DNA from: an uncultured Bacilli bacterium
GTDB taxonomy: Bacteria > Bacillota_I > Bacilli_A > RFN20 > CAG-449
Direction of reading: 5' to 3'
NCBI GenBank assembly: GCA_947632435.1
Contig: CANRPC010000002.1
Location: forward strand, 62,001 to 126,000
DNA: 64,000 nucleotides
In this document: positions 1 through 64,000 of the stretch, one piece after another
Position numbering within the stretch: position 1 is the stretch's first letter
How the letters are laid out: the number at the start of each line of letters is the position of its first letter
Made by a program: the position numbers and the translations under genes
Notes under the pieces: generated by a model
Told to the model about the DNA's origin: nothing
The model's input: only the letters and a program-made list of their open reading frames with translations
The model's database searches: none

Positions 1-530
1 AGATCAGTCATTAATTCATCCCGAGTTACAATTTTGTTTTTATGATTTAATAAATAACGAAATACAATCATTTCATTTTTTGTTAATTCAATTTCAATTC
101 CATTATTGTTTAGAGTGCATTTAGTTAAATTAATTCTTAAATCTTTATATGTGATTAAATTTACTGGAACTTCCATTCTTCTAAGTATAGCACCAATTCT
201 TAAAAGAAGTATATTTGAATTAAATGGTTTTGAAATATAATCATCTGCACCAAATGAAATCGAAAGTGCTTCATCAATTTCAGAATTTGAACTTGTTAAC
301 ATTATCACAGGAATATTTGATTTTTTACGTAATTCTTTAAGTAACATTTCTCCATTCATAAAGGGAATATTAATATCAAGAAGAATAAGATCTGGTAAAC
401 ACTTTAATATTTCATTTAAAGAATTAGAAAAATCATGCAGAATAATTGGATCAAAATTATTGTTCGATAATAATTTTGCTAATTCATCGCACATTATTTT
501 ATCATCTTCAACAATCATAATTTTTTTCAT
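1..530 (-). CDS. OmpR/PhoB-type response regulator (C-terminus cut by window edge)
   Basis: The 176 visible codons hold a receiver domain followed by the start of a winged-helix DNA-binding domain. The receiver shows the acidic pair D9/D10, the phospho-acceptor D52 in LILLDINIPFMNG and the conserved lysine in ISKPF near residue 101. The winged helix begins around residue 140 (ELTKNEMIVFRYLL), and the frame is still open at position 1. The ATG follows AGAAGTGA. It would be phosphorylated by a sensor histidine kinase and bind promoter DNA; the kinase is not in this window and may lie beyond the left edge. The layout is that of the OmpR family. The regulon cannot be read from the sequence. Confidence 0.92.
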   Translation of the reverse strand, partial: MKKIMIVEDDKIMCDELAKLLSNNNFDPIILHDFSNSLNEILKCLPDLILLDINIPFMNGEMLLKELRKKSNIPVIMLTSSNSEIDEALSISFGADDYISKPFNSNILLLRIGAILRRMEVPVNLITYKDLRINLTKCTLNNNGIEIELTKNEMIVFRYLLNHKNKIVTRDELMTD

Positions 531-554
531 ACAATTCACTTCTTTCAGTAAATA

Positions 555-560
555 ATTATA
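555..560 (-). promoter_or_regulatory. Extended -10 promoter of the response regulator
   Basis: On the minus strand TGATATAAT gives a perfect -10 hexamer with an extended TGn element, about 25 bases upstream of the regulator ATG; no good -35 is visible. The rest of the 231-base gap (531-762) holds only AT-rich sequence and a weak 6-bp stem followed by Ts near 718-745 that might end the MATE transcript. Confidence 0.45.
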
Positions 561-762
561 TCATGAAAAGAATTATCAATAACCTTACAATAATGTAATA
601 TATTAAGAATATTGTTTTCTAGAAATATTTATTAATAAAATTAAATAATATCAAAATAACTTAAATATTATACGCTAAATTGATTATAGAAAAGGTAATA
701 ATTGTATCTACGTTATAAAAATTATTTTGCATATCATAATAATCAAATGTTTGTTCAGTAAT

Positions 763-2118
763 TTATTTGAATTGTTTTGTTAAATTTTTAACCCATTTTT
801 TGGAAATTACAATATAACCACCTAAAAATAATTTAATTATATCTAATGAATAAATTAAGCAAACAAAGGGAACTAAAGATAAATTAGAAAATTTTAAAAG
901 TAAAAAGCAAACAGGAACTTGAATTACAAATGCATAAAGTGAATCAAAAGCTAGAACAATTTCTGTTCTTCCTCCAGACCGCATTAAAAAAAACAAAGCA
1001 TTATTAATTGCACATAACACAATATAAATTGCATTAAATTTAATTAAAATTAAGGCAATATTTTTAGCTTCAATGCCAATCCCTTTATAAAAAGAAACGA
1101 TTAAAGGAGAAATTGAAAATAAAATAATGCCTAAAATTAAAGAAACAAAAAATGTAAATAGTAAAGAATAATATCCTTGTTTTTGACCTAAATTATATTT
1201 TTCTCCACCTATACTTTCACCTACAATGATGGATATACCATTGCCTAATCCTAAACATACAACAAAAAGTAAATTATAAATTGTCGAAGAAATTGGTAAA
1301 ACTATGGTTGCAATTTCATCAACTTCGGAAAAAAAGTAAATCAATAAAGTTTGGCCTATTGACCAAAGTGTTTCGTTTATTAAAAGGGGAAGTGATTTTT
1401 TTAAAAAAGTAAAAAACATTTTCCTTTCAATTTTCAAATTATTTTTTAATCGATAAGTAAATTCATATTTTTTCCAAATTGTTAAAATAATTAATGCTAA
1501 TATTTCAAAAATTCTTTCTACTAAAGTACCAATTGCCGCGCCTTTTGCGCCTAAAGCAGGAAAAGAAAATTTACCATATATAAGAAGATAATTAATTAAA
1601 GTGTTAAATAATATTCCAATGAATGTTATAACTGTTGGAGGAATTAAATGATCTAGTTCCCGCATGCTTGTTGATAAGGAATTTGTCAAAGCATAAGGAA
1701 TAAAACTAACAGAAACTATAAAAATATAATCGCAAGCAATTTTTATAACTTCTTTATCTTTGCTAAAGCATGAAACTAGTTGTTTATTAAAAATCAATAC
1801 AATTAATGTTGCTAAAATGGCAATAAAAGTGCTGAAATATGACTTAAAAACAAATGATTTAGTTAAATTATTTTTATTTTCACCACCTTTAAATTGACAC
1901 AAAAAAACACTGCCTCCTTCAACCGCGCCAAAAATCATTAAATTGATAACAAATACAATTTGAGTAGCAATATAAACACCCGAAATTGATTTTTCGTCTA
2001 ATTGACCAACCATTAAAGTGTCTAAAAGTGAAGCAATATTCAAAAATAATTGTTGAATAATAATTGGTAAAGAGACTAAAAATAACTTTTTAATAAATAC
2101 TAAAAATTCTTTTTTCAT
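763..2118 (-). CDS. MATE family multidrug/sodium antiporter
   Basis: A 451-residue membrane protein of about 12 hydrophobic segments with the usual length and two-repeat layout of MatE transporters. The N-terminal LPIIIQQLFLNIASLLDTLM and the later ESIGGEKYNLGQKQGYYSL are characteristic of the family. Such proteins export cationic drugs or metabolites against Na+ or H+ gradients. The ATG follows AGGGGA and lies 9 bases after the stop of the upstream methyltransferase, so the two are probably cotranscribed. The substrate cannot be predicted. Confidence 0.9.
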   Translation of the reverse strand: MKKEFLVFIKKLFLVSLPIIIQQLFLNIASLLDTLMVGQLDEKSISGVYIATQIVFVINLMIFGAVEGGSVFLCQFKGGENKNNLTKSFVFKSYFSTFIAILATLIVLIFNKQLVSCFSKDKEVIKIACDYIFIVSVSFIPYALTNSLSTSMRELDHLIPPTVITFIGILFNTLINYLLIYGKFSFPALGAKGAAIGTLVERIFEILALIILTIWKKYEFTYRLKNNLKIERKMFFTFLKKSLPLLINETLWSIGQTLLIYFFSEVDEIATIVLPISSTIYNLLFVVCLGLGNGISIIVGESIGGEKYNLGQKQGYYSLLFTFFVSLILGIILFSISPLIVSFYKGIGIEAKNIALILIKFNAIYIVLCAINNALFFLMRSGGRTEIVLAFDSLYAFVIQVPVCFLLLKFSNLSLVPFVCLIYSLDIIKLFLGGYIVISKKWVKNLTKQFK

Positions 2119-2127
2119 ATTTTCCCC

Positions 2128-3309
2128 TTATTTAAAACTTATTTTTTCTAAGTCTTGATCTTCTTTATTATTAATAAGAAGTTTATATAAAGTAGGCAAA
2201 AAATTAAATTCCTTCATTAACTTATGTATTTCTTCAAGTTTTAATAATCGATAATTTTTTGAAACAAGTTGCTTTTTTACCGCGCGTATTAAAATATTTT
2301 TAGGTGTATGTTCAAAATCTACAAATTCTAAAAGTTGTGTTTTATAACCTTCATATTCTAAAAGATTTGCCCGTATTGCATCGGTAAATAAAGCACACAT
2401 TCTTTCTTTAATAATCCCATATTCTGATAAAATTTTTAAATTAGTAGGCTGACATTGATTATTTAATTCATGCTGACAACATGGTACAGAAAAAATCATT
2501 TTTTCCTGCCATTTAATCGCATTATATAATGCATAATCTGTAGCTATATCACATGCATGTAAAGTTAAAACCATATCTACTTTAAATGGTGCATTATAAT
2601 TATTAATATCGCCAACTTCAAAACGTAATGATTCATAATTATATTTTTTAGCAATCGCATTGCACTTTTTTATAACATCTTCTTTAAGATCTAAACCGAT
2701 AATATTTCCTTTTATGCCTTTAATTTCTTTTAAATAATAATAAACAACAAAAGTTAAATAAGATTTTCCACATCCAAAATCAATAATATTTAACTCTTTA
2801 TAATTTTCTTCCTTAATTACATCATCAATTATTTCTAAAAAGCGATTAATTTGCTTATATTTATCATACATTGCATTTATTATTTTACCATCATGAGTAA
2901 AAATACCCATTTCAATTAATGGCTCAATAATTTTACCCTCTTTTAAAATATAATTTTTTTGACGATTATGTTCATTTTGCATACCAAGATTAATATCCGA
3001 TTTTTTTCTTTTAAAATGACATTTACCATCTTTAGAAATTAAAAGAATTAGTTCTGTATTCATTTTAAATGCATTAACTTGCAAATAATTATTTTGAATT
3101 ATACTTTTTAATTTTTCTAAAATAAAAACTTCTTTAACATTTTCATGAAATACTTGTTTATCAGAATATTTGCTTATTTGATAATAATTTTGTTTTTTTT
3201 CAACAACAATTTTTTTTATTTCTTCTTTTTTTAATTTAGGTTTACTGATAACAAATTTTATCATTTCTTCATTAAGCATATTTTGAATATATAATTCTAA
3301 TTCTTCCAT
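2128..3309 (-). CDS. Class I SAM-dependent methyltransferase (Methyltransf_32/GSTCD-like)
   Basis: A protein of about 393 residues. The N-terminal half (to about residue 150) looks like a specificity or RNA-binding region and the C-terminal half is a Rossmann methyltransferase. The SAM-binding motif I is IDFGCGKSYLTF, followed by GLDLKEDVI, LHACDIATDYAL and the typical VPCCQHEL. These motifs match the poorly characterised Methyltransf_32 family, thought to act on RNA; the substrate is unknown. A longer frame starts at 3315, but AAAGGT sits 8 bases before the ATG at 3309, which I therefore prefer. It is first in a two-gene unit with the MATE transporter. Confidence 0.8.
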   Translation of the reverse strand: MEELELYIQNMLNEEMIKFVISKPKLKKEEIKKIVVEKKQNYYQISKYSDKQVFHENVKEVFILEKLKSIIQNNYLQVNAFKMNTELILLISKDGKCHFKRKKSDINLGMQNEHNRQKNYILKEGKIIEPLIEMGIFTHDGKIINAMYDKYKQINRFLEIIDDVIKEENYKELNIIDFGCGKSYLTFVVYYYLKEIKGIKGNIIGLDLKEDVIKKCNAIAKKYNYESLRFEVGDINNYNAPFKVDMVLTLHACDIATDYALYNAIKWQEKMIFSVPCCQHELNNQCQPTNLKILSEYGIIKERMCALFTDAIRANLLEYEGYKTQLLEFVDFEHTPKNILIRAVKKQLVSKNYRLLKLEEIHKLMKEFNFLPTLYKLLINNKEDQDLEKISFK

Positions 3310-3458
3310 AATCATTACCTTTGTTAACCTTTATATAATATACAATATTCTAATGTTTAAGACCACAAAGAAAATAATAAAATACGTTGTTTGCTTTGCA
3401 AAACTTTAATTTTAATAATTAATCTTGTAAAATAGTTTTGATTAAAGGAAACAAAAAT

Positions 3459-4364
3459 ATGTCAGAAATTAAAACTAACAACGTAGAAAGTAATAAATCA
3501 ACTTATGAAAATTTAGAAATTCTAAGAACAAATTTTCTTAAAGAATATAACAAGCAACAAAAAATCAGTATTGTTATACTTGTTGTTTTTATTGTTTTAA
3601 TGCTTGCTTCTTTTATTATTCTTATTTCTATGCCAGATAAAATTCATTATGTTTTAATCGCAGCATTAGTTATTTTTCTTGGAACTTTTTTAATTACTAA
3701 AAAAATTAAAAATGAACGAATTAAAAGTGTCACAACATATGTAGAAAATTATCGTCAATTAATAAATGAAGATATTTACAAAAATATAAATTTGCAAAAT
3801 ATGGAAATTAATCCTTTAGAGAAAATAGAAGAAAGTACTTTAGAAAATATTAATATTTTTGATAATTTTGAAGATTTACACTCTAATGATGTTGTTAAAG
3901 GAAAATTTCAAAATCATGATTTTTTAAGTTATTCCGCGGCATTATATAATACAAAAAATGAAATAATATTTTATGGTAAAATTTTTACTTTAAATCTTGA
4001 TGAAACAGATGGAAGTTTAATTATTCATCAAAAAAATGAAAAAGGTAAAGGAATTATAAAACCAATTAATTATCAAGAAATTAATAATGTTTTTTCTGAT
4101 AAATTTATTTGCTATGCTTCTAGTGAAGAAATAGTTGATAAATTACTTGATGATAAAGCAATTAAAAATATTGAAAATTTAATACAAGATGAAGTATTTT
4201 CAGATTATACTTTTGTTATTCAAGATAGTAAAATTTATGCATTTGTATCTTGTAGAAATGATGTAATTGATATTCCATTAAAAGATCCTGTTAAAGAAGA
4301 AATTTTTGAAAAACAAAAAAATTTAACCGAAATAATATTTAAAATTTTTAAGGAAATAAAATAA
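3459..4364 (+). CDS. DUF3137 family membrane protein
   Basis: About 302 residues with two adjacent membrane segments near residues 34-52 and 60-79 and a large soluble C-terminal domain. The layout (N-terminal coiled stretch, two helices, then an alpha/beta domain of about 200 residues) matches DUF3137 proteins; the function is unknown. The open frame extends to a TTG at 3438, but AAAGGAAA ends 7-8 bases before the ATG at 3459, which is the better start. One base separates its stop from the next ATG, so it is cotranscribed with the DUF402 gene. Confidence 0.65.
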   Translation: MSEIKTNNVESNKSTYENLEILRTNFLKEYNKQQKISIVILVVFIVLMLASFIILISMPDKIHYVLIAALVIFLGTFLITKKIKNERIKSVTTYVENYRQLINEDIYKNINLQNMEINPLEKIEESTLENINIFDNFEDLHSNDVVKGKFQNHDFLSYSAALYNTKNEIIFYGKIFTLNLDETDGSLIIHQKNEKGKGIIKPINYQEINNVFSDKFICYASSEEIVDKLLDDKAIKNIENLIQDEVFSDYTFVIQDSKIYAFVSCRNDVIDIPLKDPVKEEIFEKQKNLTEIIFKIFKEIK

Positions 4365-4365
4365 A

Positions 4366-4911
4366 ATGTATGGTTTAGAAAAAGGACATTGGATTAGAAT
4401 TCAAAGTTTTAAACATGATGCAACTTTGCATCGTACATGGAATTTTGCAATGATTTTAGATATTCAAGATGATTATATTGTCGTCGCTTCAAAAACTAAC
4501 AAAGTTATCGAAAGTGATGGACGAATTTGGTATACTAAAGAGCCTGCAGTAAGTGTCTTTTTTTTCAAAGAATGGTATAATATCATCGCTATGATAAGAA
4601 ATAATGAAGTTTATTATTATTGTAATATTGCTTCACCTTCTATCGTGGACAATAAAGTTATTAAATATATTGATTACGATTTAGATTTAAAACTTTTACC
4701 AGATAATTCTATCATTGGTCTTGATGCTAAAGAATATGAATTTCATCGAAAAAAATATAATTATTCTGATGAATTAAATATTGTATGTAAACATAGTTTT
4801 AAAAAAGTAGAATCACTGATGGCAAATAGGTTATTTCCTTTTGATGATAAAAAAATCATGGATTATTATGCTATATTTGAAAAGTTAAGGAAACATCAAG
4901 AAAGTATTTAA
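4366..4911 (+). CDS. DUF402 protein, likely nucleoside tri/diphosphatase (Ntdp/YgaC type)
   Basis: This 181-residue protein has the complete DUF402 signature: FKEWYNIIAMI, then YYYCNIASP, then KYIDYDLDLK and a DxxEYEFH motif, whose acidic residues bind metal in the Staphylococcus and Bacillus homologues that hydrolyse nucleoside tri- and diphosphates. It follows the DUF3137 gene by one base and precedes tsaE by 45 bases on the same strand. Family assignment is firm; the phosphatase role is by homology. Confidence 0.8.
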   Translation: MYGLEKGHWIRIQSFKHDATLHRTWNFAMILDIQDDYIVVASKTNKVIESDGRIWYTKEPAVSVFFFKEWYNIIAMIRNNEVYYYCNIASPSIVDNKVIKYIDYDLDLKLLPDNSIIGLDAKEYEFHRKKYNYSDELNIVCKHSFKKVESLMANRLFPFDDKKIMDYYAIFEKLRKHQESI

Positions 4912-4956
4912 TATTAATTAATAATTTTATATTTTTATTAGAAAGAAGGTTTTAAT

Positions 4957-5427
4957 ATGGAAGAAACTTTACATTTAAAAAGTGCTGATGAAACCTTAAA
5001 TCTTGCAAGTTCATTAATAAAATATTTACCAATTCCATCTATAATAACTTTAAATGGGAATTTAGGAGCAGGAAAAACAATTTTTGCAAAAGGATTAGCT
5101 AAAGGTTTAAATATTAAGCAAGATGTTACTAGTCCAACATTTAATATATTAAAATGTTATTTTGATGGCAATGTACCATTTTATCATATTGATGCATATC
5201 GATTAGAAGATTCTCAAAATAAAGATATTGGATTAGAAGAAGTTATTGATGGAAATGGAATCTGTGTAATTGAATGGCCTAATTACATCAAAGAAATAAT
5301 TTTCGATGATTTAAATATTGACATTCAAATTATTTCTTTAAATGAAAGAGTTTTTACATTTAAAAGCGAAAATAAAAAGTATGAACAAGTTTTTACGTAT
5401 TTAGAAGGATTAAAAAATGTTTTATAA
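4957..5427 (+). CDS. tsaE: tRNA t6A biosynthesis ATPase TsaE
   Basis: A 156-residue P-loop protein with Walker A GNLGAGKT at residues 34-41, the family motif SPTFNILKCY and YHIDAYRL, and a Walker B-like VIEWPNYI. TsaE binds the TsaB-TsaD complex and its ATPase cycle is needed for repeated synthesis of N6-threonylcarbamoyladenosine at position 37 of ANN-decoding tRNAs. The ATG follows AGAAAGAAGG. Its 3' end overlaps tsaB by 11 bases, so the genes are translationally coupled. Length is standard for the family. Confidence 0.96.
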   Translation: MEETLHLKSADETLNLASSLIKYLPIPSIITLNGNLGAGKTIFAKGLAKGLNIKQDVTSPTFNILKCYFDGNVPFYHIDAYRLEDSQNKDIGLEEVIDGNGICVIEWPNYIKEIIFDDLNIDIQIISLNERVFTFKSENKKYEQVFTYLEGLKNVL

Positions 5428-6016
5428 ATTACTATTAGATACCTCAGATCAATATTTAAGTATCGGTGTTGCAGAAGAAAATAAATTGATTTATGAAAAA
5501 TCATTTGAAGCATGGCAAAGACAATCAGAATTATTAGTTCCAGAAATTGTCTTAGCTTTAAATAGTTTAAAAATTACTTTAAAAGATATAAAAGAAATAG
5601 TTATTGGTAAAGGACCAGGTTCTTATACAGGAGTACGAATTGCCATGACTTTTGCAAAAACTTTATCAACTGTAACTGATATAAAAATAAAAGCAATTTC
5701 TTCTCTTGCGATTCTTGGTCGTGCTGATGAAAATTTTGTTTCTTTAATTAATGCCCGTTCTAAAAGAAGCTATATAGCTATTTATTCTCAAGGCAATTGT
5801 CTTTTAAAAGATCAAATTTTACCTAATGAAAAAGTTTTAGAAATTATTAAAGAATATCATGAAAAAGGGTTTAAAATATATGGTAATACAACTTATCTAA
5901 ATATTCCAAACGATGGTCAAAAAATAATTGAAGGTCTTTTGACTTTTGCTAATATAACCAAAGTAGAAGAAGATATTTTATCTCTTAAACCAATTTATTT
6001 AAAGGATACATTATGA
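5417..6016 (+). CDS. tsaB: tRNA t6A biosynthesis protein TsaB
   Basis: A 199-residue ASKHA-fold protein starting LLLDTSDQYLSIGV and carrying the conserved GKGPGSYTGVRIAMTFAKTL block around residues 66-85. TsaB is the inactive TsaD paralogue that scaffolds the threonylcarbamoyl transferase complex. It overlaps tsaE at its 5' end and ends in a TGA that overlaps the ATG of rimI, which shows UGA is a stop codon here. Confidence 0.95.
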   Translation: MFYKLLLDTSDQYLSIGVAEENKLIYEKSFEAWQRQSELLVPEIVLALNSLKITLKDIKEIVIGKGPGSYTGVRIAMTFAKTLSTVTDIKIKAISSLAILGRADENFVSLINARSKRSYIAIYSQGNCLLKDQILPNEKVLEIIKEYHEKGFKIYGNTTYLNIPNDGQKIIEGLLTFANITKVEEDILSLKPIYLKDTL

Positions 6017-6462
6017 TTATAAGACCTTGTGAAGAAAGTGATTTAAATACATTATGTGCCATAGAAAAAGCATGTTTTAAATCTCATCAATGGAATTATA
6101 AACAATTTCAATATGAATTATTAGAAAATCAATTTGCTAACATTTTTGTTATTGAAGAAGGAAAAGTATTTGGATTTATTGATTTTTGGATTCTTTTTGA
6201 AAAAGGTGAAATAGCACGCATTGCCATTATTCCTCAATTGCAAAATAAAGGTATAGGAAATATTTTATTAAATGATGCATTGAAAAGAATGATAGAACAA
6301 AATGTAATATCATTTTCTTTAGAAGTAAGAGTATCTAATGAAGCCGCGATAAGATTATATGAAAAAAATGGATTTTCGAAAAAATTAATAAAAAAGGGTT
6401 ATTATCAAGATGGGGAAGATGCATATTTAATGCTTAAAGAAATAGGTGAAATTAATGGATAA
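6013..6462 (+). CDS. rimI: Ribosomal protein alanine N-acetyltransferase RimI (GNAT)
   Basis: A 149-residue GNAT protein. The acetyl-CoA binding motif is IPQLQNKGIGNILL near residues 77-90 and the C-terminal LEVRVSNEAAIRLYEKNGF is diagnostic of RimI. The family acetylates the N-terminus of ribosomal protein S18 in E. coli; in Bacillota the gene is regularly embedded between tsaB and tsaD as here. It overlaps both neighbours. The substrate in this organism is inferred. Confidence 0.92.
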   Translation: MIIRPCEESDLNTLCAIEKACFKSHQWNYKQFQYELLENQFANIFVIEEGKVFGFIDFWILFEKGEIARIAIIPQLQNKGIGNILLNDALKRMIEQNVISFSLEVRVSNEAAIRLYEKNGFSKKLIKKGYYQDGEDAYLMLKEIGEING

Positions 6463-7468
6463 AATAATATTAGCAATTGAATCAAGTTGTGATGAAACAT
6501 CATGTGCAATAATAAAAAATGATACATTATTAGCAAATATTGTATCAACTCAAATAGAAATACATAAAAAATACGGAGGTGTTATGCCTGAAATTGCCTC
6601 TCGTCTTCATGTAGAAAATATTGGCGTGGTAATTAAAGAAGCTTTAGAAAAAGCTCAAATTAGTATGGAAGAAGTTACGGCAATTGGAGTAACACGTGGA
6701 CCAGGTTTAATTGGTGCTTTGCATGTCGGTTTGCAAGCTGCGAAAGCTTTATCCTTATATTATAATAAACCTTTAATTCCCGTTCATCATCTTGCTGGGC
6801 ATATTTATGCTTCGGAATTTGTTTCACCATTAAAATTTCCATTACTGGCAATTGTTGTTTCTGGTGGAAATACAGAATTAGTTATTATGAAAGAACATCT
6901 TGATTTTCAGATAATAGGCGAAACAAAAGATGATGCAATTGGTGAAGCTTTTGATAAAGTTGCACGAGTTTTAGGGCTTTCATATCCAGGTGGAGTAGAA
7001 ATTGATCGACTATTCAAAAAAGGAAAAGCAAATTATCATCTTCCTAAACCATTAAATGATAAAAGCTACAATTATTCTTTTTCTGGTCTTAAAACAGCGG
7101 TAATAAATGAAGTACATAAAATTCAACAAAATGGTCAAAAAGTATGCATCGAAGATATGGCACATTCATTTCAAAAAACAGCAATAGATCTTCTTCTTGA
7201 TAAAGCTTTACCTGCGATTGATGAATTTCATTGCCAACAAGTCTTATTAGCGGGTGGAGTATCAGCTAATTCTTATTTAAGAAGTGAAATTATAAAAAGA
7301 ACAAAAGATAAAAACATCGAAGTTATTTTACCACCTTTATGGTGCACAACTGATAATGCTGCTATGATTGCAAAAGTAGCAACTTATTTATATGATAAAA
7401 AGGTCTTTGCACCTTTATCTATTAGTGCAGACCCATGTTGGAGACTAGAAGATTTTTTAAATTTTTAA
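6455..7468 (+). CDS. tsaD: tRNA N6-adenosine threonylcarbamoyltransferase TsaD
   Basis: This 337-residue protein opens with ILAIESSCDETS and has the metal-binding HHLAGH near residue 110 and SGGNTELV, the hallmarks of Kae1/TsaD. It transfers the threonylcarbamoyl group from TC-AMP (made by TsaC, not in this window) to A37 of tRNA. The frame could begin at a GTG at 6446, but that GTG is part of the AGGTG ribosome binding site for the ATG at 6455, so I choose the latter. It overlaps rimI by 8 bases and closes the operon; its 3' end overlaps the convergent next gene by 4 bases. Confidence 0.96.
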   Translation: MDKIILAIESSCDETSCAIIKNDTLLANIVSTQIEIHKKYGGVMPEIASRLHVENIGVVIKEALEKAQISMEEVTAIGVTRGPGLIGALHVGLQAAKALSLYYNKPLIPVHHLAGHIYASEFVSPLKFPLLAIVVSGGNTELVIMKEHLDFQIIGETKDDAIGEAFDKVARVLGLSYPGGVEIDRLFKKGKANYHLPKPLNDKSYNYSFSGLKTAVINEVHKIQQNGQKVCIEDMAHSFQKTAIDLLLDKALPAIDEFHCQQVLLAGGVSANSYLRSEIIKRTKDKNIEVILPPLWCTTDNAAMIAKVATYLYDKKVFAPLSISADPCWRLEDFLNF

Positions 7469-7968
7469 TTATTTATAGTAATTTTAGCATTTACTATTTG
7501 TTTAGATTTCAATAATTCTATTTTTGTTTTATGTTTCTCAAAAAAGAAAGTATAAGCTGCTTCCCAAATAAAAACCCAACCAACAATTTCTAAAATTGTA
7601 CTCCATATTTGGTTAGAAGAATTTGTTTCGACAATAAGCATAATAACTATAAAAATTACTCCGATTAATAATAAAACAAATGATAAAATATTATAATGAA
7701 ATAAATCACGAAAATGTTGTTTAATATTATTAGAATAATAATTTATAATTGCATTTTTAAAAAATTCTTTTTCATTTTCTTCTATAACATTACTTACAAT
7801 ATTTATTTCAATTTCCCTTTTTGGAGAAACATATTTTAAAGCATTATCCAAATATAAAGCTGCTTCAGAGCTAATTACAGGTGTTTTAGAGCAATATGGT
7901 GAAATGAAATCACTTTTATCAAGAATGTTCATTTCAATAACATAATTTAATTCTTCATCTTTATTCAT
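7465..7968 (-). CDS. Hypothetical membrane protein with two transmembrane helices
   Basis: I do not recognise this 167-residue protein. It has a soluble N-terminal region of about 90 residues, two hydrophobic helices near 93-115 and 122-140 (the second contains WVFIWEAAYTFFFEKHK), and a short basic tail. It follows the GT4 gene on the same strand after 56 bases without a visible terminator, so it is probably read from the GT4 promoter. Its stop overlaps the end of tsaD in convergent orientation. Confidence 0.6.
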   Translation of the reverse strand: MNKDEELNYVIEMNILDKSDFISPYCSKTPVISSEAALYLDNALKYVSPKREIEINIVSNVIEENEKEFFKNAIINYYSNNIKQHFRDLFHYNILSFVLLLIGVIFIVIMLIVETNSSNQIWSTILEIVGWVFIWEAAYTFFFEKHKTKIELLKSKQIVNAKITINN

Positions 7969-8024
7969 AAATACCTCATTTAAACAAACTATTTTGATTT
8001 TTATAATTTTGTTAAAAAATTCAT

Positions 8025-9047
8025 TTACTGGTTTGAATTTTTATCATATTTAGCATAAATTTTTTCATAAATGCTTTTTAATTTATCGCCCACTTTTTCA
8101 ATAGAACGTTCTTCTACAATTTTATAACCATTTTCTTTAATGGAAGTATTATCGTGATTGAGTATATAATCAATTTTTTGGATAAAACCATTTAAATCTT
8201 TTGCTTTATAACAATTTACACCATCATCTAACCAATCTTTATATACGCCTATATCTCTAACAAGTGAAACACATTTTGAAGCTAATGCTTCTAAAACAAC
8301 AATGCCCTCAGTTTCCTCATAACTTGGGAATAAAAATAAATCTGCGTATAAGTAAGCACCTTTAATGATATCATTATCAATATAACCAGGAAAAATACAG
8401 TTCTTTGGTTTTGAACGTAAGGCCTTTTTAATAACATGAGATCTTAATATTGGAGCAAGATTGCCAAACCAAATAAATTTGATATTAGGATATTTTTTAG
8501 CTATTTCAATAAAATCTGGAACGCCTTTTCTTTTGAAAAGCATACCAACACCGATTATAACTTTTTGACCATCTTCAATGTTAAATCTTTTTTTAAAGGC
8601 GACAATTTTTTCTTCAGAGTATTGATAATCCTCTAATTTAATGCCATTAGAACAAGCATAAATGTCTTTTTGGTAACCATAAGAATCAATTAAAGATTTA
8701 GAATAATTTGTTGGAGTTATAATTGCATCTGCATTTTTATACATTATTTTAATTTGATGATAAAACCAAATTTTAGCAATCTTCCAAAAAGCAAAAGATT
8801 CACGGAAATCTTCAAAAGTAGAATGTCCGTGTACAATTACAGGAATATGATTTTTGCGACATTTTTTTAATAGGCGATAACTTTTATTATATAAAGTATT
8901 TATATGAGCCATATCGTATTTTTCTTTTGGATTAATGGTAAAATCTTGCTTAGCTAAATTACAAGCAATCATTTGATGCTTCATCGCACGACCAATTCCA
9001 CTTTTTCTAATTATTTTTTCATTTTCAAAATAGATTAGGACTTTCAT
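8025..9047 (-). CDS. GT4 family glycosyltransferase, probably glycolipid-forming
   Basis: A 340-residue GT-B enzyme. The N-terminal domain has KSGIGRAMKHQ and VIVHGHSTFEDFRESF; the C-terminal nucleotide-sugar domain has GVGMLFKRKGVPDF and the ExxxGIVVLEALAS signature near residue 245. The start of the protein resembles the CpoA-type diglycosyl-diacylglycerol synthases of low-GC Gram-positives, which add a second sugar to membrane glycolipids on the cytoplasmic face. That function is inference from remembered family features. The ATG follows GGAGGA and a strong promoter lies directly upstream, making it the first gene of a probable two-gene unit. Confidence 0.8.
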   Translation of the reverse strand: MKVLIYFENEKIIRKSGIGRAMKHQMIACNLAKQDFTINPKEKYDMAHINTLYNKSYRLLKKCRKNHIPVIVHGHSTFEDFRESFAFWKIAKIWFYHQIKIMYKNADAIITPTNYSKSLIDSYGYQKDIYACSNGIKLEDYQYSEEKIVAFKKRFNIEDGQKVIIGVGMLFKRKGVPDFIEIAKKYPNIKFIWFGNLAPILRSHVIKKALRSKPKNCIFPGYIDNDIIKGAYLYADLFLFPSYEETEGIVVLEALASKCVSLVRDIGVYKDWLDDGVNCYKAKDLNGFIQKIDYILNHDNTSIKENGYKIVEERSIEKVGDKLKSIYEKIYAKYDKNSNQ

Positions 9048-9073
9048 ATATCCTCCAAAACTAAGTTATGATT

Positions 9074-9102
9074 ATTGTAAAATTTATATGATTATTTGTC
9101 AA
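9074..9102 (-). promoter_or_regulatory. Sigma-A-type promoter of the GT4 glycosyltransferase
   Basis: Minus strand: TTGACA (9102-9097), a 17-bp spacer and TACAAT (9079-9074), ending 26 bases before the ATG. Confidence 0.75.
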
Positions 9103-9174
9103 TCTTCCCGTTTTTGCTAATAATTTCAGTAACAACTTTTCTACAATATTCTTAAATTTCTTCTTAGATTTTTG

Positions 9175-9209
9175 AAAAAATCGTCCTATTATTTTTTTAA
9201 TAGAACGAG
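9175..9209 (-). terminator. Intrinsic terminator after tRNA-Ala
   Basis: An 11-bp stem with one mismatch pairs 9181-9191 with 9199-9209 and is followed on the minus strand by six Ts (9180-9175). It starts 11 bases after the tRNA 3' end. Confidence 0.8.
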
Positions 9210-9220
9210 ATTATCTTTAA

Positions 9221-9296
9221 TGGTGGAGTCAACGGGGCTCGAACCCGCCACCTCCTCCATGCCATGGAGGCGCTCTCCCAGATGAGCTATGACCCC
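9221..9296 (-). tRNA. tRNA-Ala (anticodon GGC)
   Basis: A complete cloverleaf on the minus strand with encoded CCA. The acceptor stem pairs GGGGTCA with TGACTCC and contains the G3:U70 wobble that identifies alanine tRNAs. The anticodon stem CCTCC/GGAGG holds the loop ATGGCAT, giving anticodon GGC for GCC and GCU codons. The T arm contains GGTTCGAACCCC. It is a single-gene unit with its own promoter and terminator. Confidence 0.97.
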
Positions 9297-9306
9297 GACA
9301 AGTTTT

Positions 9307-9335
9307 AGTTTAATTAAGCAAACTTAAAATGTCAA
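9307..9335 (-). promoter_or_regulatory. Promoter of tRNA-Ala
   Basis: Minus strand: TTGACA (9335-9330), 17-bp spacer, TAAACT (9312-9307), about 10 bases before the mature tRNA 5' end. Confidence 0.75.
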
Positions 9336-9358
9336 TAATAAACTAAAACATGTATTCT

Positions 9359-12300
9359 TTAAAAAAGAGTTAATTGATTACATTCAGGTAAATCTTTTAA
9401 TACACCTAATCTTTTAAGTGTTTCAATATTTTGTGAATTTAACTTAGTACGTGATTGCAAATCTTCAATAGATAAAAATTCTTTTGTTCTAGCTTCGATA
9501 ACAGAATCTGCAGCACTGTTTCCTAAATTATCAACAACAATAAATGGAGGGATTAATTGCTTATTTTTTTCATCAATTACAAAACGATCAGAGTCAGATT
9601 TATATAAATCTAAATTGGCAATTTTATACCCTCTTTCTGCCATTTCTAATGTTACAATTAATGTTTTTTCTATTTCTTCATCTTTTGCTGATTGCATTTT
9701 TTTAGCCTTTAATTCACGAATAGTTTCAATTCGTTTAAAAATTTCATCTTTTCCTTTTATCATTGTAAGAATATCATATTGTTTACATCGAGTTGAAAAA
9801 TATGTCGCATAATATGCTAAAGGTTGATATAACTTATACCACGCAATACGAACAGCCATAGTAACATACGCTACAGCATGTGCTTTAGGAAATAAATATT
9901 TACATTTATTAGCGGATTCAATGTAATAATCTGGTACATTATGTTCTTTAAGTAAATCTAAATACTCAACAGGTATTTTTTTACCCTTTCTTACAGATTC
10001 CATAATTTTAAATGATATAGAATTATCAACTCCTTTGCTTTGCAAATAAAGCATTACATCATCTCTACAAGCAATAATTCCATCAATTCCACATACTTTA
10101 TTTCTTATTAAATCTTGTGCATTACCGGCCCAAACATCAGTACCATGACTTAATCCAGAAATCATTACTAAATCAGCAAAAGTTTTAGGTTTTATTTCAT
10201 CAAGCATTGATCTAGTTAAAGCTGTTCCAAATTCTGGAAGTCCCATTGCTCCTGTTGTTTCTTTTAAATAATTAGATGAGCATTTTAATTCTTCTCGCGA
10301 TGAGAAAATAGAATGTACCTTTTTATCATTCATTGGAACAGTAGAAGGGTTAATTCCAGTTAAATCACCTAACATTTTCAAAGCAGTAGGATCAACATGC
10401 CCTAATAAATCTAATTTCAAAACGTTATCATGTATTGCATGGAAATCAAAATGTGTTGTTTTCCAAGCTGCATTTAAATCATCAGCAGGATATTGTATCG
10501 CGGTAAAATCATAAACATCATAATCATCAGGAATAACAATAATACCTCCAGGATGTTGTCCTGTTGTTCTTTTTACATCTTGACAGTGTTTGGCAATTCT
10601 TGTTTTTTCAGCATTAGAAATTGTTTTAGGATCGATTCCTAATTGTTCAAAATAACCAAGCACAAATCCATAGGCAGTTTTTTCAGCAACAGTTTCAATA
10701 GTTCCTGCTCGATAAACATTTTTTTCGCCTAATAATACTTTTGTTAAATCATGTGCACGTGCTTGGTAATCGCCAGAAAAATTCAAATCAATATCTGGAA
10801 CCTTTTCAGCTTTAAACCCTAAAAATGTGGCAAATGGTAAATTTTGACCATCTTGTTTTAATAAAGTATGACATTTTGGACAATATTTATTATCTAAATC
10901 ATAGCCAGATTTAACACTTCCATCCTCAATAAATTCTAAATATTTACATTTTGGGCACAGATAATGAGGAGGTAATGAATTAACTTCTGTAATATCTGCC
11001 ATTGTGGCTACAAAAGATGAGCCAACAGATCCTCTTGAACCGACAATAAATCCATCTTTATTTGCTTGTCTTACAATTTCTGAGGCAATAAAAAATTGAA
11101 CGGAAAATCCATATTTTATAATTCCAGATAATTCTGCTTCAAGTCTTTCTTTGACTTTCGTTGGCAAAGGATTTCCATACATTTCTTCCGCTTTTTTATA
11201 TACACGCTCAGTCAAACGATTATCACAATTTTCAATATGTGGGGGATATAATTTATCTTTCAATGGATAAAGTACATCGACCATATTTGCTATTTTTTGC
11301 GAATTATCGATAACAATTTCTTTTGCTTTTTCCTTTTCTAAAAATGAAAAACATTCAAGCATTTCCGATGTTGAACGAAAATGTTGATCTGGATTTTCAT
11401 AATGTGTTCCATCACGTCTATATGGATTTAAAGGATGTCTTACTTTACCAACAGCTTTTGCAAAAATATAAACATCGCGATATAGTTTATCTTCAGGATG
11501 CAAATAATGGACATCTCCTGTTGCAATAACCATTTTATTAATTTCATCCGCGGCAGAAATTATATCTTTGATAATTCTTTGAGCATGTTCTAAAGATGAT
11601 AATTGACCATCATTAACTAAAAATGAATAATTAGCAATTGGTTGTACTTCAATAAAATCATAAAATGCCATCTTTTCTTGCAAAACTTTTTTACTACGTG
11701 TCAAAGCACTATCAAAAACTTCACCATTAAAACACGCACTTCCAATAATTAAATCACTACGATATTTTTCTAACAAACTTCTTGGAACTCTAGGCACACT
11801 AGCAAAATAATCAATATGTGAAGCCGATATTATTTTAAATAATGATTTTAATCCTTCTTTATTTTTAGCATATACTGTAACATGTTTTGGTCGTTGATAT
11901 TTAATTTCATCATTGCTTCTTAAATTAGCTAGTTCATAATGTTTTAATAAATTGTTATTTTTGGTAAGTTTAGCTAACATTGCCATCCAAACAGAATTTA
12001 AAACTTCAGCATCATAATTTGCTCTATGGGCAGAAGTTTCATCATAATTAACAGATAATAAATGCGAAACTGTACCTAAAGCATGAGATTTGCTATTTGG
12101 AAATAAATATCTTGATAAAAATAAAGTATCTATGACCGGATTTTTAATTTCTTCTTCACCATTATTGACAAATGCTTCATTTAAAAAGCCAACATCAAAA
12201 GATGCATTGTGTGAAACTAAGATCGAATCACCAATAAAATCTTTCATTATTTTTATAGCATCTTTAATTTTTGTTTTGCCACGTACCATTTTTGTTGTAA

Positions 12301-13642
12301 TGTTAGTTATTTTAGTTGTAATTGCACTTAATTCCATTTCTGGATCAACAAATAAATCGATGTTATCGATTATTATACCATCTTTTACTTTTACCGCGCC
12401 AAATTCAATTATTTTATCATATCTTGCAGATAAACCTGTTGTTTCAAAATCGAATACACAATAACTAGCTTTATTCAATACGACATCAGATGGGTTCATG
12501 ATGTATTCAAATTTTTCATCAACCATATAAACTTCGCTGCCATAAATCATTTTTAAGCCATTTTCTTTTGCCGCTTTTTGAGCTTCAGGAAAAGCCTGAA
12601 CAACACCATGATCAGTTATAGCAATTGCATTCATTCCCCACTTTTTTGCTTGTTTACAATAATCAGTAATGGTAGAAACAGCATCCATATTTGACATTTT
12701 TGTATGCAAATGAAGTTCTACTCTTTTTTCTTCACTAGTATCTATATATTGTTCTTCTACTTCAGAATCTAATATATCTATATAATCTGCAACAACTTGT
12801 ATTTCATCGTTAAAGCGAGATTGTTGTACTGCACCACGAACTTTGATTCTTATACCTTCTTTATTTATTTTATCAAGATTATCCTTTTTAAAATTACGGC
12901 GATTTTCAAACGCTATGACCTCTACAGAATAAGTTCCATCATATACATAAAGAGTTTGAAAAACTGTACCCTTTTTAGAAGTTCTTTGCTCGCAAAAAAA
13001 TATTTCCCCATCAAAAGAAACATTTTTCATATCTAAATTAATATCTTTTAATTGAATTGGTTCATAATTACCTTTTACTCTTCTTTTTTCTGTATTATAT
13101 GCTTGTTTAGTAACATTAGTATATGTTGTATTTATAATTGATTGCAATTTTTTAATTTCATCTTCACGTTTTGATAATTCATTTGAATTTGTTATTTTAT
13201 TTGAAACAATGCTAGTTTTTAAAGAAATATCATCGAGAAGATTTTCCCACATCTCTAATGCTGGTTCAAAAGCTAATTCATGTATTGTACCATAAAAAAA
13301 TAAAGTTATTTGATCCTTATTTTTATCATATTCAAAGCGTGGTAAAGAATCAGCTTTTAAATTAGTAATGGATTCAAATTCATCTCTTAACAAGTTAAAT
13401 AATTGTTCGCTAGTTGGATTACTTTTATAAAGAAAATTTAAATTTGTATTATAAGGAAGAGTTTCTATACCTTCAAAAATTAAATTATAATCTTGATAAT
13501 TTAATATTCTTGGAGCTTGCAATGTTGCTTCAAGTATATTTTTTTCCTTATCAAAGACACATTTAGTAAAAATACAATCTTCATAAGGGTGTAAATCAGT
13601 AATTTTTATTTTTTCTAAAAATCTTTTTAATACTACATCCAT
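9359..13642 (-). CDS. polC: DNA polymerase III alpha subunit, PolC type
   Basis: A 1427-residue replicative polymerase with the full Gram-positive PolC layout. The N-terminal domain and an OB fold (about 190-295) precede the PHP domain beginning VELHLHTKMS near 308. The PHP domain is interrupted by the 3'-5' proofreading exonuclease, starting YCVFDFETTGLS near 395. A zinc module (CPKC and CPKC about 26 residues apart) follows, then the polymerase palm with PDIDLNFSGDYQ carrying catalytic aspartates. The C-terminus ends QLTLF, a likely beta-clamp binding peptide. It is last in the uppS-cdsA-dxr-rseP-polC run, 8 bases after rseP; the ATG follows AGGTG. No disruption is seen. Confidence 0.98.
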   Translation of the reverse strand: MDVVLKRFLEKIKITDLHPYEDCIFTKCVFDKEKNILEATLQAPRILNYQDYNLIFEGIETLPYNTNLNFLYKSNPTSEQLFNLLRDEFESITNLKADSLPRFEYDKNKDQITLFFYGTIHELAFEPALEMWENLLDDISLKTSIVSNKITNSNELSKREDEIKKLQSIINTTYTNVTKQAYNTEKRRVKGNYEPIQLKDINLDMKNVSFDGEIFFCEQRTSKKGTVFQTLYVYDGTYSVEVIAFENRRNFKKDNLDKINKEGIRIKVRGAVQQSRFNDEIQVVADYIDILDSEVEEQYIDTSEEKRVELHLHTKMSNMDAVSTITDYCKQAKKWGMNAIAITDHGVVQAFPEAQKAAKENGLKMIYGSEVYMVDEKFEYIMNPSDVVLNKASYCVFDFETTGLSARYDKIIEFGAVKVKDGIIIDNIDLFVDPEMELSAITTKITNITTKMVRGKTKIKDAIKIMKDFIGDSILVSHNASFDVGFLNEAFVNNGEEEIKNPVIDTLFLSRYLFPNSKSHALGTVSHLLSVNYDETSAHRANYDAEVLNSVWMAMLAKLTKNNNLLKHYELANLRSNDEIKYQRPKHVTVYAKNKEGLKSLFKIISASHIDYFASVPRVPRSLLEKYRSDLIIGSACFNGEVFDSALTRSKKVLQEKMAFYDFIEVQPIANYSFLVNDGQLSSLEHAQRIIKDIISAADEINKMVIATGDVHYLHPEDKLYRDVYIFAKAVGKVRHPLNPYRRDGTHYENPDQHFRSTSEMLECFSFLEKEKAKEIVIDNSQKIANMVDVLYPLKDKLYPPHIENCDNRLTERVYKKAEEMYGNPLPTKVKERLEAELSGIIKYGFSVQFFIASEIVRQANKDGFIVGSRGSVGSSFVATMADITEVNSLPPHYLCPKCKYLEFIEDGSVKSGYDLDNKYCPKCHTLLKQDGQNLPFATFLGFKAEKVPDIDLNFSGDYQARAHDLTKVLLGEKNVYRAGTIETVAEKTAYGFVLGYFEQLGIDPKTISNAEKTRIAKHCQDVKRTTGQHPGGIIVIPDDYDVYDFTAIQYPADDLNAAWKTTHFDFHAIHDNVLKLDLLGHVDPTALKMLGDLTGINPSTVPMNDKKVHSIFSSREELKCSSNYLKETTGAMGLPEFGTALTRSMLDEIKPKTFADLVMISGLSHGTDVWAGNAQDLIRNKVCGIDGIIACRDDVMLYLQSKGVDNSISFKIMESVRKGKKIPVEYLDLLKEHNVPDYYIESANKCKYLFPKAHAVAYVTMAVRIAWYKLYQPLAYYATYFSTRCKQYDILTMIKGKDEIFKRIETIRELKAKKMQSAKDEEIEKTLIVTLEMAERGYKIANLDLYKSDSDRFVIDEKNKQLIPPFIVVDNLGNSAADSVIEARTKEFLSIEDLQSRTKLNSQNIETLKRLGVLKDLPECNQLTLF

Positions 13643-13650
13643 AATTACAC

Positions 13651-14871
13651 CTAAAATAATCCAATGATATCTTTAAACGTTACTAAAATCATAAGTCCAA
13701 ATAATAGCATCAATCCAATAGTGGAAACAATGTTTTTTACTTTTGAAGGCATTTCTTTTTTAGTAACACCTTCCACAATTAAAACTAAAAAATGCCATCC
13801 ATCTAATCCTGGAAATGGTAAAAAATTCATTACGGCAAGATTAACAGAAATTAAACCCCATAATAAACAATAATATTCAAATCCCATTGCCGAATACTGC
13901 GCGGATAATTGAAAAATAGCTACTGGTCCACCAACTTGTTGAATCCCATCTTTAGTAAATAAAGTTCCTAATGCTTTAACTATAGCTACAGATGATTCAC
14001 CAACATCTTGAAATGTATGTGAAAAAGTTTCTGAAAATGTGTAATGTCTTGTAAAAAAACCAACTCCAAATTTTTGAAATGAATAATTTTCATCATTTTC
14101 ATTTTTTAGAGTTTTTAATTCAAATTTTCTTTCTTCATTTTTATCAGTAATTAAAGTATATGATAAAACATCATTAGCTTGTAAATTTAAACTTTCTCCT
14201 TTTTTTAAATTAAAAGTAACATTTATTAAATCATATAAATCATTACCATCATTAATTTCTTTTTCAACTGTTCCTTCTTTAAGAACATTTTCTTTTTGTT
14301 CATTTAAAATAGTAATTTTATAATCATATTTACCAAATTTAAAAACATCTTGTGAAGTAATATTTGCTCTTTCTACGACACTATTTTCTTCAACAATAGC
14401 AAAACCACGTTTAGATTCATCTAAAATACGTATATTTGCATTAGTAATTAAAAATAAAACAATAGCAAGAATCATATTCATAACTACACCAGCAGCCATG
14501 ATTATTGCTCTTTTCCATTTTGCTATTCCATCCAATCGTCTTTCTTTTGGTAAAGAAAGAATAATTTTTTCTTCTTCTGTTAATTCTTTTTCTTCTATGG
14601 CATTTGGATCTTTTTGTCCACCAATTAATTCGCTATCACCAGCATCTTCACCAACCATCGAAACAAATCCACCTAAAGGTATTGCGCGAATTGAAAATTG
14701 AGTTTCTTTATTTTTACCTTTATATTTAAAAATTAATGGTCCCATTCCAAGAGAAAATTCACGACAATAAACACCGAATAATTTGGCAGTTAAAAAATGT
14801 CCTAGTTCATGAATAACTACTAACATACTTAAACTTAAAATAAATACTACGATATTAATTATAAAGTTCAT
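13651..14871 (-). CDS. rseP: Site-2 intramembrane zinc metalloprotease RseP/RasP
   Basis: This 406-residue membrane protease has the zinc motif HELGH in the first helix (about residues 21-25) and the second metal site MNFLPFPGLDGWHFL near residue 355. A PDZ-like region lies between the helices. It cleaves anti-sigma factors and signal-peptide remnants in the membrane. The usual LDGG has become LDGW here, but the metal-binding aspartate is kept, so activity is expected. The start overlaps the dxr stop as ATGA, so translation is coupled. Confidence 0.94.
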   Translation of the reverse strand: MNFIINIVVFILSLSMLVVIHELGHFLTAKLFGVYCREFSLGMGPLIFKYKGKNKETQFSIRAIPLGGFVSMVGEDAGDSELIGGQKDPNAIEEKELTEEEKIILSLPKERRLDGIAKWKRAIIMAAGVVMNMILAIVLFLITNANIRILDESKRGFAIVEENSVVERANITSQDVFKFGKYDYKITILNEQKENVLKEGTVEKEINDGNDLYDLINVTFNLKKGESLNLQANDVLSYTLITDKNEERKFELKTLKNENDENYSFQKFGVGFFTRHYTFSETFSHTFQDVGESSVAIVKALGTLFTKDGIQQVGGPVAIFQLSAQYSAMGFEYYCLLWGLISVNLAVMNFLPFPGLDGWHFLVLIVEGVTKKEMPSKVKNIVSTIGLMLLFGLMILVTFKDIIGLF

Positions 14872-16028
14872 TTTTTTAGCTCCTTTATATAATTTATTGC
14901 CTCTTGATAAGCTTGATTATTTACATATATCAAATCTAACAATGTTGGATGATCAATTATTCGATGTTCATCCATCACTTTTTTGATAATTTCTTCAATT
15001 TTATCAAATTCTAATTCACCTTTCCTAAATGCAAGATTACAAGCTTCATTTGCTGCATTCATAACGCATCCTAAAGTTCCTTTTTCTTTAATACATCTTC
15101 TTGCAAGTTCTAATGCTGGATAACGTTTTAAATCAAGTTTACGAAAATGAAGACTTCCTAATAAAGATAAATCTAATGATGGTAATGTATCATTTTTTTG
15201 ATATTCTTTTTCAAATAAAGCAAATGAAATAGGTATTCGCATATCAGCTGGTCCTAAATCCGCGACATAGGAATGATCATTCATTTCAACTAAAGAATGA
15301 ATAACCGATTCATCATGTAATAAAACATCAATTTTATTTTCTTCAAAATTAAATAAATAATACGCCTCAATTATTTCAAATCCTTTATTGACCATAGTTG
15401 CAGAATCTACTGTAATTTTTTCACCCATTGACCAAGAAGGGTGTTTTAATGCATCTTGTAATGTTACGCCTTTTAATTCTTCTCTAGTTAAATCTCGGAA
15501 AGCTCCTCCTGAGGCGGTTATAATTAGACGTTTAACATCTTTATGATTTTTATGCATAAGGCATTTTGCTAAAGCGACATGCTCAGAATCAATAGGGTAA
15601 AGATGAACTGAATGATGTTTATCTAAAATATCATTAATTAATTCCCCACCTGCGACTAAAGTTTCTTTATTTGCTAATGCAACATCAATATCGTGTTCAA
15701 GTGCATACACTGTTGGTTTTAATCCGACAAAACCCACCAAAGCATTAACAACCATGTCACATGAAGAATTTGCAATTAAATCAATTAATCCATCTTCTTT
15801 TGTAAAAAAAGTAATTCGCGGATATTTTTTTTGCAATTCAATAATAGGTGCATTGCATACACAAACACTTTTTATTGATGGGAATTGTAAAATAATTGAT
15901 TCTAAAATGTCTACGCTTTTATTTATTGAAACTGCAACAAGTTCAAAACTATTATTAAATTTTTTTAAAATATCACAAGTTGATTTTCCAATACTACCAC
16001 TTGCACCTAATAAACATATTTTCTTCAT
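14868..16028 (-). CDS. dxr: 1-deoxy-D-xylulose 5-phosphate reductoisomerase
   Basis: A 386-residue enzyme of standard length. It has the NADPH-binding LLGASGSIGKST at the N-terminus, ALANKETLVAGGELI, PIDSEHVALAKCL and the substrate loop SGGAFRD. It makes 2-C-methyl-D-erythritol 4-phosphate, the committed step of non-mevalonate isoprenoid synthesis, feeding undecaprenyl diphosphate made by the neighbouring UppS. It sits one base after cdsA and overlaps rseP. Its TGA stop supports the standard bacterial code. Confidence 0.97.
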   Translation of the reverse strand: MKKICLLGASGSIGKSTCDILKKFNNSFELVAVSINKSVDILESIILQFPSIKSVCVCNAPIIELQKKYPRITFFTKEDGLIDLIANSSCDMVVNALVGFVGLKPTVYALEHDIDVALANKETLVAGGELINDILDKHHSVHLYPIDSEHVALAKCLMHKNHKDVKRLIITASGGAFRDLTREELKGVTLQDALKHPSWSMGEKITVDSATMVNKGFEIIEAYYLFNFEENKIDVLLHDESVIHSLVEMNDHSYVADLGPADMRIPISFALFEKEYQKNDTLPSLDLSLLGSLHFRKLDLKRYPALELARRCIKEKGTLGCVMNAANEACNLAFRKGELEFDKIEEIIKKVMDEHRIIDHPTLLDLIYVNNQAYQEAINYIKELKK

Positions 16029-16029
16029 A

Positions 16030-17049
16030 TTAAATCACCAATTTCAATAAAGGGTTATAAGCAATAAACAATATCAAAACACTACCTATTAAGCATGTAA
16101 TTAACACTGAATCAAAACGATCTAATAAACCACCATGTCCAGGTAAAATATTAGAAAAATCTTTAACATTAAAATATCTTTTAATTGCTGAAAACATGAA
16201 ATCACCTAAAACCGACACTATAGAAATAATTAACGAAAACAAAACACAAAAGTACCAATGTTTTATATCAAGAATTCCTTTTAAAAGCGGGACATTACAC
16301 CAATCTGCGATAAAAGCAAATAAAATTCCTGTTATCGTGGTTAAAATGCATCCACCTATAAATCCTTCCCATGTTTTTTTAGGAGATATACGAGGATTAA
16401 GTTTATGCTTTCCAAATAGAATGCCGACAAAAAATGCATAAGCATCATTTATTAACGCTCCACCAGCAAAAAATAATAATAATAATGAACTAGAACAAGG
16501 ATTATCGTAATGAATAGAATCTAATAATGGGTTTTCACTGATAACTTGATTATATAAATATTCAGGACAATATCTTAAAAATAAAACAGATTGTAAAGAC
16601 AAAGAAATAACTAAAGCCATTGTAATAATATAACATGCTTGTTTAATATCTATATTTGCATAAAGTATGACTGATAAGAAAATTAAAGCGACAAAAAAAG
16701 ATAATCCTAAAGTTGAAACTTTAATATCTTTCATTCCAATATTTGCAAAAATTCCACCTTTACCAATTGATACAATTCCATTATCAATCGCAGCATCAGT
16801 AAAAATCCAAAATACAAAAGATACCATCATTAAATAAATTAAAACGTATGTTAATAAAGGAAATTTCTTTTCTGTTGATATATGCACAAATTCATATGTC
16901 ATTATAATCGTGGCAATCAAAATATAAAAAGCAAAAAAGAAACCACCTAAAAGAATACAAGGAACACTTATAATAGTTAAAACAAGTGCAGTTAGAAGGC
17001 GAGTTTTTACAGATTTTTTCATTTCTTTAGATACTGGATTAATTTCCAT
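16030..17049 (-). CDS. cdsA: Phosphatidate cytidylyltransferase CdsA
   Basis: A 339-residue polytopic membrane enzyme with the C-terminal CTP-transferase signature: SPKKTWEGFIGG, then LGDFMFSAIKRYFNVKDFS and LPGHGGLLDRFDS. It activates phosphatidic acid to CDP-diacylglycerol for phospholipid synthesis. It is somewhat longer than the roughly 270 residues of Bacillus CdsA because of an extended loop near residues 90-180. Its start shares a base with the uppS stop, indicating coupled translation. Confidence 0.95.
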   Translation of the reverse strand: MEINPVSKEMKKSVKTRLLTALVLTIISVPCILLGGFFFAFYILIATIIMTYEFVHISTEKKFPLLTYVLIYLMMVSFVFWIFTDAAIDNGIVSIGKGGIFANIGMKDIKVSTLGLSFFVALIFLSVILYANIDIKQACYIITMALVISLSLQSVLFLRYCPEYLYNQVISENPLLDSIHYDNPCSSSLLLLFFAGGALINDAYAFFVGILFGKHKLNPRISPKKTWEGFIGGCILTTITGILFAFIADWCNVPLLKGILDIKHWYFCVLFSLIISIVSVLGDFMFSAIKRYFNVKDFSNILPGHGGLLDRFDSVLITCLIGSVLILFIAYNPLLKLVI

Positions 17050-17795
17050 TATTTAACTCCTCCATATCTTCTATCTCTTAAAGCATATGTTTTAAGAACA
17101 TTTTTAAATGATTCTTCATTAAAATCTGGCCAATGTTCATTAACAAAAATAAGTTCAGCGTAAGCTAATTCCCAAAGCATATAATTAGATATTCGCATTT
17201 CCCCAGATGTTCTTACCATACAATCTATAGGTGGAAGTTCTTTAGATTCCATATAGCTTTCAAATAATTTTTCATCAATATTTTCAGGATTTAATGTATT
17301 ATTTTTTACATCTAAACAAAGTTTTTTACAAGCTCTTACAATTTCATCTTTTCCACCATAGTTCAAGCATATGTTTAGAATAAATTTATCATTATTTTTT
17401 GTTATTTCTTTAGCTTTTTTAATTACTTCTTGTGTAGATAAAGGTAATGGTGATAAATCACCTAAAGTAATTATTTTTGCTCCTTTTTGATTAAGTTCTT
17501 TTATTTCGCTATGAAAAAATTGCTCTAAAAGTTTAAATAAATTATCTATTTCATCTTTTGAACGTTTCCAATTTTCCGTAGAAAAACAAAATAAAGACAT
17601 TACTCTAATATTATATTTTAAGCATAATAAAGCCACTTCTTTAATTCTTTTGCAACCTTCTCTATGACCTATTGTTCTAGGAAGACCTCGAGATTTTGCC
17701 CATCTACCATTACCATCCATAATAAAAGCAATATGGTTTATATTTGTAGCTGTTACTTCAACATCTTTTACTTTCTTTTTTCTATGAAAAAACAT
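17049..17795 (-). CDS. uppS: Undecaprenyl diphosphate synthase
   Basis: A 248-residue cis-prenyltransferase with the catalytic D27 in FIMDGNGRWAKSRG, FCFSTENWKR and the C-terminal MVRTSGEMRISNYMLWELAYAE. It builds the C55 lipid carrier for peptidoglycan and glycopolymers. It is the first gene of the operon in this window; frr and pyrH, its usual upstream partners, are not here. The ATG follows GAGGTGA. Confidence 0.97.
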   Translation of the reverse strand: MFFHRKKKVKDVEVTATNINHIAFIMDGNGRWAKSRGLPRTIGHREGCKRIKEVALLCLKYNIRVMSLFCFSTENWKRSKDEIDNLFKLLEQFFHSEIKELNQKGAKIITLGDLSPLPLSTQEVIKKAKEITKNNDKFILNICLNYGGKDEIVRACKKLCLDVKNNTLNPENIDEKLFESYMESKELPPIDCMVRTSGEMRISNYMLWELAYAELIFVNEHWPDFNEESFKNVLKTYALRDRRYGGVK

Positions 17796-17814
17796 TTTTT
17801 CACCTCAACTAAAT

Positions 17815-17820
17815 ATTATA
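17815..17820 (-). promoter_or_regulatory. -10 element of the uppS-cdsA-dxr-rseP-polC operon
   Basis: A perfect TATAAT lies on the minus strand 19 bases before the uppS ATG. The best -35 at 17 bp is only TTCATT, so the promoter call is moderate. Confidence 0.5.
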
Positions 17821-17914
17821 CCTTTATTAAATTGATAAATGAATTATAATAACTAAATTTTTAAAAATTTAAAGTAAAAAATATTAAATTACTTTTTTAT
17901 CTATTAAACTTTTT

Positions 17915-19159
17915 TTATTTTTTATCAGAAATTATATAATTCGCGGCAATTCTCCCTGTTTTTTGAGCAAGCACTACTGTTTTTGCCCCTAAAACAATAT
18001 CACCACCTGCATAAATGTGTTCAATAGATGTTTTAACTTCATCGCAATCTAAATAGCCTTGATTATTTTTTATTAATTTAAATTCAAGTCCAGGAATTTG
18101 TCCAATAGCCATAATAATATTATCGCAATCAATTATTTGATAATTACCTGTACCAATAGGTTTACTTCTTCCACTTTCATCCTTTTCAAAAAGTTTCATT
18201 ATTTCACATTTAACGCCTTTTACGATACCATTTTCTAATATTATCTCTGTAGGATTAGTTAAAAATTTAAATTTAACACCTTCTTGTTCGGCTTCTTTTA
18301 TTTCACTTTTATTTGCAGGTGCTTCTTCTAAAGAACGACGATAAACAATTACAACTTCTTCACTTTCACATCTAAGAGCCATTCTAGAAGCATCAATAGC
18401 AACATTCCCTGCTCCTACAACAATTGTCTTTCCTTTTAAAATTGGTTTATTACCTTTTTGATAACGAAAAAAATAATTTGCTGTTTTTAAAAAATTTAAA
18501 GCATCATATACTTTTTCATTATTTTCATTAAGAATGTTCATTTTCTTTCCTTTTGCTAAACCAATTCCAAGAAATACATCATCATAATCTTTTTTTAAAT
18601 CAATTATTTGATCTTCATTCAACATTTTATTATAAATAATTTTTACACCTAAATTTTTTAAATGATTTTCAAGTCTATTTATTCTTTCCGTACTTAATCT
18701 AAAATCAGGAATTCCATAACTTAAAACACCACCAAAAAAGGGCTCTTTTTCAAATATTGTTACTTCTGCACCTTTAATTACTAATTCTAATGCACAGGCA
18801 ATAGAAGCAGGTCCTGAGCCAATAATAGCAACTCTTTTGTTAGTAATTTTTGTTATCTCATCTTTAAAAGGAACATTATCAAAAACATATTTTTCCAATT
18901 TTCCAATATTTATTGGTGCTTTTTTCACATTTAATATGCAATGTCCTATACATTGTTTTTCATGAGGACATACTACACTACAAATTGTGGAAAGACTAGA
19001 ATTTTGTCGAATTATTTTTGATGCTTCTTCTAAGTTATTTTCTTTAATTTTTTTAATAAAATCTCTTATTTTTATTTCTGTGGGGCAACCTTGTTGACAT
19101 CTAGGCTCTTTACATGATAAGCATCTTTTTGCCTCTATAAAAGCATTAAATTCATCCAT
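17915..19159 (-). CDS. GltD-like NAD(P)H flavin oxidoreductase with N-terminal Fe-S domain
   Basis: The 414 residues show an N-terminal Fe-S domain with two cysteine clusters (CLSCKEPRCQQGCP and CSVVCPHEKQCIGHC). A FAD site follows at AIIGSGPASIACALEL, an NADPH site at VVGAGNVAIDASRMAL, and the C-terminal IYAGGDIVLGAKTVV. This is the layout of the glutamate synthase small subunit and relatives (NfnB, PreT). No large subunit (gltB, preA, nfnA) is adjacent, so the electron acceptor is unknown and gltD is not assigned. The ATG follows GGAGGG and a good promoter; it is monocistronic. Confidence 0.85.
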   Translation of the reverse strand: MDEFNAFIEAKRCLSCKEPRCQQGCPTEIKIRDFIKKIKENNLEEASKIIRQNSSLSTICSVVCPHEKQCIGHCILNVKKAPINIGKLEKYVFDNVPFKDEITKITNKRVAIIGSGPASIACALELVIKGAEVTIFEKEPFFGGVLSYGIPDFRLSTERINRLENHLKNLGVKIIYNKMLNEDQIIDLKKDYDDVFLGIGLAKGKKMNILNENNEKVYDALNFLKTANYFFRYQKGNKPILKGKTIVVGAGNVAIDASRMALRCESEEVVIVYRRSLEEAPANKSEIKEAEQEGVKFKFLTNPTEIILENGIVKGVKCEIMKLFEKDESGRSKPIGTGNYQIIDCDNIIMAIGQIPGLEFKLIKNNQGYLDCDEVKTSIEHIYAGGDIVLGAKTVVLAQKTGRIAANYIISDKK

Positions 19160-19184
19160 GTTTAACCCTCCATTTATTAAATAA

Positions 19185-19213
19185 ATTTTAGCATGCAGAT
19201 TTTTTTAAATCAA
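19185..19213 (-). promoter_or_regulatory. Promoter of the GltD-like oxidoreductase
   Basis: Minus strand: TTGATT (19213-19208), 17-bp spacer, TAAAAT (19190-19185) with an upstream TGC making an extended -10. Confidence 0.65.
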
Positions 19214-19240
19214 TAAAGTTAAAATGGGTTAAAAAAAAGA

Positions 19241-19297
19241 AAATAAAGATTTTTTTAAATAATTTTAAAGATAATGTAAAAATAAAAATCTTTATTT
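19241..19297. repeat. Perfect 14-bp inverted repeat between divergent genes
   Basis: AAATAAAGATTTTT (19241-19254) is exactly complementary to 19284-19297, with 29 bases between. It lies upstream of the M18 aminopeptidase and just behind the promoter of the GltD-like gene. It could be an operator pair or a leader hairpin, or chance in AT-rich sequence. Confidence 0.4.
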
Positions 19298-19343
19298 ATA
19301 AAAAACAATAAAAATAGTATTATTAATTAAGGAGGTTAAAAAA

Positions 19344-20711
19344 ATGTATTCAAAAAATGTTTGGAAAGATTATAAAGAAGAAGATTTAAAAAATGTTATG
19401 TCTTTTGCAGAAGATTACAAGAAATTTCTAAGTAAAGCTAAAACAGAAAGAGAATTTGTTAGTTTAGCTAAAGAAGTAGCAATAGCAAAAGGATATAAAG
19501 AATTATCTTTTTATAAACATCTTAAAGAAGGAGATAAAGTATATGTAATTAACAAACATAAAAATATCGCTTTAATTACAATTGGAAAAAAGCCTATTGA
19601 AGAAGGAGTAAGAGTATTAGGTGCACATATTGATTCACCTCGACTTGATTTAAAACAAAATCCATTATATGAAAAAGATGGTTTTGCTTTATTAGATACT
19701 CATTATTACGGTGGAATTAAGAAATATCAATGGGTAACAATTCCTTTATCATTACATGGAGTTGTTTGTAAAAAAGATGGTCAAACAATCGATATCTGTA
19801 TTGGTGAAGATGAAAATGATCCAATTTTTGGTATTTCAGATTTATTAGTACATTTATCACAAGATCAGTTACAAAAAACTGCTGCTAAAGTTGTAGAGGG
19901 AGAAAATCTTGATGTTACAGTCGGCTCAATTCCTTTAAAAGAGTGTGAAGCTAATGGTGCAAAACAAAATATTTTAAATATTTTAAAAGAAAAATATAAT
20001 TTTGAAGAAGAAGATTTTCTTTCAGCAGAAATAGAAGTTGTACCTGCAATGAAAGCTAGAGATTATGGTTTAGACAAATCAATGGTTGCAGGCTATGGAC
20101 ATGATGATAAAGTATGTGCTTATGCTTCTATGCGCGCATTATTAGATGTTGAAACTTGTGAATATACATCTATAACTGTTTTAGTAGATAAAGAAGAAGT
20201 TGGTTCAATTGGTGCTACTGGAGCTCAATCAATGTGGTTTGAAAATATTATTGCCGAATTAATCAATCTTCAAACAGAATATAATGATTTAAAACTAAGA
20301 CACGCTTTTGAAAATACATTAATGTTATCTAGTGATGTAAGTGCAGCATTTGATCCTTTATATGCTCAAGTTAACGATCCCAAAAATGCTGCATATTTTG
20401 GTCGAGGAATAACCTTTAATAAATACACAGGATCAAGAGGAAAATCTGGGTGCAATGATGCAATGCCAGAATATTTTGCCAAAATAAGAAATGTTTTGGA
20501 TAACAATAATGTTTATTATCAAACTGCTGAACTTGGTAAAGTTGATCAAGGTGGTGGAGGCACAATTGCATACATATTAGGAAATTATAACATGAATGTA
20601 ATTGATGCAGGTCTTGCAGTATTAAATATGCATGCTCCTATGGAAATTGTTTCTAAAGCTGATTTATACGAAGCTTATAAAGCTTATAAAGTATTTTTAA
20701 GTGATTTATAA
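19344..20711 (+). CDS. M18 family aminopeptidase
   Basis: A 455-residue zinc exopeptidase. Metal and catalytic motifs are present: LGAHIDSPRLDLK near residue 97, AGYGHDDKVCAY, VDKEEVGSIGATGAQS and the C-terminal NMHAPMEIVSKADLYEAY. M18 enzymes are dodecameric cytoplasmic peptidases that remove N-terminal acidic or neutral residues from peptides. The ATG follows AAGGAGG. It is a single gene ended by a strong terminator and faces the KtrBA pair. Confidence 0.94.
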   Translation: MYSKNVWKDYKEEDLKNVMSFAEDYKKFLSKAKTEREFVSLAKEVAIAKGYKELSFYKHLKEGDKVYVINKHKNIALITIGKKPIEEGVRVLGAHIDSPRLDLKQNPLYEKDGFALLDTHYYGGIKKYQWVTIPLSLHGVVCKKDGQTIDICIGEDENDPIFGISDLLVHLSQDQLQKTAAKVVEGENLDVTVGSIPLKECEANGAKQNILNILKEKYNFEEEDFLSAEIEVVPAMKARDYGLDKSMVAGYGHDDKVCAYASMRALLDVETCEYTSITVLVDKEEVGSIGATGAQSMWFENIIAELINLQTEYNDLKLRHAFENTLMLSSDVSAAFDPLYAQVNDPKNAAYFGRGITFNKYTGSRGKSGCNDAMPEYFAKIRNVLDNNNVYYQTAELGKVDQGGGGTIAYILGNYNMNVIDAGLAVLNMHAPMEIVSKADLYEAYKAYKVFLSDL

Positions 20712-20726
20712 AAAAGGTTAAATTAA

Positions 20727-20786
20727 AAGGAACTGTTGTTTATGACTCAATTATTATTTTTGAGTTTTCAACAGTTCCTTTTTTTA
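20727..20786. terminator. Terminator between the M18 gene and ktrA
   Basis: A 12-bp perfect stem pairs 20727-20738 with 20769-20780, with a second inner stem, followed by seven Ts on the plus strand. The minus strand has a weaker T-rich tail, so it may act in both directions. Confidence 0.85.
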
Positions 20787-20791
20787 TGAAT

Positions 20792-21451
20792 TTAATTTTC
20801 TAATTTTTTAGCAAATTTTTCGATATCATTTCTTTTTCCAACAAGAAATAAAATATCATCTTTTTTAATTACATCACTTGCTTTAGGTGCAAATTCTTGA
20901 GAAGTTCTTCTTATTAAAAGAATATTAACACCATATTTATTTCGTGAATCTAACTTTTGAATTGTTATATCATTAAAACTATTTGTTTCAACTTTTTTTC
21001 TTATAATACAATAATCTCCAGATAAACGATAATAATCATCAACTTCCAAATAAATTGAATTAGCCAAACTATTACCTGCTAATTTTTGTGGTGAAACAAT
21101 ATCTGTTGCTCCAAGTTTTTCTAAAATTGGCCTATATGAAGTTTGATCACATCTAACAACAATATTCTTAATACCTATATTTTTTAATGATACTAAAGTT
21201 AATATCGTTGCTTCAAAATTAGAGCCAAAACAAATTATCGCAGTTGATACATTATCTACACCTTTTTCCTTTAAAAAATTTTCATTTGCAGATTCCATTA
21301 TATAACATTGATTAACATATTTTGCGGCTTCATTTACTGCTTCTTCATCTTTATCAATAGCAATTATATTATCTGTAAATAATGCTAAATCTTGTAATAA
21401 AGATAGGCCAAATCTTCCTAAACCAATAATTGCAAAACTTTTATTTTTCAT
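20792..21451 (-). CDS. ktrA: Potassium uptake gating subunit KtrA (RCK protein)
   Basis: A 219-residue protein with an RCK_N nucleotide-binding domain (AIIGLGRFGLSLLQDL at the N-terminus, DKDEEAV after the second strand) and a C-terminal RCK_C domain ending LFLVGKRNDIEKF. KtrA forms a cytoplasmic octameric ring that gates KtrB in response to ATP/ADP; RCK_C domains of this family often bind c-di-AMP. It follows its channel gene by 13 bases. Confidence 0.93.
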   Translation of the reverse strand: MKNKSFAIIGLGRFGLSLLQDLALFTDNIIAIDKDEEAVNEAAKYVNQCYIMESANENFLKEKGVDNVSTAIICFGSNFEATILTLVSLKNIGIKNIVVRCDQTSYRPILEKLGATDIVSPQKLAGNSLANSIYLEVDDYYRLSGDYCIIRKKVETNSFNDITIQKLDSRNKYGVNILLIRRTSQEFAPKASDVIKKDDILFLVGKRNDIEKFAKKLEN

Positions 21452-21464
21452 ATATTTTTCCTTT

Positions 21465-22817
21465 CTAACCTATGATAATATCGCTTTTTACATATTGAAT
21501 ACGTTCATCATTACTTCCATACCCTTTATTTAATAAAGAAATAAAAGTGATAGGTCCAAGTCTTCCAAAATACATCAAAACTATAATAATTATTTTTGAT
21601 GGAATAGAAAACAAATTGGTAATTCCAAGTGAAGTTCCGCATGTAGCAAAAGCTGAAACTGCCTCGAATAATACTTCTTTAAAGAAATATGGATGCTTAC
21701 TCAAATCTGTTTGCAGATTATCCTCTATAAAGAAAATCAACAAAGACATTAGCATAATAAATGTAAACGCTAATGTAACTAAAACATAACTTTTTAATAC
21801 TGATTCTTGTTTTATTTCACGATTATGAGAAATAATATTTTTTTTGCCTTTACCAAAGCAAAAAATTGAACGCATAATTGTATAAAATGTAGTTGTTTTA
21901 ACACCACCTGCAATAGATGCAGGTGAACCTCCAACAAACATTATTATCATTAAAATAACAATTGTGGAATTCCTTAATGTAGCTAAATTTAGCGAATAAA
22001 AACCTGCTGTTCTAGCAAATACAACTTGCAAAAAAGCATCAAATAAAGATATATTCCAATCTGATAATTTAACAATTAATGTTCCACCAATCAAAATTAA
22101 AATTGTCGTATTAATTACTATTTTTGAATGTAAATTTAAACGAACAAATTTTCTTTTTTTCATAACGTCAAACATAACAACAAAACCAATGCCACCTAAA
22201 ATAATTAATAAACTAGTTGTAATCATTAATAAAATATTGTTTTTATAAATTACTAATGAATCAGAACCGAATATATCAAAACCAGCATTATTAAAAGATG
22301 ATGCAGCATGAAAAAAAGAATACCCTAATGCCTTCAAAGGATTAAATCCCTCCATTAATAGGGATATATAAATAAAGACAAAACCAACAAATTGTATCGA
22401 AAATGAAGCAATTACTATTTTTTTAGCTAAGGGAATAAGTTCTTGAAAACTATTTTGATTCATAGCTTCTTTAAGTAATAAATTTGTCGAAACATTAACT
22501 TTCTTTTTAGCAAAGGAAAAAGCAAATGTAACTAAAGTTATAAATCCTAATCCACCTACTTCAATTAAAAGCCATAACACACCTACACCAAAAGGAGAAA
22601 GTAAATCGCTTAATGGTAAGGGCGTAGAAACTAATCCCGTTACACAAACTGCAGACGTTGATAAGAAAAAAGCATCTATAAAAGAAATATTTTGATTTTG
22701 TTTTGTAGCAAAAGGAAGTAAAAGTAATAAAGTTCCAATTAAAATTAAAATAGCAAATCCACTTAATAAGATGACAAAGGGTGATTTTGTTTTTTTTATC
22801 TTTTTTATTTTATCCAA
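21465..22817 (-). CDS. ktrB: KtrB/TrkH-type potassium transporter membrane subunit
   Basis: A 450-residue membrane protein with four M1-P-M2 repeats. Filter-like stretches include TSAVCVTGL, NNAGFDIFG, ARTAGFYS and FATCGTSLGI. It carries K+ (often with Na+) across the membrane. The frame starts at TTG, with AGGAGGG 8 bases before it and no better ATG, so TTG initiation is likely. Extended -10 sequence (TGTTATAGT) is present about 70 bases upstream; I see no ydaO-type riboswitch in the 130-base leader. Confidence 0.92.
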   Translation of the reverse strand: MDKIKKIKKTKSPFVILLSGFAILILIGTLLLLLPFATKQNQNISFIDAFFLSTSAVCVTGLVSTPLPLSDLLSPFGVGVLWLLIEVGGLGFITLVTFAFSFAKKKVNVSTNLLLKEAMNQNSFQELIPLAKKIVIASFSIQFVGFVFIYISLLMEGFNPLKALGYSFFHAASSFNNAGFDIFGSDSLVIYKNNILLMITTSLLIILGGIGFVVMFDVMKKRKFVRLNLHSKIVINTTILILIGGTLIVKLSDWNISLFDAFLQVVFARTAGFYSLNLATLRNSTIVILMIIMFVGGSPASIAGGVKTTTFYTIMRSIFCFGKGKKNIISHNREIKQESVLKSYVLVTLAFTFIMLMSLLIFFIEDNLQTDLSKHPYFFKEVLFEAVSAFATCGTSLGITNLFSIPSKIIIIVLMYFGRLGPITFISLLNKGYGSNDERIQYVKSDIIIG

Positions 22818-22947
22818 AACTATTACCCTCCTTCTTACTTTTTAAATCTATAAAAATACTAATAAATTTTATCTAAAAAAGCAAGAAATGAACTATAACA
22901 AAAGCAATAATCAACAATGAATATATAATTAGATTATGTTAAGGTCA

Positions 22948-22972
22948 TAAAAAAAACGAGGTTTCCCTCGTT
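22948..22972 (-). terminator. Terminator of the DUF2188 gene
   Basis: A 7-bp perfect stem (AACGAGG, 22955-22961, with 22966-22972) and a run of Ts on the minus strand (22954-22948). It starts two bases beyond the stop codon. Confidence 0.85.
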
Positions 22973-22973
22973 A

Positions 22974-23177
22974 TTAATATTTTCTTAATTTTCCATCTAA
23001 TCCATGAAGCATAACAGTTGATCCATCACCTTTATTTTTGCAAAGTGATTGAGCATATTCCAAAGCTTCTTTTTGAGTTGAAAATAATTTTATAACTTTA
23101 TCAGATCCTTGAATAAAAACTTTCCATTCTCTTCCATCATTATCTCTTTTAGAAACATGATAAATTGTTTTAGCCAT
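22974..23177 (-). CDS. DUF2188 small protein
   Basis: A 67-residue protein with the DUF2188 pattern: YHVSKRDNDGREWKV, a middle helix KEALEYAQSLCKN and GSTVMLHGLDGKLRKY. The family is small, soluble and uncharacterised; some members are stress-related. The ATG follows AAAGGAGG and a terminator abuts the stop, so it is a monocistronic gene. Confidence 0.8.
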   Translation of the reverse strand: MAKTIYHVSKRDNDGREWKVFIQGSDKVIKLFSTQKEALEYAQSLCKNKGDGSTVMLHGLDGKLRKY

Positions 23178-23328
23178 TAATATTGCCTCCTTTATTAAAT
23201 ATTATCAAATTAAAAAAATAAATTGTAGTATTTTGTTTCTTTTTGTAATTTAAAAGATAAATAATTATTTTTTTCATTATATTTGTTGCACTTAGATTAA
23301 TAATTAACCTTTTGAAATGAAAATAATT

Positions 23329-23982
23329 TTATTTATTGATTTTTTTATTTAAAAATTGTTGATAAGAATATATGCAACCGCAGTAAAGTTGATTATATAA
23401 ATTATATTTTTGCTTTAAAAAATGAGCTCTATCATCGCCTTTTTTCTTTTTAAAATCGCTATAAAAATATTTTGTATTCGGATATTTGTAAGATAATTTT
23501 AAACCTATTTCATTTAATTTTTCAGCATTTTTTTGTCTTGAAATAGACATTACTGTGGTAAAATAATCATATTTTTTTTCATTCGCATATTTATAACATT
23601 CATCCATACGTTTTTCATAACAAATAAAACAACGTTTTCCACCTTCTTTTTCCTCTTTAAAAGGATATAAATCTTCCATAAATTCATTGTTTTTATAAGG
23701 AAAAAAAACAGTTTCAATTTTATCTTCTTTATCTTTATTGAATTCGTTAATATATTTAATTAACTCATTTTTCCTTTTTTCATATTCACCTTCAGGATAT
23801 ATATTAGAATTATCAAATAGCAAAACAATATGAAAAGTTTCATATAAAAATTCTATAGGATAAAGTGCACATGGAGCGCAACAAGTATGAATTGCTATAG
23901 TTTTTTTCTTTTTCAAATTTTTATTTTTATTTAATTCTTCAATCGACCAATCATAAAATCTCGTTCTTTTTTGATTTTCCAT
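23329..23982 (-). CDS. queH: Epoxyqueuosine reductase QueH
   Basis: About 217 residues with the QueH cysteine pattern: [11 protein letters not shown] near residues 32-42, [12 protein letters not shown] near 105-116 and [10 protein letters not shown] near the C-terminus, which hold the Fe-S and accessory metal. QueH performs the last step of queuosine synthesis, reducing epoxyqueuosine in tRNA. The open frame reaches back to a TTG at 24003, but no start has a well-placed ribosome binding site. I prefer ATG 23982, inside the end of queA, assuming coupled translation. Confidence 0.9.
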
Positions 23983-25021
23983 AAATAAACATTGCATCTC
24001 CAAAAGAGAAAAAACGATATCTTTTTTCTATAGCTTCTTTATAACAAGACATAATAAAATCTTTTCCTGCAAAAGCAGAAACAAGCATAATTAAAGTAGA
24101 TTTTGGTAAATGAAAATTAGTAATTAAAGCATCTACTGCTTGAAATTTATATCCTGGATAAATAAAAATATTTGTGTTTTCTTTACAGGCTTTAAATTCA
24201 TGATATTTATTAATTACTGATTCTAAAGTACGTACTGATGTTGTCCCTAAAGCAATAATTCTTCTATTTTCTTTTTTTGCTAAATTTAAAATTTCCGCAC
24301 ATTCTTGAGTCATTTCAAAATATTCACTATGCATATTGTGCTCTAAAATATTGTTTACTTTTACTGGTCTAAATGTTCCTAAACCAATATGAAGAGTTAC
24401 ATCAACAACAATTACCCCTTTTTCTTTTAATTTATTAAAAAGTTCATTTGTAAAATGAAATCCTGCTGTTGGTGCTGCCGCGGATCCATTTACTTTAGCA
24501 TATACTGTTTGATAACGATTTTTATCTTCAATTTCTTCATGAATATAAGGTGGTAAAGGAACTTTCCCTAGTTGATCTAATATTTCTAATAAAATTCCAT
24601 CATATAAAAGCTTCATGATTCTTATGCCTTCTTCACGCACTTTTAAACACTTGGCTTTTAAAATACCATTAGAAAAAGTGATAACTGTACCTACTTTTAC
24701 AACTTTAGCATTACCAACTAAGCATTCCCAAACATCATTACCTTTATCTTTTAAAAGCAATATTTCTACATGAGCACCAGTTTCTTCTTTTGTTCCAAGT
24801 AAACGTGCAGGAATAACTTTAGAATTATTACGAACTATAACATCACCTTCATGTAGATATTCAATTATATCGTGAAAATATCGATGTTCTATTGTTTGAT
24901 TTTCTCTATTTAAAACCATTAAACGCGAATTATCTCTTTTTTCCATTGGAGTTTGAGCGATTAATGATTCATCAAGTGGAAAATCATAACTATTTATATC
25001 AAATATATTTTTATCATCCAT
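23951..25021 (-). CDS. queA: S-adenosylmethionine:tRNA ribosyltransferase-isomerase QueA
   Basis: A 356-residue enzyme beginning [19 protein letters not shown] and carrying [41 protein letters not shown] and [15 protein letters not shown]. It transfers the ribosyl part of SAM to preQ1 in tRNA, making epoxyqueuosine. It lies 11 bases after tgt and overlaps queH, giving a tgt-queA-queH operon. Confidence 0.96.
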
Positions 25022-25032
25022 AATAGAAACCT

Positions 25033-26178
<1,146 letters not shown>

Positions 26179-26183
26179 TTACA

Positions 26184-26189
26184 ATTATA
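26184..26189 (-). promoter_or_regulatory. Extended -10 promoter of tgt-queA-queH
   Basis: TGTTATAAT on the minus strand gives a perfect -10 with a TGn extension; the -35 is poor. No preQ1 riboswitch pseudoknot is seen between this site and the start. Confidence 0.5.
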
Positions 26190-26242
26190 ACACGTATAAA
26201 GATATGTTTTAATAAAAATTTTATTTTTAAAAATAATCAAAT

Positions 26243-26272
26243 AAAAAACTATGAGCATATATACCCATAGTT
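26243..26272 (-). terminator. Terminator between the 43-aa peptide gene and tgt
   Basis: A 7-bp stem (AACTATG at 26247-26253 with 26266-26272) followed on the minus strand by TTTTAT. It separates the peptide transcript from tgt. Confidence 0.6.
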
Positions 26273-26330
26273 ATAAGTCATAATAATAAATAAAATTATT
26301 AGAATTCTTACTTTTAAATATGATAATTAA

Positions 26331-26462
26331 TTATTCCCAACCAGTTTCTCCGGCATCAATTTCACCACCATCACCATTACTAATTGTCATAATTTCATTC
26401 ATGATAACATTTAAATTGATTTCATCGAATTCAGCTTCTGGCTTTTTGTATTCTTTTTTCAT
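26331..26462 (-). CDS. Orphan 43-residue acidic peptide, RiPP-precursor-like
   Basis: A short gene with a strong ribosome binding site (AAGGTGGTG, 5 bases before ATG), its own promoter and its own terminator. The peptide has a basic MKKEYKKPEAEF start, a middle INLNVIMNEIMTIS and a Gly/Asp/Glu-rich tail NGDGGEIDAGETGWE ending in Trp-Glu. The leader-plus-tail layout resembles short orphan peptides that are common in gut Bacillota and Bacteroidota and are suspected to be modified or exported. No cysteine is present, so it is not a classical lanthipeptide or sactipeptide, and no maturation enzyme or transporter sits next to it. Function unknown. Confidence 0.65.
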   Translation of the reverse strand: MKKEYKKPEAEFDEINLNVIMNEIMTISNGDGGEIDAGETGWE

Positions 26463-26485
26463 AATTTCACCACCTTAATGCATGT

Positions 26486-26514
26486 CAATATTCCCCCCCG
26501 TAAGCTTGTGTCAA
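26486..26514 (-). promoter_or_regulatory. Peptide promoter with G7 tract in the spacer
   Basis: Minus strand: TTGACA (26514-26509), then CAAGCTTAC, seven Gs (26499-26493) and a weak -10. Candidates are AATATT at 16 bp, ATATTG at 17 or TATTGA at 18. The homopolymer sits between the two elements, so a change of one or two Gs would change spacing and strength. Confidence 0.5.
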
Positions 26515-26536
26515 TGGTTTTTTTATATTATTTTGT

Positions 26537-26550
26537 TGTAAACGCTTACA
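26537..26550. promoter_or_regulatory. cre-like operator (CcpA/LacI family)
   Basis: TGTAAACGCTTACA fits the Bacillota cre consensus TGWAANCGNTNWCA at every fixed position, on both strands. It lies 23 bases upstream of the -35 of the 43-aa peptide gene and 35 bases upstream of the GT-C gene's -35, so it could serve either gene. Confidence 0.6.
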
Positions 26551-26584
26551 TTCTTTAAGAAATTCTTCTTAAAATCTTGTCTTA

Positions 26585-26613
26585 TTTATAAAATTTATTT
26601 ATTACGATATAAT
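26585..26613 (+). promoter_or_regulatory. Promoter of the GT-C glycosyltransferase
   Basis: TTTATA (26585-26590), 17-bp spacer and TATAAT (26608-26613), 21 bases before the ATG. Confidence 0.5.
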
Positions 26614-26634
26614 TAAGTAGTTGGAGAAAAGAAT

Positions 26635-28158
26635 ATGATTGAAAAAAAATTAAAAATGAAAAGACATTTAATTGAGTTTATATTTTATATATCCATTTTT
26701 TGCTTTACATTTATTTCTTATATTATTTTTAAGCCTTTGCAATCAGCAATTAGAAATGGTGTAATGGCTCAAATATATTCTCTTTCTTTAGTAACAATAA
26801 CAATAACTATATTTATAATTTTAAAAAAACATAATAAATTAAATGAAAATATAACTATATTGCTTTTAATCTTAATAAGTTATTTTATACATTTAGGCTA
26901 TATGTTATATACCCAATACGATTGTCGTCAATATGATACAATTGTCGATGCTATGGATGGGCATGAAGGCTATGCTTATACTATATTTAGTACAGGCAAA
27001 TTGCCTAATAGTAATAATTATCAATTTTATCATCCACCTCTAAATGCTTTTATCCAGTCATGCTTTATGCATTTTAGTGAAAATATTTTATTGTTATTCA
27101 AAAACAAATTTGATACTAGTAATATTCATGTTTTATATCAAAGTTGTCAAATTTTAAGTGTTTTTTATACGACAATAATAAGCGTAATTAGTTATAAGAT
27201 TCTTAAAATTTTAAATATTAAAGGAAAAGGGTTAATAATTGGATTTATTTTTATTTGTTTTTTTCCAAGATTTATACAATTATCTGGGCAATTAAATAAT
27301 GATTTGATATGTATATTATTTTGTTTTTTAAGTATTTATTATACATTAAAGTGGTATCATAATAAGACATTTTTAAATATCATTTTACTAGCGGTTTTTA
27401 TTGGTCTAGCAATGTGCAGCAAAATTTCTGGAGCTGTAATTTGTATTACACCCGCAATAATATTTATAATTAGTTATATTCAAGTAATTAAATCAAAAAA
27501 TAAAAAACAGATAATAGATTTAAGTTTAAAATATATTGTTTTTCTTTTAATTTGTGCTCCAATAGGACTTTGGTTCCAAGTTTATGCTTACATAAGATTT
27601 CATCAACCATTAGGATTTGTATTTCATAATTTAAATGGAGCTTTATCAACTTCACATCACAATTTTTTTGAACGCTTTTTACTTATTATAAATTTTGATG
27701 AAATGTTTTCACATATTTATTGTCATCCTTTTGATGATTATGGCCTATTTAATTATATTTTAAAAAGTGCCATATTTGGTGAATTTTCTTATTGGCAAGG
27801 CGAATCTTTTGCTTTTTTAGCTATCTTATTTAACTATGCTTTTGTTTTTACTTCTTTGGTTTTATTTATTAAATATTTTTTAAATTCTAAAAAAGAAGAT
27901 ATATTAATTAAAATAACATCTTTATCAATTATCATATCACAAATTATTTCTATGATTTATTTTAATTTAACAATGCCTTACGGATGTACAATGGACTTTA
28001 GATATATAGTTCCAATTGTAATAGGTTATGGAATATTATTTGGTGCATCACATAATAAATTACAAGAAATTAAAAAGAATAAGTATTTAACTATTGTTAC
28101 TTACATATCATTAGGATTTATTTTATTTAGTAATCTTTTTTATTTCGTATGTATTTAA
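26635..28158 (+). CDS. GT-C/PMT-like polytopic glycosyltransferase
   Basis: A 507-residue membrane protein of roughly 11-12 helices. After the second or third helix it has an extracytoplasmic loop with acidic residues and YQFYHPPLN, then FFPRFIQLSGQLNNDLICIL and GLAMCSKISGAVI. This layout matches GT39/83-type enzymes that use lipid-linked sugars outside the membrane. Donor and acceptor are unknown. ATG follows GGAGA. It is alone on its strand and ends 2 bases from trkH in convergent orientation without an obvious terminator. Confidence 0.7.
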   Translation: MIEKKLKMKRHLIEFIFYISIFCFTFISYIIFKPLQSAIRNGVMAQIYSLSLVTITITIFIILKKHNKLNENITILLLILISYFIHLGYMLYTQYDCRQYDTIVDAMDGHEGYAYTIFSTGKLPNSNNYQFYHPPLNAFIQSCFMHFSENILLLFKNKFDTSNIHVLYQSCQILSVFYTTIISVISYKILKILNIKGKGLIIGFIFICFFPRFIQLSGQLNNDLICILFCFLSIYYTLKWYHNKTFLNIILLAVFIGLAMCSKISGAVICITPAIIFIISYIQVIKSKNKKQIIDLSLKYIVFLLICAPIGLWFQVYAYIRFHQPLGFVFHNLNGALSTSHHNFFERFLLIINFDEMFSHIYCHPFDDYGLFNYILKSAIFGEFSYWQGESFAFLAILFNYAFVFTSLVLFIKYFLNSKKEDILIKITSLSIIISQIISMIYFNLTMPYGCTMDFRYIVPIVIGYGILFGASHNKLQEIKKNKYLTIVTYISLGFILFSNLFYFVCI

Positions 28159-28160
28159 TT

Positions 28161-29642
28161 TTATCTTGGTTTCCAAGTTTTATAATTAAATAAAGTTAAA
28201 ATAGGAAATAATTCTAAACGTCCTGTAATCATAGTAAGAGATAAAACAAATTTAGAAAACGAAGAAAATGAAGAAAAATTTCCAGCAGGACCTACAATAT
28301 TGCCAAGTCCTGGTCCAATATTACTTATGCAGCTCAAAGAGGCTGTAAAATTAGTTAATAAATCTTTACCATCAAAAGAAATTAAAAATGTTGCAAAAAA
28401 TAATATCATTATATATAAAACAAAAAAACTTTCTGCACCTTGAATAACATCTTCTTCAATAAGGGCACCACTTACTTTTAATGGTTCAATTTTACGAGGT
28501 GAAACCATTTGTTTTATTTTTCTTATCGCAGATTTAAATAAAATACTAATTCTTGATATCTTAATACCTCCACCTGTTGAACCAGCGCAAGGACCTGTAA
28601 ACATTAAAAAGATAATTATCATATAACAAATTGTTGGCCAAGGGAATTGTCCAACATAATCAGTCGTAGCATATCCAGTGGTGGATATTATTGAAGCAAC
28701 TTGAAATAATGCATGACGAAAACATTCTTCAAAGCCAGGATATACTTTATTGATATTTAAAGTTATAGTAATAATTAAAACACTTACAAAGATTAAACTA
28801 AGATATATCCCTAATTCCTCATTTTTAATAGCGGTTTTAAATTTACCAATAAGAATCATATAGAATAAAGTAAAATTAATTCCAAATAAAATCATAAATA
28901 TTGCAATAACATATTGAGAAAATGGTGCATATGAAGCGATACTATCATTTAATACACTAAAACCACCAGTTCCTGCAGTTCCTAAAGATAAAGTCACACT
29001 AGAAAAAAGATCCATTTTTTTATCTGGGCCTAAATATAAAATTAATATTTCAATTACCGTTAAAACTACATATATTAAATACAAAATACGCGCGGTTACA
29101 GATATTCTGGTAGTTAATTTACCTACTTGAGGACCTGGAGATTCAGCACGTAAAATGTGCATATTTGAGCCTTCTTTATTATCTGGTAAAATAGCTAAAA
29201 TGAAGACAATTACGCCCATTCCTCCAATCCAATGGGAAAAAGAACGCCAAAACAAAATACTATGTTTTATTACCTCTACATCTTGAATAATTGTCGCACC
29301 TGTCGTGGTAAATCCCGAGCACATTTCAAAAAAAGCATCAAAAAAATTTGGAATTTCACGACTTATCACTAAGGGTAAACATCCAAAAAAAGAAACTAAA
29401 ATCCAAGAAAATGTAACAATTATAAAAGATTCTCTTGGAAGAATACGATGATTTTTAGTTTTTTTTATGTTTAACAAAACTCCACATAAGAACTCAATAA
29501 TAATGGTTATCGAAAATCCCATAATCGTGGTTGAATATTCTTCTTTATAAACAATTGCAATAATAAGTGGAATAAGCATTAACACAGCTTCAACTTTTAA
29601 AATCTTACCACATATATTTAAAATATTTTTATAATTATTCAT
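28161..29642 (-). CDS. trkH: TrkH family potassium uptake protein
   Basis: This 493-residue membrane protein has the four pore loops of TrkH, including CSGFTTTGATII, GTAGTGGFSV, STTGYATTDY and SNIGPGLGNIVG. It moves K+ inward in complex with TrkA. The gene lies one base after trkA, so the pair forms an operon. It is longer than KtrB at 21.5-22.8 kb and has the extra N-terminal helices typical of TrkH. Confidence 0.94.
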   Translation of the reverse strand: MNNYKNILNICGKILKVEAVLMLIPLIIAIVYKEEYSTTIMGFSITIIIEFLCGVLLNIKKTKNHRILPRESFIIVTFSWILVSFFGCLPLVISREIPNFFDAFFEMCSGFTTTGATIIQDVEVIKHSILFWRSFSHWIGGMGVIVFILAILPDNKEGSNMHILRAESPGPQVGKLTTRISVTARILYLIYVVLTVIEILILYLGPDKKMDLFSSVTLSLGTAGTGGFSVLNDSIASYAPFSQYVIAIFMILFGINFTLFYMILIGKFKTAIKNEELGIYLSLIFVSVLIITITLNINKVYPGFEECFRHALFQVASIISTTGYATTDYVGQFPWPTICYMIIIFLMFTGPCAGSTGGGIKISRISILFKSAIRKIKQMVSPRKIEPLKVSGALIEEDVIQGAESFFVLYIMILFFATFLISFDGKDLLTNFTASLSCISNIGPGLGNIVGPAGNFSSFSSFSKFVLSLTMITGRLELFPILTLFNYKTWKPR

Positions 29643-29643
29643 A

Positions 29644-30996
29644 TTAGCCTACAATTTCTGCAAGATCTTCCAAAAAAGAATTCGTGGTTATAACAATAAC
29701 TCTATCATTTAATTGTATTTGGGTATTACCATTTGGAATAATTAATTCCCTATCACGTAAAATCCCTGCAATAATAATATTTTTTTTTAACTTTAACTTT
29801 TTAAGTGGTACACCAACAATTTTAGCTTTATTTTTTACATTAAATTCTAAGGCTTCAACTTTTTGATTGACAAGTTTATAAAGAGTTTTTACATTACTAC
29901 CTCTTTTATTAGCTTTTGCTCGAATATAAGATACTACTTGATTAGAAATAATTTCTTGAGGTGAAAATACGCTTGCCATGCCTATAGTTTCCATCATACT
30001 ATTTAAACTTGAATTATTAACTTTAGTAAAAATTTTTTTAGCATTTTTTCTTTTAGCAAACATTGATGTAATAATATTTTCTTCATCATTACCAGTAAGC
30101 GCTAAAAAAGCGTCAATATTTTCTATACCTTCTGATTCTAAAACATTTTGATCAGTTCCATCACCTTCAATAACGTCAATATTAGGAAAACTTAAACTTA
30201 ATTGTTTACATGTTTCAAAATCTTTTTCAATCAATTTGATATTATATTTACTATTTGATACTAAATTACAAAAGTAATATGAAATCATTCCTCCACCTAT
30301 CATTATAATAGAACGTAATTTTTCCATTTTATAAATCATATGAAAAAAATGATTTAAATCTTGATGAGAAGCTACCACATAAATTTTATCATTACCTAAA
30401 ATTTTAAAATTACCAACAGGAATAATAACTTCTTCTGCTCTTTCTACAGCACATACAAGCATATTTATTTTAAATTTTGAAGCAACTTCAATTAAAGTCA
30501 AGCCATCCAAAGGGCTTTTTTCTAACACTCTTAATCCAACAAGTTCCATTTTACCTTCAGCAAATGTTTCAACATTTAAAGCCCCTGGTAAAGCTAAATT
30601 ACGGAATATAGATTTTGCTGCTTCTAATTCAGGATTAATTGACATTGATAAGCCTAAATCCTCTTTAAGAAATTCCATTTGTTTTAAATAATGAGGGTTT
30701 CTAACTCTAGCAATTGTATCTCCTGCGCCTAATTTATGTGCCAAAAGGCAAGATAATAAATTAACTTCATCACTAGAGGTAACCGCGACTACAAGATCAG
30801 CATTTTGAACATTTGCTTCCTTTTGAATATCTAAACTTGCTCCATTACCAATTACTCCCATGACGTCATAAGAATCTACTAGTTGGTTAATAATTTTTGC
30901 ATTAGTATCAATAAGAGTAATATTATGTCCCTCTTTTGAGGCATTTTTAACAATAGATTGTCCAATTTTGCCATTACCAATAACAACTATATCCAA
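29644..30996 (-). CDS. trkA: Trk system potassium uptake protein TrkA
   Basis: 450 residues built as two RCK_N/RCK_C repeats. The first begins VVIGNGKIGQSIV and the second, near residue 229, IMIGGGMISYYFCNL; acidic LIDTNAK and LIEKDFE follow the respective second strands. It forms the NAD(H)/ATP-sensing ring below TrkH. The start codon is TTG with AGGAGG 5-6 bases upstream. A tRNA-Thr gene lies 73 bases upstream on the same strand. Confidence 0.94.
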   Translation of the reverse strand: MDIVVIGNGKIGQSIVKNASKEGHNITLIDTNAKIINQLVDSYDVMGVIGNGASLDIQKEANVQNADLVVAVTSSDEVNLLSCLLAHKLGAGDTIARVRNPHYLKQMEFLKEDLGLSMSINPELEAAKSIFRNLALPGALNVETFAEGKMELVGLRVLEKSPLDGLTLIEVASKFKINMLVCAVERAEEVIIPVGNFKILGNDKIYVVASHQDLNHFFHMIYKMEKLRSIIMIGGGMISYYFCNLVSNSKYNIKLIEKDFETCKQLSLSFPNIDVIEGDGTDQNVLESEGIENIDAFLALTGNDEENIITSMFAKRKNAKKIFTKVNNSSLNSMMETIGMASVFSPQEIISNQVVSYIRAKANKRGSNVKTLYKLVNQKVEALEFNVKNKAKIVGVPLKKLKLKKNIIIAGILRDRELIIPNGNTQIQLNDRVIVITTNSFLEDLAEIVG

Positions 30997-31069
30997 AATA
31001 ACCTCCTACAAATGTATAATTATTTTTTTTATATTAATCTATTAAAATCTTAATTAAGGGTCAAAAAAA

Positions 31070-31145
31070 TGGTGCCGACTACAAGATTTGAACTCGCGAC
31101 CCACTGATTACGATTCAGTTGCTCTACCAGCTGAGCTAAGTCGGC
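31070..31145 (-). tRNA. tRNA-Thr (anticodon CGT)
   Basis: Full cloverleaf on the minus strand with encoded CCA: acceptor GCCGACT/AGTCGGC, D arm TAGCTCAGCTGGTAGAGC, anticodon stem ACTGA/TCAGT with loop ATCGTAA (anticodon CGU, decoding ACG) and T arm GAGTTCAAATCTT. It starts 21 bases after the epimerase stop with no separate promoter or terminator evident, so it may be processed from an operon transcript. As an ANN decoder it is a substrate of the t6A enzymes encoded at 5-7.5 kb. Confidence 0.96.
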
Positions 31146-31166
31146 ATCAAAATTATGATAAATCAA

Positions 31167-32201
31167 TTAATTTTTATTTGCCATTATTTCTTTTAAAATA
31201 AATAAAGTTCTCTTTAAACCATCAAATAATAAAGTATCTAATTTAAATTTAAATTCTGATTCAAATTTTTCAGGATTTAAAGAAGATACTAAAGCCCGAG
31301 AATAGCCTGCTTTTTCTTGAGCATCAGGAATTTCAAAAATAACTTTTTTTGAAGATAAATTTGCTAAAAATGAAGCGATATCTTTTAAGGCAATCAAGTC
31401 AGAATTATTAACATTATAAGTTAAAGAATTATGATTTTGTTCTAATAAAATTAACATTGCAATAGCAATATCACCAACATATGTATAATTAAATAATTGT
31501 TTACCATCACTTTTTAAAACTATATCTTCATTATTTAAAACTTTAACAATAAATTGCGACAAAACTTTTGTATCCTCTAATTTCATAGTGGGTCCATATA
31601 CTCTACTAAAACGGGCAATAACAATATCTAAATTAAATTCTTTTTTATAACAGGAGCAAAGAGTTTCAGCAGCTTTTTTAGACTCATTATAGCAAGAACG
31701 TGGATCTAAAATATTGATGTAACCATAATCATCTTCTTTTAATAATTTTTTATCACTTATTCCATAAACCTCATTTGATGAACTTAAAAAGAATTTAGCT
31801 TTTTTATTTTTGGCTAAGTCTAAAAGATTTTTTGTTCCTAAAAAGTTTGTCATCATTATTTCAATTGGATGATTTGCATAATTATATGGATCAGTTAAAC
31901 TTGCTAAATGCAAGACATAATCTACATTTCCATCAATATTAATTTCTTTGGTCAAATCACATTCTTTAAAAATTAATCGTGAATCATAATTAAACTTTTC
32001 AAATCTTTTTTTGGCCTTTAATTCATTTCTCACTAATAAAATAATCTTGCAATTAATATTTTGTGTTAAGATTAAATCGACAAAAAACGAACCAATAAGA
32101 CCTGTTCCTCCACTTAAACAAAGTGTTTTATTTTTTAAAAATTCACAAGAATATTTTTTTTGATATCGTTTTAATTCCTCTAAATAACTTGCTATATACA
32201 T
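31167..32201 (-). CDS. NAD-dependent epimerase/dehydratase (extended SDR)
   Basis: 344 residues with the nucleotide motif GGTGLIG at 31-37, LHLASLTDPY, SSSNEVYG and the catalytic Tyr/Lys pair in CYNESKKAAETL. It resembles UDP-glucuronate decarboxylase or dTDP-glucose dehydratase-type enzymes acting on nucleotide sugars. It follows an IspD/TarI-like cytidylyltransferase by 28 bases, a pairing seen in surface-polysaccharide clusters, so the pair may make a CDP-activated sugar or alcohol. The exact substrate is not readable. Confidence 0.82.
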   Translation of the reverse strand: MYIASYLEELKRYQKKYSCEFLKNKTLCLSGGTGLIGSFFVDLILTQNINCKIILLVRNELKAKKRFEKFNYDSRLIFKECDLTKEINIDGNVDYVLHLASLTDPYNYANHPIEIMMTNFLGTKNLLDLAKNKKAKFFLSSSNEVYGISDKKLLKEDDYGYINILDPRSCYNESKKAAETLCSCYKKEFNLDIVIARFSRVYGPTMKLEDTKVLSQFIVKVLNNEDIVLKSDGKQLFNYTYVGDIAIAMLILLEQNHNSLTYNVNNSDLIALKDIASFLANLSSKKVIFEIPDAQEKAGYSRALVSSLNPEKFESEFKFKLDTLLFDGLKRTLFILKEIMANKN

Positions 32202-32229
32202 ATTTTTTAAAGTATATTATATTTCCTTT

Positions 32230-32946
32230 CTATTCATTGTTTTTTTCTTTTTTTAATTTTAAAAGTGCTTTAAAAAGATAAATATCATCTGGTGTTGTAA
32301 GTTTAATATTTTTATCACTACCTTTAGCAAAATATAAAGTTTCACCAAGTTCAACCATCATAGTATTTGTATATGAAGCTCCTTGAATTCCAATATTCTC
32401 TTTAAAAGCTTTATGATATGCTTCATCAACAATTTTAAATTTATATGCTTGAGGAGTTGCTACTCTTCTAAGTGTTTCTCGAGGAATATATTTTTTTGTC
32501 GATATTTCATCATTTATTACAAATATTTGTTCATTATAAGGCAAAGAAGTTACCCCATTTCCATACTTAATGCAGGTATTGATAACATCATTTAAAACAA
32601 AATCATCAACAATTGGTCTTATTCCATCATGAATAATAACTATATCATCATCTTTGCAAATACCTTCAAGATTATATACACCATTTCTTATCGATTCTTG
32701 TCCAGTATTACCACCTTCGACAATCCATTTTAATTTTGTAATATGAAATTGTTTAGCATATGCTTTTAATGCTTCTATCCAACCTTTTAAACACACTACT
32801 TCAATCGCGTCAATTAAAGAATTATTTTCAAAACTCTCTAAAGTATAAATTAAAATTGGTTTATCATAAACATTTATAAATTGCTTAGGAATATCTTGTC
32901 CCATTCTTGAACCAATTCCACCGGCAATAATAATAGCTATATTCAT
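32230..32946 (-). CDS. IspD/TarI-family cytidylyltransferase
   Basis: A 238-residue nucleotidyltransferase with IIIAGGIGSRMGQDIPKQF at the N-terminus, VIIHDGIRPIVDD, RVATPQAYKF and KLTTPDDIYLF. IspD (methylerythritol phosphate cytidylyltransferase) and TarI (ribitol-5-phosphate cytidylyltransferase) share these motifs. Dxr in this window shows the isoprenoid pathway needs an IspD, but the neighbouring epimerase points to a polysaccharide role, so I leave the symbol empty. The open frame is longer, but GGAG sits 9 bases before ATG 32946. Confidence 0.85.
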   Translation of the reverse strand: MNIAIIIAGGIGSRMGQDIPKQFINVYDKPILIYTLESFENNSLIDAIEVVCLKGWIEALKAYAKQFHITKLKWIVEGGNTGQESIRNGVYNLEGICKDDDIVIIHDGIRPIVDDFVLNDVINTCIKYGNGVTSLPYNEQIFVINDEISTKKYIPRETLRRVATPQAYKFKIVDEAYHKAFKENIGIQGASYTNTMMVELGETLYFAKGSDKNIKLTTPDDIYLFKALLKLKKEKNNE

Positions 32947-33022
32947 AAGTTTAATCTCCAACCTTATAAATAAGTTTAATATACTACACAAGTATTTACA
33001 AGTTTAGTAAATTTATTTGCAC

Positions 33023-33051
33023 AAAAAAAACTGAAATTAATAATTCCAGTT
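33023..33051 (-). terminator. Terminator of the LysM-GH18 gene
   Basis: A 10-bp stem with one mismatch around 33029-33050 is followed by eight Ts on the minus strand. It separates the LysM-GH18 gene from the cytidylyltransferase. Confidence 0.7.
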
Positions 33052-33058
33052 TTTTCAT

Positions 33059-34330
33059 CTAAATTACTTTATCTATAAAGAATAACCGCTTAAGAAGTTT
33101 ATAATATTGAGCATTATAAGTAGTTATTGTCCAGATAGAAATTCCTGCTAAATTATATTTATCCACTAATTCTAATTTTTTATAAAAAGAATATGCATTA
33201 TCAAATTGAACTTCATGCAATAAATTATCTTCTCTATAATTAAAATAAGGAGTTTGCTGTTTTTCATAATATTTTATTTCTGCTTTCTTTTCATAAGCAA
33301 GTTTATTAGCATTTTTTAAAGATAAACTTTTGGCTCCTTTATTAGGAATTTTCGGCACTATAAAATCATAACCATAATTTGGTATACCCATTAAAATTTT
33401 GTTACTTGGTATCTCTTTTACAGCATAACTAATAACATTTTCTACATTATTTAATGGTGCAACAGGCATAGATTCACCATAAGTATATCCCCATTCATAA
33501 GTCATTAATATTACAAGATCATTATTTTTCCCTGCCGTTTCATAATCATGAGCTTCATATAAAAGACCTTTTTGATTATCAGAATATTTAGGAGCTAACG
33601 CTGTAGAAATAAATATATCTTGTGAAGTAAAAAACATATATGCTTTTTTCAAAAATGATTCAAATGCATCTTTGTCATTTTGATAAACATATTCAAAATC
33701 AATATTTACACCATAATATTTTTTCTGTTTTACTATATTTAAAATATTATTAAATAAATTATTAATTTTAGTTTCATCATTGATTATTGAACTTGCGATT
33801 TTGCTTGAAAATCCACCCTTTTCTTTAATATTTGTAACAACCATTAAGGGAGCAACATTATATTCTAAAGCTAAATCGATAATTTTATCTTCATTAAGAT
33901 TATCCAAATTCCCATTTTCATCTGCTTTATAAGCAAAAATAGAAAGATATGTTAAATAAGGTAAAGTTTTTTCTATTGTTGTCAAATTTGTACCTTCATA
34001 ACAATAGCCATTAACTTTAATATTATCTTTATCACTTGGTTGATAATTTATTTTAATTTTTTGTCCAATAGATAAATTATCATTAATTGTAGGATTCCAT
34101 TTTTTTATATCTTTCTGTGAAACATGATACTCAGAAGCAATTTTATTTAATGTATCATTTTTCTTAACAGTATATATAAATGATTTAGGATCAATAATTA
34201 AACATTGACCAACTGATAATTCATTTTTATTTTCAATATCATTATCTGAAATTAATTCAGCAAGAGGAACATGATATTCCTTTGCAATATCTGATAAAGT
34301 ATCATTTTTCTTTACAAAATAAAAAAACAT
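33059..34330 (-). CDS. Spore-type LysM-GH18 peptidoglycan hydrolase (YaaH/SleL-like)
   Basis: 423 residues: two LysM repeats (FVKKNDTLSDIAKEYHV and TVKKNDTLNKIASEYHV, residues 5-48 and 53-95), then a GH18 barrel. The active-site strand reads YGVNIDFEYV, with the catalytic glutamate near residue 217. In Bacillus such proteins are spore cortical-fragment lytic enzymes, made in the mother cell and deposited on spores. There is no signal peptide, as expected for mother-cell expression. The upstream region matches a sigma-K promoter. N-acetylglucosaminidase activity is inferred from the family. Confidence 0.85.
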   Translation of the reverse strand: MFFYFVKKNDTLSDIAKEYHVPLAELISDNDIENKNELSVGQCLIIDPKSFIYTVKKNDTLNKIASEYHVSQKDIKKWNPTINDNLSIGQKIKINYQPSDKDNIKVNGYCYEGTNLTTIEKTLPYLTYLSIFAYKADENGNLDNLNEDKIIDLALEYNVAPLMVVTNIKEKGGFSSKIASSIINDETKINNLFNNILNIVKQKKYYGVNIDFEYVYQNDKDAFESFLKKAYMFFTSQDIFISTALAPKYSDNQKGLLYEAHDYETAGKNNDLVILMTYEWGYTYGESMPVAPLNNVENVISYAVKEIPSNKILMGIPNYGYDFIVPKIPNKGAKSLSLKNANKLAYEKKAEIKYYEKQQTPYFNYREDNLLHEVQFDNAYSFYKKLELVDKYNLAGISIWTITTYNAQYYKLLKRLFFIDKVI

Positions 34331-34351
34331 AATTCACCTTTCCTTCTAAGT

Positions 34352-34378
34352 TAAAATATGTTTTTTTATGAATTATGT
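34352..34378 (-). promoter_or_regulatory. Sigma-K-like promoter of the LysM-GH18 gene
   Basis: Minus strand: AC (34378-34377), 16 bases, then CATATTTTA (34360-34352), which matches the Bacillus sigma-K pattern AC-N16/17-CATAnnnTA. It ends 21 bases before the ATG. Confidence 0.45.
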
Positions 34379-35193
34379 TAATCAATTGAAAAATATTTTT
34401 GAAATAAGAATTTAAAATTTGCTTCTTTAACATCTTTTAAAACTTCACTTGCTTGATTTTTAATTTCCTTAGAAGCATTAGCCATTGCAAAAGAAGTACT
34501 CACTTTTTTAAACATAAAAACATCATTTTCTGAATCTCCAAGAACAATGATTTCATCTTTAGAAAGATTATATTTTTTTAATATATATTCCACTGCTGAA
34601 CCTTTATTAATATTTTTAGGCATAACTTCAAGATAAAATCGTTGAGAAAAATAAAAATCTAAATTCGGGAATAATTTTTCTAAATCAACGACATATTTTT
34701 CTGTTTTCTCTCTATCATAAGCAATAATTGCTTTATATAATGGTTTTTTATTTTCTTTAGTAATATTTTTATCAATTATTAATGGTAAATGATCTATTGA
34801 TTCTTTTTTATCTTGAAAATCAAATACTTCTTGAGCAAAAACTTTTTCATCATAATACATCAAAAGATTTAATCCTTTACTATAAGTAAAATCATGTAAT
34901 TTTACTATTTCTTGAAAATCAATTTTTGTAGCGATATCAATAGCTTTTTTATCTTTAAAAGAATAATAAACCATACCATTATAACAAATTAAAGCTAAAG
35001 AAGAATATTTATCTAATCCAAGTTTTGCCATAAGAGGAAGGCAAGTAAAAAGTGGTCTTCCTGTTATAATGACAAAAGGATAACCTTGTGATAAATATTT
35101 TTTCAAATAAATTAAATTTTCTTCATTAATTTTATCTCTATCGTAAACAAGAGTAAAATCCAAATCTGTAGCAACTAATTTATATTTTTTCAT
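34378..35193 (-). CDS. Cof-type HAD hydrolase
   Basis: 271 residues with HAD motif I LVATDLDFTLVYD, motif II FVIITGRP and motif IV VLGDSENDVFMF with a C2B cap between. The group dephosphorylates sugar phosphates, flavin nucleotides or similar small metabolites; the substrate is unknown. It follows enolase on the same strand after 47 bases. Confidence 0.88.
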   Translation of the reverse strand: MKKYKLVATDLDFTLVYDRDKINEENLIYLKKYLSQGYPFVIITGRPLFTCLPLMAKLGLDKYSSLALICYNGMVYYSFKDKKAIDIATKIDFQEIVKLHDFTYSKGLNLLMYYDEKVFAQEVFDFQDKKESIDHLPLIIDKNITKENKKPLYKAIIAYDREKTEKYVVDLEKLFPNLDFYFSQRFYLEVMPKNINKGSAVEYILKKYNLSKDEIIVLGDSENDVFMFKKVSTSFAMANASKEIKNQASEVLKDVKEANFKFLFQKYFSID

Positions 35194-35240
35194 TTTTTAA
35201 CACCATAGTAATCTTACCATGTTTAAAAAATATATAATAG

Positions 35241-36557
35241 TTAAATCTTTTTTAAATTGTAAAATGAAGCTTGTTTATCATAAATAGTTAAAGAAGTATC
35301 ATTTTTTAAACAATTTAATTCTTCCTCTATTCTTATTAATTGATTATATTTACTTATGCGATCAATGCGCGATAAAGATCCAGTTTTAATTTGGCCTGCG
35401 TTAACTGCGACAGATAAATCGGCAATAAAAGTATCTTCACTTTCTCCTGAACGATGGGAAATAATAACACCATAATTTGCTTTTTGAGCCATTTTAATGG
35501 CAGAAATTGTTTCTGTTAAAGTACCAATTTGATTAACTTTAATTAAAATAGCGTTACCTAAACCATTTTCTATACCTTTTTTTAAACGTTTAGTATTAGT
35601 TACAAATAAATCATCACCAACTAATTGAACTTTATCTTTAAGTTTATCACTAATATATTTCCAACCATCAAAATCATCTTCTGCAAGAGGATCTTCAATA
35701 GAAATAATAGGATATTTTTTTATTAATTCAATATAATAATTATCAACAAGTTCTATATAATTATATTTTTTATTATCTGCTTTTAGAGTATAAGTTTTAG
35801 TTTCTTCATCATAAAATTCACTTGCTGCAACATCAATTCCTAAGTAAACATCTATACCTGGTACATAATTAGCTTTTCTTATCGCTTCTATAACTAATTC
35901 AAATGCTTTTTCATTAGATTCTAATTTCGGTGCATAACCACCTTCATCACCTACTGAAGTGGCATAACCTTTTTCTTTTAAAATATTTTTTAATGAATGA
36001 AATATTTCTGATCCTATACGAATTGCTTCTTTAATAGATGCTGCCTTTATAGGTAAAATCATTATTTCTTGAAAATCAATGGTAAAATCTGCGTGTACTC
36101 CACCATTTAATATATTCATCATTGGTATGGGCATTATTCTATTATCAAAACCACCTAAATAATTATATAATGGCATATGATAATAATTTGCTGCACATCT
36201 TGCACACGCTAAAGAAACACCTAATATAGCATTAGCTCCTAAAAAAGATTTATTTTCTGTCCCATCTAAATCTATTAATAATTTATCGATATATGTTTGT
36301 TTTCTAACATCTACACCTAATAATTTTTTATATATTATATTATTAACATTATTTACAGCCTTTAAAACACCTTTTCCATTATATCTTAAATTATCATTAT
36401 CTCTTAATTCTAGTGCTTCATGTATCCCAGTAGAGGCACCAGAAGGCACAATTGCTCTTCCTTGAATTCCACTTATAGTTTTAACATTTACTTCAACTGT
36501 TGGATTTCCTCTTGAATCTAATATTTCTCGTGCATAAATCATTTCAATATTTGGCAT
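35241..36557 (-). CDS. eno: Enolase
   Basis: 438 residues, standard length. Signature elements are [41 protein letters not shown] and [18 protein letters not shown], with the metal ligands IDVAAS, SIEDPL and GDD. It interconverts 2-phosphoglycerate and phosphoenolpyruvate. ATG follows AAAGGAAA. It is divergent from the acyltransferase gene; no other glycolytic gene is adjacent. Confidence 0.97.
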
Positions 36558-36678
36558 CTTAAATTTTCCTTTTCTTTCAAATTTAATTTTGCGTTATTTT
36601 CTTTTTTTTATGCAAAATATTAACAAATTAATAACATTATTATACTTAATTAATGCTATAATAAAAAAGGTGATTTTT

Positions 36679-37452
36679 TTGAATAAAAAAACAATTTATT
36701 ACGAAAAAGAAACAGATGATTTAGTAAATTATCACATTAAAAGAAAAGATCTTAAAGAAGATTTTAAATATCAAAATAAACATTTTACTTTTCGTTTTGC
36801 AGGATTTACTTTATATCATGTAATTGCTAAACCTATAATCAGTGTAATAATGAAATTTTTTCATGGTGGAAAAATCATTAATAAAAAAATTATAAAAAAA
36901 TACAAAGGTGGTCTTTTTATTTATGGCAATCATACTGGCGGAATGATTGATGCTTTTCAACCAAATCGTTTAAGACATAAAAAAAACTATATAGTTGTAA
37001 ATCCTGATGCAGTTTCTATTACTGGGCTCAAAAATATTGTTATGATGTTAGGAGCAATTCCTGTCGCCGATACTTATAAAATTCAAAGAAATTTTTTAGG
37101 AACAATTAATGATTATATAAAAAAACATAAAAGTATAACTATTTATCCTGAAGCTCATATTTGGCCTTATTACACAGGAATAAGGAATTTTCCTAGTGCT
37201 TCATTTTCTTATCCTATAAAATTAAATGTGCCTAGTTTTGCTATGACAACAACTTATCAAAAAAGAAAATTTTTTAAAAAACCAAAAGTTACAACATATA
37301 TTGATGGACCTTTTTTTCCTGATCAAAATTTGCCATTAAAAGAAGCAAAAGAAAAATTAAGAAATGAAATCTATAATGCAATGGTAATTCGCGTTACTAC
37401 AAGAAGTACTTATTCATATTATGAATATCAACAAAAAGAAAAAGACAAATAG
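36679..37452 (+). CDS. PlsC-like 1-acylglycerol-3-phosphate acyltransferase
   Basis: About 257 residues of the LPLAT superfamily. The catalytic HxxxxD is GNHTGGMIDAF and the second motif is ITIYPEAHIWPYYTG. A hydrophobic stretch near residues 40-60 probably anchors it to the membrane. It would acylate lysophosphatidate or another lysolipid. The longest frame starts at 36589, but a TTG at 36679 follows AAAGGTGAT by 6-8 bases and a TATAAT lies just upstream (36657-36662), so the upstream 30 codons are unlikely to be translated. Confidence 0.78.
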   Translation: MNKKTIYYEKETDDLVNYHIKRKDLKEDFKYQNKHFTFRFAGFTLYHVIAKPIISVIMKFFHGGKIINKKIIKKYKGGLFIYGNHTGGMIDAFQPNRLRHKKNYIVVNPDAVSITGLKNIVMMLGAIPVADTYKIQRNFLGTINDYIKKHKSITIYPEAHIWPYYTGIRNFPSASFSYPIKLNVPSFAMTTTYQKRKFFKKPKVTTYIDGPFFPDQNLPLKEAKEKLRNEIYNAMVIRVTTRSTYSYYEYQQKEKDK

Positions 37453-37471
37453 ATGAATGGGCAAATCCTCT

Positions 37472-37500
37472 ATATCATAATTAAAAAAGCGCATAAATTA
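37472..37500 (+). promoter_or_regulatory. Sigma-E-like promoter of the CotD-like gene
   Basis: ATA (37472-37474), 17 bases, CATAAATTA (37492-37500). This differs at one fixed position from the Bacillus sigma-E -10 CATACAnT and also fits the sigma-K -10 CATAnnnTA, though without the sigma-K -35. Confidence 0.35.
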
Positions 37501-37521
37501 TGGTGAAAGGAAGGGTAAAAT

Positions 37522-37806
37522 ATGTATTCAAATAAAGAATGCCCATGCAAGTACGAACCAGTTGTTATGCCTGTTAAAGAATGCGTTTGTGATCGTTATT
37601 ATTGCGTTGAGCAACCAATCATTTGTCCAGTTCAAAAACGAATTGTAAATCATTTTGTTCCAAAACCAGTTTATTATCATACATATTCTCAATGTGAAGA
37701 AAATGTTTGTGAACCTCCTTTATGTCAAGGTCAAGGTTATAAACAAGAACCTAATATGAATCAAATGCCAAATATGGGACAAAATATGAATCCTTTTTCC
37801 CGTTAA
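37522..37806 (+). CDS. CotD-like cysteine-rich spore coat protein
   Basis: A 94-residue protein with nine cysteines, many Pro/Tyr/Val residues and a Met/Asn/Gln-rich tail (NMNQMPNMGQNMNPF). The centre, IICPVQKRIVNHFVPKPVYYH, resembles the CotD family core, where a Cys-Pro and a Val-Pro-x-x-V-x-x-H pattern recur. There is no signal peptide. The ATG follows GGAAGGG and a terminator follows the stop. Coat function is inferred from composition, the family-like core and a sporulation-type promoter. Confidence 0.6.
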   Translation: MYSNKECPCKYEPVVMPVKECVCDRYYCVEQPIICPVQKRIVNHFVPKPVYYHTYSQCEENVCEPPLCQGQGYKQEPNMNQMPNMGQNMNPFSR

Positions 37807-37811
37807 GGATG

Positions 37812-37834
37812 AGGCCACATTTGTGGCCTTTTTT
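37812..37834 (+). terminator. Terminator of the CotD-like gene
   Basis: AGGCCACA pairs with TGTGGCCT around a very short loop and is followed by six Ts. Confidence 0.9.
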
Positions 37835-37913
37835 AATGCTTTAACTAAGATTTGTTGAATTATAAAATATCAATTTTTATAATGTAATTATAAGTTTAAA
37901 GGATGATATTTTT

Positions 37914-39827
37914 ATGAAAAAAGGATTAATTTTAATATTCTCTAGCATGATTTTACTTAGCTGCGTTACCAATAAAAATTCTTTATCTAGTTCATTTGAT
38001 TCTTCTTATACAAATTCAAATGAAACAACTGAAAGTGATTCTAATTCTGCTGCAGCAACTTCTGAATCAACATCAGAAACTTCTTCATTTTTAGAAACTT
38101 CTTCAAGCACAAACGTTACTACACAAAGTGAAGAAAGTAATACAAGCTCTCATTCATCTAAAAATAGTTCTTCTAGTTCGAATTCTAGTTCATCAAGTTC
38201 AACTAGTTTTAATCAAAATATCGAAAATGATGATAATACCTTAAAAAATCCTCGTGAATTTCCAAAGTATGAATATACTTTTTCCAATCAAGAAACTATG
38301 ACAGGAACAAAAGTTAATGCTTCACTAGCAAGTTTTAATTGCGAAGGTTATGCTCAAGGAGTAACAGGTGGAGGTATTATTGATGAATCAAGCAAAGATT
38401 ATATTAAAGTAAGTACTGCAAAAGAATTTATAAAAGCAATCGGTAGAAAAAATTATGTTGATAAAACAGATACAGATTTTGCAACTCGTCCGACTGTAAT
38501 TGAAGTTATGAATGATATTGATTTAGGTTGGAATACTTTGGATAGTGAAGCTCAAAACTATGCCGATGTAATAAAAGCAAATGATCCATCTACTCATCCT
38601 ACTTTAAAAAAAGTTGGTGTTTCTGTTGTGTATATTACAGGAAGACAAAATTTAACTATATATTCAAAAAATGGTTCAAAATTATCACATGCATGTTTTC
38701 AAATACGCGCGGGTGATAGTATTGAAACAAATAATATAATTATTAGAAATCTATCTTTTGATGGCATATGGGAATGGGATGATACAGGAAAATACGACAA
38801 TAACGATTGGGATCAATTCACAATTCGCGGTGATAAAAACCCTGTACACCATATTTGGATTGATCATTGTACATTCCATAAAACATATGATGGCACAATT
38901 GATATTAAATATGGAGCAACAAATATTACTATTTCTTGGTGCTCATTTATTCCTTATAACAAAAATGACCAAGAATTTATGGATATGATGAATCATTTAG
39001 AAAATAACCAATCAGATTATCCAAATTATAAAGCTGCGAGAAATTCTGGTGCAAGTTTTGAAGATATGATCGATTATGCTTCTATAAATAAAAAAGTTCA
39101 TTTAGTTGGTCATTCTGACAACAATAAAGGTGATGAAAATATAAAAGTAACTTATTGTAATAACTATTATTTAGATTGTGTTGAAAGATTACCTCGTTTA
39201 AGATTAGGTAAAGTTCATGTATATAACAATATTTATGATGCATCAAATACAGAATCTTTAAAACTAAAAGTACGTTCATTATCTAATTGGCCATCTGCTT
39301 TAGCTTTTTCCGAAAATGGGACTCAAAGTACTAATTATGGTCAAACTTTAATGGAAAATTGTTACATTAATGGAATAAATACACCTTTAAGAAATAACAT
39401 GAAAAAAGTGGAAACTCAATATGTTGGTTCTATTGAGGCCTTATATACCTATTATACTTGCCAAAATATTTCTCGAACTTGGGATTATAGTAAAACCACG
39501 AACACTGATGTACATTTTAATGGTCGTTATACCTTCAAAGGACATTCAACAAAAGGTGAAGATAATAATTTATTAAGGCCATTTCCAATGGTACCCCTTA
39601 GTTTTGATACTCAACAATTTAAAAATGATTTAAATTATGAATATATTTTATATGAGCCTGAACTTTTATATATCACTCAAAATAATAAAGTAGGCGCAAA
39701 CGTTATTAAATTTTCTAGTCAACAATGGATGTCTTCAACTTATACTGTTGGTCAAGTTCAAGATTTAGTTTTACCAAATGATGGTGTATTAGGAAGTAGC
39801 ACTAATTTAAATCTCAATCGTGCTTAA
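37914..39827 (+). CDS. Lipoprotein pectate lyase, polysaccharide lyase family 1
   Basis: 637 residues. The signal peptide ends in lipobox LLSC with the lipidated Cys17. A Ser/Thr-rich linker of about 80 residues spans 20-105. A PL1 beta-helix follows, with WIDHCTFHKTYDGTIDI and the catalytic-arginine region RLPRLRLGKVHVYNN (near residue 430). It would cleave polygalacturonate by Ca2+-dependent beta-elimination at the cell surface, the linker lifting the enzyme above the wall. Ribosome binding site is AAAGGATGA. It is a stand-alone gene without nearby pectin transport or uronate genes. Confidence 0.9.
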   Translation: MKKGLILIFSSMILLSCVTNKNSLSSSFDSSYTNSNETTESDSNSAAATSESTSETSSFLETSSSTNVTTQSEESNTSSHSSKNSSSSSNSSSSSSTSFNQNIENDDNTLKNPREFPKYEYTFSNQETMTGTKVNASLASFNCEGYAQGVTGGGIIDESSKDYIKVSTAKEFIKAIGRKNYVDKTDTDFATRPTVIEVMNDIDLGWNTLDSEAQNYADVIKANDPSTHPTLKKVGVSVVYITGRQNLTIYSKNGSKLSHACFQIRAGDSIETNNIIIRNLSFDGIWEWDDTGKYDNNDWDQFTIRGDKNPVHHIWIDHCTFHKTYDGTIDIKYGATNITISWCSFIPYNKNDQEFMDMMNHLENNQSDYPNYKAARNSGASFEDMIDYASINKKVHLVGHSDNNKGDENIKVTYCNNYYLDCVERLPRLRLGKVHVYNNIYDASNTESLKLKVRSLSNWPSALAFSENGTQSTNYGQTLMENCYINGINTPLRNNMKKVETQYVGSIEALYTYYTCQNISRTWDYSKTTNTDVHFNGRYTFKGHSTKGEDNNLLRPFPMVPLSFDTQQFKNDLNYEYILYEPELLYITQNNKVGANVIKFSSQQWMSSTYTVGQVQDLVLPNDGVLGSSTNLNLNRA

Positions 39828-39872
39828 ATTTATAGATTATTAAAATTTTTATTTTAAAAATAAATAAGCCAA

Positions 39873-39917
39873 GAAAAAAAGACCTAATTGATTTAATTTT
39901 TCAATTAGGCCTTTTTT
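39873..39917. terminator. Bidirectional terminator, pectate lyase / vWA operon
   Basis: CCTAATTGA (39883-39891) pairs with 39901-39909; Ts follow on the plus strand and seven or more Ts on the minus strand. It serves the two convergent transcripts. Confidence 0.85.
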
Positions 39918-39925
39918 ATAAGCTT

Positions 39926-42913
39926 TTAAATATTTTCTTCGTCTTTATGACGCAATTTACGAATAATTTCGTGTGGCCATAAGAAGTTGAACTTTCTGAC
40001 ACAAATGTCAAGGATAAATAATAACAAGGCAATTATCATAAGAGGTAATTGGAAATTAATTGTTTTATTTATCGCGGTTGTCATTTTATCAGCATTTTCT
40101 TCAATACCTGCTGTGCCATAGAAAACACGTCCATTAATTCTTTCACCATCTGATTCTGTATAAGTTTGAGCACATAATTCAGATAGTCCATTTAATTTTT
40201 CAGAATTGTTATCGTAGAAAGTATCATATTCATCAGAATAAGAGAATGCTGTATATGCAGTTTTAGAAGCGGTTTCCGTTCCATCTACTTTTTCTGTAAC
40301 TTCAATAATATAAATACCTGGATCTCTAGTTTTAAATTCTTTTTCGTATTTATCGCCAGATTTACTATCAATTGTAAACTTGATAGGGTTTGTTTTCTTA
40401 TTTTCCATTACTTCATATTTTGATATAGTTACATCAAGAGAAATATTTTGTTCAATAGGAGCACTACCATCTTCAGTTTCTTCATCAGAACCAACATCAA
40501 GTAATTCAATCTCCAATCTTCTTGTATAATTTGCGTTAAATACTTTAATATCTTCTGGATTTTGCTCTATTAAGAATCCATCAACTGTAATTTTCATTGT
40601 GTCAACTTCAGTTTTTGGTGCAAGACCTGCGATAATATTTTCTAGCATTTTAACCGCATCACTATTTTCGAAGAATCCAGGACAGAACTTTTCATTAAGA
40701 TCTATCATTAAACTACCAACTTTACCAATTCCAAATGACCATTCTGCATAAATTGGATCGTGATTATCTAATTCTAAATCTTTACCTGTTTCATCTTTAA
40801 CTGTTTCTGTATTATGGAAGAATACATGTGATGTAGCTTCTTCTCTAACAGCAACTCCACCATTATAAGTGTTAATAATAGGTAAATTATCTGTATTAAC
40901 CCCAATTCCTATTCTAGAACCTTCTTCAAATTCAAATTTATCATCGCCACCATTTAACTTATTAACGACTTGTGTAGGAAGTGATTTACATAAATCTTTA
41001 ATTACCATAGCAAATTCAGTTTCGGTTTTAGTTAAATAAGCATTATTTTGACCGATAATTTGTTTCATTTCTTCTACGTTACTAGAAAATTGATTACCAA
41101 TGACAACTGCTGAAAAATCAATATTTTTGTTTTTCATATCTTGAATAGTTGTCATATATCTTTTTGCATCATCATTACCGCTATCATAGTCGTTAATTAA
41201 AACAACAGATTTTTTATTAACTTTTTTATCAGAAAATTGAGAAAGCATTTGATATGCATCTTCAAGAGCAATATCATAATCTGTTCCACCTGTAAGAGTT
41301 GGTTTAGTAATAGACATAACTCTTTCAATCATAGCATCTTTTTGAGTAGCAGGAGTTAAACCAAATAATACATTAGTTTCATCAGAATCAATTACTCCAT
41401 TTTTATATTTAGTTGGACCAAATGTAATAACAGATAAATAATCATAAGGATTTAATGATGATTTAATTGATTCTACTATACCTTTAATAGCAGTTTCAAT
41501 TCTTGTTTCTTTACCATCATTGAAATCTGGTGTTTGAACTTTAGCATTTTTAGAATTAAAGAATTCTGTACCAGCGAAATCTTTCATACCCATAGAGTTA
41601 GAGTAATCTAAGCAAAGAACAATAGCCCTAGGATTATTAGCCGTTGGTGTTAAATTGATTGGTAACAAATCTTCGTAAAGGGAATCTTTCCAGTTACCAT
41701 TCGCATAAGTACTTTCTCCACCAGCAGTTAATAAACTTCCACCAGCTTTTTCCACATATGAACGTAAGTCTTTAGCAAAAGAAGCAGGAAGTGATGCAAT
41801 ATCAATATCCATTAAAATAACTTCTTTATATTCAGTTAATAATGCAAATTTTGGAGCACTAAATGGTTCTACAACTTCAACATTATAGCCATTTTCTTCA
41901 ATGAAACTACGTAGTTTTTTGGTTTCACCTTCAGGTTTAGGATCTTTAGCTATAATTAAAATGTTATTTTCAGCTTCTAAATATTTATAAGTGTAAAATA
42001 CATTATTATCTTCAACAACATCATTACTATTTATAGCTTTAATATTTGCTTTTATTTCATGAATACCTGCAGTAAATGTATGTTTATATTCAATGGTTTG
42101 AATTTGACTTGTACCATCAAGATTTTCAGTACGACTTTTTGCATTTGTAAAAATAGATTCACCATTATCAGTAATTGTTAATTCTACAGATGTAATACTA
42201 TGAGATTTAAAGGAAACAGAAATTGTTGTTTCTTTGTTTGGAACAGTACTTGCATCAATTTCAATATTTTCAATTTGAGCTTCTGCAGTTCCATTATAAT
42301 CTTTTGGAGTAAAGTAAATAGCATCAAGACGAATATTATTTTGATTTAATACAGCAAGTGTGCTATTTATTTGTCCATCAGTATCCATAGCATCTGATAA
42401 AAGAACAATACGTTTAATAAGTTTACTATCTTTATCTTCATCAAATAAACTTGTTGCTTGGATAAGAGCACCTTCAATATCAGTACCAGTAGAATCTATT
42501 TTAGCTTCTTGATAAGTCAAATTTTTGCCCTTTAATTCACTTGGTTTTGCAGGGTTTACATATTTGCATTCACCATAGCCAAAATAAACTAATCCTACTT
42601 TACTTCCTTTGTTTCTTGAATCATCTATAAATGAAGTAACATATTCGTTCATTTCATCATGAACTTCTTTAGTTGAATCTGAATAATCTGAAACAAAGAT
42701 AATTTCACTATCAACATTTTCTACACTATGTCCTTCAATTCCAGAAAGAACAAAGCAAGCTAGAACAATAATTAAACAGTGCAATATTAAAGATGTAACT
42801 TTATTACGTGTATGACGTCTTTTTGGTTTTAGACGTAAATAAGGGATAAAGGCCAAAGCGATGATTGGAATCATCAATAATAATAAGTAAGGGTTATCAA
42901 AAGTGATTTTCAT
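39926..42913 (-). CDS. Membrane vWA protein with two vWA domains and a GATase-like middle domain
   Basis: About 995 residues. Two N-terminal helices are followed by a first vWA domain (EIIFVSDYSDSTKEV near 75), a Rossmann/glutamine-amidotransferase-like segment (ILIIAKDPKPEGETKKL near 330 to TAGGESTYANG), a second vWA domain with MIDAS DYSNSMGM and extracellular beta domains. It ends with a C-terminal helix and basic tail. It is the last gene of the MoxR-type operon. The longest frame starts with GTG at 42931, but ATG 42913 lies 4 bases after the preceding stop and is favoured by coupling. A membrane complex role for MoxR-linked vWA proteins is known; the target here is not. Confidence 0.82.
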   Translation of the reverse strand: MKITFDNPYLLLLMIPIIALAFIPYLRLKPKRRHTRNKVTSLILHCLIIVLACFVLSGIEGHSVENVDSEIIFVSDYSDSTKEVHDEMNEYVTSFIDDSRNKGSKVGLVYFGYGECKYVNPAKPSELKGKNLTYQEAKIDSTGTDIEGALIQATSLFDEDKDSKLIKRIVLLSDAMDTDGQINSTLAVLNQNNIRLDAIYFTPKDYNGTAEAQIENIEIDASTVPNKETTISVSFKSHSITSVELTITDNGESIFTNAKSRTENLDGTSQIQTIEYKHTFTAGIHEIKANIKAINSNDVVEDNNVFYTYKYLEAENNILIIAKDPKPEGETKKLRSFIEENGYNVEVVEPFSAPKFALLTEYKEVILMDIDIASLPASFAKDLRSYVEKAGGSLLTAGGESTYANGNWKDSLYEDLLPINLTPTANNPRAIVLCLDYSNSMGMKDFAGTEFFNSKNAKVQTPDFNDGKETRIETAIKGIVESIKSSLNPYDYLSVITFGPTKYKNGVIDSDETNVLFGLTPATQKDAMIERVMSITKPTLTGGTDYDIALEDAYQMLSQFSDKKVNKKSVVLINDYDSGNDDAKRYMTTIQDMKNKNIDFSAVVIGNQFSSNVEEMKQIIGQNNAYLTKTETEFAMVIKDLCKSLPTQVVNKLNGGDDKFEFEEGSRIGIGVNTDNLPIINTYNGGVAVREEATSHVFFHNTETVKDETGKDLELDNHDPIYAEWSFGIGKVGSLMIDLNEKFCPGFFENSDAVKMLENIIAGLAPKTEVDTMKITVDGFLIEQNPEDIKVFNANYTRRLEIELLDVGSDEETEDGSAPIEQNISLDVTISKYEVMENKKTNPIKFTIDSKSGDKYEKEFKTRDPGIYIIEVTEKVDGTETASKTAYTAFSYSDEYDTFYDNNSEKLNGLSELCAQTYTESDGERINGRVFYGTAGIEENADKMTTAINKTINFQLPLMIIALLLFILDICVRKFNFLWPHEIIRKLRHKDEENI

Positions 42914-42917
42914 TAAA

Positions 42918-44873
42918 CTAATATTGTTCACGATATTGTACCCCCCATTCTATAACTAATAATACAAGCAATGCAATTGCAAAATACATTGATATATCTT
43001 TACTATCGCTCTTAACTTCTTGTGTTGTTCCTTCGTTACCAACTCTATCACCTAAAGCTAAACTATGAACTATATTTGCTTTAGACTCACTGCTAGCAAC
43101 ACCTGCGAAGAACGAATAATTTTTTGTTGTCGCAGGATCATCAGGATTAATTATAACAGTGTAAACACCACTTGTTTTAATTGGATAAGATGCACCAGCT
43201 TGTAAAGCTTCTTTAGTATAAACAATTGTTTCACCATTGTGTACTAAATTAATTTTTTCTATTGAAGAATTACCATTTAATTCAACAATATCACCAACAT
43301 TGTAGAAATGTTTTTCAACAACTCTTTTTACAGAATATTCCATTAAGTTTTTAACAAGAATTGGCATAAACATCTTTACTGGTAAAGAAGATTTATGTAA
43401 ATCAAAAGCAAAAATACTTAAGAATGTTTGTCCTTGTTTACCTGCTAAAATTAATGGTTTTGGGTCTTCTTCATTTGTTACAATACAGGCATCAAATATT
43501 TCATGATCATAATCTTCAATACCCATATATTGAGTAACATAGAAAGGATTTTCCACAGTAATATCTTTTACAATAGTTGAAACATTTGGTTTAGTTATAT
43601 TTTGATTTACATGAGCATAAGTTTTTTGCGATACTGGATCAGAAAATTTAATTGCTCCTTGTAAGTATGATGATCTTTCGGTAGGATTTACAATCCAAAC
43701 AGCACCATCTGTAGGTAATGTTGTTGGTTTTCCTCCATCATATATATATAAATCATATCCTGAAGCTTTAGCAGATCCAGGTTTAGCAACATAAATATCT
43801 TCACAAGTTCCAAGAATATTAATTGCCGCGGAGAAGAATTGTTTAGATTCTGAAATAATTTCCACTCTAAATTTTTCATCTCTACCATTGAATGCATAAA
43901 ATTCATTGTCTTCAACAAAGTTATCTTGAATTAAATTTGTTGAAAATTCGTTTGGTCTTAAAGAGAAACTTGCTTCATCAAATTGATAAACATCTAATCC
44001 TTCGAAGCTAATTTCTGTTTCAACATTTTTCTTTAAATGCAATATTTTATTTTCATAATATCTTCTTGCATCTGTAACTAAATTAGCATTGTTATAAGGA
44101 TTAACAATTTTTAATTCCAAAACAACATCAGCATCTTTGTTATAAGAGCAAACAGAAGTCTTAAATTCAAAATAACCAGATTCTCTATTTAATTCAATAA
44201 CTGGTGATAATAAAGCAACATTCCATTCTGAATCTGCAACATTTACAACTTTAATATCGCCACTTATACGCATATTGTGATCAGTATAGATTGTTACATC
44301 TGCGTTTTTATTTTGTTGTAAAACTAATTTTACTTGTTCAATCGCGGTATTATATTCTGAATCTGCAACTTCAATTAATGAACATCTTCCTTCTTCTCTT
44401 AAAGCTGATTCTAATTCAGTTCTATTTGAAGAATTGATAATATTACCATCATTTGGATTATCATCAACAAAAATAAGAGAAAATTTGTTATTTTCAGAAA
44501 ATTTTTCAAATGAATTAACAATCATTTCAACAGCTTTGCTATAACGTGTTTTTCCTTCTTTATTAACAGTGTTCATAGATGCTGAACAATCAACCAATAT
44601 AATTTGATCATTAACAATTTTATTAGGTGTAGTAATCAATGGTTTTGCTAATAAGAATGCAATAGCACCAACAATTAAAAATTGAAGGGCAATTAAGAAG
44701 AATTGTGTTAATTTTTCAAAAGGAATTTTTCTTTTACGATATTTTCTAGCTAAGAACCAAATATATGTAGATGAAATAGTTCTCTCATGATATTTTGGTT
44801 TAATAATATGTATTAAGAGGATTAAAGGAATTGCTAGTAATCCCAATAAACCAAGTGGTAATAGCAAATTCAT
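42918..44873 (-). CDS. BatA-like vWA membrane protein
   Basis: 651 residues. The N-terminus has the BatA-type helix LLLPLGLLGLLAIPLILLIH followed by the HERTISSTYIWFLARK motif and a second helix. A vWA domain with MIDAS DCSASMN begins near residue 93. Extracellular beta domains follow and a single helix near 630 precedes a short tail. The first codon overlaps the stop of the DUF58 gene (TAATG). It acts with MoxR and DUF58 proteins in a membrane complex by analogy; what the complex inserts or folds is unknown. Confidence 0.82.
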   Translation of the reverse strand: MNLLLPLGLLGLLAIPLILLIHIIKPKYHERTISSTYIWFLARKYRKRKIPFEKLTQFFLIALQFLIVGAIAFLLAKPLITTPNKIVNDQIILVDCSASMNTVNKEGKTRYSKAVEMIVNSFEKFSENNKFSLIFVDDNPNDGNIINSSNRTELESALREEGRCSLIEVADSEYNTAIEQVKLVLQQNKNADVTIYTDHNMRISGDIKVVNVADSEWNVALLSPVIELNRESGYFEFKTSVCSYNKDADVVLELKIVNPYNNANLVTDARRYYENKILHLKKNVETEISFEGLDVYQFDEASFSLRPNEFSTNLIQDNFVEDNEFYAFNGRDEKFRVEIISESKQFFSAAINILGTCEDIYVAKPGSAKASGYDLYIYDGGKPTTLPTDGAVWIVNPTERSSYLQGAIKFSDPVSQKTYAHVNQNITKPNVSTIVKDITVENPFYVTQYMGIEDYDHEIFDACIVTNEEDPKPLILAGKQGQTFLSIFAFDLHKSSLPVKMFMPILVKNLMEYSVKRVVEKHFYNVGDIVELNGNSSIEKINLVHNGETIVYTKEALQAGASYPIKTSGVYTVIINPDDPATTKNYSFFAGVASSESKANIVHSLALGDRVGNEGTTQEVKSDSKDISMYFAIALLVLLVIEWGVQYREQY

Positions 44874-45772
44874 TATTTAATTACCCCACTTTCATACAAT
44901 TGTTCAAAGAACAATTTTTCAATTGGATCAGTTGAAATTCCATGTAAATATGAGAGATTTCTCTTTTTAACAAAAGTTTCAATATCCTTTAAATAGTCAT
45001 CTAAAGCTTTTAAATATGCTTCATAATCTGATTTTGTAATATTAAGTTTAATATTTCTATCATCAAGTCTATCTACAGTTTCAGAATCAATTAAGATGTG
45101 TCTACCTTTATAGTTTGGAGAAACTTCTGCATTATCAAGTACTTGAACAAGCATTACTTCTCTATGACGATATAAAAGAAAATCAACAGCAGTTTTCCAA
45201 TTATTATCTGTCAAAAAGTCCGAAATAATAACAGTCATTCCATCACTATATCCAGGATTTAGATCATTTGTAATTGCTTTATCAATTTGAGCAGTTCCAC
45301 TAAATTTAATATCTTCTAATTGTGTGAGGGCTCTTAAAAAAGCACTTTTTCCAGAGATAACACCGCATAAATCATCTATACGATTATCGTGAATTAACTT
45401 AATTGAAACTTTGTCCATATTTTGAATAGCCAAATATCCAAGTGCTGCTGCAGCTTGTATAGCAAATTCATCTTTATTAGAATTTTTAAATGCCATAGAA
45501 GCAGAACAATCAATTAATATTTGTATGTGCATTTGTCTTTCATCAGTAAATAACTTGATAAAAAACTTTTCAAAACGTGAATACAAATTCCAGTCAACAC
45601 GTCTAATATCATCACCTAAAACATATTCACGGAAATCCGCAAATTCAACTGTAGATCCGTAAGAATTAGTTTTATGAATACCTCCAAAAAATCCTCGCAT
45701 AAAAGTTTTCATATTAAATGTTATGGCTTCTAATCGATTAATAAAGCTATCAGTGATTATTTGCCTTTTCAT
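44873..45772 (-). CDS. DUF58 domain protein
   Basis: 299 residues with the DUF58 hallmark EYVLGDDIRRVDWNLYSR near residue 50 and a vWA-like MIDAS QILIDCSASMAF near 85. DUF58 proteins are nearly always encoded next to MoxR ATPases, as here (16 bases downstream). It has no membrane segment and is likely the cytoplasmic partner between the ATPase and the membrane vWA proteins. Confidence 0.92.
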   Translation of the reverse strand: MKRQIITDSFINRLEAITFNMKTFMRGFFGGIHKTNSYGSTVEFADFREYVLGDDIRRVDWNLYSRFEKFFIKLFTDERQMHIQILIDCSASMAFKNSNKDEFAIQAAAALGYLAIQNMDKVSIKLIHDNRIDDLCGVISGKSAFLRALTQLEDIKFSGTAQIDKAITNDLNPGYSDGMTVIISDFLTDNNWKTAVDFLLYRHREVMLVQVLDNAEVSPNYKGRHILIDSETVDRLDDRNIKLNITKSDYEAYLKALDDYLKDIETFVKKRNLSYLHGISTDPIEKLFFEQLYESGVIK

Positions 45773-45788
45773 ATAATATTACTCTCTT

Positions 45789-46856
45789 TTATTCTTCTTC
45801 AGTTTCAGATTTATTTTTCTTACCAAATAAAGATTTTTTTGTTTTTTGTTCACCAGACATCTTTTCAGTTACTTTTTCACCAGAAATTTCACGAATAATT
45901 TCTTTAATAATATCATCTGCAGAAACATGTTCTGTAACAGCTTCGAAATTTAATTTTAAACGATGTCTTAATACAAAGGTAGCAAGTGCATTGATATCTT
46001 CTTTAGCAACATTATATCTTGCAAGTGTTAATGCACGAACTTTAGCAGTAGTAATTAAAGCTTGAGCAGCACGAGGAGATGCACCAGTACGGATGTATTT
46101 CTTAGTAATAGCAGCAGGAGCAGCACTTTCAGGTTGAGTTGCAACAATTAACTTCATAGCGTATTCTAAAACATCATCAGCAACTAAAATTTCTTTTGCA
46201 GTTTCTCTCATTGCTAATAATTCTTCTGCACTACAAACAGCATCAGCAACTTCAGCCATAGTTTTTTGAGTCATAGCAACAATGCCTTTTAATTCTTCCA
46301 TTGTTGGATATTCCATAATTAACTTAAACATAAAACGGTCCATTTGAGCTTCTGGTAAAGGATAAGTACCATCTTGTTCAATTGGGTTTTGTGTTGCTAA
46401 GACAAAGAATGGTTCTTCAAGTCTTCTAGTTTCACCCATAACTGTAACACTATGTTCAGCCATAGCTTCAAGCAAAGCTGATTGAGTCTTTGGTGTAGCA
46501 CGGTTAATTTCATCTGCTAAAACGATGTTAGCAAAAATAGGACCTGGTTGGAATTGGAATTTAGAATTTCCTTTTTCATCTCTTACGATAATATTAGTAC
46601 CAGTAACATCAGCAGGCATTAAATCTGGTGTAAATTGAATACGTGAAAATGGTAAATCAAATACACGTCCTAATGATCTAATTAAACGTGTTTTACCAAC
46701 ACCTGGAACACCTTCAAGCAAAACGTTACCACCTGCAATCATAGCAATAACTGTTCCATAAACAACTTCTTTTTGTCCAACAATATCACGACTTAATTGT
46801 TCAAAAATTGATTCACATTTTTCTTTGAATTGAGTTAAATTTTCTTCGGTTACCAT
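45789..46856 (-). CDS. MoxR family AAA+ ATPase
   Basis: 355 residues. Walker A is LLEGVPGVGKT near residues 40-50, Walker B VLADEINRATP, sensor 1 LATQNPIEQDGTYPLPEAQ and arginine finger DRFMFK; the C-terminal lid contains GASPRAAQAL. A charged tail of about 35 residues follows. MoxR ATPases act as chaperones for vWA-domain proteins. The ATG follows AGGAGG. GC content looks higher here than in neighbours, typical of strong codon conservation. Confidence 0.95.
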   Translation of the reverse strand: MVTEENLTQFKEKCESIFEQLSRDIVGQKEVVYGTVIAMIAGGNVLLEGVPGVGKTRLIRSLGRVFDLPFSRIQFTPDLMPADVTGTNIIVRDEKGNSKFQFQPGPIFANIVLADEINRATPKTQSALLEAMAEHSVTVMGETRRLEEPFFVLATQNPIEQDGTYPLPEAQMDRFMFKLIMEYPTMEELKGIVAMTQKTMAEVADAVCSAEELLAMRETAKEILVADDVLEYAMKLIVATQPESAAPAAITKKYIRTGASPRAAQALITTAKVRALTLARYNVAKEDINALATFVLRHRLKLNFEAVTEHVSADDIIKEIIREISGEKVTEKMSGEQKTKKSLFGKKNKSETEEE

Positions 46857-46890
46857 AATATTTTTTTCCTCCTATAAATACCTATTAATA

Positions 46891-49203
46891 TTATCTAATA
46901 CCATCTAAATAATCTTTTAATAAATCTGCATAGTCTTCCCAGCCTTCAGGAATTACACCATCATCATTGCCATAGAAGCCTTCATTGTTTTGACCAAGAC
47001 CATCTTCAATAGTCGTTTGACCATCAATAACATATTCTTGATTTTTTACATCACTACCATCAGGATTTCCTGGATTGTTACCATTATTTGATTTAGAATT
47101 CGAACCAGAACCTGAGCCGGAACCTGATCCTGAACCTGAACCTGAACCAGAACCTGAGCCAGAACCAGAACCTGATCCTGAACCCGAGCCTGATCCTGAA
47201 CCTGAGCCCGAGCCAGAACCTGAATGAGAACCTAAATTAGAGCCAGAGCCTGATCCTGAACCTGAACCTGATCCAGAGCCTCCTGAACCCGAACCTCCTG
47301 AGCCTGATCCTGAACCTGAACCTGAGCCACCAGACCCAGAGCCTGATCCTGAACCCGAGCCAGAAAGTGAACCTGATCCAGAATTAGATCCTGATAAACT
47401 TCCAGAACCAGATGAATGAGGCATATCTGGATTAATATCTTTATTATCTTCAGGTTTACCTGTTTGTCCTTTTAAATCATCAAGTGCATCTTTAATGACA
47501 TCTTTAGATTCTTTATCAACATCTTCGATATTGCTTGGTCCTTTAAGTGCATCTTTGAATTCTTCTTTAGCTTGTTCAACAGCATCTTGAATTTCACCTT
47601 TAGCTTGTTCAGTATTACCTTGTTCTGCAGATGTTTTTGCAGTTCTCAAGGCGTCTGCTAAATCTAATAAAGCCGCTTTTAACTGAGGATTATTTACTGC
47701 TGCTGCAGCTGCTTCTTCTAATGCTTTAATGTATTTATCTAATTTTGCAGATAATTCTTGGCCGCTTAAACCTTCTGTTTCTGAAATGATTTCATCTAAG
47801 CCTTTATTAACATCAAGCATATAATTAGGATCTATTACATGTGTCCCATCTTCTTTAATTTCAACTTCAGCTCCGATTATACCATTTCCTAAATCTTTTA
47901 ATGCATCACTTGGCATTTCTTCACCATGTTTTACTAAAACTTGTCCTGGACCATCAAGAGATTCAGAAGCATTTTTTAAAGCTTCTTCTAAAATTTTTAA
48001 TATTTCATCACAGAATGCTTCAGTTTTAACAATTTTTTCATCATTTGTTAAATGAGAAGCATTAATTTCTTTTTCAAAGTTATCAATTAAAGCATTTATT
48101 GAATCTTTAATGCTTTGTGCAATATCTGCTGAATTAACAATTGCTCTTAATTCATTTAATAATCTTGCAATTATTTCATCAAATGATTGCCATACTGCAA
48201 AGAAATAAGTATCTTTTTTTACGCTTAAACCATTCATATAGAAAATAGTTTCAGTAATATCCAAACCTGTTCTATCATTTTTGGTAATAGGTTTACCTTC
48301 ATTATCTAATTCAGCATAATTCCAACCAACTAATGAATATCCTTCACGATGAATTTGATCATTGTTAGCAAATAAGGCACCTGGAATTGTCTTCACTGAA
48401 TCAAAGCTTGCATTTGAATCTAATTCAATATAATAATATAAATCATGCCATATACCATCGCTATCGATATATTGTCCGTTTACATGATCAAACCAATCTG
48501 TGCTAGAAATTGATTTATATTCAGTTGCTACTGGATCTGCATATTGATAAAATTGTTCCTCATATATAATGTTATATCCACCAACAAAGTTGATACTAAA
48601 TTTTCCACCATTTGAGTAAAATCTAACTTTATAACTTGTAGGTTCTTCTTTAGCACGTGGAGTTGCTTCAGGAATAAAGAAAGTACTACCACCGAGTAAA
48701 ACCGCTACCACAGCACCAACAATTAAAATTTTTGGGAATTTCATTTTGACCATGCCTGGGTCAACAGTTACCAATTTATCATTAGCATCTTCTCTTTGTT
48801 TTCTAGCAATAAGGCTGTCATCATTTTTAAATTGAACCATGGTAACAACTCTATCTTCTAGACCTAAATTATCAACTCTACGAGCAACTAATTCATCTCT
48901 TGTTTTAAATACTTTTTTAAGTAATAAGATTACGCTAACTGGAATAGCTATTATAGCTAAAACAAGAACAACGATTGAACGATATGAAAAGCCAGTTGCA
49001 TTACATATAGGTGTCAAAATAAGATTCATAAGACCTGCGATAATTATTGAAACCAATATACCAGCTATTAAAGCTTTTATAAAATTTTCAATGACTATTT
49101 TCTTACTATATTTTAATAGATTATTGCCTTCATTATCTTTTTTTGAAACTTCTTTTTTATTTTCCTTTTTTTCTTGAGAAATTTCTTTTTCTTCATCAAT
49201 CAT
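46891..49203 (-). CDS. DUF4175-like membrane protein with InlB-type repeat and long Gly-Ser tract
   Basis: 770 residues. A charged cytoplasmic N-terminus precedes paired helices near 36-65 and 75-95, then [19 protein letters not shown], reminiscent of DUF4175 proteins. A third helix lies near 155-176. The outer part has an InlB B-repeat-like module ([10 protein letters not shown] to YFFAVWQ, about 195-335), a helical coiled-coil region (about 340-570), about 105 residues of almost pure Gly-Ser and an acidic end ([15 protein letters not shown]). It sits between the lipoprotein and MoxR genes and is probably a surface component of the same complex. Confidence 0.7.
47098..47415 (-). repeat. Gly-Ser coding tandem repeat
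   Basis: About 318 bases encode nearly uninterrupted (Gly-Ser)n, built from imperfect 6-base units such as GGTTCA, GGATCA and GGCTCT on the minus strand. Codon variety within the tract suggests selection for the peptide rather than very recent expansion, though slippage is still possible. The tract's GC content is far above its surroundings. Confidence 0.9.
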
Positions 49204-49250
49204 GAATTTAATCCTCCTATTATTTTTTCTTTTATTTATTATTAATAAGA

Positions 49251-49574
49251 TTAATTAACATCATTCCAAGACACTATACCGCCTTCTCCTTCTTCATTTA
49301 ATTCAAAGTTTGAATTACTTAATACTTTTGAACTGCTTGAAGAACTAGAGCTAGTATTTGGATTATCAGGTAATGATGTATCTAAAGAGGTATTTTCTCC
49401 TCCACCATTGGAGTTATTACCTCCTTGAGAATTTGGATTATTATTTTCTGTAGTAACTTTTGAAGTTGCTTGAGAAGTATTTATACTTGAGTCACTACTT
49501 GATGATTTATTTGCACAAGCACATAAACCACATAAAACTATTAATGGAATAATAAATAACTTTATTTTTTTCAT
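49251..49574 (-). CDS. Small lipoprotein with acidic tail, unknown function
   Basis: 107 residues: a signal peptide with lipobox LCAC (lipidated Cys near 19), a low-complexity Ser/Thr/Asn/Gly linker of about 65 residues, and a short acidic end FELNEEGEGGIVSWNDVN. A longer frame exists, but GGAG lies 7 bases before ATG 49574. It starts 14 bases downstream of the stop of the large Ig-like protein and precedes the DUF4175-like gene, so it belongs to the operon. No known family is recognised. Confidence 0.7.
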   Translation of the reverse strand: MKKIKLFIIPLIVLCGLCACANKSSSSDSSINTSQATSKVTTENNNPNSQGGNNSNGGGENTSLDTSLPDNPNTSSSSSSSSKVLSNSNFELNEEGEGGIVSWNDVN

Positions 49575-49588
49575 ATTAATTCTCCATC

Positions 49589-51652
49589 TTATACGCCACG
49601 ATAATTTACTGATGATTGACAAGGAACACTAATTTCAGAAACACCATCTGTAACAATAAATGTTGCTTTAAATTGTCCTATAAATTCTTGATCTGGCAAT
49701 CTAGTAATAGTAAATGCTGTTCCAACTTTCCCAGCTTGTTCCCAAGGTTTAAAATATGCTTGGGAAGGTGTTTTACTATAATAAGTAATCTTTCGTGAAA
49801 AACTTGTCGCAGTATATTCAAACGTTTTTTGTACACGACCTTCATCATTTATAGCTTCTACTTTAAATTGTGCTGCAGTTATATATGGAAAGAAGTCTTC
49901 GTTAATATAACCAATAAATCTTACAGCTTTTTCGGTTCCAGATAATTCTTCAAAACGTCCTTTTTCAGCTTTTAAGCCAACTTGAGTATTGATTATTATT
50001 CCATCTCTATTAACTTCTTTTTCTAAATTAGAAACACGTAATGGTGAAGATAATACTGAATGTCTTTGATATTTTGGAGTATTTTCATACATTCTAGCTG
50101 AAATTTCTGCTTTACCTGTTTTATGCATTGTAACTTCACCTGTCTTTGGATCAACAGATGCTACATCAGCATTAGAAGTATACCAAGTAATATCATTTTT
50201 ATATTTTGTATATTCTGGATTATCTTTTATTTCATCAAAATGTCCATCATCTCTTGAAGGAGTTGCGTTCATTTTAAATTTAGTACCTGGTTGAATATAG
50301 TATTCTCTATCTGATGTCTTTATAATATTGCTATTTTCATCAATAGATAAATCTAAATTTGTAGCAACAGGAACAATGGTAATTTCCGCATATACTGTAT
50401 GATTATCTGTAATTGGTGCCGTTACATCAAATTCTTTATCATCACTTTTATCTTGCGGTGAACCATTATCATCCATCCAAGTAATGTCATATCCTTTTCC
50501 TGAACCAAAAACAGGAACATTATTAATTGATTCTCCTTTTGTAACAGGTACTGATGAATATTTATTTTCACCATTTTGATCATTTTTTAATGCATCATAG
50601 CTTTCATAAAAATCCACAACATATTCGACAATATTAGCAACATCTACTCTACATGTATCAGATTCTCCTGCATAACTTACAGTAATGTTTGTTGATCCTT
50701 CTTGAGCAGTTGCAGTAACTAAACCAGTTTGATCAACAGTTGCAACTTGTGGATTTGAGCTTTGCCAATTAAACTGTATACCAGTAGTCATAGGAAGTGT
50801 AGTAACTGTTAATTGATGAGTTTCTAAAGGTTTTAACATAACAGAAATAGCATCAAGGAAAATTGTTATACCAGTTGAACTTCTCCATACAGCAAAATAT
50901 GTTTTACCAAATTCAAATGATGTAGTTGTTTCTGAACTATTTGGATTTTCAGACCAACCTGCAAAAATATAATCCTTACCATTTTCGCTTCTTGTAGGAT
51001 TTTCTGGAGGAGTTACAGCATCACTTGAATCATCTGTTCTTACGACAGTTTTCATAGATGTACCATCAGAAAATTGTCCTCCATTTGCATTAAATCTTGC
51101 TTTTTCACTAGCGCCAAATTCTATATATTGAAGATAAAGGTCAGAACTATTTCCAGCAATTTGAAATTCTTTACCAGCTGCACCTATACCAGTAAATTCA
51201 TATGTTACAATCACCATTTGCTTATTAACATCTTGTGTAAGAATTTTATCTCCTTTATCACGATCATAAATCAAAAATTTTTTATTGCCTTCAGAATATA
51301 AACAAAATTCAACCCTAACATTTTCAAACAATTTAAAATGAATATTCTTTTTACCATATGTGCTCTTAGAATTACTCCATGTAGGGCTACCACCTTTAGA
51401 TAAATGTATACCTTTTGTTTCATCAAAATCAGGTGTTGCATCATCTTCTTGATTTTCATTAATATAGTGCAATTGACTAGGCAATTTTGCTCCCATACTC
51501 ATATCCCAGTTATAGTCTTTATACTTATCTTCTGCCGCTACAGCATTGATAGGCATTTCTTCACTACTGTTGTGAAATGGAAATTTCATACTGATAAAAC
51601 TACCAACAATCAAAGAGAATAATAAGGTTATTTTCCATTTTTTTGTCTTCAT
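49589..51652 (-). CDS. Secreted Ig-like (BIG2) and InlB-repeat surface protein
   Basis: 687 residues with a signal peptide (basic start then LLFSLIVGSFISMKF). An N-terminal carbohydrate-binding-like beta domain (about 40-190) is followed by an InlB-type repeat (FNANGGQFSDGT to TYFAVWRSS), a BIG2 domain (ITIFLDAISVMLKPLETHQL to AGESDTCRV), a second InlB-like module, another BIG2-like domain (ASVDPKTGEVTMHKTGKAEI) and a C-terminal beta domain. No LPXTG anchor or membrane helix is seen at the end, so it is secreted or held non-covalently. It is first in the 12-kb operon, behind the promoter flanked by two palindromes. Confidence 0.8.
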   Translation of the reverse strand: MKTKKWKITLLFSLIVGSFISMKFPFHNSSEEMPINAVAAEDKYKDYNWDMSMGAKLPSQLHYINENQEDDATPDFDETKGIHLSKGGSPTWSNSKSTYGKKNIHFKLFENVRVEFCLYSEGNKKFLIYDRDKGDKILTQDVNKQMVIVTYEFTGIGAAGKEFQIAGNSSDLYLQYIEFGASEKARFNANGGQFSDGTSMKTVVRTDDSSDAVTPPENPTRSENGKDYIFAGWSENPNSSETTTSFEFGKTYFAVWRSSTGITIFLDAISVMLKPLETHQLTVTTLPMTTGIQFNWQSSNPQVATVDQTGLVTATAQEGSTNITVSYAGESDTCRVDVANIVEYVVDFYESYDALKNDQNGENKYSSVPVTKGESINNVPVFGSGKGYDITWMDDNGSPQDKSDDKEFDVTAPITDNHTVYAEITIVPVATNLDLSIDENSNIIKTSDREYYIQPGTKFKMNATPSRDDGHFDEIKDNPEYTKYKNDITWYTSNADVASVDPKTGEVTMHKTGKAEISARMYENTPKYQRHSVLSSPLRVSNLEKEVNRDGIIINTQVGLKAEKGRFEELSGTEKAVRFIGYINEDFFPYITAAQFKVEAINDEGRVQKTFEYTATSFSRKITYYSKTPSQAYFKPWEQAGKVGTAFTITRLPDQEFIGQFKATFIVTDGVSEISVPCQSSVNYRGV

Positions 51653-51683
51653 AATTTAATCTCTCCTAAGTATTTTGTTTTAA

Positions 51684-51697
51684 TGTAAGCGCTTACT
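51684..51697. promoter_or_regulatory. cre/LacI-type operator, downstream of the promoter
   Basis: TGTAAGCGCTTACT has a 12-bp perfect palindrome core and one mismatch (last base) to TGWAANCGNTNWCA. It lies in the 5' leader of the Ig-like gene, about 40-55 bases after the predicted transcription start. Confidence 0.55.
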
Positions 51698-51744
51698 ATT
51701 TTGACTTTTAAAAACACCAAATCAAAAAAACGAAATACAAAGCC

Positions 51745-51773
51745 ATGATATCAAATCTACATTTTATAGTCAA
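51745..51773 (-). promoter_or_regulatory. Promoter of the Ig-like/MoxR/vWA operon
   Basis: Minus strand: TTGACT (51773-51768), 17-bp spacer, TATCAT (51750-51745) with TGA directly upstream (extended -10). Confidence 0.65.
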
Positions 51774-51787
51774 TAAAAGCGCTTTCA
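51774..51787. promoter_or_regulatory. cre/LacI-type operator abutting the -35
   Basis: On the minus strand TGAAAGCGCTTTTA, one mismatch from the cre consensus, directly touching the -35 hexamer. The core AAAGCGCTTT is palindromic. Confidence 0.5.
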
Positions 51788-51963
51788 ATTTTCTCAAAAA
51801 AGTTAAATGACAAAGTAAATTCGGTTTACATTAAGTAAAATTAATATTTTTATTTACTTATTTATTAATAAATAATAATTAATAAATAATATATGTAATT
51901 TAAAACTTAAAATAGCACACTTAATTTTCTAAATAAAGATAAAAATAAAAAAATTTAAGCACT

Positions 51964-52037
51964 AAAAAAGTTTAAAGATTGTTTACCAAAGAATTTTATA
52001 ATTTTTATTTTCTTATATATTTGAATCTTTAAACTTT
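51964..52037 (-). terminator. Long-loop hairpin ending the DUF4190 transcript
   Basis: AAGTTTAAAGATT (51968-51980) is perfectly complementary to 52024-52036, with a 43-base loop; the minus strand continues with TTTTTT. It lies 47 bases past the DUF4190 stop. The stretch 51788-51963 is very AT-rich and I see no gene in it. Confidence 0.5.
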
Positions 52038-52083
52038 TGATAAAAATTATTTTTATAAATTAAATTTATAGCTAAACTTAAAA

Positions 52084-52353
52084 TTAATAATTTGATGCTG
52101 CAATACCTATGCCACCTAAAAATAGCCAAATTATTCCCCAAAATACAAGTGAAATTATGCTTAAAACGAGTCCAGCTATTGCTAAGCCACTATAGGAATA
52201 TTTATCCTTTTTACTAACTCCAATAGCGCTTAAAATAACACCTAAGATTGGTGTTATACAAAACCACATACCAGACCATAAGGACAATAAGCCTATTACA
52301 AATCCAGCAATTCCTAAACCATTTACTTTTTTTTGAATTTCTTTTTCTTCCAT
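52084..52353 (-). CDS. DUF4190 small membrane protein
   Basis: An 89-residue protein with two hydrophobic helices (about 12-42 and 55-83). The repeated IAGFVIGLLSL and LAIAGLVLSIISLV are the DUF4190 signature; the family has no known function. The ATG follows TTAGGAG. It is monocistronic, with a promoter containing a ten-G homopolymer and its own hairpin terminator. Confidence 0.82.
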   Translation of the reverse strand: MEEKEIQKKVNGLGIAGFVIGLLSLWSGMWFCITPILGVILSAIGVSKKDKYSYSGLAIAGLVLSIISLVFWGIIWLFLGGIGIAASNY

Positions 52354-52384
52354 AATAAATCTCCTAACAAATGTTTTTTTGTTA

Positions 52385-52415
52385 ATTATACCCCCCCCCC
52401 GTTTAAATTTGTCAA
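52385..52415 (-). promoter_or_regulatory. DUF4190 promoter with G10 tract in the spacer
   Basis: Minus strand: perfect TTGACA (52415-52410), AATTTAAAC, ten Gs (52400-52391), then perfect TATAAT (52390-52385). The spacer is 19 bp; removing two Gs would give the optimal 17. The layout is that of slipped-strand phase-variable promoters. Confidence 0.75.
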
Positions 52416-52426
52416 GAAGTATTGCA

Positions 52427-52456
52427 TAAAAAAACTCTACAAATTAATGTAAAGTT
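52427..52456 (-). terminator. Terminator after parA
   Basis: AACTCTACA (52433-52441) pairs with 52448-52456 with one mismatch, and Ts follow on the minus strand. It overlaps the last codon of parA and closes the suf-mnmG-rsmG-parA run. Confidence 0.65.
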
Positions 52457-53210
52457 ATTTATCTAAATTTAATTCTTTAACAAGTGCATTATAAGCTTGA
52501 GCTCCTGTAGAATTAGGTCTATATATAGTTATTGGTATTCCAACCATTTGAGATTCAACGATAGAATTATTTCTAGGAATTTGTGTTACAAAAGTTTTTT
52601 CTTTGAATAATTTTCTTATCTCAATAGTAATTTCTGTTGCAAGTCTTAATCTTGAATCATACATTGTTAATAAAAAACCAAGAATTTTTAAATTTTTATT
52701 ATAATGGAGTTGAACATTTGAAATGGTTGCAAGCATGTGGGAAACTGCATCAAGAGCAAAACATTCACATTGCACAGGAATTATAACTTCATCAGATGCA
52801 ATTAAAGATGATAATTGTAAAAAGCCAAATGAAGGAGGCGTATCAATCAATATATAATCATATGCATCTAAATTACGAATACATTTACCTAACAATAATA
52901 AAGGATTTTTAGATTTAATTTTTGTTTCTAAAATAGTTAAATCGACTTTACTTGGTAAAAGGTCCAAATCTTTAATGCGTGTTTTTTTTATTGCTTTATA
53001 AATATCATAATTAGATACTAAAACATCATATACACTATGATTAAATAAACTAGCATCTAATCCTAAACTTTTGGCACAATTGCTTTGAGGATCCATATCA
53101 ATAACCAATACTTTTTTGTTGTGCGATATTAAAGCTCCAGCTAAAGATATTGTAGTTGTTGTTTTACCAACTCCACCTTTTTGATTTGCAATTGCGATGA
53201 TATGTGCCAT
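52455..53210 (-). CDS. parA: ParA/Soj-family chromosome partitioning ATPase
   Basis: 251 residues with the deviant Walker A KGGVGKTTTT at 11-20, Walker A' VIDMDPQSNCAKSLG and Walker B YILIDTPPSFGFLQL. Soj/ParA works with ParB/Spo0J bound at parS to segregate origins and regulate DnaA. It follows rsmG by 20 bases, as in many Bacillota near oriC, but no parB follows; instead a terminator and an unrelated gene come next. Confidence 0.92.
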   Translation of the reverse strand: MAHIIAIANQKGGVGKTTTTISLAGALISHNKKVLVIDMDPQSNCAKSLGLDASLFNHSVYDVLVSNYDIYKAIKKTRIKDLDLLPSKVDLTILETKIKSKNPLLLLGKCIRNLDAYDYILIDTPPSFGFLQLSSLIASDEVIIPVQCECFALDAVSHMLATISNVQLHYNKNLKILGFLLTMYDSRLRLATEITIEIRKLFKEKTFVTQIPRNNSIVESQMVGIPITIYRPNSTGAQAYNALVKELNLDK

Positions 53211-53230
53211 AACTACTTACTCCTTATAAA

Positions 53231-53935
53231 TTATAGAGGTTTCTTTTTAATATTTGCATAGTTTCTTGGATATTTGTTATTAGTAACTTCTTGCTTTTGA
53301 TAATAAAGATTTATTCTTGTTTCTTTATTAGTTGGTAAAGAAAATTCACAAAGTTTAATGCGCTTAACTTTTAAAATATCCAATGCATTTAATGCTAATT
53401 GTTCTTCTTGTAAAGCTTGTTTACCCTTTAAAGCTATAAAAATGCCATTAATTTTTAATAAAGGTATAATTAATTCCAATAAAATATTTAATTTAGCAAC
53501 TCCTCTAGCAGAAGCAAAATCATATTTTTCGCGTCCAAATTTAGCATAATCTTCAGCACGTGCGCAAATAATATTTATATTATCTAATTTTAATCTTTCT
53601 TTTACAATATTTAAAAAAGAAACTCTTTTTTGCATTGGTTCTAACAAAGTAACATTTAATTTAGGATTAATAATAGCGTATAAGATTCCTGGAAATCCAG
53701 CACCTGAACCAACATCAATTAATGACTTGTTATTATAATCAAATTTATCTAAAGACATTATAGAATCAAAAAAGTTTTTTTCTAATATTTCCTCTTTTGT
53801 TGTATTAGCAGTTAAATCCATCACTTTATTATATTCAAGAATTAAATCAAGATATTTTAAAAGTTTATCTTTTTTAATTTCATCTATATTATATCCTTCA
53901 TTAATTAAAGAAGAAAAAAAATACTCTTCTAACAT
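53231..53935 (-). CDS. rsmG: 16S rRNA (guanine-527-N7) methyltransferase RsmG
   Basis: 234 residues with the SAM-binding SLIDVGSGAGFPGILYA, MDLTANTTKEEILEKNFFDS upstream of it and ASARGVAKLNILLELIIPLL. It methylates N7 of G527 in 16S rRNA. Its ATG overlaps the mnmG stop. A basic tail of about 20 residues (KYPRNYANIKKKP) is usual. Confidence 0.95.
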   Translation of the reverse strand: MLEEYFFSSLINEGYNIDEIKKDKLLKYLDLILEYNKVMDLTANTTKEEILEKNFFDSIMSLDKFDYNNKSLIDVGSGAGFPGILYAIINPKLNVTLLEPMQKRVSFLNIVKERLKLDNINIICARAEDYAKFGREKYDFASARGVAKLNILLELIIPLLKINGIFIALKGKQALQEEQLALNALDILKVKRIKLCEFSLPTNKETRINLYYQKQEVTNNKYPRNYANIKKKPL

Positions 53936-55803
53936 TATTTAATTCCTTCTTTTCTTAAATTAACTAATAAATAGGCAATATCTGCAGGATTTACGCCAGA
54001 AATTCTAGAAGCTTGACCTAAAGTTCTAGGTTTTACCTTATCTAATTTTTGTCTTGCTTCTAAAGCCAATCCACTCAAAGATAAATAATCAAAATTAGGC
54101 AAAACAATTTCTTCAAGTTTTCTTAACCTTTCTGCTTCTTTGAGTTCTTTAGATATATAACCTTCATATTTAATTTCGGTTTCTAGTTGAAAAAGGGCTT
54201 GAGAAGAAAGATTAGAAAAATCAAAAGGTAAATATTTTTTTAATTCTTCAAGTTTAATTCCTGGTCTTTTTAAAACACTTGCAGCATTAGATGATGGCTT
54301 GACTTCACTTCCACTTACTTTTAAAGCGTATGAAGAAAGTTCTTTATTATCAGAAAAATAATAATTTTCTATTTTAGATTTTAAATCTTTTAAATTTTCT
54401 TCTTTTTGAGCAAATTCATCATATCTTTTTTGTGATATTAAGCCTAATTCATAGCCATATTTAGTTAATCTTCTATCTGCATTATCATGTCGAAGTAATA
54501 AGCGATATTCGGCACGTGAAGATAAAAGCCTATATGGTTCTTTTGTCCCTTTTGTAATTAAATCATCTATCATTACACCAATATATGCTTCATCACGTCT
54601 TAATATAAATGGTGGTTTATGTCTAGTCCATAAAACAGCATTTATTCCTGCGATTAATCCTAATCCCGCTGCTTCTTCATAGCCTGAAGTGCCACAAATT
54701 TGACCGCCAATAAATAATCCTGGCCATTTTTTAATCATCAATGTATTATCAAATTCTTCAGTTTGAATGGCATCATATTCAATAGCGTAAGCGTATTTTA
54801 AAATTTCAGCATGTTCAAGACCTTTTAAAGAATGAACCATTTCTAATTGAACATCTTCAGGCATTGAAGTTGAAAATCCCTGTAAATAAATAGAATCTGT
54901 ATGAATAGATTCTGGCTCTAAAAACAATTGATGACGTTCTTTATCTTTAAATCTTGTGACTTTATCTTCAATAGAAGGACAATATCTTGGACCTACACCA
55001 GTTACAAATCCTCCAAACAATGCCGAATCTTTTAAATGTTTATTTATTATTTCATGTGTTTTTTGATTTGTATAAGTCATATAGCAAGGAATTTGCTCTT
55101 CAATAGGCTTAAATTTTTTGGTAGTATATGAAAAAGCATATTCTCCTAAACTTCCATAATGAGGAGTAAGAACAGAAAAATCTATAGAATCTTTTTTAAT
55201 TCTTTGAGGAGTTCCAGTTTTTAAACGTATTAATTTTATACCCATTTTTGCTAGATATGGTGATAATCCTAGAGAAGATTTTTCACCATCTGGACCTGCT
55301 TTTTTTACATTATGTCCAACAAGAATAGTGGATTCCATATAAGTACCTGTTGTTAAGATTACCGCTTGAGAAGTTATTTCTCTATCAATTAATTTTACAC
55401 CAAATACTTTATTTTCATCATTAAGTAAAGAAATAACCATTCCTTCTAAAATAGTTAAATTATCAGTACTTAAAGCAATATTTTGCATTGTTTTGGGGTA
55501 ATCAAGTTTATCAGCTTGCGCTCTAAGACATTGTACACCTGGACCTTTAGAAGTATTAAGCATTTTCATTTGCAAATAGGTTTTATCAGCAACTATACCC
55601 ATCATGCCACCTAAAGCATCGATTTCACGAACTACGATTCCTTTTGCTGAACCGCCTATAGATGGATTACAAGGCATATTTGCCATCATCTTAATATTTA
55701 AAGAAATTAAAAGTGTTTTACATCCCATATGTGAAGCAGCAAAAGCAGCTTCCATTCCAGCATGACCACCACCTACAACAATGACATCATAGTCGTAAGT
55801 CAT
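53935..55803 (-). CDS. mnmG: tRNA uridine-34 carboxymethylaminomethyl modification enzyme MnmG
   Basis: 622 residues with FAD-binding VVGGGHAGMEAA at 9-20, PCNPSIGGSAKG, the conserved LRAQADKLDYP, GTPQRI, GYEEAAGLGLIAGINA and the C-terminal SRISGVNPADI. With MnmE it installs cmnm5 on U34 of certain tRNAs. Its ATG overlaps the sufB stop (TAATG), so it is translationally coupled to the Suf genes. mnmE, its usual upstream neighbour, is not present here. Confidence 0.97.
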   Translation of the reverse strand: MTYDYDVIVVGGGHAGMEAAFAASHMGCKTLLISLNIKMMANMPCNPSIGGSAKGIVVREIDALGGMMGIVADKTYLQMKMLNTSKGPGVQCLRAQADKLDYPKTMQNIALSTDNLTILEGMVISLLNDENKVFGVKLIDREITSQAVILTTGTYMESTILVGHNVKKAGPDGEKSSLGLSPYLAKMGIKLIRLKTGTPQRIKKDSIDFSVLTPHYGSLGEYAFSYTTKKFKPIEEQIPCYMTYTNQKTHEIINKHLKDSALFGGFVTGVGPRYCPSIEDKVTRFKDKERHQLFLEPESIHTDSIYLQGFSTSMPEDVQLEMVHSLKGLEHAEILKYAYAIEYDAIQTEEFDNTLMIKKWPGLFIGGQICGTSGYEEAAGLGLIAGINAVLWTRHKPPFILRRDEAYIGVMIDDLITKGTKEPYRLLSSRAEYRLLLRHDNADRRLTKYGYELGLISQKRYDEFAQKEENLKDLKSKIENYYFSDNKELSSYALKVSGSEVKPSSNAASVLKRPGIKLEELKKYLPFDFSNLSSQALFQLETEIKYEGYISKELKEAERLRKLEEIVLPNFDYLSLSGLALEARQKLDKVKPRTLGQASRISGVNPADIAYLLVNLRKEGIK

Positions 55804-57197
55804 TATCCAATACTTCCTTCCATATCTAATTTAATTAATTGATTTAATTCAACTGCATATTCCATAGGCAATTCTTTAGCAAAAGGCTCAATAAAACCCA
55901 TAATAATCATTTGAGTTGCTTCTTTTTCTGTTAAGCCTCGTGACATTAAATAAAACAATTGATCTTCATTAATTTTTGAAACAGTAGCTTCATGTTCAAG
56001 ATAGGAAGAATCATTTTTTACTTCATTAGTTGGAATTGTATCTGAAGAAGAAATATCATCAAGAATTAAAGTATCGCATTCAATATGAGATTTTGAATTA
56101 AAACTTGTAGGTAATATGCTAACTTTACCTCGATAATTTGCTACACCTCCACATTTAACAATTGATTTAGAAATTATTGTAGAGGAAGTATTTTTACCAA
56201 GATGAATCATTTTTGCACCAGCATCTTGATATTGTCCTTTAGAGGCAACAGCAATAGAAATACAATATCCTTTAGAACCATCACCTTTTAAAATGCAACA
56301 TGGGTATTTCATATTTAATTGCGAACCAATATTTCCATCAATCCATTCCATTAAACCATTTTCTTCCACCAAAGCACGTTTAGTAACCAAGTTAACAATA
56401 TTATTTGACCAGTTTTGAATAGTTGAGTAACGGCATTTTGCACCCTTTCCTACATAAATTTCTACAACCGCGGCATGCAAACTTTCTTTTGAATATATCG
56501 GAGCCGTACATCCTTCAACATAATGAACATCCGCGCCATCATCAACAATAATAAGAGTTCTTTCAAATTGACCAGATTTTTCATTATTAATTCTAAAATA
56601 TGATTGTAAAGGTTTTTCAAGATGTACATTTTTAGGAATATAAATAAATGATCCTCCAGACCAAACTGCACCATTCAATGCGGAAAATTTATTATCACCA
56701 TAAGGAACAATAGTGTTAAAATATTTTTTAAAAATTTCTGGACAAGTTTTTAAAGCCATATCCGTTGATAAAAAAATAATTCCTTTTTCCTCAACCTCTT
56801 TAAGCATATTATGATACACAACTTCTGATTCATATTGTGTAGAAACTCCTGCTAAATATTTTTGTTCTGCTTCAGGTATTCCCAAACGTTTAAATGTATC
56901 TTTTATGGCAACAGGTACTTCATCCCAATTATTTTCTTCTTTATTTGCTGTACGAATAAAATAAGTATAACTAGAAAAATCCAAGTCATTCAATTTAGGA
57001 CCAAAAGATGGTAAATCCATTTCCATAAATTTATGAAAAGATTTTAAACGAAATTCTAACATCCATTCTGGTTCTTGCTTTAATCTAGATATTTCCCTAA
57101 TTGTATCTTCACTAAGACCTACTTTTGTTTTTTGTACAGAAATGTCTTCATTTTTAAAATCATAAGCATATTCTTTTTCTTCAAAAATATCAGCCAT
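55803..57197 (-). CDS. sufB: Fe-S cluster assembly scaffold SufB
   Basis: 464 residues, with [21 protein letters not shown] and [19 protein letters not shown] from the beta-helix core and [20 protein letters not shown] at the C-terminal end, where SufB and SufD align. SufBC2D assembles and transfers clusters. It overlaps sufU at its start and mnmG at its end. Confidence 0.96.
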
Positions 57198-57633
57198 TGT
57201 CTTTGTCCCCTTTTAAAATTTTATCGACTCCACGATAACCAATAGTCGCACATTTAATTCTTGCTGGTTGTCGAGAAGTATTTATAAATACAACCGCTTC
57301 ATCTAAAACATTTTCATCAAAATCTTTTTCATCAATCATCGCAAAATAATTTTTTAAAATATTATTAGCTTCATCCACTGTTTTACCTTTTAATAATTCA
57401 CTCATAATAGATGTTGAAGCAGATGAAATAGCACATCCTATTCCATGCCAAACTACATCGACAAGAATATTGTCTTTAATTAAAACTTGAACATATATTT
57501 TATCAATACATGATGTAGAATCCATATATATTGTTTGATAATTTTTATCATCAACTTCTCTTTTATTTCTTGGATTTGTATAATGATCCATGATTATTTC
57601 ACGCATCATTTCTGGACTAAGCGAAAAATGCAT
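57190..57633 (-). CDS. sufU: SufU sulfur-transfer / scaffold protein
   Basis: 147 residues. Zinc/persulfide ligands expected for SufU are present: C42 and D44 in STSCIDKI, C67 in [12 protein letters not shown] and a third Cys near 129 in [11 protein letters not shown]. The usual NPxCGD motif is altered (Ile in place of Gly) but ligands remain. SufU takes sulfur from SufS. Its ATG lies inside the end of sufS, with GGAGGTGA 8 bases upstream. Confidence 0.93.
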
Positions 57634-58840
57634 CTAAAAAGTCACCTCCACTTTTGCATGCTTCTACAAAAGCATCTATTTCTTCTTTTGTATTGTAAAA
57701 ATATAAACTTGCACGCACTGTAGCTTCAGTATGCAAAAAATTAACTAAAATTTTAGCACAATGAAGACCTGTTCTTACAGCAATGCCTTTTGAATTAAAA
57801 TAACTTCCTGCATCTTGAGCAAAAACATCTTTGATATTAAAAGTTATAATTCCACTTTCACTATTTTCGTTATAAATTATGACATTATCAAGTTTTTTTA
57901 ATTTTTCAACAGCGTATTTTTTTAATTCTTTTTCATATTCTTCGATATTATTCATACCAATTTTTTCTAAATATTTTATAGCGCTTGATAATCCAATTAC
58001 ACCTTCAATATTTTGTGTTCCAGCCTCAAATTTAAGCGGAGGTATTTGCAATCCTACATCTCCACACATATCAAAACGAGTATTCATTCCTCCTCCAGAC
58101 ATTAATGGATCCATTTCTTTAAGTAATTTATATTTACCATAAAGTACTCCTATTCCTGTTGGGCCTAGCATTTTATGTCCAGAAAAACATACAAAATCAG
58201 CATCAATATCTTTAACATCTAATTTTAAATGAGGTGCAGATTGAGCAGCATCTAAAACAAAATATGCGCCATATTGATGTGTAAGTTTTGCTAAAGTTTT
58301 AGCATCAACAACATAACCTAAAACATTACTTACATGAGCAATTGCAACAACTTTAGTTTTATTAGATAAAGTATTTTTTAAACTATCAGGAGTTAATTTT
58401 CCTTCTTTTGTTAATGGTATATATTTAATAATTGCATTTTTTTCTTTAGCAATTTTAAACCATGGTAAAACATTCGAGGCATGCTCAGCTTCTGTAATAA
58501 GAATCTCATCACCCTCATTTATTTTATCCATAAGTCCATAAGCAACAATATTTAAACCCATAGTCGTTCCAGAAGTGAAAACAATTTCATTAGGATTGGC
58601 ATTTATAAATTTTGCCACAATGTTTCTTCCATTTTCGTATTCTTCATCAACTTTATGAGCAATATCATAATCTCCACGATGAGCATTAGCGCAATATTTT
58701 AAATAATAATCATTAATTGCCTTAATAACACAAGTAGGTTTTAAAGAAGTTGCTGCATTATCAAAATAAATTAAATCGTGATTTTGCATTTTATTTTTTA
58801 GCATTGGAAAATCTTTTCTAATTTCATTTACATCAAACAT
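57617..58840 (-). CDS. sufS: Cysteine desulfurase SufS
   Basis: 407 residues of the group II class-V aminotransferases: YFDNAATSLKP at the N-terminus, PLP-binding lysine in FVCFSGHKMLGPTG near 225 and the catalytic cysteine in VRTGLHCAKILV near 365. It extracts sulfur from cysteine and hands it to SufU, whose gene overlaps its 3' end. It is two bases from sufD. Confidence 0.96.
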   Translation of the reverse strand: MFDVNEIRKDFPMLKNKMQNHDLIYFDNAATSLKPTCVIKAINDYYLKYCANAHRGDYDIAHKVDEEYENGRNIVAKFINANPNEIVFTSGTTMGLNIVAYGLMDKINEGDEILITEAEHASNVLPWFKIAKEKNAIIKYIPLTKEGKLTPDSLKNTLSNKTKVVAIAHVSNVLGYVVDAKTLAKLTHQYGAYFVLDAAQSAPHLKLDVKDIDADFVCFSGHKMLGPTGIGVLYGKYKLLKEMDPLMSGGGMNTRFDMCGDVGLQIPPLKFEAGTQNIEGVIGLSSAIKYLEKIGMNNIEEYEKELKKYAVEKLKKLDNVIIYNENSESGIITFNIKDVFAQDAGSYFNSKGIAVRTGLHCAKILVNFLHTEATVRASLYFYNTKEEIDAFVEACKSGGDFLDAFFA

Positions 58841-58842
58841 AT

Positions 58843-59685
58843 TTAAAGCCTCTCAAGAATGTATTTTTCGACACTTTTTCTTAAATCTTCATCAAAAATA
58901 TGTGGTAATATTGGATTTAAATATCCTAAAGTTATAATTTTTTTTGCTTCGCTTTCACTTATACCCCGTGACATTAAATAAAATAAATGCTCATCATTTA
59001 TTTTACCAAGTGCCGCGGCATGTGAAGCAATAGTATCATTTTCATCAATTTTTAAAATTGGACTTGCTGATGCTTTGCAAAGTTTATCAAAAATCATTAT
59101 TTTAGCACTTTGACGTGCTTGTGAAGATTTAGTACCTTTTTTAATATGTCCTACACCTAAAAAAGATAAACTAGCTTCATTTTGTACAACACCATAGTTT
59201 TCCATAGAAGATATTGTTTTTTTAGTTTCATGAATAAAATTTATATCAAAAACTTTTTTACATTGATTTTTACTTAATGTTGATAATTTAAAATAACCTT
59301 TACTATTTTCATCTTTTAAATAACAATGCAATATAAAGTGTACGTTTTCAGTACTTAAATCAGCATTTATACCTTCCCAACTAGCATCTTTATCAAGAAA
59401 TATTTCTTTAAAAGCATCACCGCCACTTGCTAAAAAAATAAAATTATGAATTAATGTTGCATTTTCTTTTACTCGATAAATACATTTTCCCTTTACTGTA
59501 CCCATTTCTAATAATTTTATTTTGACATTTTCTTTAATTATTATTTCTAAGTTACAATCCAAAGATAAATTTTCCCAATTAATTAATAAAATATCATCAA
59601 AATTATTATTTATATTTATTTTGCAGACATTATTCAATTTTTCTTTTGAAATACCATCAATATTTTTATTCAAAAAATCTATCAT
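58843..59685 (-). CDS. sufD: Fe-S cluster assembly protein SufD (short form)
   Basis: 280 residues. The SufB/SufD core carries VQNEASLSFLGVGHIKKGTK and the C-terminal ASHAAALGKINDEHLFYLMS. It is clearly shorter than the roughly 430 residues of Bacillus SufD because the N-terminal region is reduced. It pairs with SufB and two SufC. Ribosome binding site is weak (AGAG). Confidence 0.9.
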   Translation of the reverse strand: MIDFLNKNIDGISKEKLNNVCKININNNFDDILLINWENLSLDCNLEIIIKENVKIKLLEMGTVKGKCIYRVKENATLIHNFIFLASGGDAFKEIFLDKDASWEGINADLSTENVHFILHCYLKDENSKGYFKLSTLSKNQCKKVFDINFIHETKKTISSMENYGVVQNEASLSFLGVGHIKKGTKSSQARQSAKIMIFDKLCKASASPILKIDENDTIASHAAALGKINDEHLFYLMSRGISESEAKKIITLGYLNPILPHIFDEDLRKSVEKYILERL

Positions 59686-59698
59686 AATTGACTCTTTT

Positions 59699-60520
59699 CT
59701 ATTTTTTTATAGCATTTTTAACCGCACATGTTCCTATAGAAACATTATTCATTTTGTTTTCATCTTTTTTTATAGATATATTAAGTTCTTTATGAATCCA
59801 TTCATAACCTTCTTTATCAATACGGTCTATTAAAGCAGCACTTCCATCAACAACAATCTTACCATTAATCATTACGACAGCTCTTGTAGGTTTAATAAGT
59901 GAATATAATCTTGCATAATGTGAAACAACAAGTAAAGAAGAATTATTATTTTGCATTTCTTCAATTGCATTTGAAACCACATTCAATGCATCAACATCTA
60001 ATCCTGAATCGATTTCATCTAACATGATAAAATCAGGTTTTAAAAGCAGCATTTGTAAAATTTCATTACGCTTTTTTTCTCCACCTGAAAATCCTTCATT
60101 TAAATATCTAGTTGCCATATCCATTGGTATATCCATACTCTTTGATACTTTGTCTAATTCACGATAAAATTCAAATAATTTAATTGGTGTTTCTCTATGA
60201 GCATTTATTGATGCACGTAAAAAATCAGAGTTGATAACGCCTGGAACTTCACTAGGGTATTGCATAGCTAGAAATATACCCTTTTTTGATCTTTCATCAA
60301 CAGTTAACTTTAAGACATCTTCTCCATCAATAAAAATTTCGCCTTCTGTAACTTGATATTTTGGATGTCCCATAATTACAGAAAGTAAAGTGGATTTACC
60401 ATGACCATTTGGTCCTAATAAGGCTACAGTTTCATGTTCATTAATAGTTAAATTAACGCCTTTTAAAATTTCTTTTCCTTCAACGCTAACGTGAAGATTT
60501 TTAATTTCTAATTTTTTCAT
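59699..60520 (-). CDS. sufC: Fe-S cluster assembly ATPase SufC
   Basis: 273 residues with Walker A GPNGHGKST at 36-44, the ABC signature NEGFSGGEKKRNEI and Walker B FIMLDEIDSGLDVDAL. It drives the SufBCD scaffold. The C-terminus runs about 25 residues past the usual WIHKEL end (KMNNVSIGTCAVKNAI), an extension I cannot assign. The open frame begins with TTG at 60535, but GAGGA sits 8 bases before ATG 60520. Confidence 0.96.
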   Translation of the reverse strand: MKKLEIKNLHVSVEGKEILKGVNLTINEHETVALLGPNGHGKSTLLSVIMGHPKYQVTEGEIFIDGEDVLKLTVDERSKKGIFLAMQYPSEVPGVINSDFLRASINAHRETPIKLFEFYRELDKVSKSMDIPMDMATRYLNEGFSGGEKKRNEILQMLLLKPDFIMLDEIDSGLDVDALNVVSNAIEEMQNNNSSLLVVSHYARLYSLIKPTRAVVMINGKIVVDGSAALIDRIDKEGYEWIHKELNISIKKDENKMNNVSIGTCAVKNAIKK

Positions 60521-60543
60521 TGATATTGTCCTCAATCGTTATT

Positions 60544-60572
60544 ATTTTACACTAATAGAATTTTAAGTACAA
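60544..60572 (-). promoter_or_regulatory. Promoter of the suf operon
   Basis: Minus strand: TTGTAC (60572-60567), 17-bp spacer, TAAAAT (60549-60544), 23 bases before the sufC ATG. Confidence 0.6.
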
Positions 60573-60600
60573 TTTTATTAAGCTCTTTTTTTTGAAAAAT

Positions 60601-60629
60601 AAAAAAAATGGGCAAAGTAACCTCTGCCC
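60601..60629 (-). terminator. Terminator of the YjcZ-like pair
   Basis: GGGCAGAG pairs with CTTTGCCC (one G-U) around a GTTA loop and is followed on the minus strand by A and eight Ts (60608-60601). Confidence 0.85.
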
Positions 60630-60642
60630 TTAAAAACCTTTA

Positions 60643-60744
60643 TTAACAACCGCAGCCGCAGTTAGAAAACCATCCACCACAACCTACGATAACAAGTAAA
60701 ATAAATAAAACTAGAATAATCGCAAATGTACTATTAGTATTCAT
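60643..60744 (-). CDS. YjcZ-like sporulation micro-protein
   Basis: A 33-residue protein: a short polar start, one hydrophobic helix (FAIILVLFILLVIVG) and a Cys/Gly-rich end (CGGWFSNCGCGC). This is the pattern of YjcZ/YhfH-type sporulation micro-proteins of Bacillota. The ATG is preceded by GGGAGGTG. It is second of two similar genes and sits before a strong terminator. It is too small for most gene finders. Confidence 0.75.
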   Translation of the reverse strand: MNTNSTFAIILVLFILLVIVGCGGWFSNCGCGC

Positions 60745-60759
60745 CTCTTGCACCTCCCT

Positions 60760-60879
60760 TTAGTAACATTGACAATAACAGCCAATTATAGCAATTAAGA
60801 TAAACAAAATGAGTATATAAGCAAAGAAACCATTGCCACATCCACATGATGTGTTACAGTTATTAGCCATAGGATTCAT
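60760..60879 (-). CDS. Second YjcZ-like cysteine-rich micro-protein
   Basis: A 39-residue protein with the Cys/Gly stretch at the front (NCNTSCGCGNG), then a helix (FFAYILILFILIAIIG) and a Cys-rich end (CYCQCY). It resembles the gene 15 bases downstream but with the cysteine motif duplicated on both sides of the helix. Ribosome binding site AAAGGAGG, 11 bases before ATG. Upstream is a sigma-K-like promoter. Confidence 0.7.
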   Translation of the reverse strand: MNPMANNCNTSCGCGNGFFAYILILFILIAIIGCYCQCY

Positions 60880-60908
60880 AAGTTCTCTGACCTCCTTTGT
60901 TTTCATGT

Positions 60909-60935
60909 TATATTATGATATTTTTTTTAATTTGT
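60909..60935 (-). promoter_or_regulatory. Sigma-K-like promoter of the YjcZ-like pair
   Basis: Minus strand: AC (60935-60934), 16 bases, CATAATATA (60917-60909), matching AC-N16/17-CATAnnnTA exactly. It ends 29 bases before the first ATG. Confidence 0.45.
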
Positions 60936-61040
60936 AACTTTTTTTAAAATTTTCTTTATTATATGCCCATGTCATAGCCTAATTTTGTAATAATAATGAA
61001 TCTATTATATTTATAAAATATAAAGTAAACTTCTTTTTTC

Positions 61041-61069
61041 TTGATTTAGATAATGCTGTGATATAAAAT
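61041..61069 (+). promoter_or_regulatory. Promoter of the tandem lipoprotein genes
   Basis: TTGATT (61041-61046), 17-bp spacer, TAAAAT (61064-61069), 34 bases before the ATG at 61104. The rest of the 60936-61040 gap is AT-rich with no gene seen. Confidence 0.5.
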
Positions 61070-61103
61070 ATCTTTGCTATGTTTATATAGAGGAGGATTT
61101 TTA

Positions 61104-62900
61104 ATGAAAAAACGTATTTTCACTCTCTCTGTAGTAAGTTTACTTGCTCTTGTAGCAACAGGATGTTCATCAGATGTTAAGGCAAAAGTTAACGCAAATG
61201 ATGAAGATGTTATTGTTACAATTAAGCGTGATGGCGAAGAAATAACTTATACAGCAGATGATTTGTTTAATGATTATCTTTCCACTTCTGCTGGTGCATC
61301 GGCAGCTTTCTCTGCTGTTTATGATGTTCTAATCAGCACTGGTGTAGAAGGTACTCAAGAAATGGAAAACAGTGTTAATAATTCAATCGCAGATTTACAA
61401 AACAACGCTAAAACAAATGCTGCGACAAATGGTACTTCTTATAAGGAAGAAGAATCAAATTTATTAGAAAGTGCTGGCGCTGAAGATTTAGATGAATACA
61501 AATCTATTCAAGAATTAAATTGGAAGAAAAATAAATTTGAGAACAATTTTTATGATCAACAAATGTATGATAAAAAAATGAACAATGAAACAGTTGATAC
61601 ATCTAATGGTCAATACGCTTTGTCAAAAGAATTTATTGAAAATGAAAATCCATATCATGTTAGACACATTTTAATTAAAACAAGTTCAAGTGGATCTTCA
61701 TTTTTGCCAGAAGCAGAAACACTAAGTGAAAGTGAAGCAATCAAGCTTGGCAATACAATTAAAAATTTGGCTAGTGATTCATCAACATTTGGTCAAGTTG
61801 CTCTTGATTTCTCTGAAGATGGATCAAGTGAAAACTTTGGTTCTTTAAATGAATTGATGGGACGCTCAACATCTTATGTCAATGAATTTAAATTTGCTGT
61901 TTTCCAATATGATGCATATTTAAATAAAGATGTAAAAGATGGATCAACAAGTTTAGATATTCCTGAAAAAGTAGATGGTGTTGAAGAAACAACAGAAAAT
62001 GTTTTGAAAAATTCTATGAAATTAATACCATTCTCTATTGCTGATGCTTTAATTGATAATGCAAATATTACAACTTTGAAAGATAAAGAAAATAAAGGTG
62101 AAGATTATAAATATGATGGTAAAGAAAAATACTATCCAAGAAATTACCTTTTCAATCAATATTTTTCAAATCATGGTTTAAATTTCATCTTTAGAGGAAA
62201 AAGTGGAAATACAAGTAGACACTTTAGATCTAATGAACAAGTAAATACTTTGTTTGCTGATTTCTTTACCGCAAATTCTTACACTGGTGATGAAAGAGAT
62301 ATTCTTTGCGATGAAAAAGGAAATCCAATTTTAGTAACAAGAGCTGGAACTGGATCTGGTGATTCAGGCTATCAAGGTATTCACTTTATAGTAATTGAAA
62401 ATTCACCTCTTATTAATGAAAATAAAGCAACAAATGGTGTCTATCCTTCAGATTATGTTTATTCATCTGCTGAAGAATTAAAATATTATAGTGTTAACGT
62501 ACCTAAAAATAGTGATGATGTTACACAAGATAAACGATATGTTACTTTCGTTGATGCAACACAAAGTGATTATGACACTCGTGCAGATGAAATTAAAAAT
62601 GCCGTTAAAAGTTATGATTCCAATGTAAATTTCAGATTATATGAAAAAATATATGATCAATTAAAAGCATCTGATAAATACGCCATTAAAATTAAAGATG
62701 AAATTGAAGCATCAATTAATGAATATATTTCAAGTACACGTAATAAAACTCAACGTAGTAAAGAAACAACTTATAAAGATAGTTGGAAAACATATATTAG
62801 ACAATTAGTAACTCAAGCTCAATTTGCTAATTATAAAATTGATGAGTCAATAATTATTGAAAACTTTGATGTTAAAGAAAGCTTTAACAATATTAAATAA
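61104..62900 (+). CDS. PrsA-like parvulin foldase lipoprotein
   Basis: 598 residues. The signal peptide ends ALVATGC (lipidated Cys near 21). A helical SurA/PrsA-type N-domain (to about 165) leads into a parvulin-like domain with YHVRHILIKTSSSG, FGQVALDFSEDGSSENFGSL and EFKFAVFQYD. A long C-terminal region of about 300 residues follows. PrsA helps fold secreted proteins at the membrane-wall interface. It is about twice the usual PrsA length. An earlier in-frame ATG at 61074 precedes the ribosome binding site GAGGAGG, so I use 61104. Confidence 0.8.
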   Translation: MKKRIFTLSVVSLLALVATGCSSDVKAKVNANDEDVIVTIKRDGEEITYTADDLFNDYLSTSAGASAAFSAVYDVLISTGVEGTQEMENSVNNSIADLQNNAKTNAATNGTSYKEEESNLLESAGAEDLDEYKSIQELNWKKNKFENNFYDQQMYDKKMNNETVDTSNGQYALSKEFIENENPYHVRHILIKTSSSGSSFLPEAETLSESEAIKLGNTIKNLASDSSTFGQVALDFSEDGSSENFGSLNELMGRSTSYVNEFKFAVFQYDAYLNKDVKDGSTSLDIPEKVDGVEETTENVLKNSMKLIPFSIADALIDNANITTLKDKENKGEDYKYDGKEKYYPRNYLFNQYFSNHGLNFIFRGKSGNTSRHFRSNEQVNTLFADFFTANSYTGDERDILCDEKGNPILVTRAGTGSGDSGYQGIHFIVIENSPLINENKATNGVYPSDYVYSSAEELKYYSVNVPKNSDDVTQDKRYVTFVDATQSDYDTRADEIKNAVKSYDSNVNFRLYEKIYDQLKASDKYAIKIKDEIEASINEYISSTRNKTQRSKETTYKDSWKTYIRQLVTQAQFANYKIDESIIIENFDVKESFNNIK

Positions 62901-62912
62901 GGAGGAAGAATG

Positions 62913-64000
62913 ATGAAAAAAAGAAATTTGCTTATAACTTTATCCGCTCTTCTTCTTGTTGGTTGTTCTTCTGCTATAGAAGCAAGACCAAAAGATGTTA
63001 AAAATGAAGATGTTCTTGTTGATGTTAAAGAAGGAGATAAGAACATTGATGTTTATAATAATGAATTTACTGATTTATATGAATCTTTAGTCAATGCAGG
63101 AACCACAAATACTAATGTGGTAAACGAAATGGTTCAAATTGTCGCTAAAAAAGAAGTTGGTGTACATTCAGCTAAAGTAAGTGGAACGCCTTATAAATCT
63201 TTTGCTGATGTTAATTTCATTACTGAAGAAAGATTTGAAGAATTAGTAGATGAATATATGGTTGATTTAGTAATGTCTGGTTCATATTCTGAAGACTATT
63301 TATTCCATGAAGAAAAATTTGCTCGTGAACAAAGAGAAGCCCTTTATAAAATTACTGACAATAAGGGAAGTGACAAAGAAGAAGATTTTAATGAACCAAA
63401 ATTATTAACTCCAGGAATTAAATTTGTTGATGTATTTGGTGTTGATGGAGCTCAAGATGAAACAACAAAAATTCAACAAGGTAGAGAAAAATATCAAGAA
63501 TATCGTGAAAAGGTTGTTTATCCAGTTATTTATAAACGATTACTTACTAGCAAATATTTGATGGAAAATAAATACAAAGCATTAGGTAGAGCTGCTGCTA
63601 GAGATGTTAGAGTTATTTCTCTTGATAATTCTAAACCAAAAGATAGTGGTTCCGCTATTCGTACTTTAAATAATTATATTGGTGGTTATTTATATGTAAA
63701 TAGTAATCCTACTGTTGAAAATCCAGATTCTTATTTCCCATGTGAAAAAGTTAATGATGTTTGGGATTTTAGTTTCAATATCGAATCACTTTCAAGAATT
63801 TGGAAAGGTGTATACGATGATGAAACAACAGGATTACAAGCTAAAGAAGTAGCGTTCATCAATGGTACAAATGCAACAAAAGAAAAATTATATACCGAAA
63901 ATCAAGAAACAATAGTTGATGAAATTGAAGAAATTGCTCAATTAAATTTTGAAACAAGTCAATGGGAATTAAAAGAAGGTCTTGATTTAGAAAATAGTCA
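62913..64000 (+). CDS. Second large lipoprotein, paralogue of the PrsA-like protein (cut by window end)
   Basis: The frame is open for 362 codons to the window edge. A signal peptide with lipobox LVGC (Cys near 18) is followed by NEDVLVDVKEGDKNIDVYNNEFTDL-like sequence in two parts matching the layout of the upstream protein (NEDVIVTI and so on), then a helical domain. AAGGAGG ends 7 bases before ATG 62913; another ATG at 62910 is less well spaced. It starts 12 bases after its neighbour's stop, so the two are an operon and probably a tandem duplication. Any parvulin domain lies beyond or is not visible. Confidence 0.78.
   Translation, partial: MKKRNLLITLSALLLVGCSSAIEARPKDVKNEDVLVDVKEGDKNIDVYNNEFTDLYESLVNAGTTNTNVVNEMVQIVAKKEVGVHSAKVSGTPYKSFADVNFITEERFEELVDEYMVDLVMSGSYSEDYLFHEEKFAREQREALYKITDNKGSDKEEDFNEPKLLTPGIKFVDVFGVDGAQDETTKIQQGREKYQEYREKVVYPVIYKRLLTSKYLMENKYKALGRAAARDVRVISLDNSKPKDSGSAIRTLNNYIGGYLYVNSNPTVENPDSYFPCEKVNDVWDFSFNIESLSRIWKGVYDDETTGLQAKEVAFINGTNATKEKLYTENQETIVDEIEEIAQLNFETSQWELKEGLDLENS

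Follow-up and report, generated by a model that had tools for sequence, protein, structure and literature searches.

Promoter and gene at 52385-52415

The window, i.e. the whole stretch of 64,000 nucleotides analysed here, has a GC content of 27% and carries at positions 52385-52415 a promoter that is read on the minus strand, the plus strand being C10 at 52391-52400. The promoter and its surroundings contain the following features, in the order of transcription:

52426-52458, minus strand: hairpin (9-bp stem) and U-tract 3' of parA, a probable terminator (RNA fold)
52410-52415, minus strand: TTGACA, a consensus-perfect -35 hexamer (sequence)
Between TTGACA and G10, minus strand: AATTTAAAC, the 5' part of the spacer, 9 nt (sequence)
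52391-52400, minus strand: G10 homopolymer in a 19-nt spacer, touching the -10 box, with AC as 5' flank (sequence and shuffles)
52385-52390, minus strand: TATAAT, a consensus-perfect -10 hexamer (sequence)
52361-52365, minus strand: AGGAG, Shine-Dalgarno-like (sequence)
52084-52353, minus strand: gene of a DUF4190-like 89-aa protein with two predicted membrane helices (profile match and helix prediction)

The initial annotation had placed ten consecutive Gs between a perfect TTGACA and a perfect TATAAT, and this proved exact on the minus strand. The spacer is 19 nt as assembled (9 nt plus G10), and the removal of two Gs does give 17, i.e. nine fixed bases plus G8. TATAAT (52390-52385) lies 37 nt before the gene, whose ATG is at 52353. 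The gene had been assigned to DUF4190; the match to this family (PF13828) covers 61 of 62 positions with an E value of 1.1e-7, while its score of 31.9 bits falls short of the Pfam cut-off of 35, and the product is therefore called DUF4190-like here. As a predicted two-helix membrane protein, the target belongs with surface or envelope genes. The hairpin after parA has a folding energy of -10.4 kcal/mol (z -4.1) in the RNA fold and is absent from the list of a GC-based terminator scan. Since parA ends in this hairpin and U-tract, the DUF4190-like gene is probably driven by the poly-G promoter alone, with the hairpin as its probable shield from upstream transcription. Near this locus, a 770-aa protein with a long Ser-Gly repeat region is encoded at 46891-49203 on the minus strand.

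Poly-G tracts in the host genome

The G10 tract is hardly a product of chance, as the initial annotation had argued. When the 64-kb window was shuffled 100 times with its dinucleotides preserved, no ten-base C/G run appeared, and 12 G/C runs of at least 9 were found in the whole 1.68-Mb genome against about 0.03 expected, a figure extrapolated from the decay of shorter runs. The lengths of G runs in the genome are bimodal, with one G7, no G8 and twelve of 9-11. Six of the 12 tracts of at least 9 G are placed 9 nt after TTGACA. The tracts in the host genome are:

Window locus: poly-G promoter tract before the DUF4190-like gene
L018: poly-G promoter tract before an acyltransferase-3 gene (PF01757)
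L020: poly-G promoter tract before a lipoprotein gene
L014: tract after TTGACA, before a small gene, without a good -10 box
L017: tract after TTGACA, before a small gene
L009: tract after TTGACA, the gene downstream truncated by the contig end
L001: C9 directly upstream of a -35 box, touching it
L010: tract close to the C-terminal end of a repressor-like gene
L012: tract upstream of a secreted-protein gene
L002: G10 in the ORF of a secreted-looking or surface protein, out of frame; G9 would join 112 and 499 aa
L004: G11 (1501-1511) in an Eco57I/MmeI-type methylase gene, out of frame; G12 would join 499 and 244 aa
L016: G9 in a family-2 glycosyltransferase gene, in frame

With 12 tracts of at least 9 G, including coding tracts both in frame and out of frame, the genome has the apparent make-up of a multi-locus SSR phasome. 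A gene judged by eye to be methyltransferase-like in a related genome (L213 in G010) also contains a G9 tract, in frame; together with the L004 methylase gene it is a candidate for phase-variable methylation.

The window contains a second poly-G promoter of the same design, with 9 nt before a G7 tract:

26537-26550: cre-like site TGTAAGCGTTTACA, upstream of the G7 promoter
26493-26514, minus strand: TTGACA-CAAGCTTAC-G7-AA-TATT
26331-26462, minus strand: gene of a 43-aa acidic peptide (MKKEYKKPEAEF...), downstream of the G7 promoter

A similar 48-aa peptide (MKKIYEKP...) is encoded elsewhere in the host genome, and it is the -35 box of its gene that is touched by the C9 of L001.

Recurrence, target genes and tract lengths in relatives

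Of 279 genomes of the order, 44 contain the pattern TTGACA-N-G(at least 8)-TANNNT. A class-wide sample of 395 genomes includes 27 that contain the G(at least 8) spacer pattern with TATWAT. The reversed-pattern control gave 0 matches in both sets. Where the first downstream gene begins within 120 nt, it encodes a membrane protein, secreted protein or lipoprotein in 71 of 82 cases (87%), compared with 18 of 45 window genes (40%, p 1e-7) and 54 of 103 neighbouring genes (p 6e-7). Three DUF4190 genes were found in the family (G000, the host genome, G001 and G009), and all three have a poly-G promoter, with spacers of 19, 18 and 14; the loci are unrelated in context, one being beside parA, one beside rplS and one at a third locus. 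On contig C6 of G601 (L128), a tandem array of secreted-protein paralogues carries a near-identical G8/G9 promoter before each gene and is a candidate combinatorial antigen array. On two IMG/VR phage contigs (L119 and L121), a poly-G promoter precedes membrane-protein genes amid structural genes.

Tract lengths were compared in a set with one genome per species, in which the viral contigs L119 and L121 carry the cassette once each; homopolymer lengths in short-read assemblies may err by one. Promoters differing by one G were found between orthologues in G053 and G055 (G8/G9), between paralogues in G029 (L179, G8/G9) and in G601, where one of eight near-identical promoters has G8; the flanks of these promoters are 84-95% identical. 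Equal lengths were found in the orthologous promoter pairs L026/L031 (G8/G8) and L188/L189 (G10/G10). Among 19 coding tracts examined in the host genome and its relatives, 12 are in frame as assembled and seven are out of frame with long intact ORFs on either side; in the genus of the window six are out of frame and two in frame. One lipoprotein gene of two sister species of this genus (L219 and L221) has G10 in one and G8 in the other, both out of frame. A G9 tract would restore the frame in either gene, and downstream of the tract 426 and 482 codons are still open.

Proposed slippage switching, its alternatives and known systems

The initial annotation had read the tract as part of a phase-variable promoter, and the comparison lends support to this reading: many independent loci share one geometry that the reversed-pattern controls lack, the target genes are biased toward the surface, tracts disrupt reading frames in the host genome, and tract lengths differ among orthologues and paralogues with conserved flanks. 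Dozens of related genomes have this arrangement in front of genes for surface proteins, so the promoter very probably belongs to a larger set of random on/off switches. We regard it as highly likely that G10 is a slippage contingency switch in the spacer of a sigma-A promoter and one member of a multi-locus phasome. During replication the tract at 52391-52400 would gain or lose single Gs in living cells through slipped-strand mispairing, each change would shift the distance and helical phase between -35 and -10 by one bp, and transcription of the DUF4190-like membrane protein would go up or down in a heritable and reversible manner, cell by cell. The phasome of the host genome would consist of about six such promoters and the in-ORF tracts, mostly of surface, glycan or restriction genes. 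If spacer length sets the transcription level, with 17 strong and 19 weak, the assembled spacer of 19 would be the weak state and the G8 form the strong one; published spacer work makes this plausible, although most assembled poly-G promoters in the set have spacers of 18-19.

Some observations count against a switch. Among the 107 collected poly-G promoters, spacers of 18-19 are the most frequent and 15 forms a second mode, rather than 17 (for ordinary exact TTGACA/TATAAT pairs of the genus the peak is at 16-17); some orthologous promoter pairs have equal tract lengths, as given above; and MutS1, which would slow slippage, is intact in the host genome (980 bits). The intact MutS1 also rules out that a loss of mismatch repair is the cause, and switching, if any, does not depend on such a loss. 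In the order, poly-G promoters occur in 21 of 72 genomes with MutS1 over the cut-off versus 23 of 207 other genomes. Reiterative transcription is also ruled out by position, the tract being 5' of the -10 box and therefore not transcribed, and an intramolecular G-quadruplex from one tract is unlikely, G8-G10 being too short for four looped GG blocks.

The long tracts of the genus have a flank in common. In a genus-wide census, AC stands directly 5' of 34 of 43 runs of at least 7 G; among long tracts it precedes all 16 in promoters and 11 of the 16 in genes, where it occurs in more than one reading frame. Of the 107 promoters, 75 have C directly 5' of the tract, 26 have T and 6 have A. The short runs of 2-4 G in the window show no such preference, C being directly 5' of only 7-15% of them. 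From the AC-G(7-11)-TA flank one might suspect that, in a cell with working mismatch repair, the tracts arise or are kept up through a dedicated sequence-specific process (a protein, a modification or a copying mechanism) instead of through passive slippage and selection; we consider this improbable. It is also unlikely that the tract serves as an invariable structural or operator element of the spacer, i.e. stiff A-like DNA or the site of a G-tract-binding regulator, that tunes a constitutive promoter and whose length is not meant to vary. The conserved AC and TA around the tract, the unchanged length in some orthologues and the narrow range of 17-20 in which most assembled spacers fall would suit such an element; it does not fit with lengths of 8-11 and beyond, for which the 5' part of the spacer compensates weakly (r = -0.20), with the same tracts inside ORFs, where genes get broken, or with classical contingency genes as targets. 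A former switch, now fixed ON or OFF and drifting, is very unlikely. The length at 52391-52400 was observed once and MutS1 is present, as such a relic would allow, whereas the perfect -35 and -10 boxes and the open gene are still kept, long G runs are rare in the host genome, and the bimodal run lengths suggest active maintenance. Poly-G sequencing artefacts exist (e.g. no-signal G calls in two-colour chemistry) and the genomes look like draft multi-contig assemblies, but an artefact of sequencing or assembly is scarcely credible here: in dozens of genomes the tracts are located exactly in the -35/-10 spacer, with no match to the reversed pattern, they are bordered by unique sequence, and they occur in either orientation.

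The proposed slippage switch has known counterparts. In N. meningitidis porA a spacer of 17 is optimal and activity drops when the spacing is reduced from 17, the T. pallidum tp0126 tract between -35 and -10 gives the best activity at a spacing of 17, and the poly-G of T. pallidum tprL varies from 7 to 11 in vivo (PMC7864442); in N. meningitidis fetA, tracts of 6C do not vary, in contrast to those of 8C or more (PMC13293289). The promoter described here resembles the poly-G or poly-C promoters of porA and fetA in having a core-promoter homopolymer of about 8 or more repeats before a surface-protein gene, and porA also in its position between -35 and -10; as in the porA/fetA/tp0126 type, at least 8 repeats lie in the -35/-10 spacer, here a non-chance G10 between perfect boxes. 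It is unlike porA and fetA in its perfect TTGACA and TATAAT, in its Gram-positive-type small-genome host, and in that a uniform layout (9 nt, G(n), TATAAT) is repeated several times per genome. T. pallidum tp0126 and tpr also have poly-G promoter tracts, that of tp0126 between -35 and -10 as well; those are genes of spirochaete outer-membrane proteins with measured switching, whereas switching of the promoter described here is predicted from sequence. The SSR phasomes (e.g. of Helicobacter and Neisseria) and the phase-variable restriction genes are similar in that one genome carries numerous tracts, located in genes for surface structures, glycans and methyltransferases, and in that frame-disrupting states occur alongside intact ORFs; unlike in those phasomes, roughly half of the tracts here are at promoters, and the lineage is uncultured.

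For RF39, no report of phase variation was found in the library searched. Simple-repeat phase variation is known chiefly from pathogens. According to a 2025 review, the apparent limitation of multi-locus systems to pathogens may reflect database bias (PMC11868660). The stereotyped poly-G promoter cassette recurs in an order of uncultured Bacilli with small genomes and also in other families of the class, its targets being lipoproteins, fibre-like (TasA/camelysin-looking) proteins, acyltransferases and DUF4190 proteins, and cells that carry it may diversify their surface constantly. Since the tracts are short, their lengths are countable in existing metagenome reads. The mechanism would be that of the known porA/fetA/tp0126 type, and the novelty appears to lie in the occurrence of a multi-locus phasome among uncultured Bacilli with small genomes. 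Ordinary in its mechanism and of a known kind, the system is nonetheless real and extensive, and the group that carries it is poorly known.
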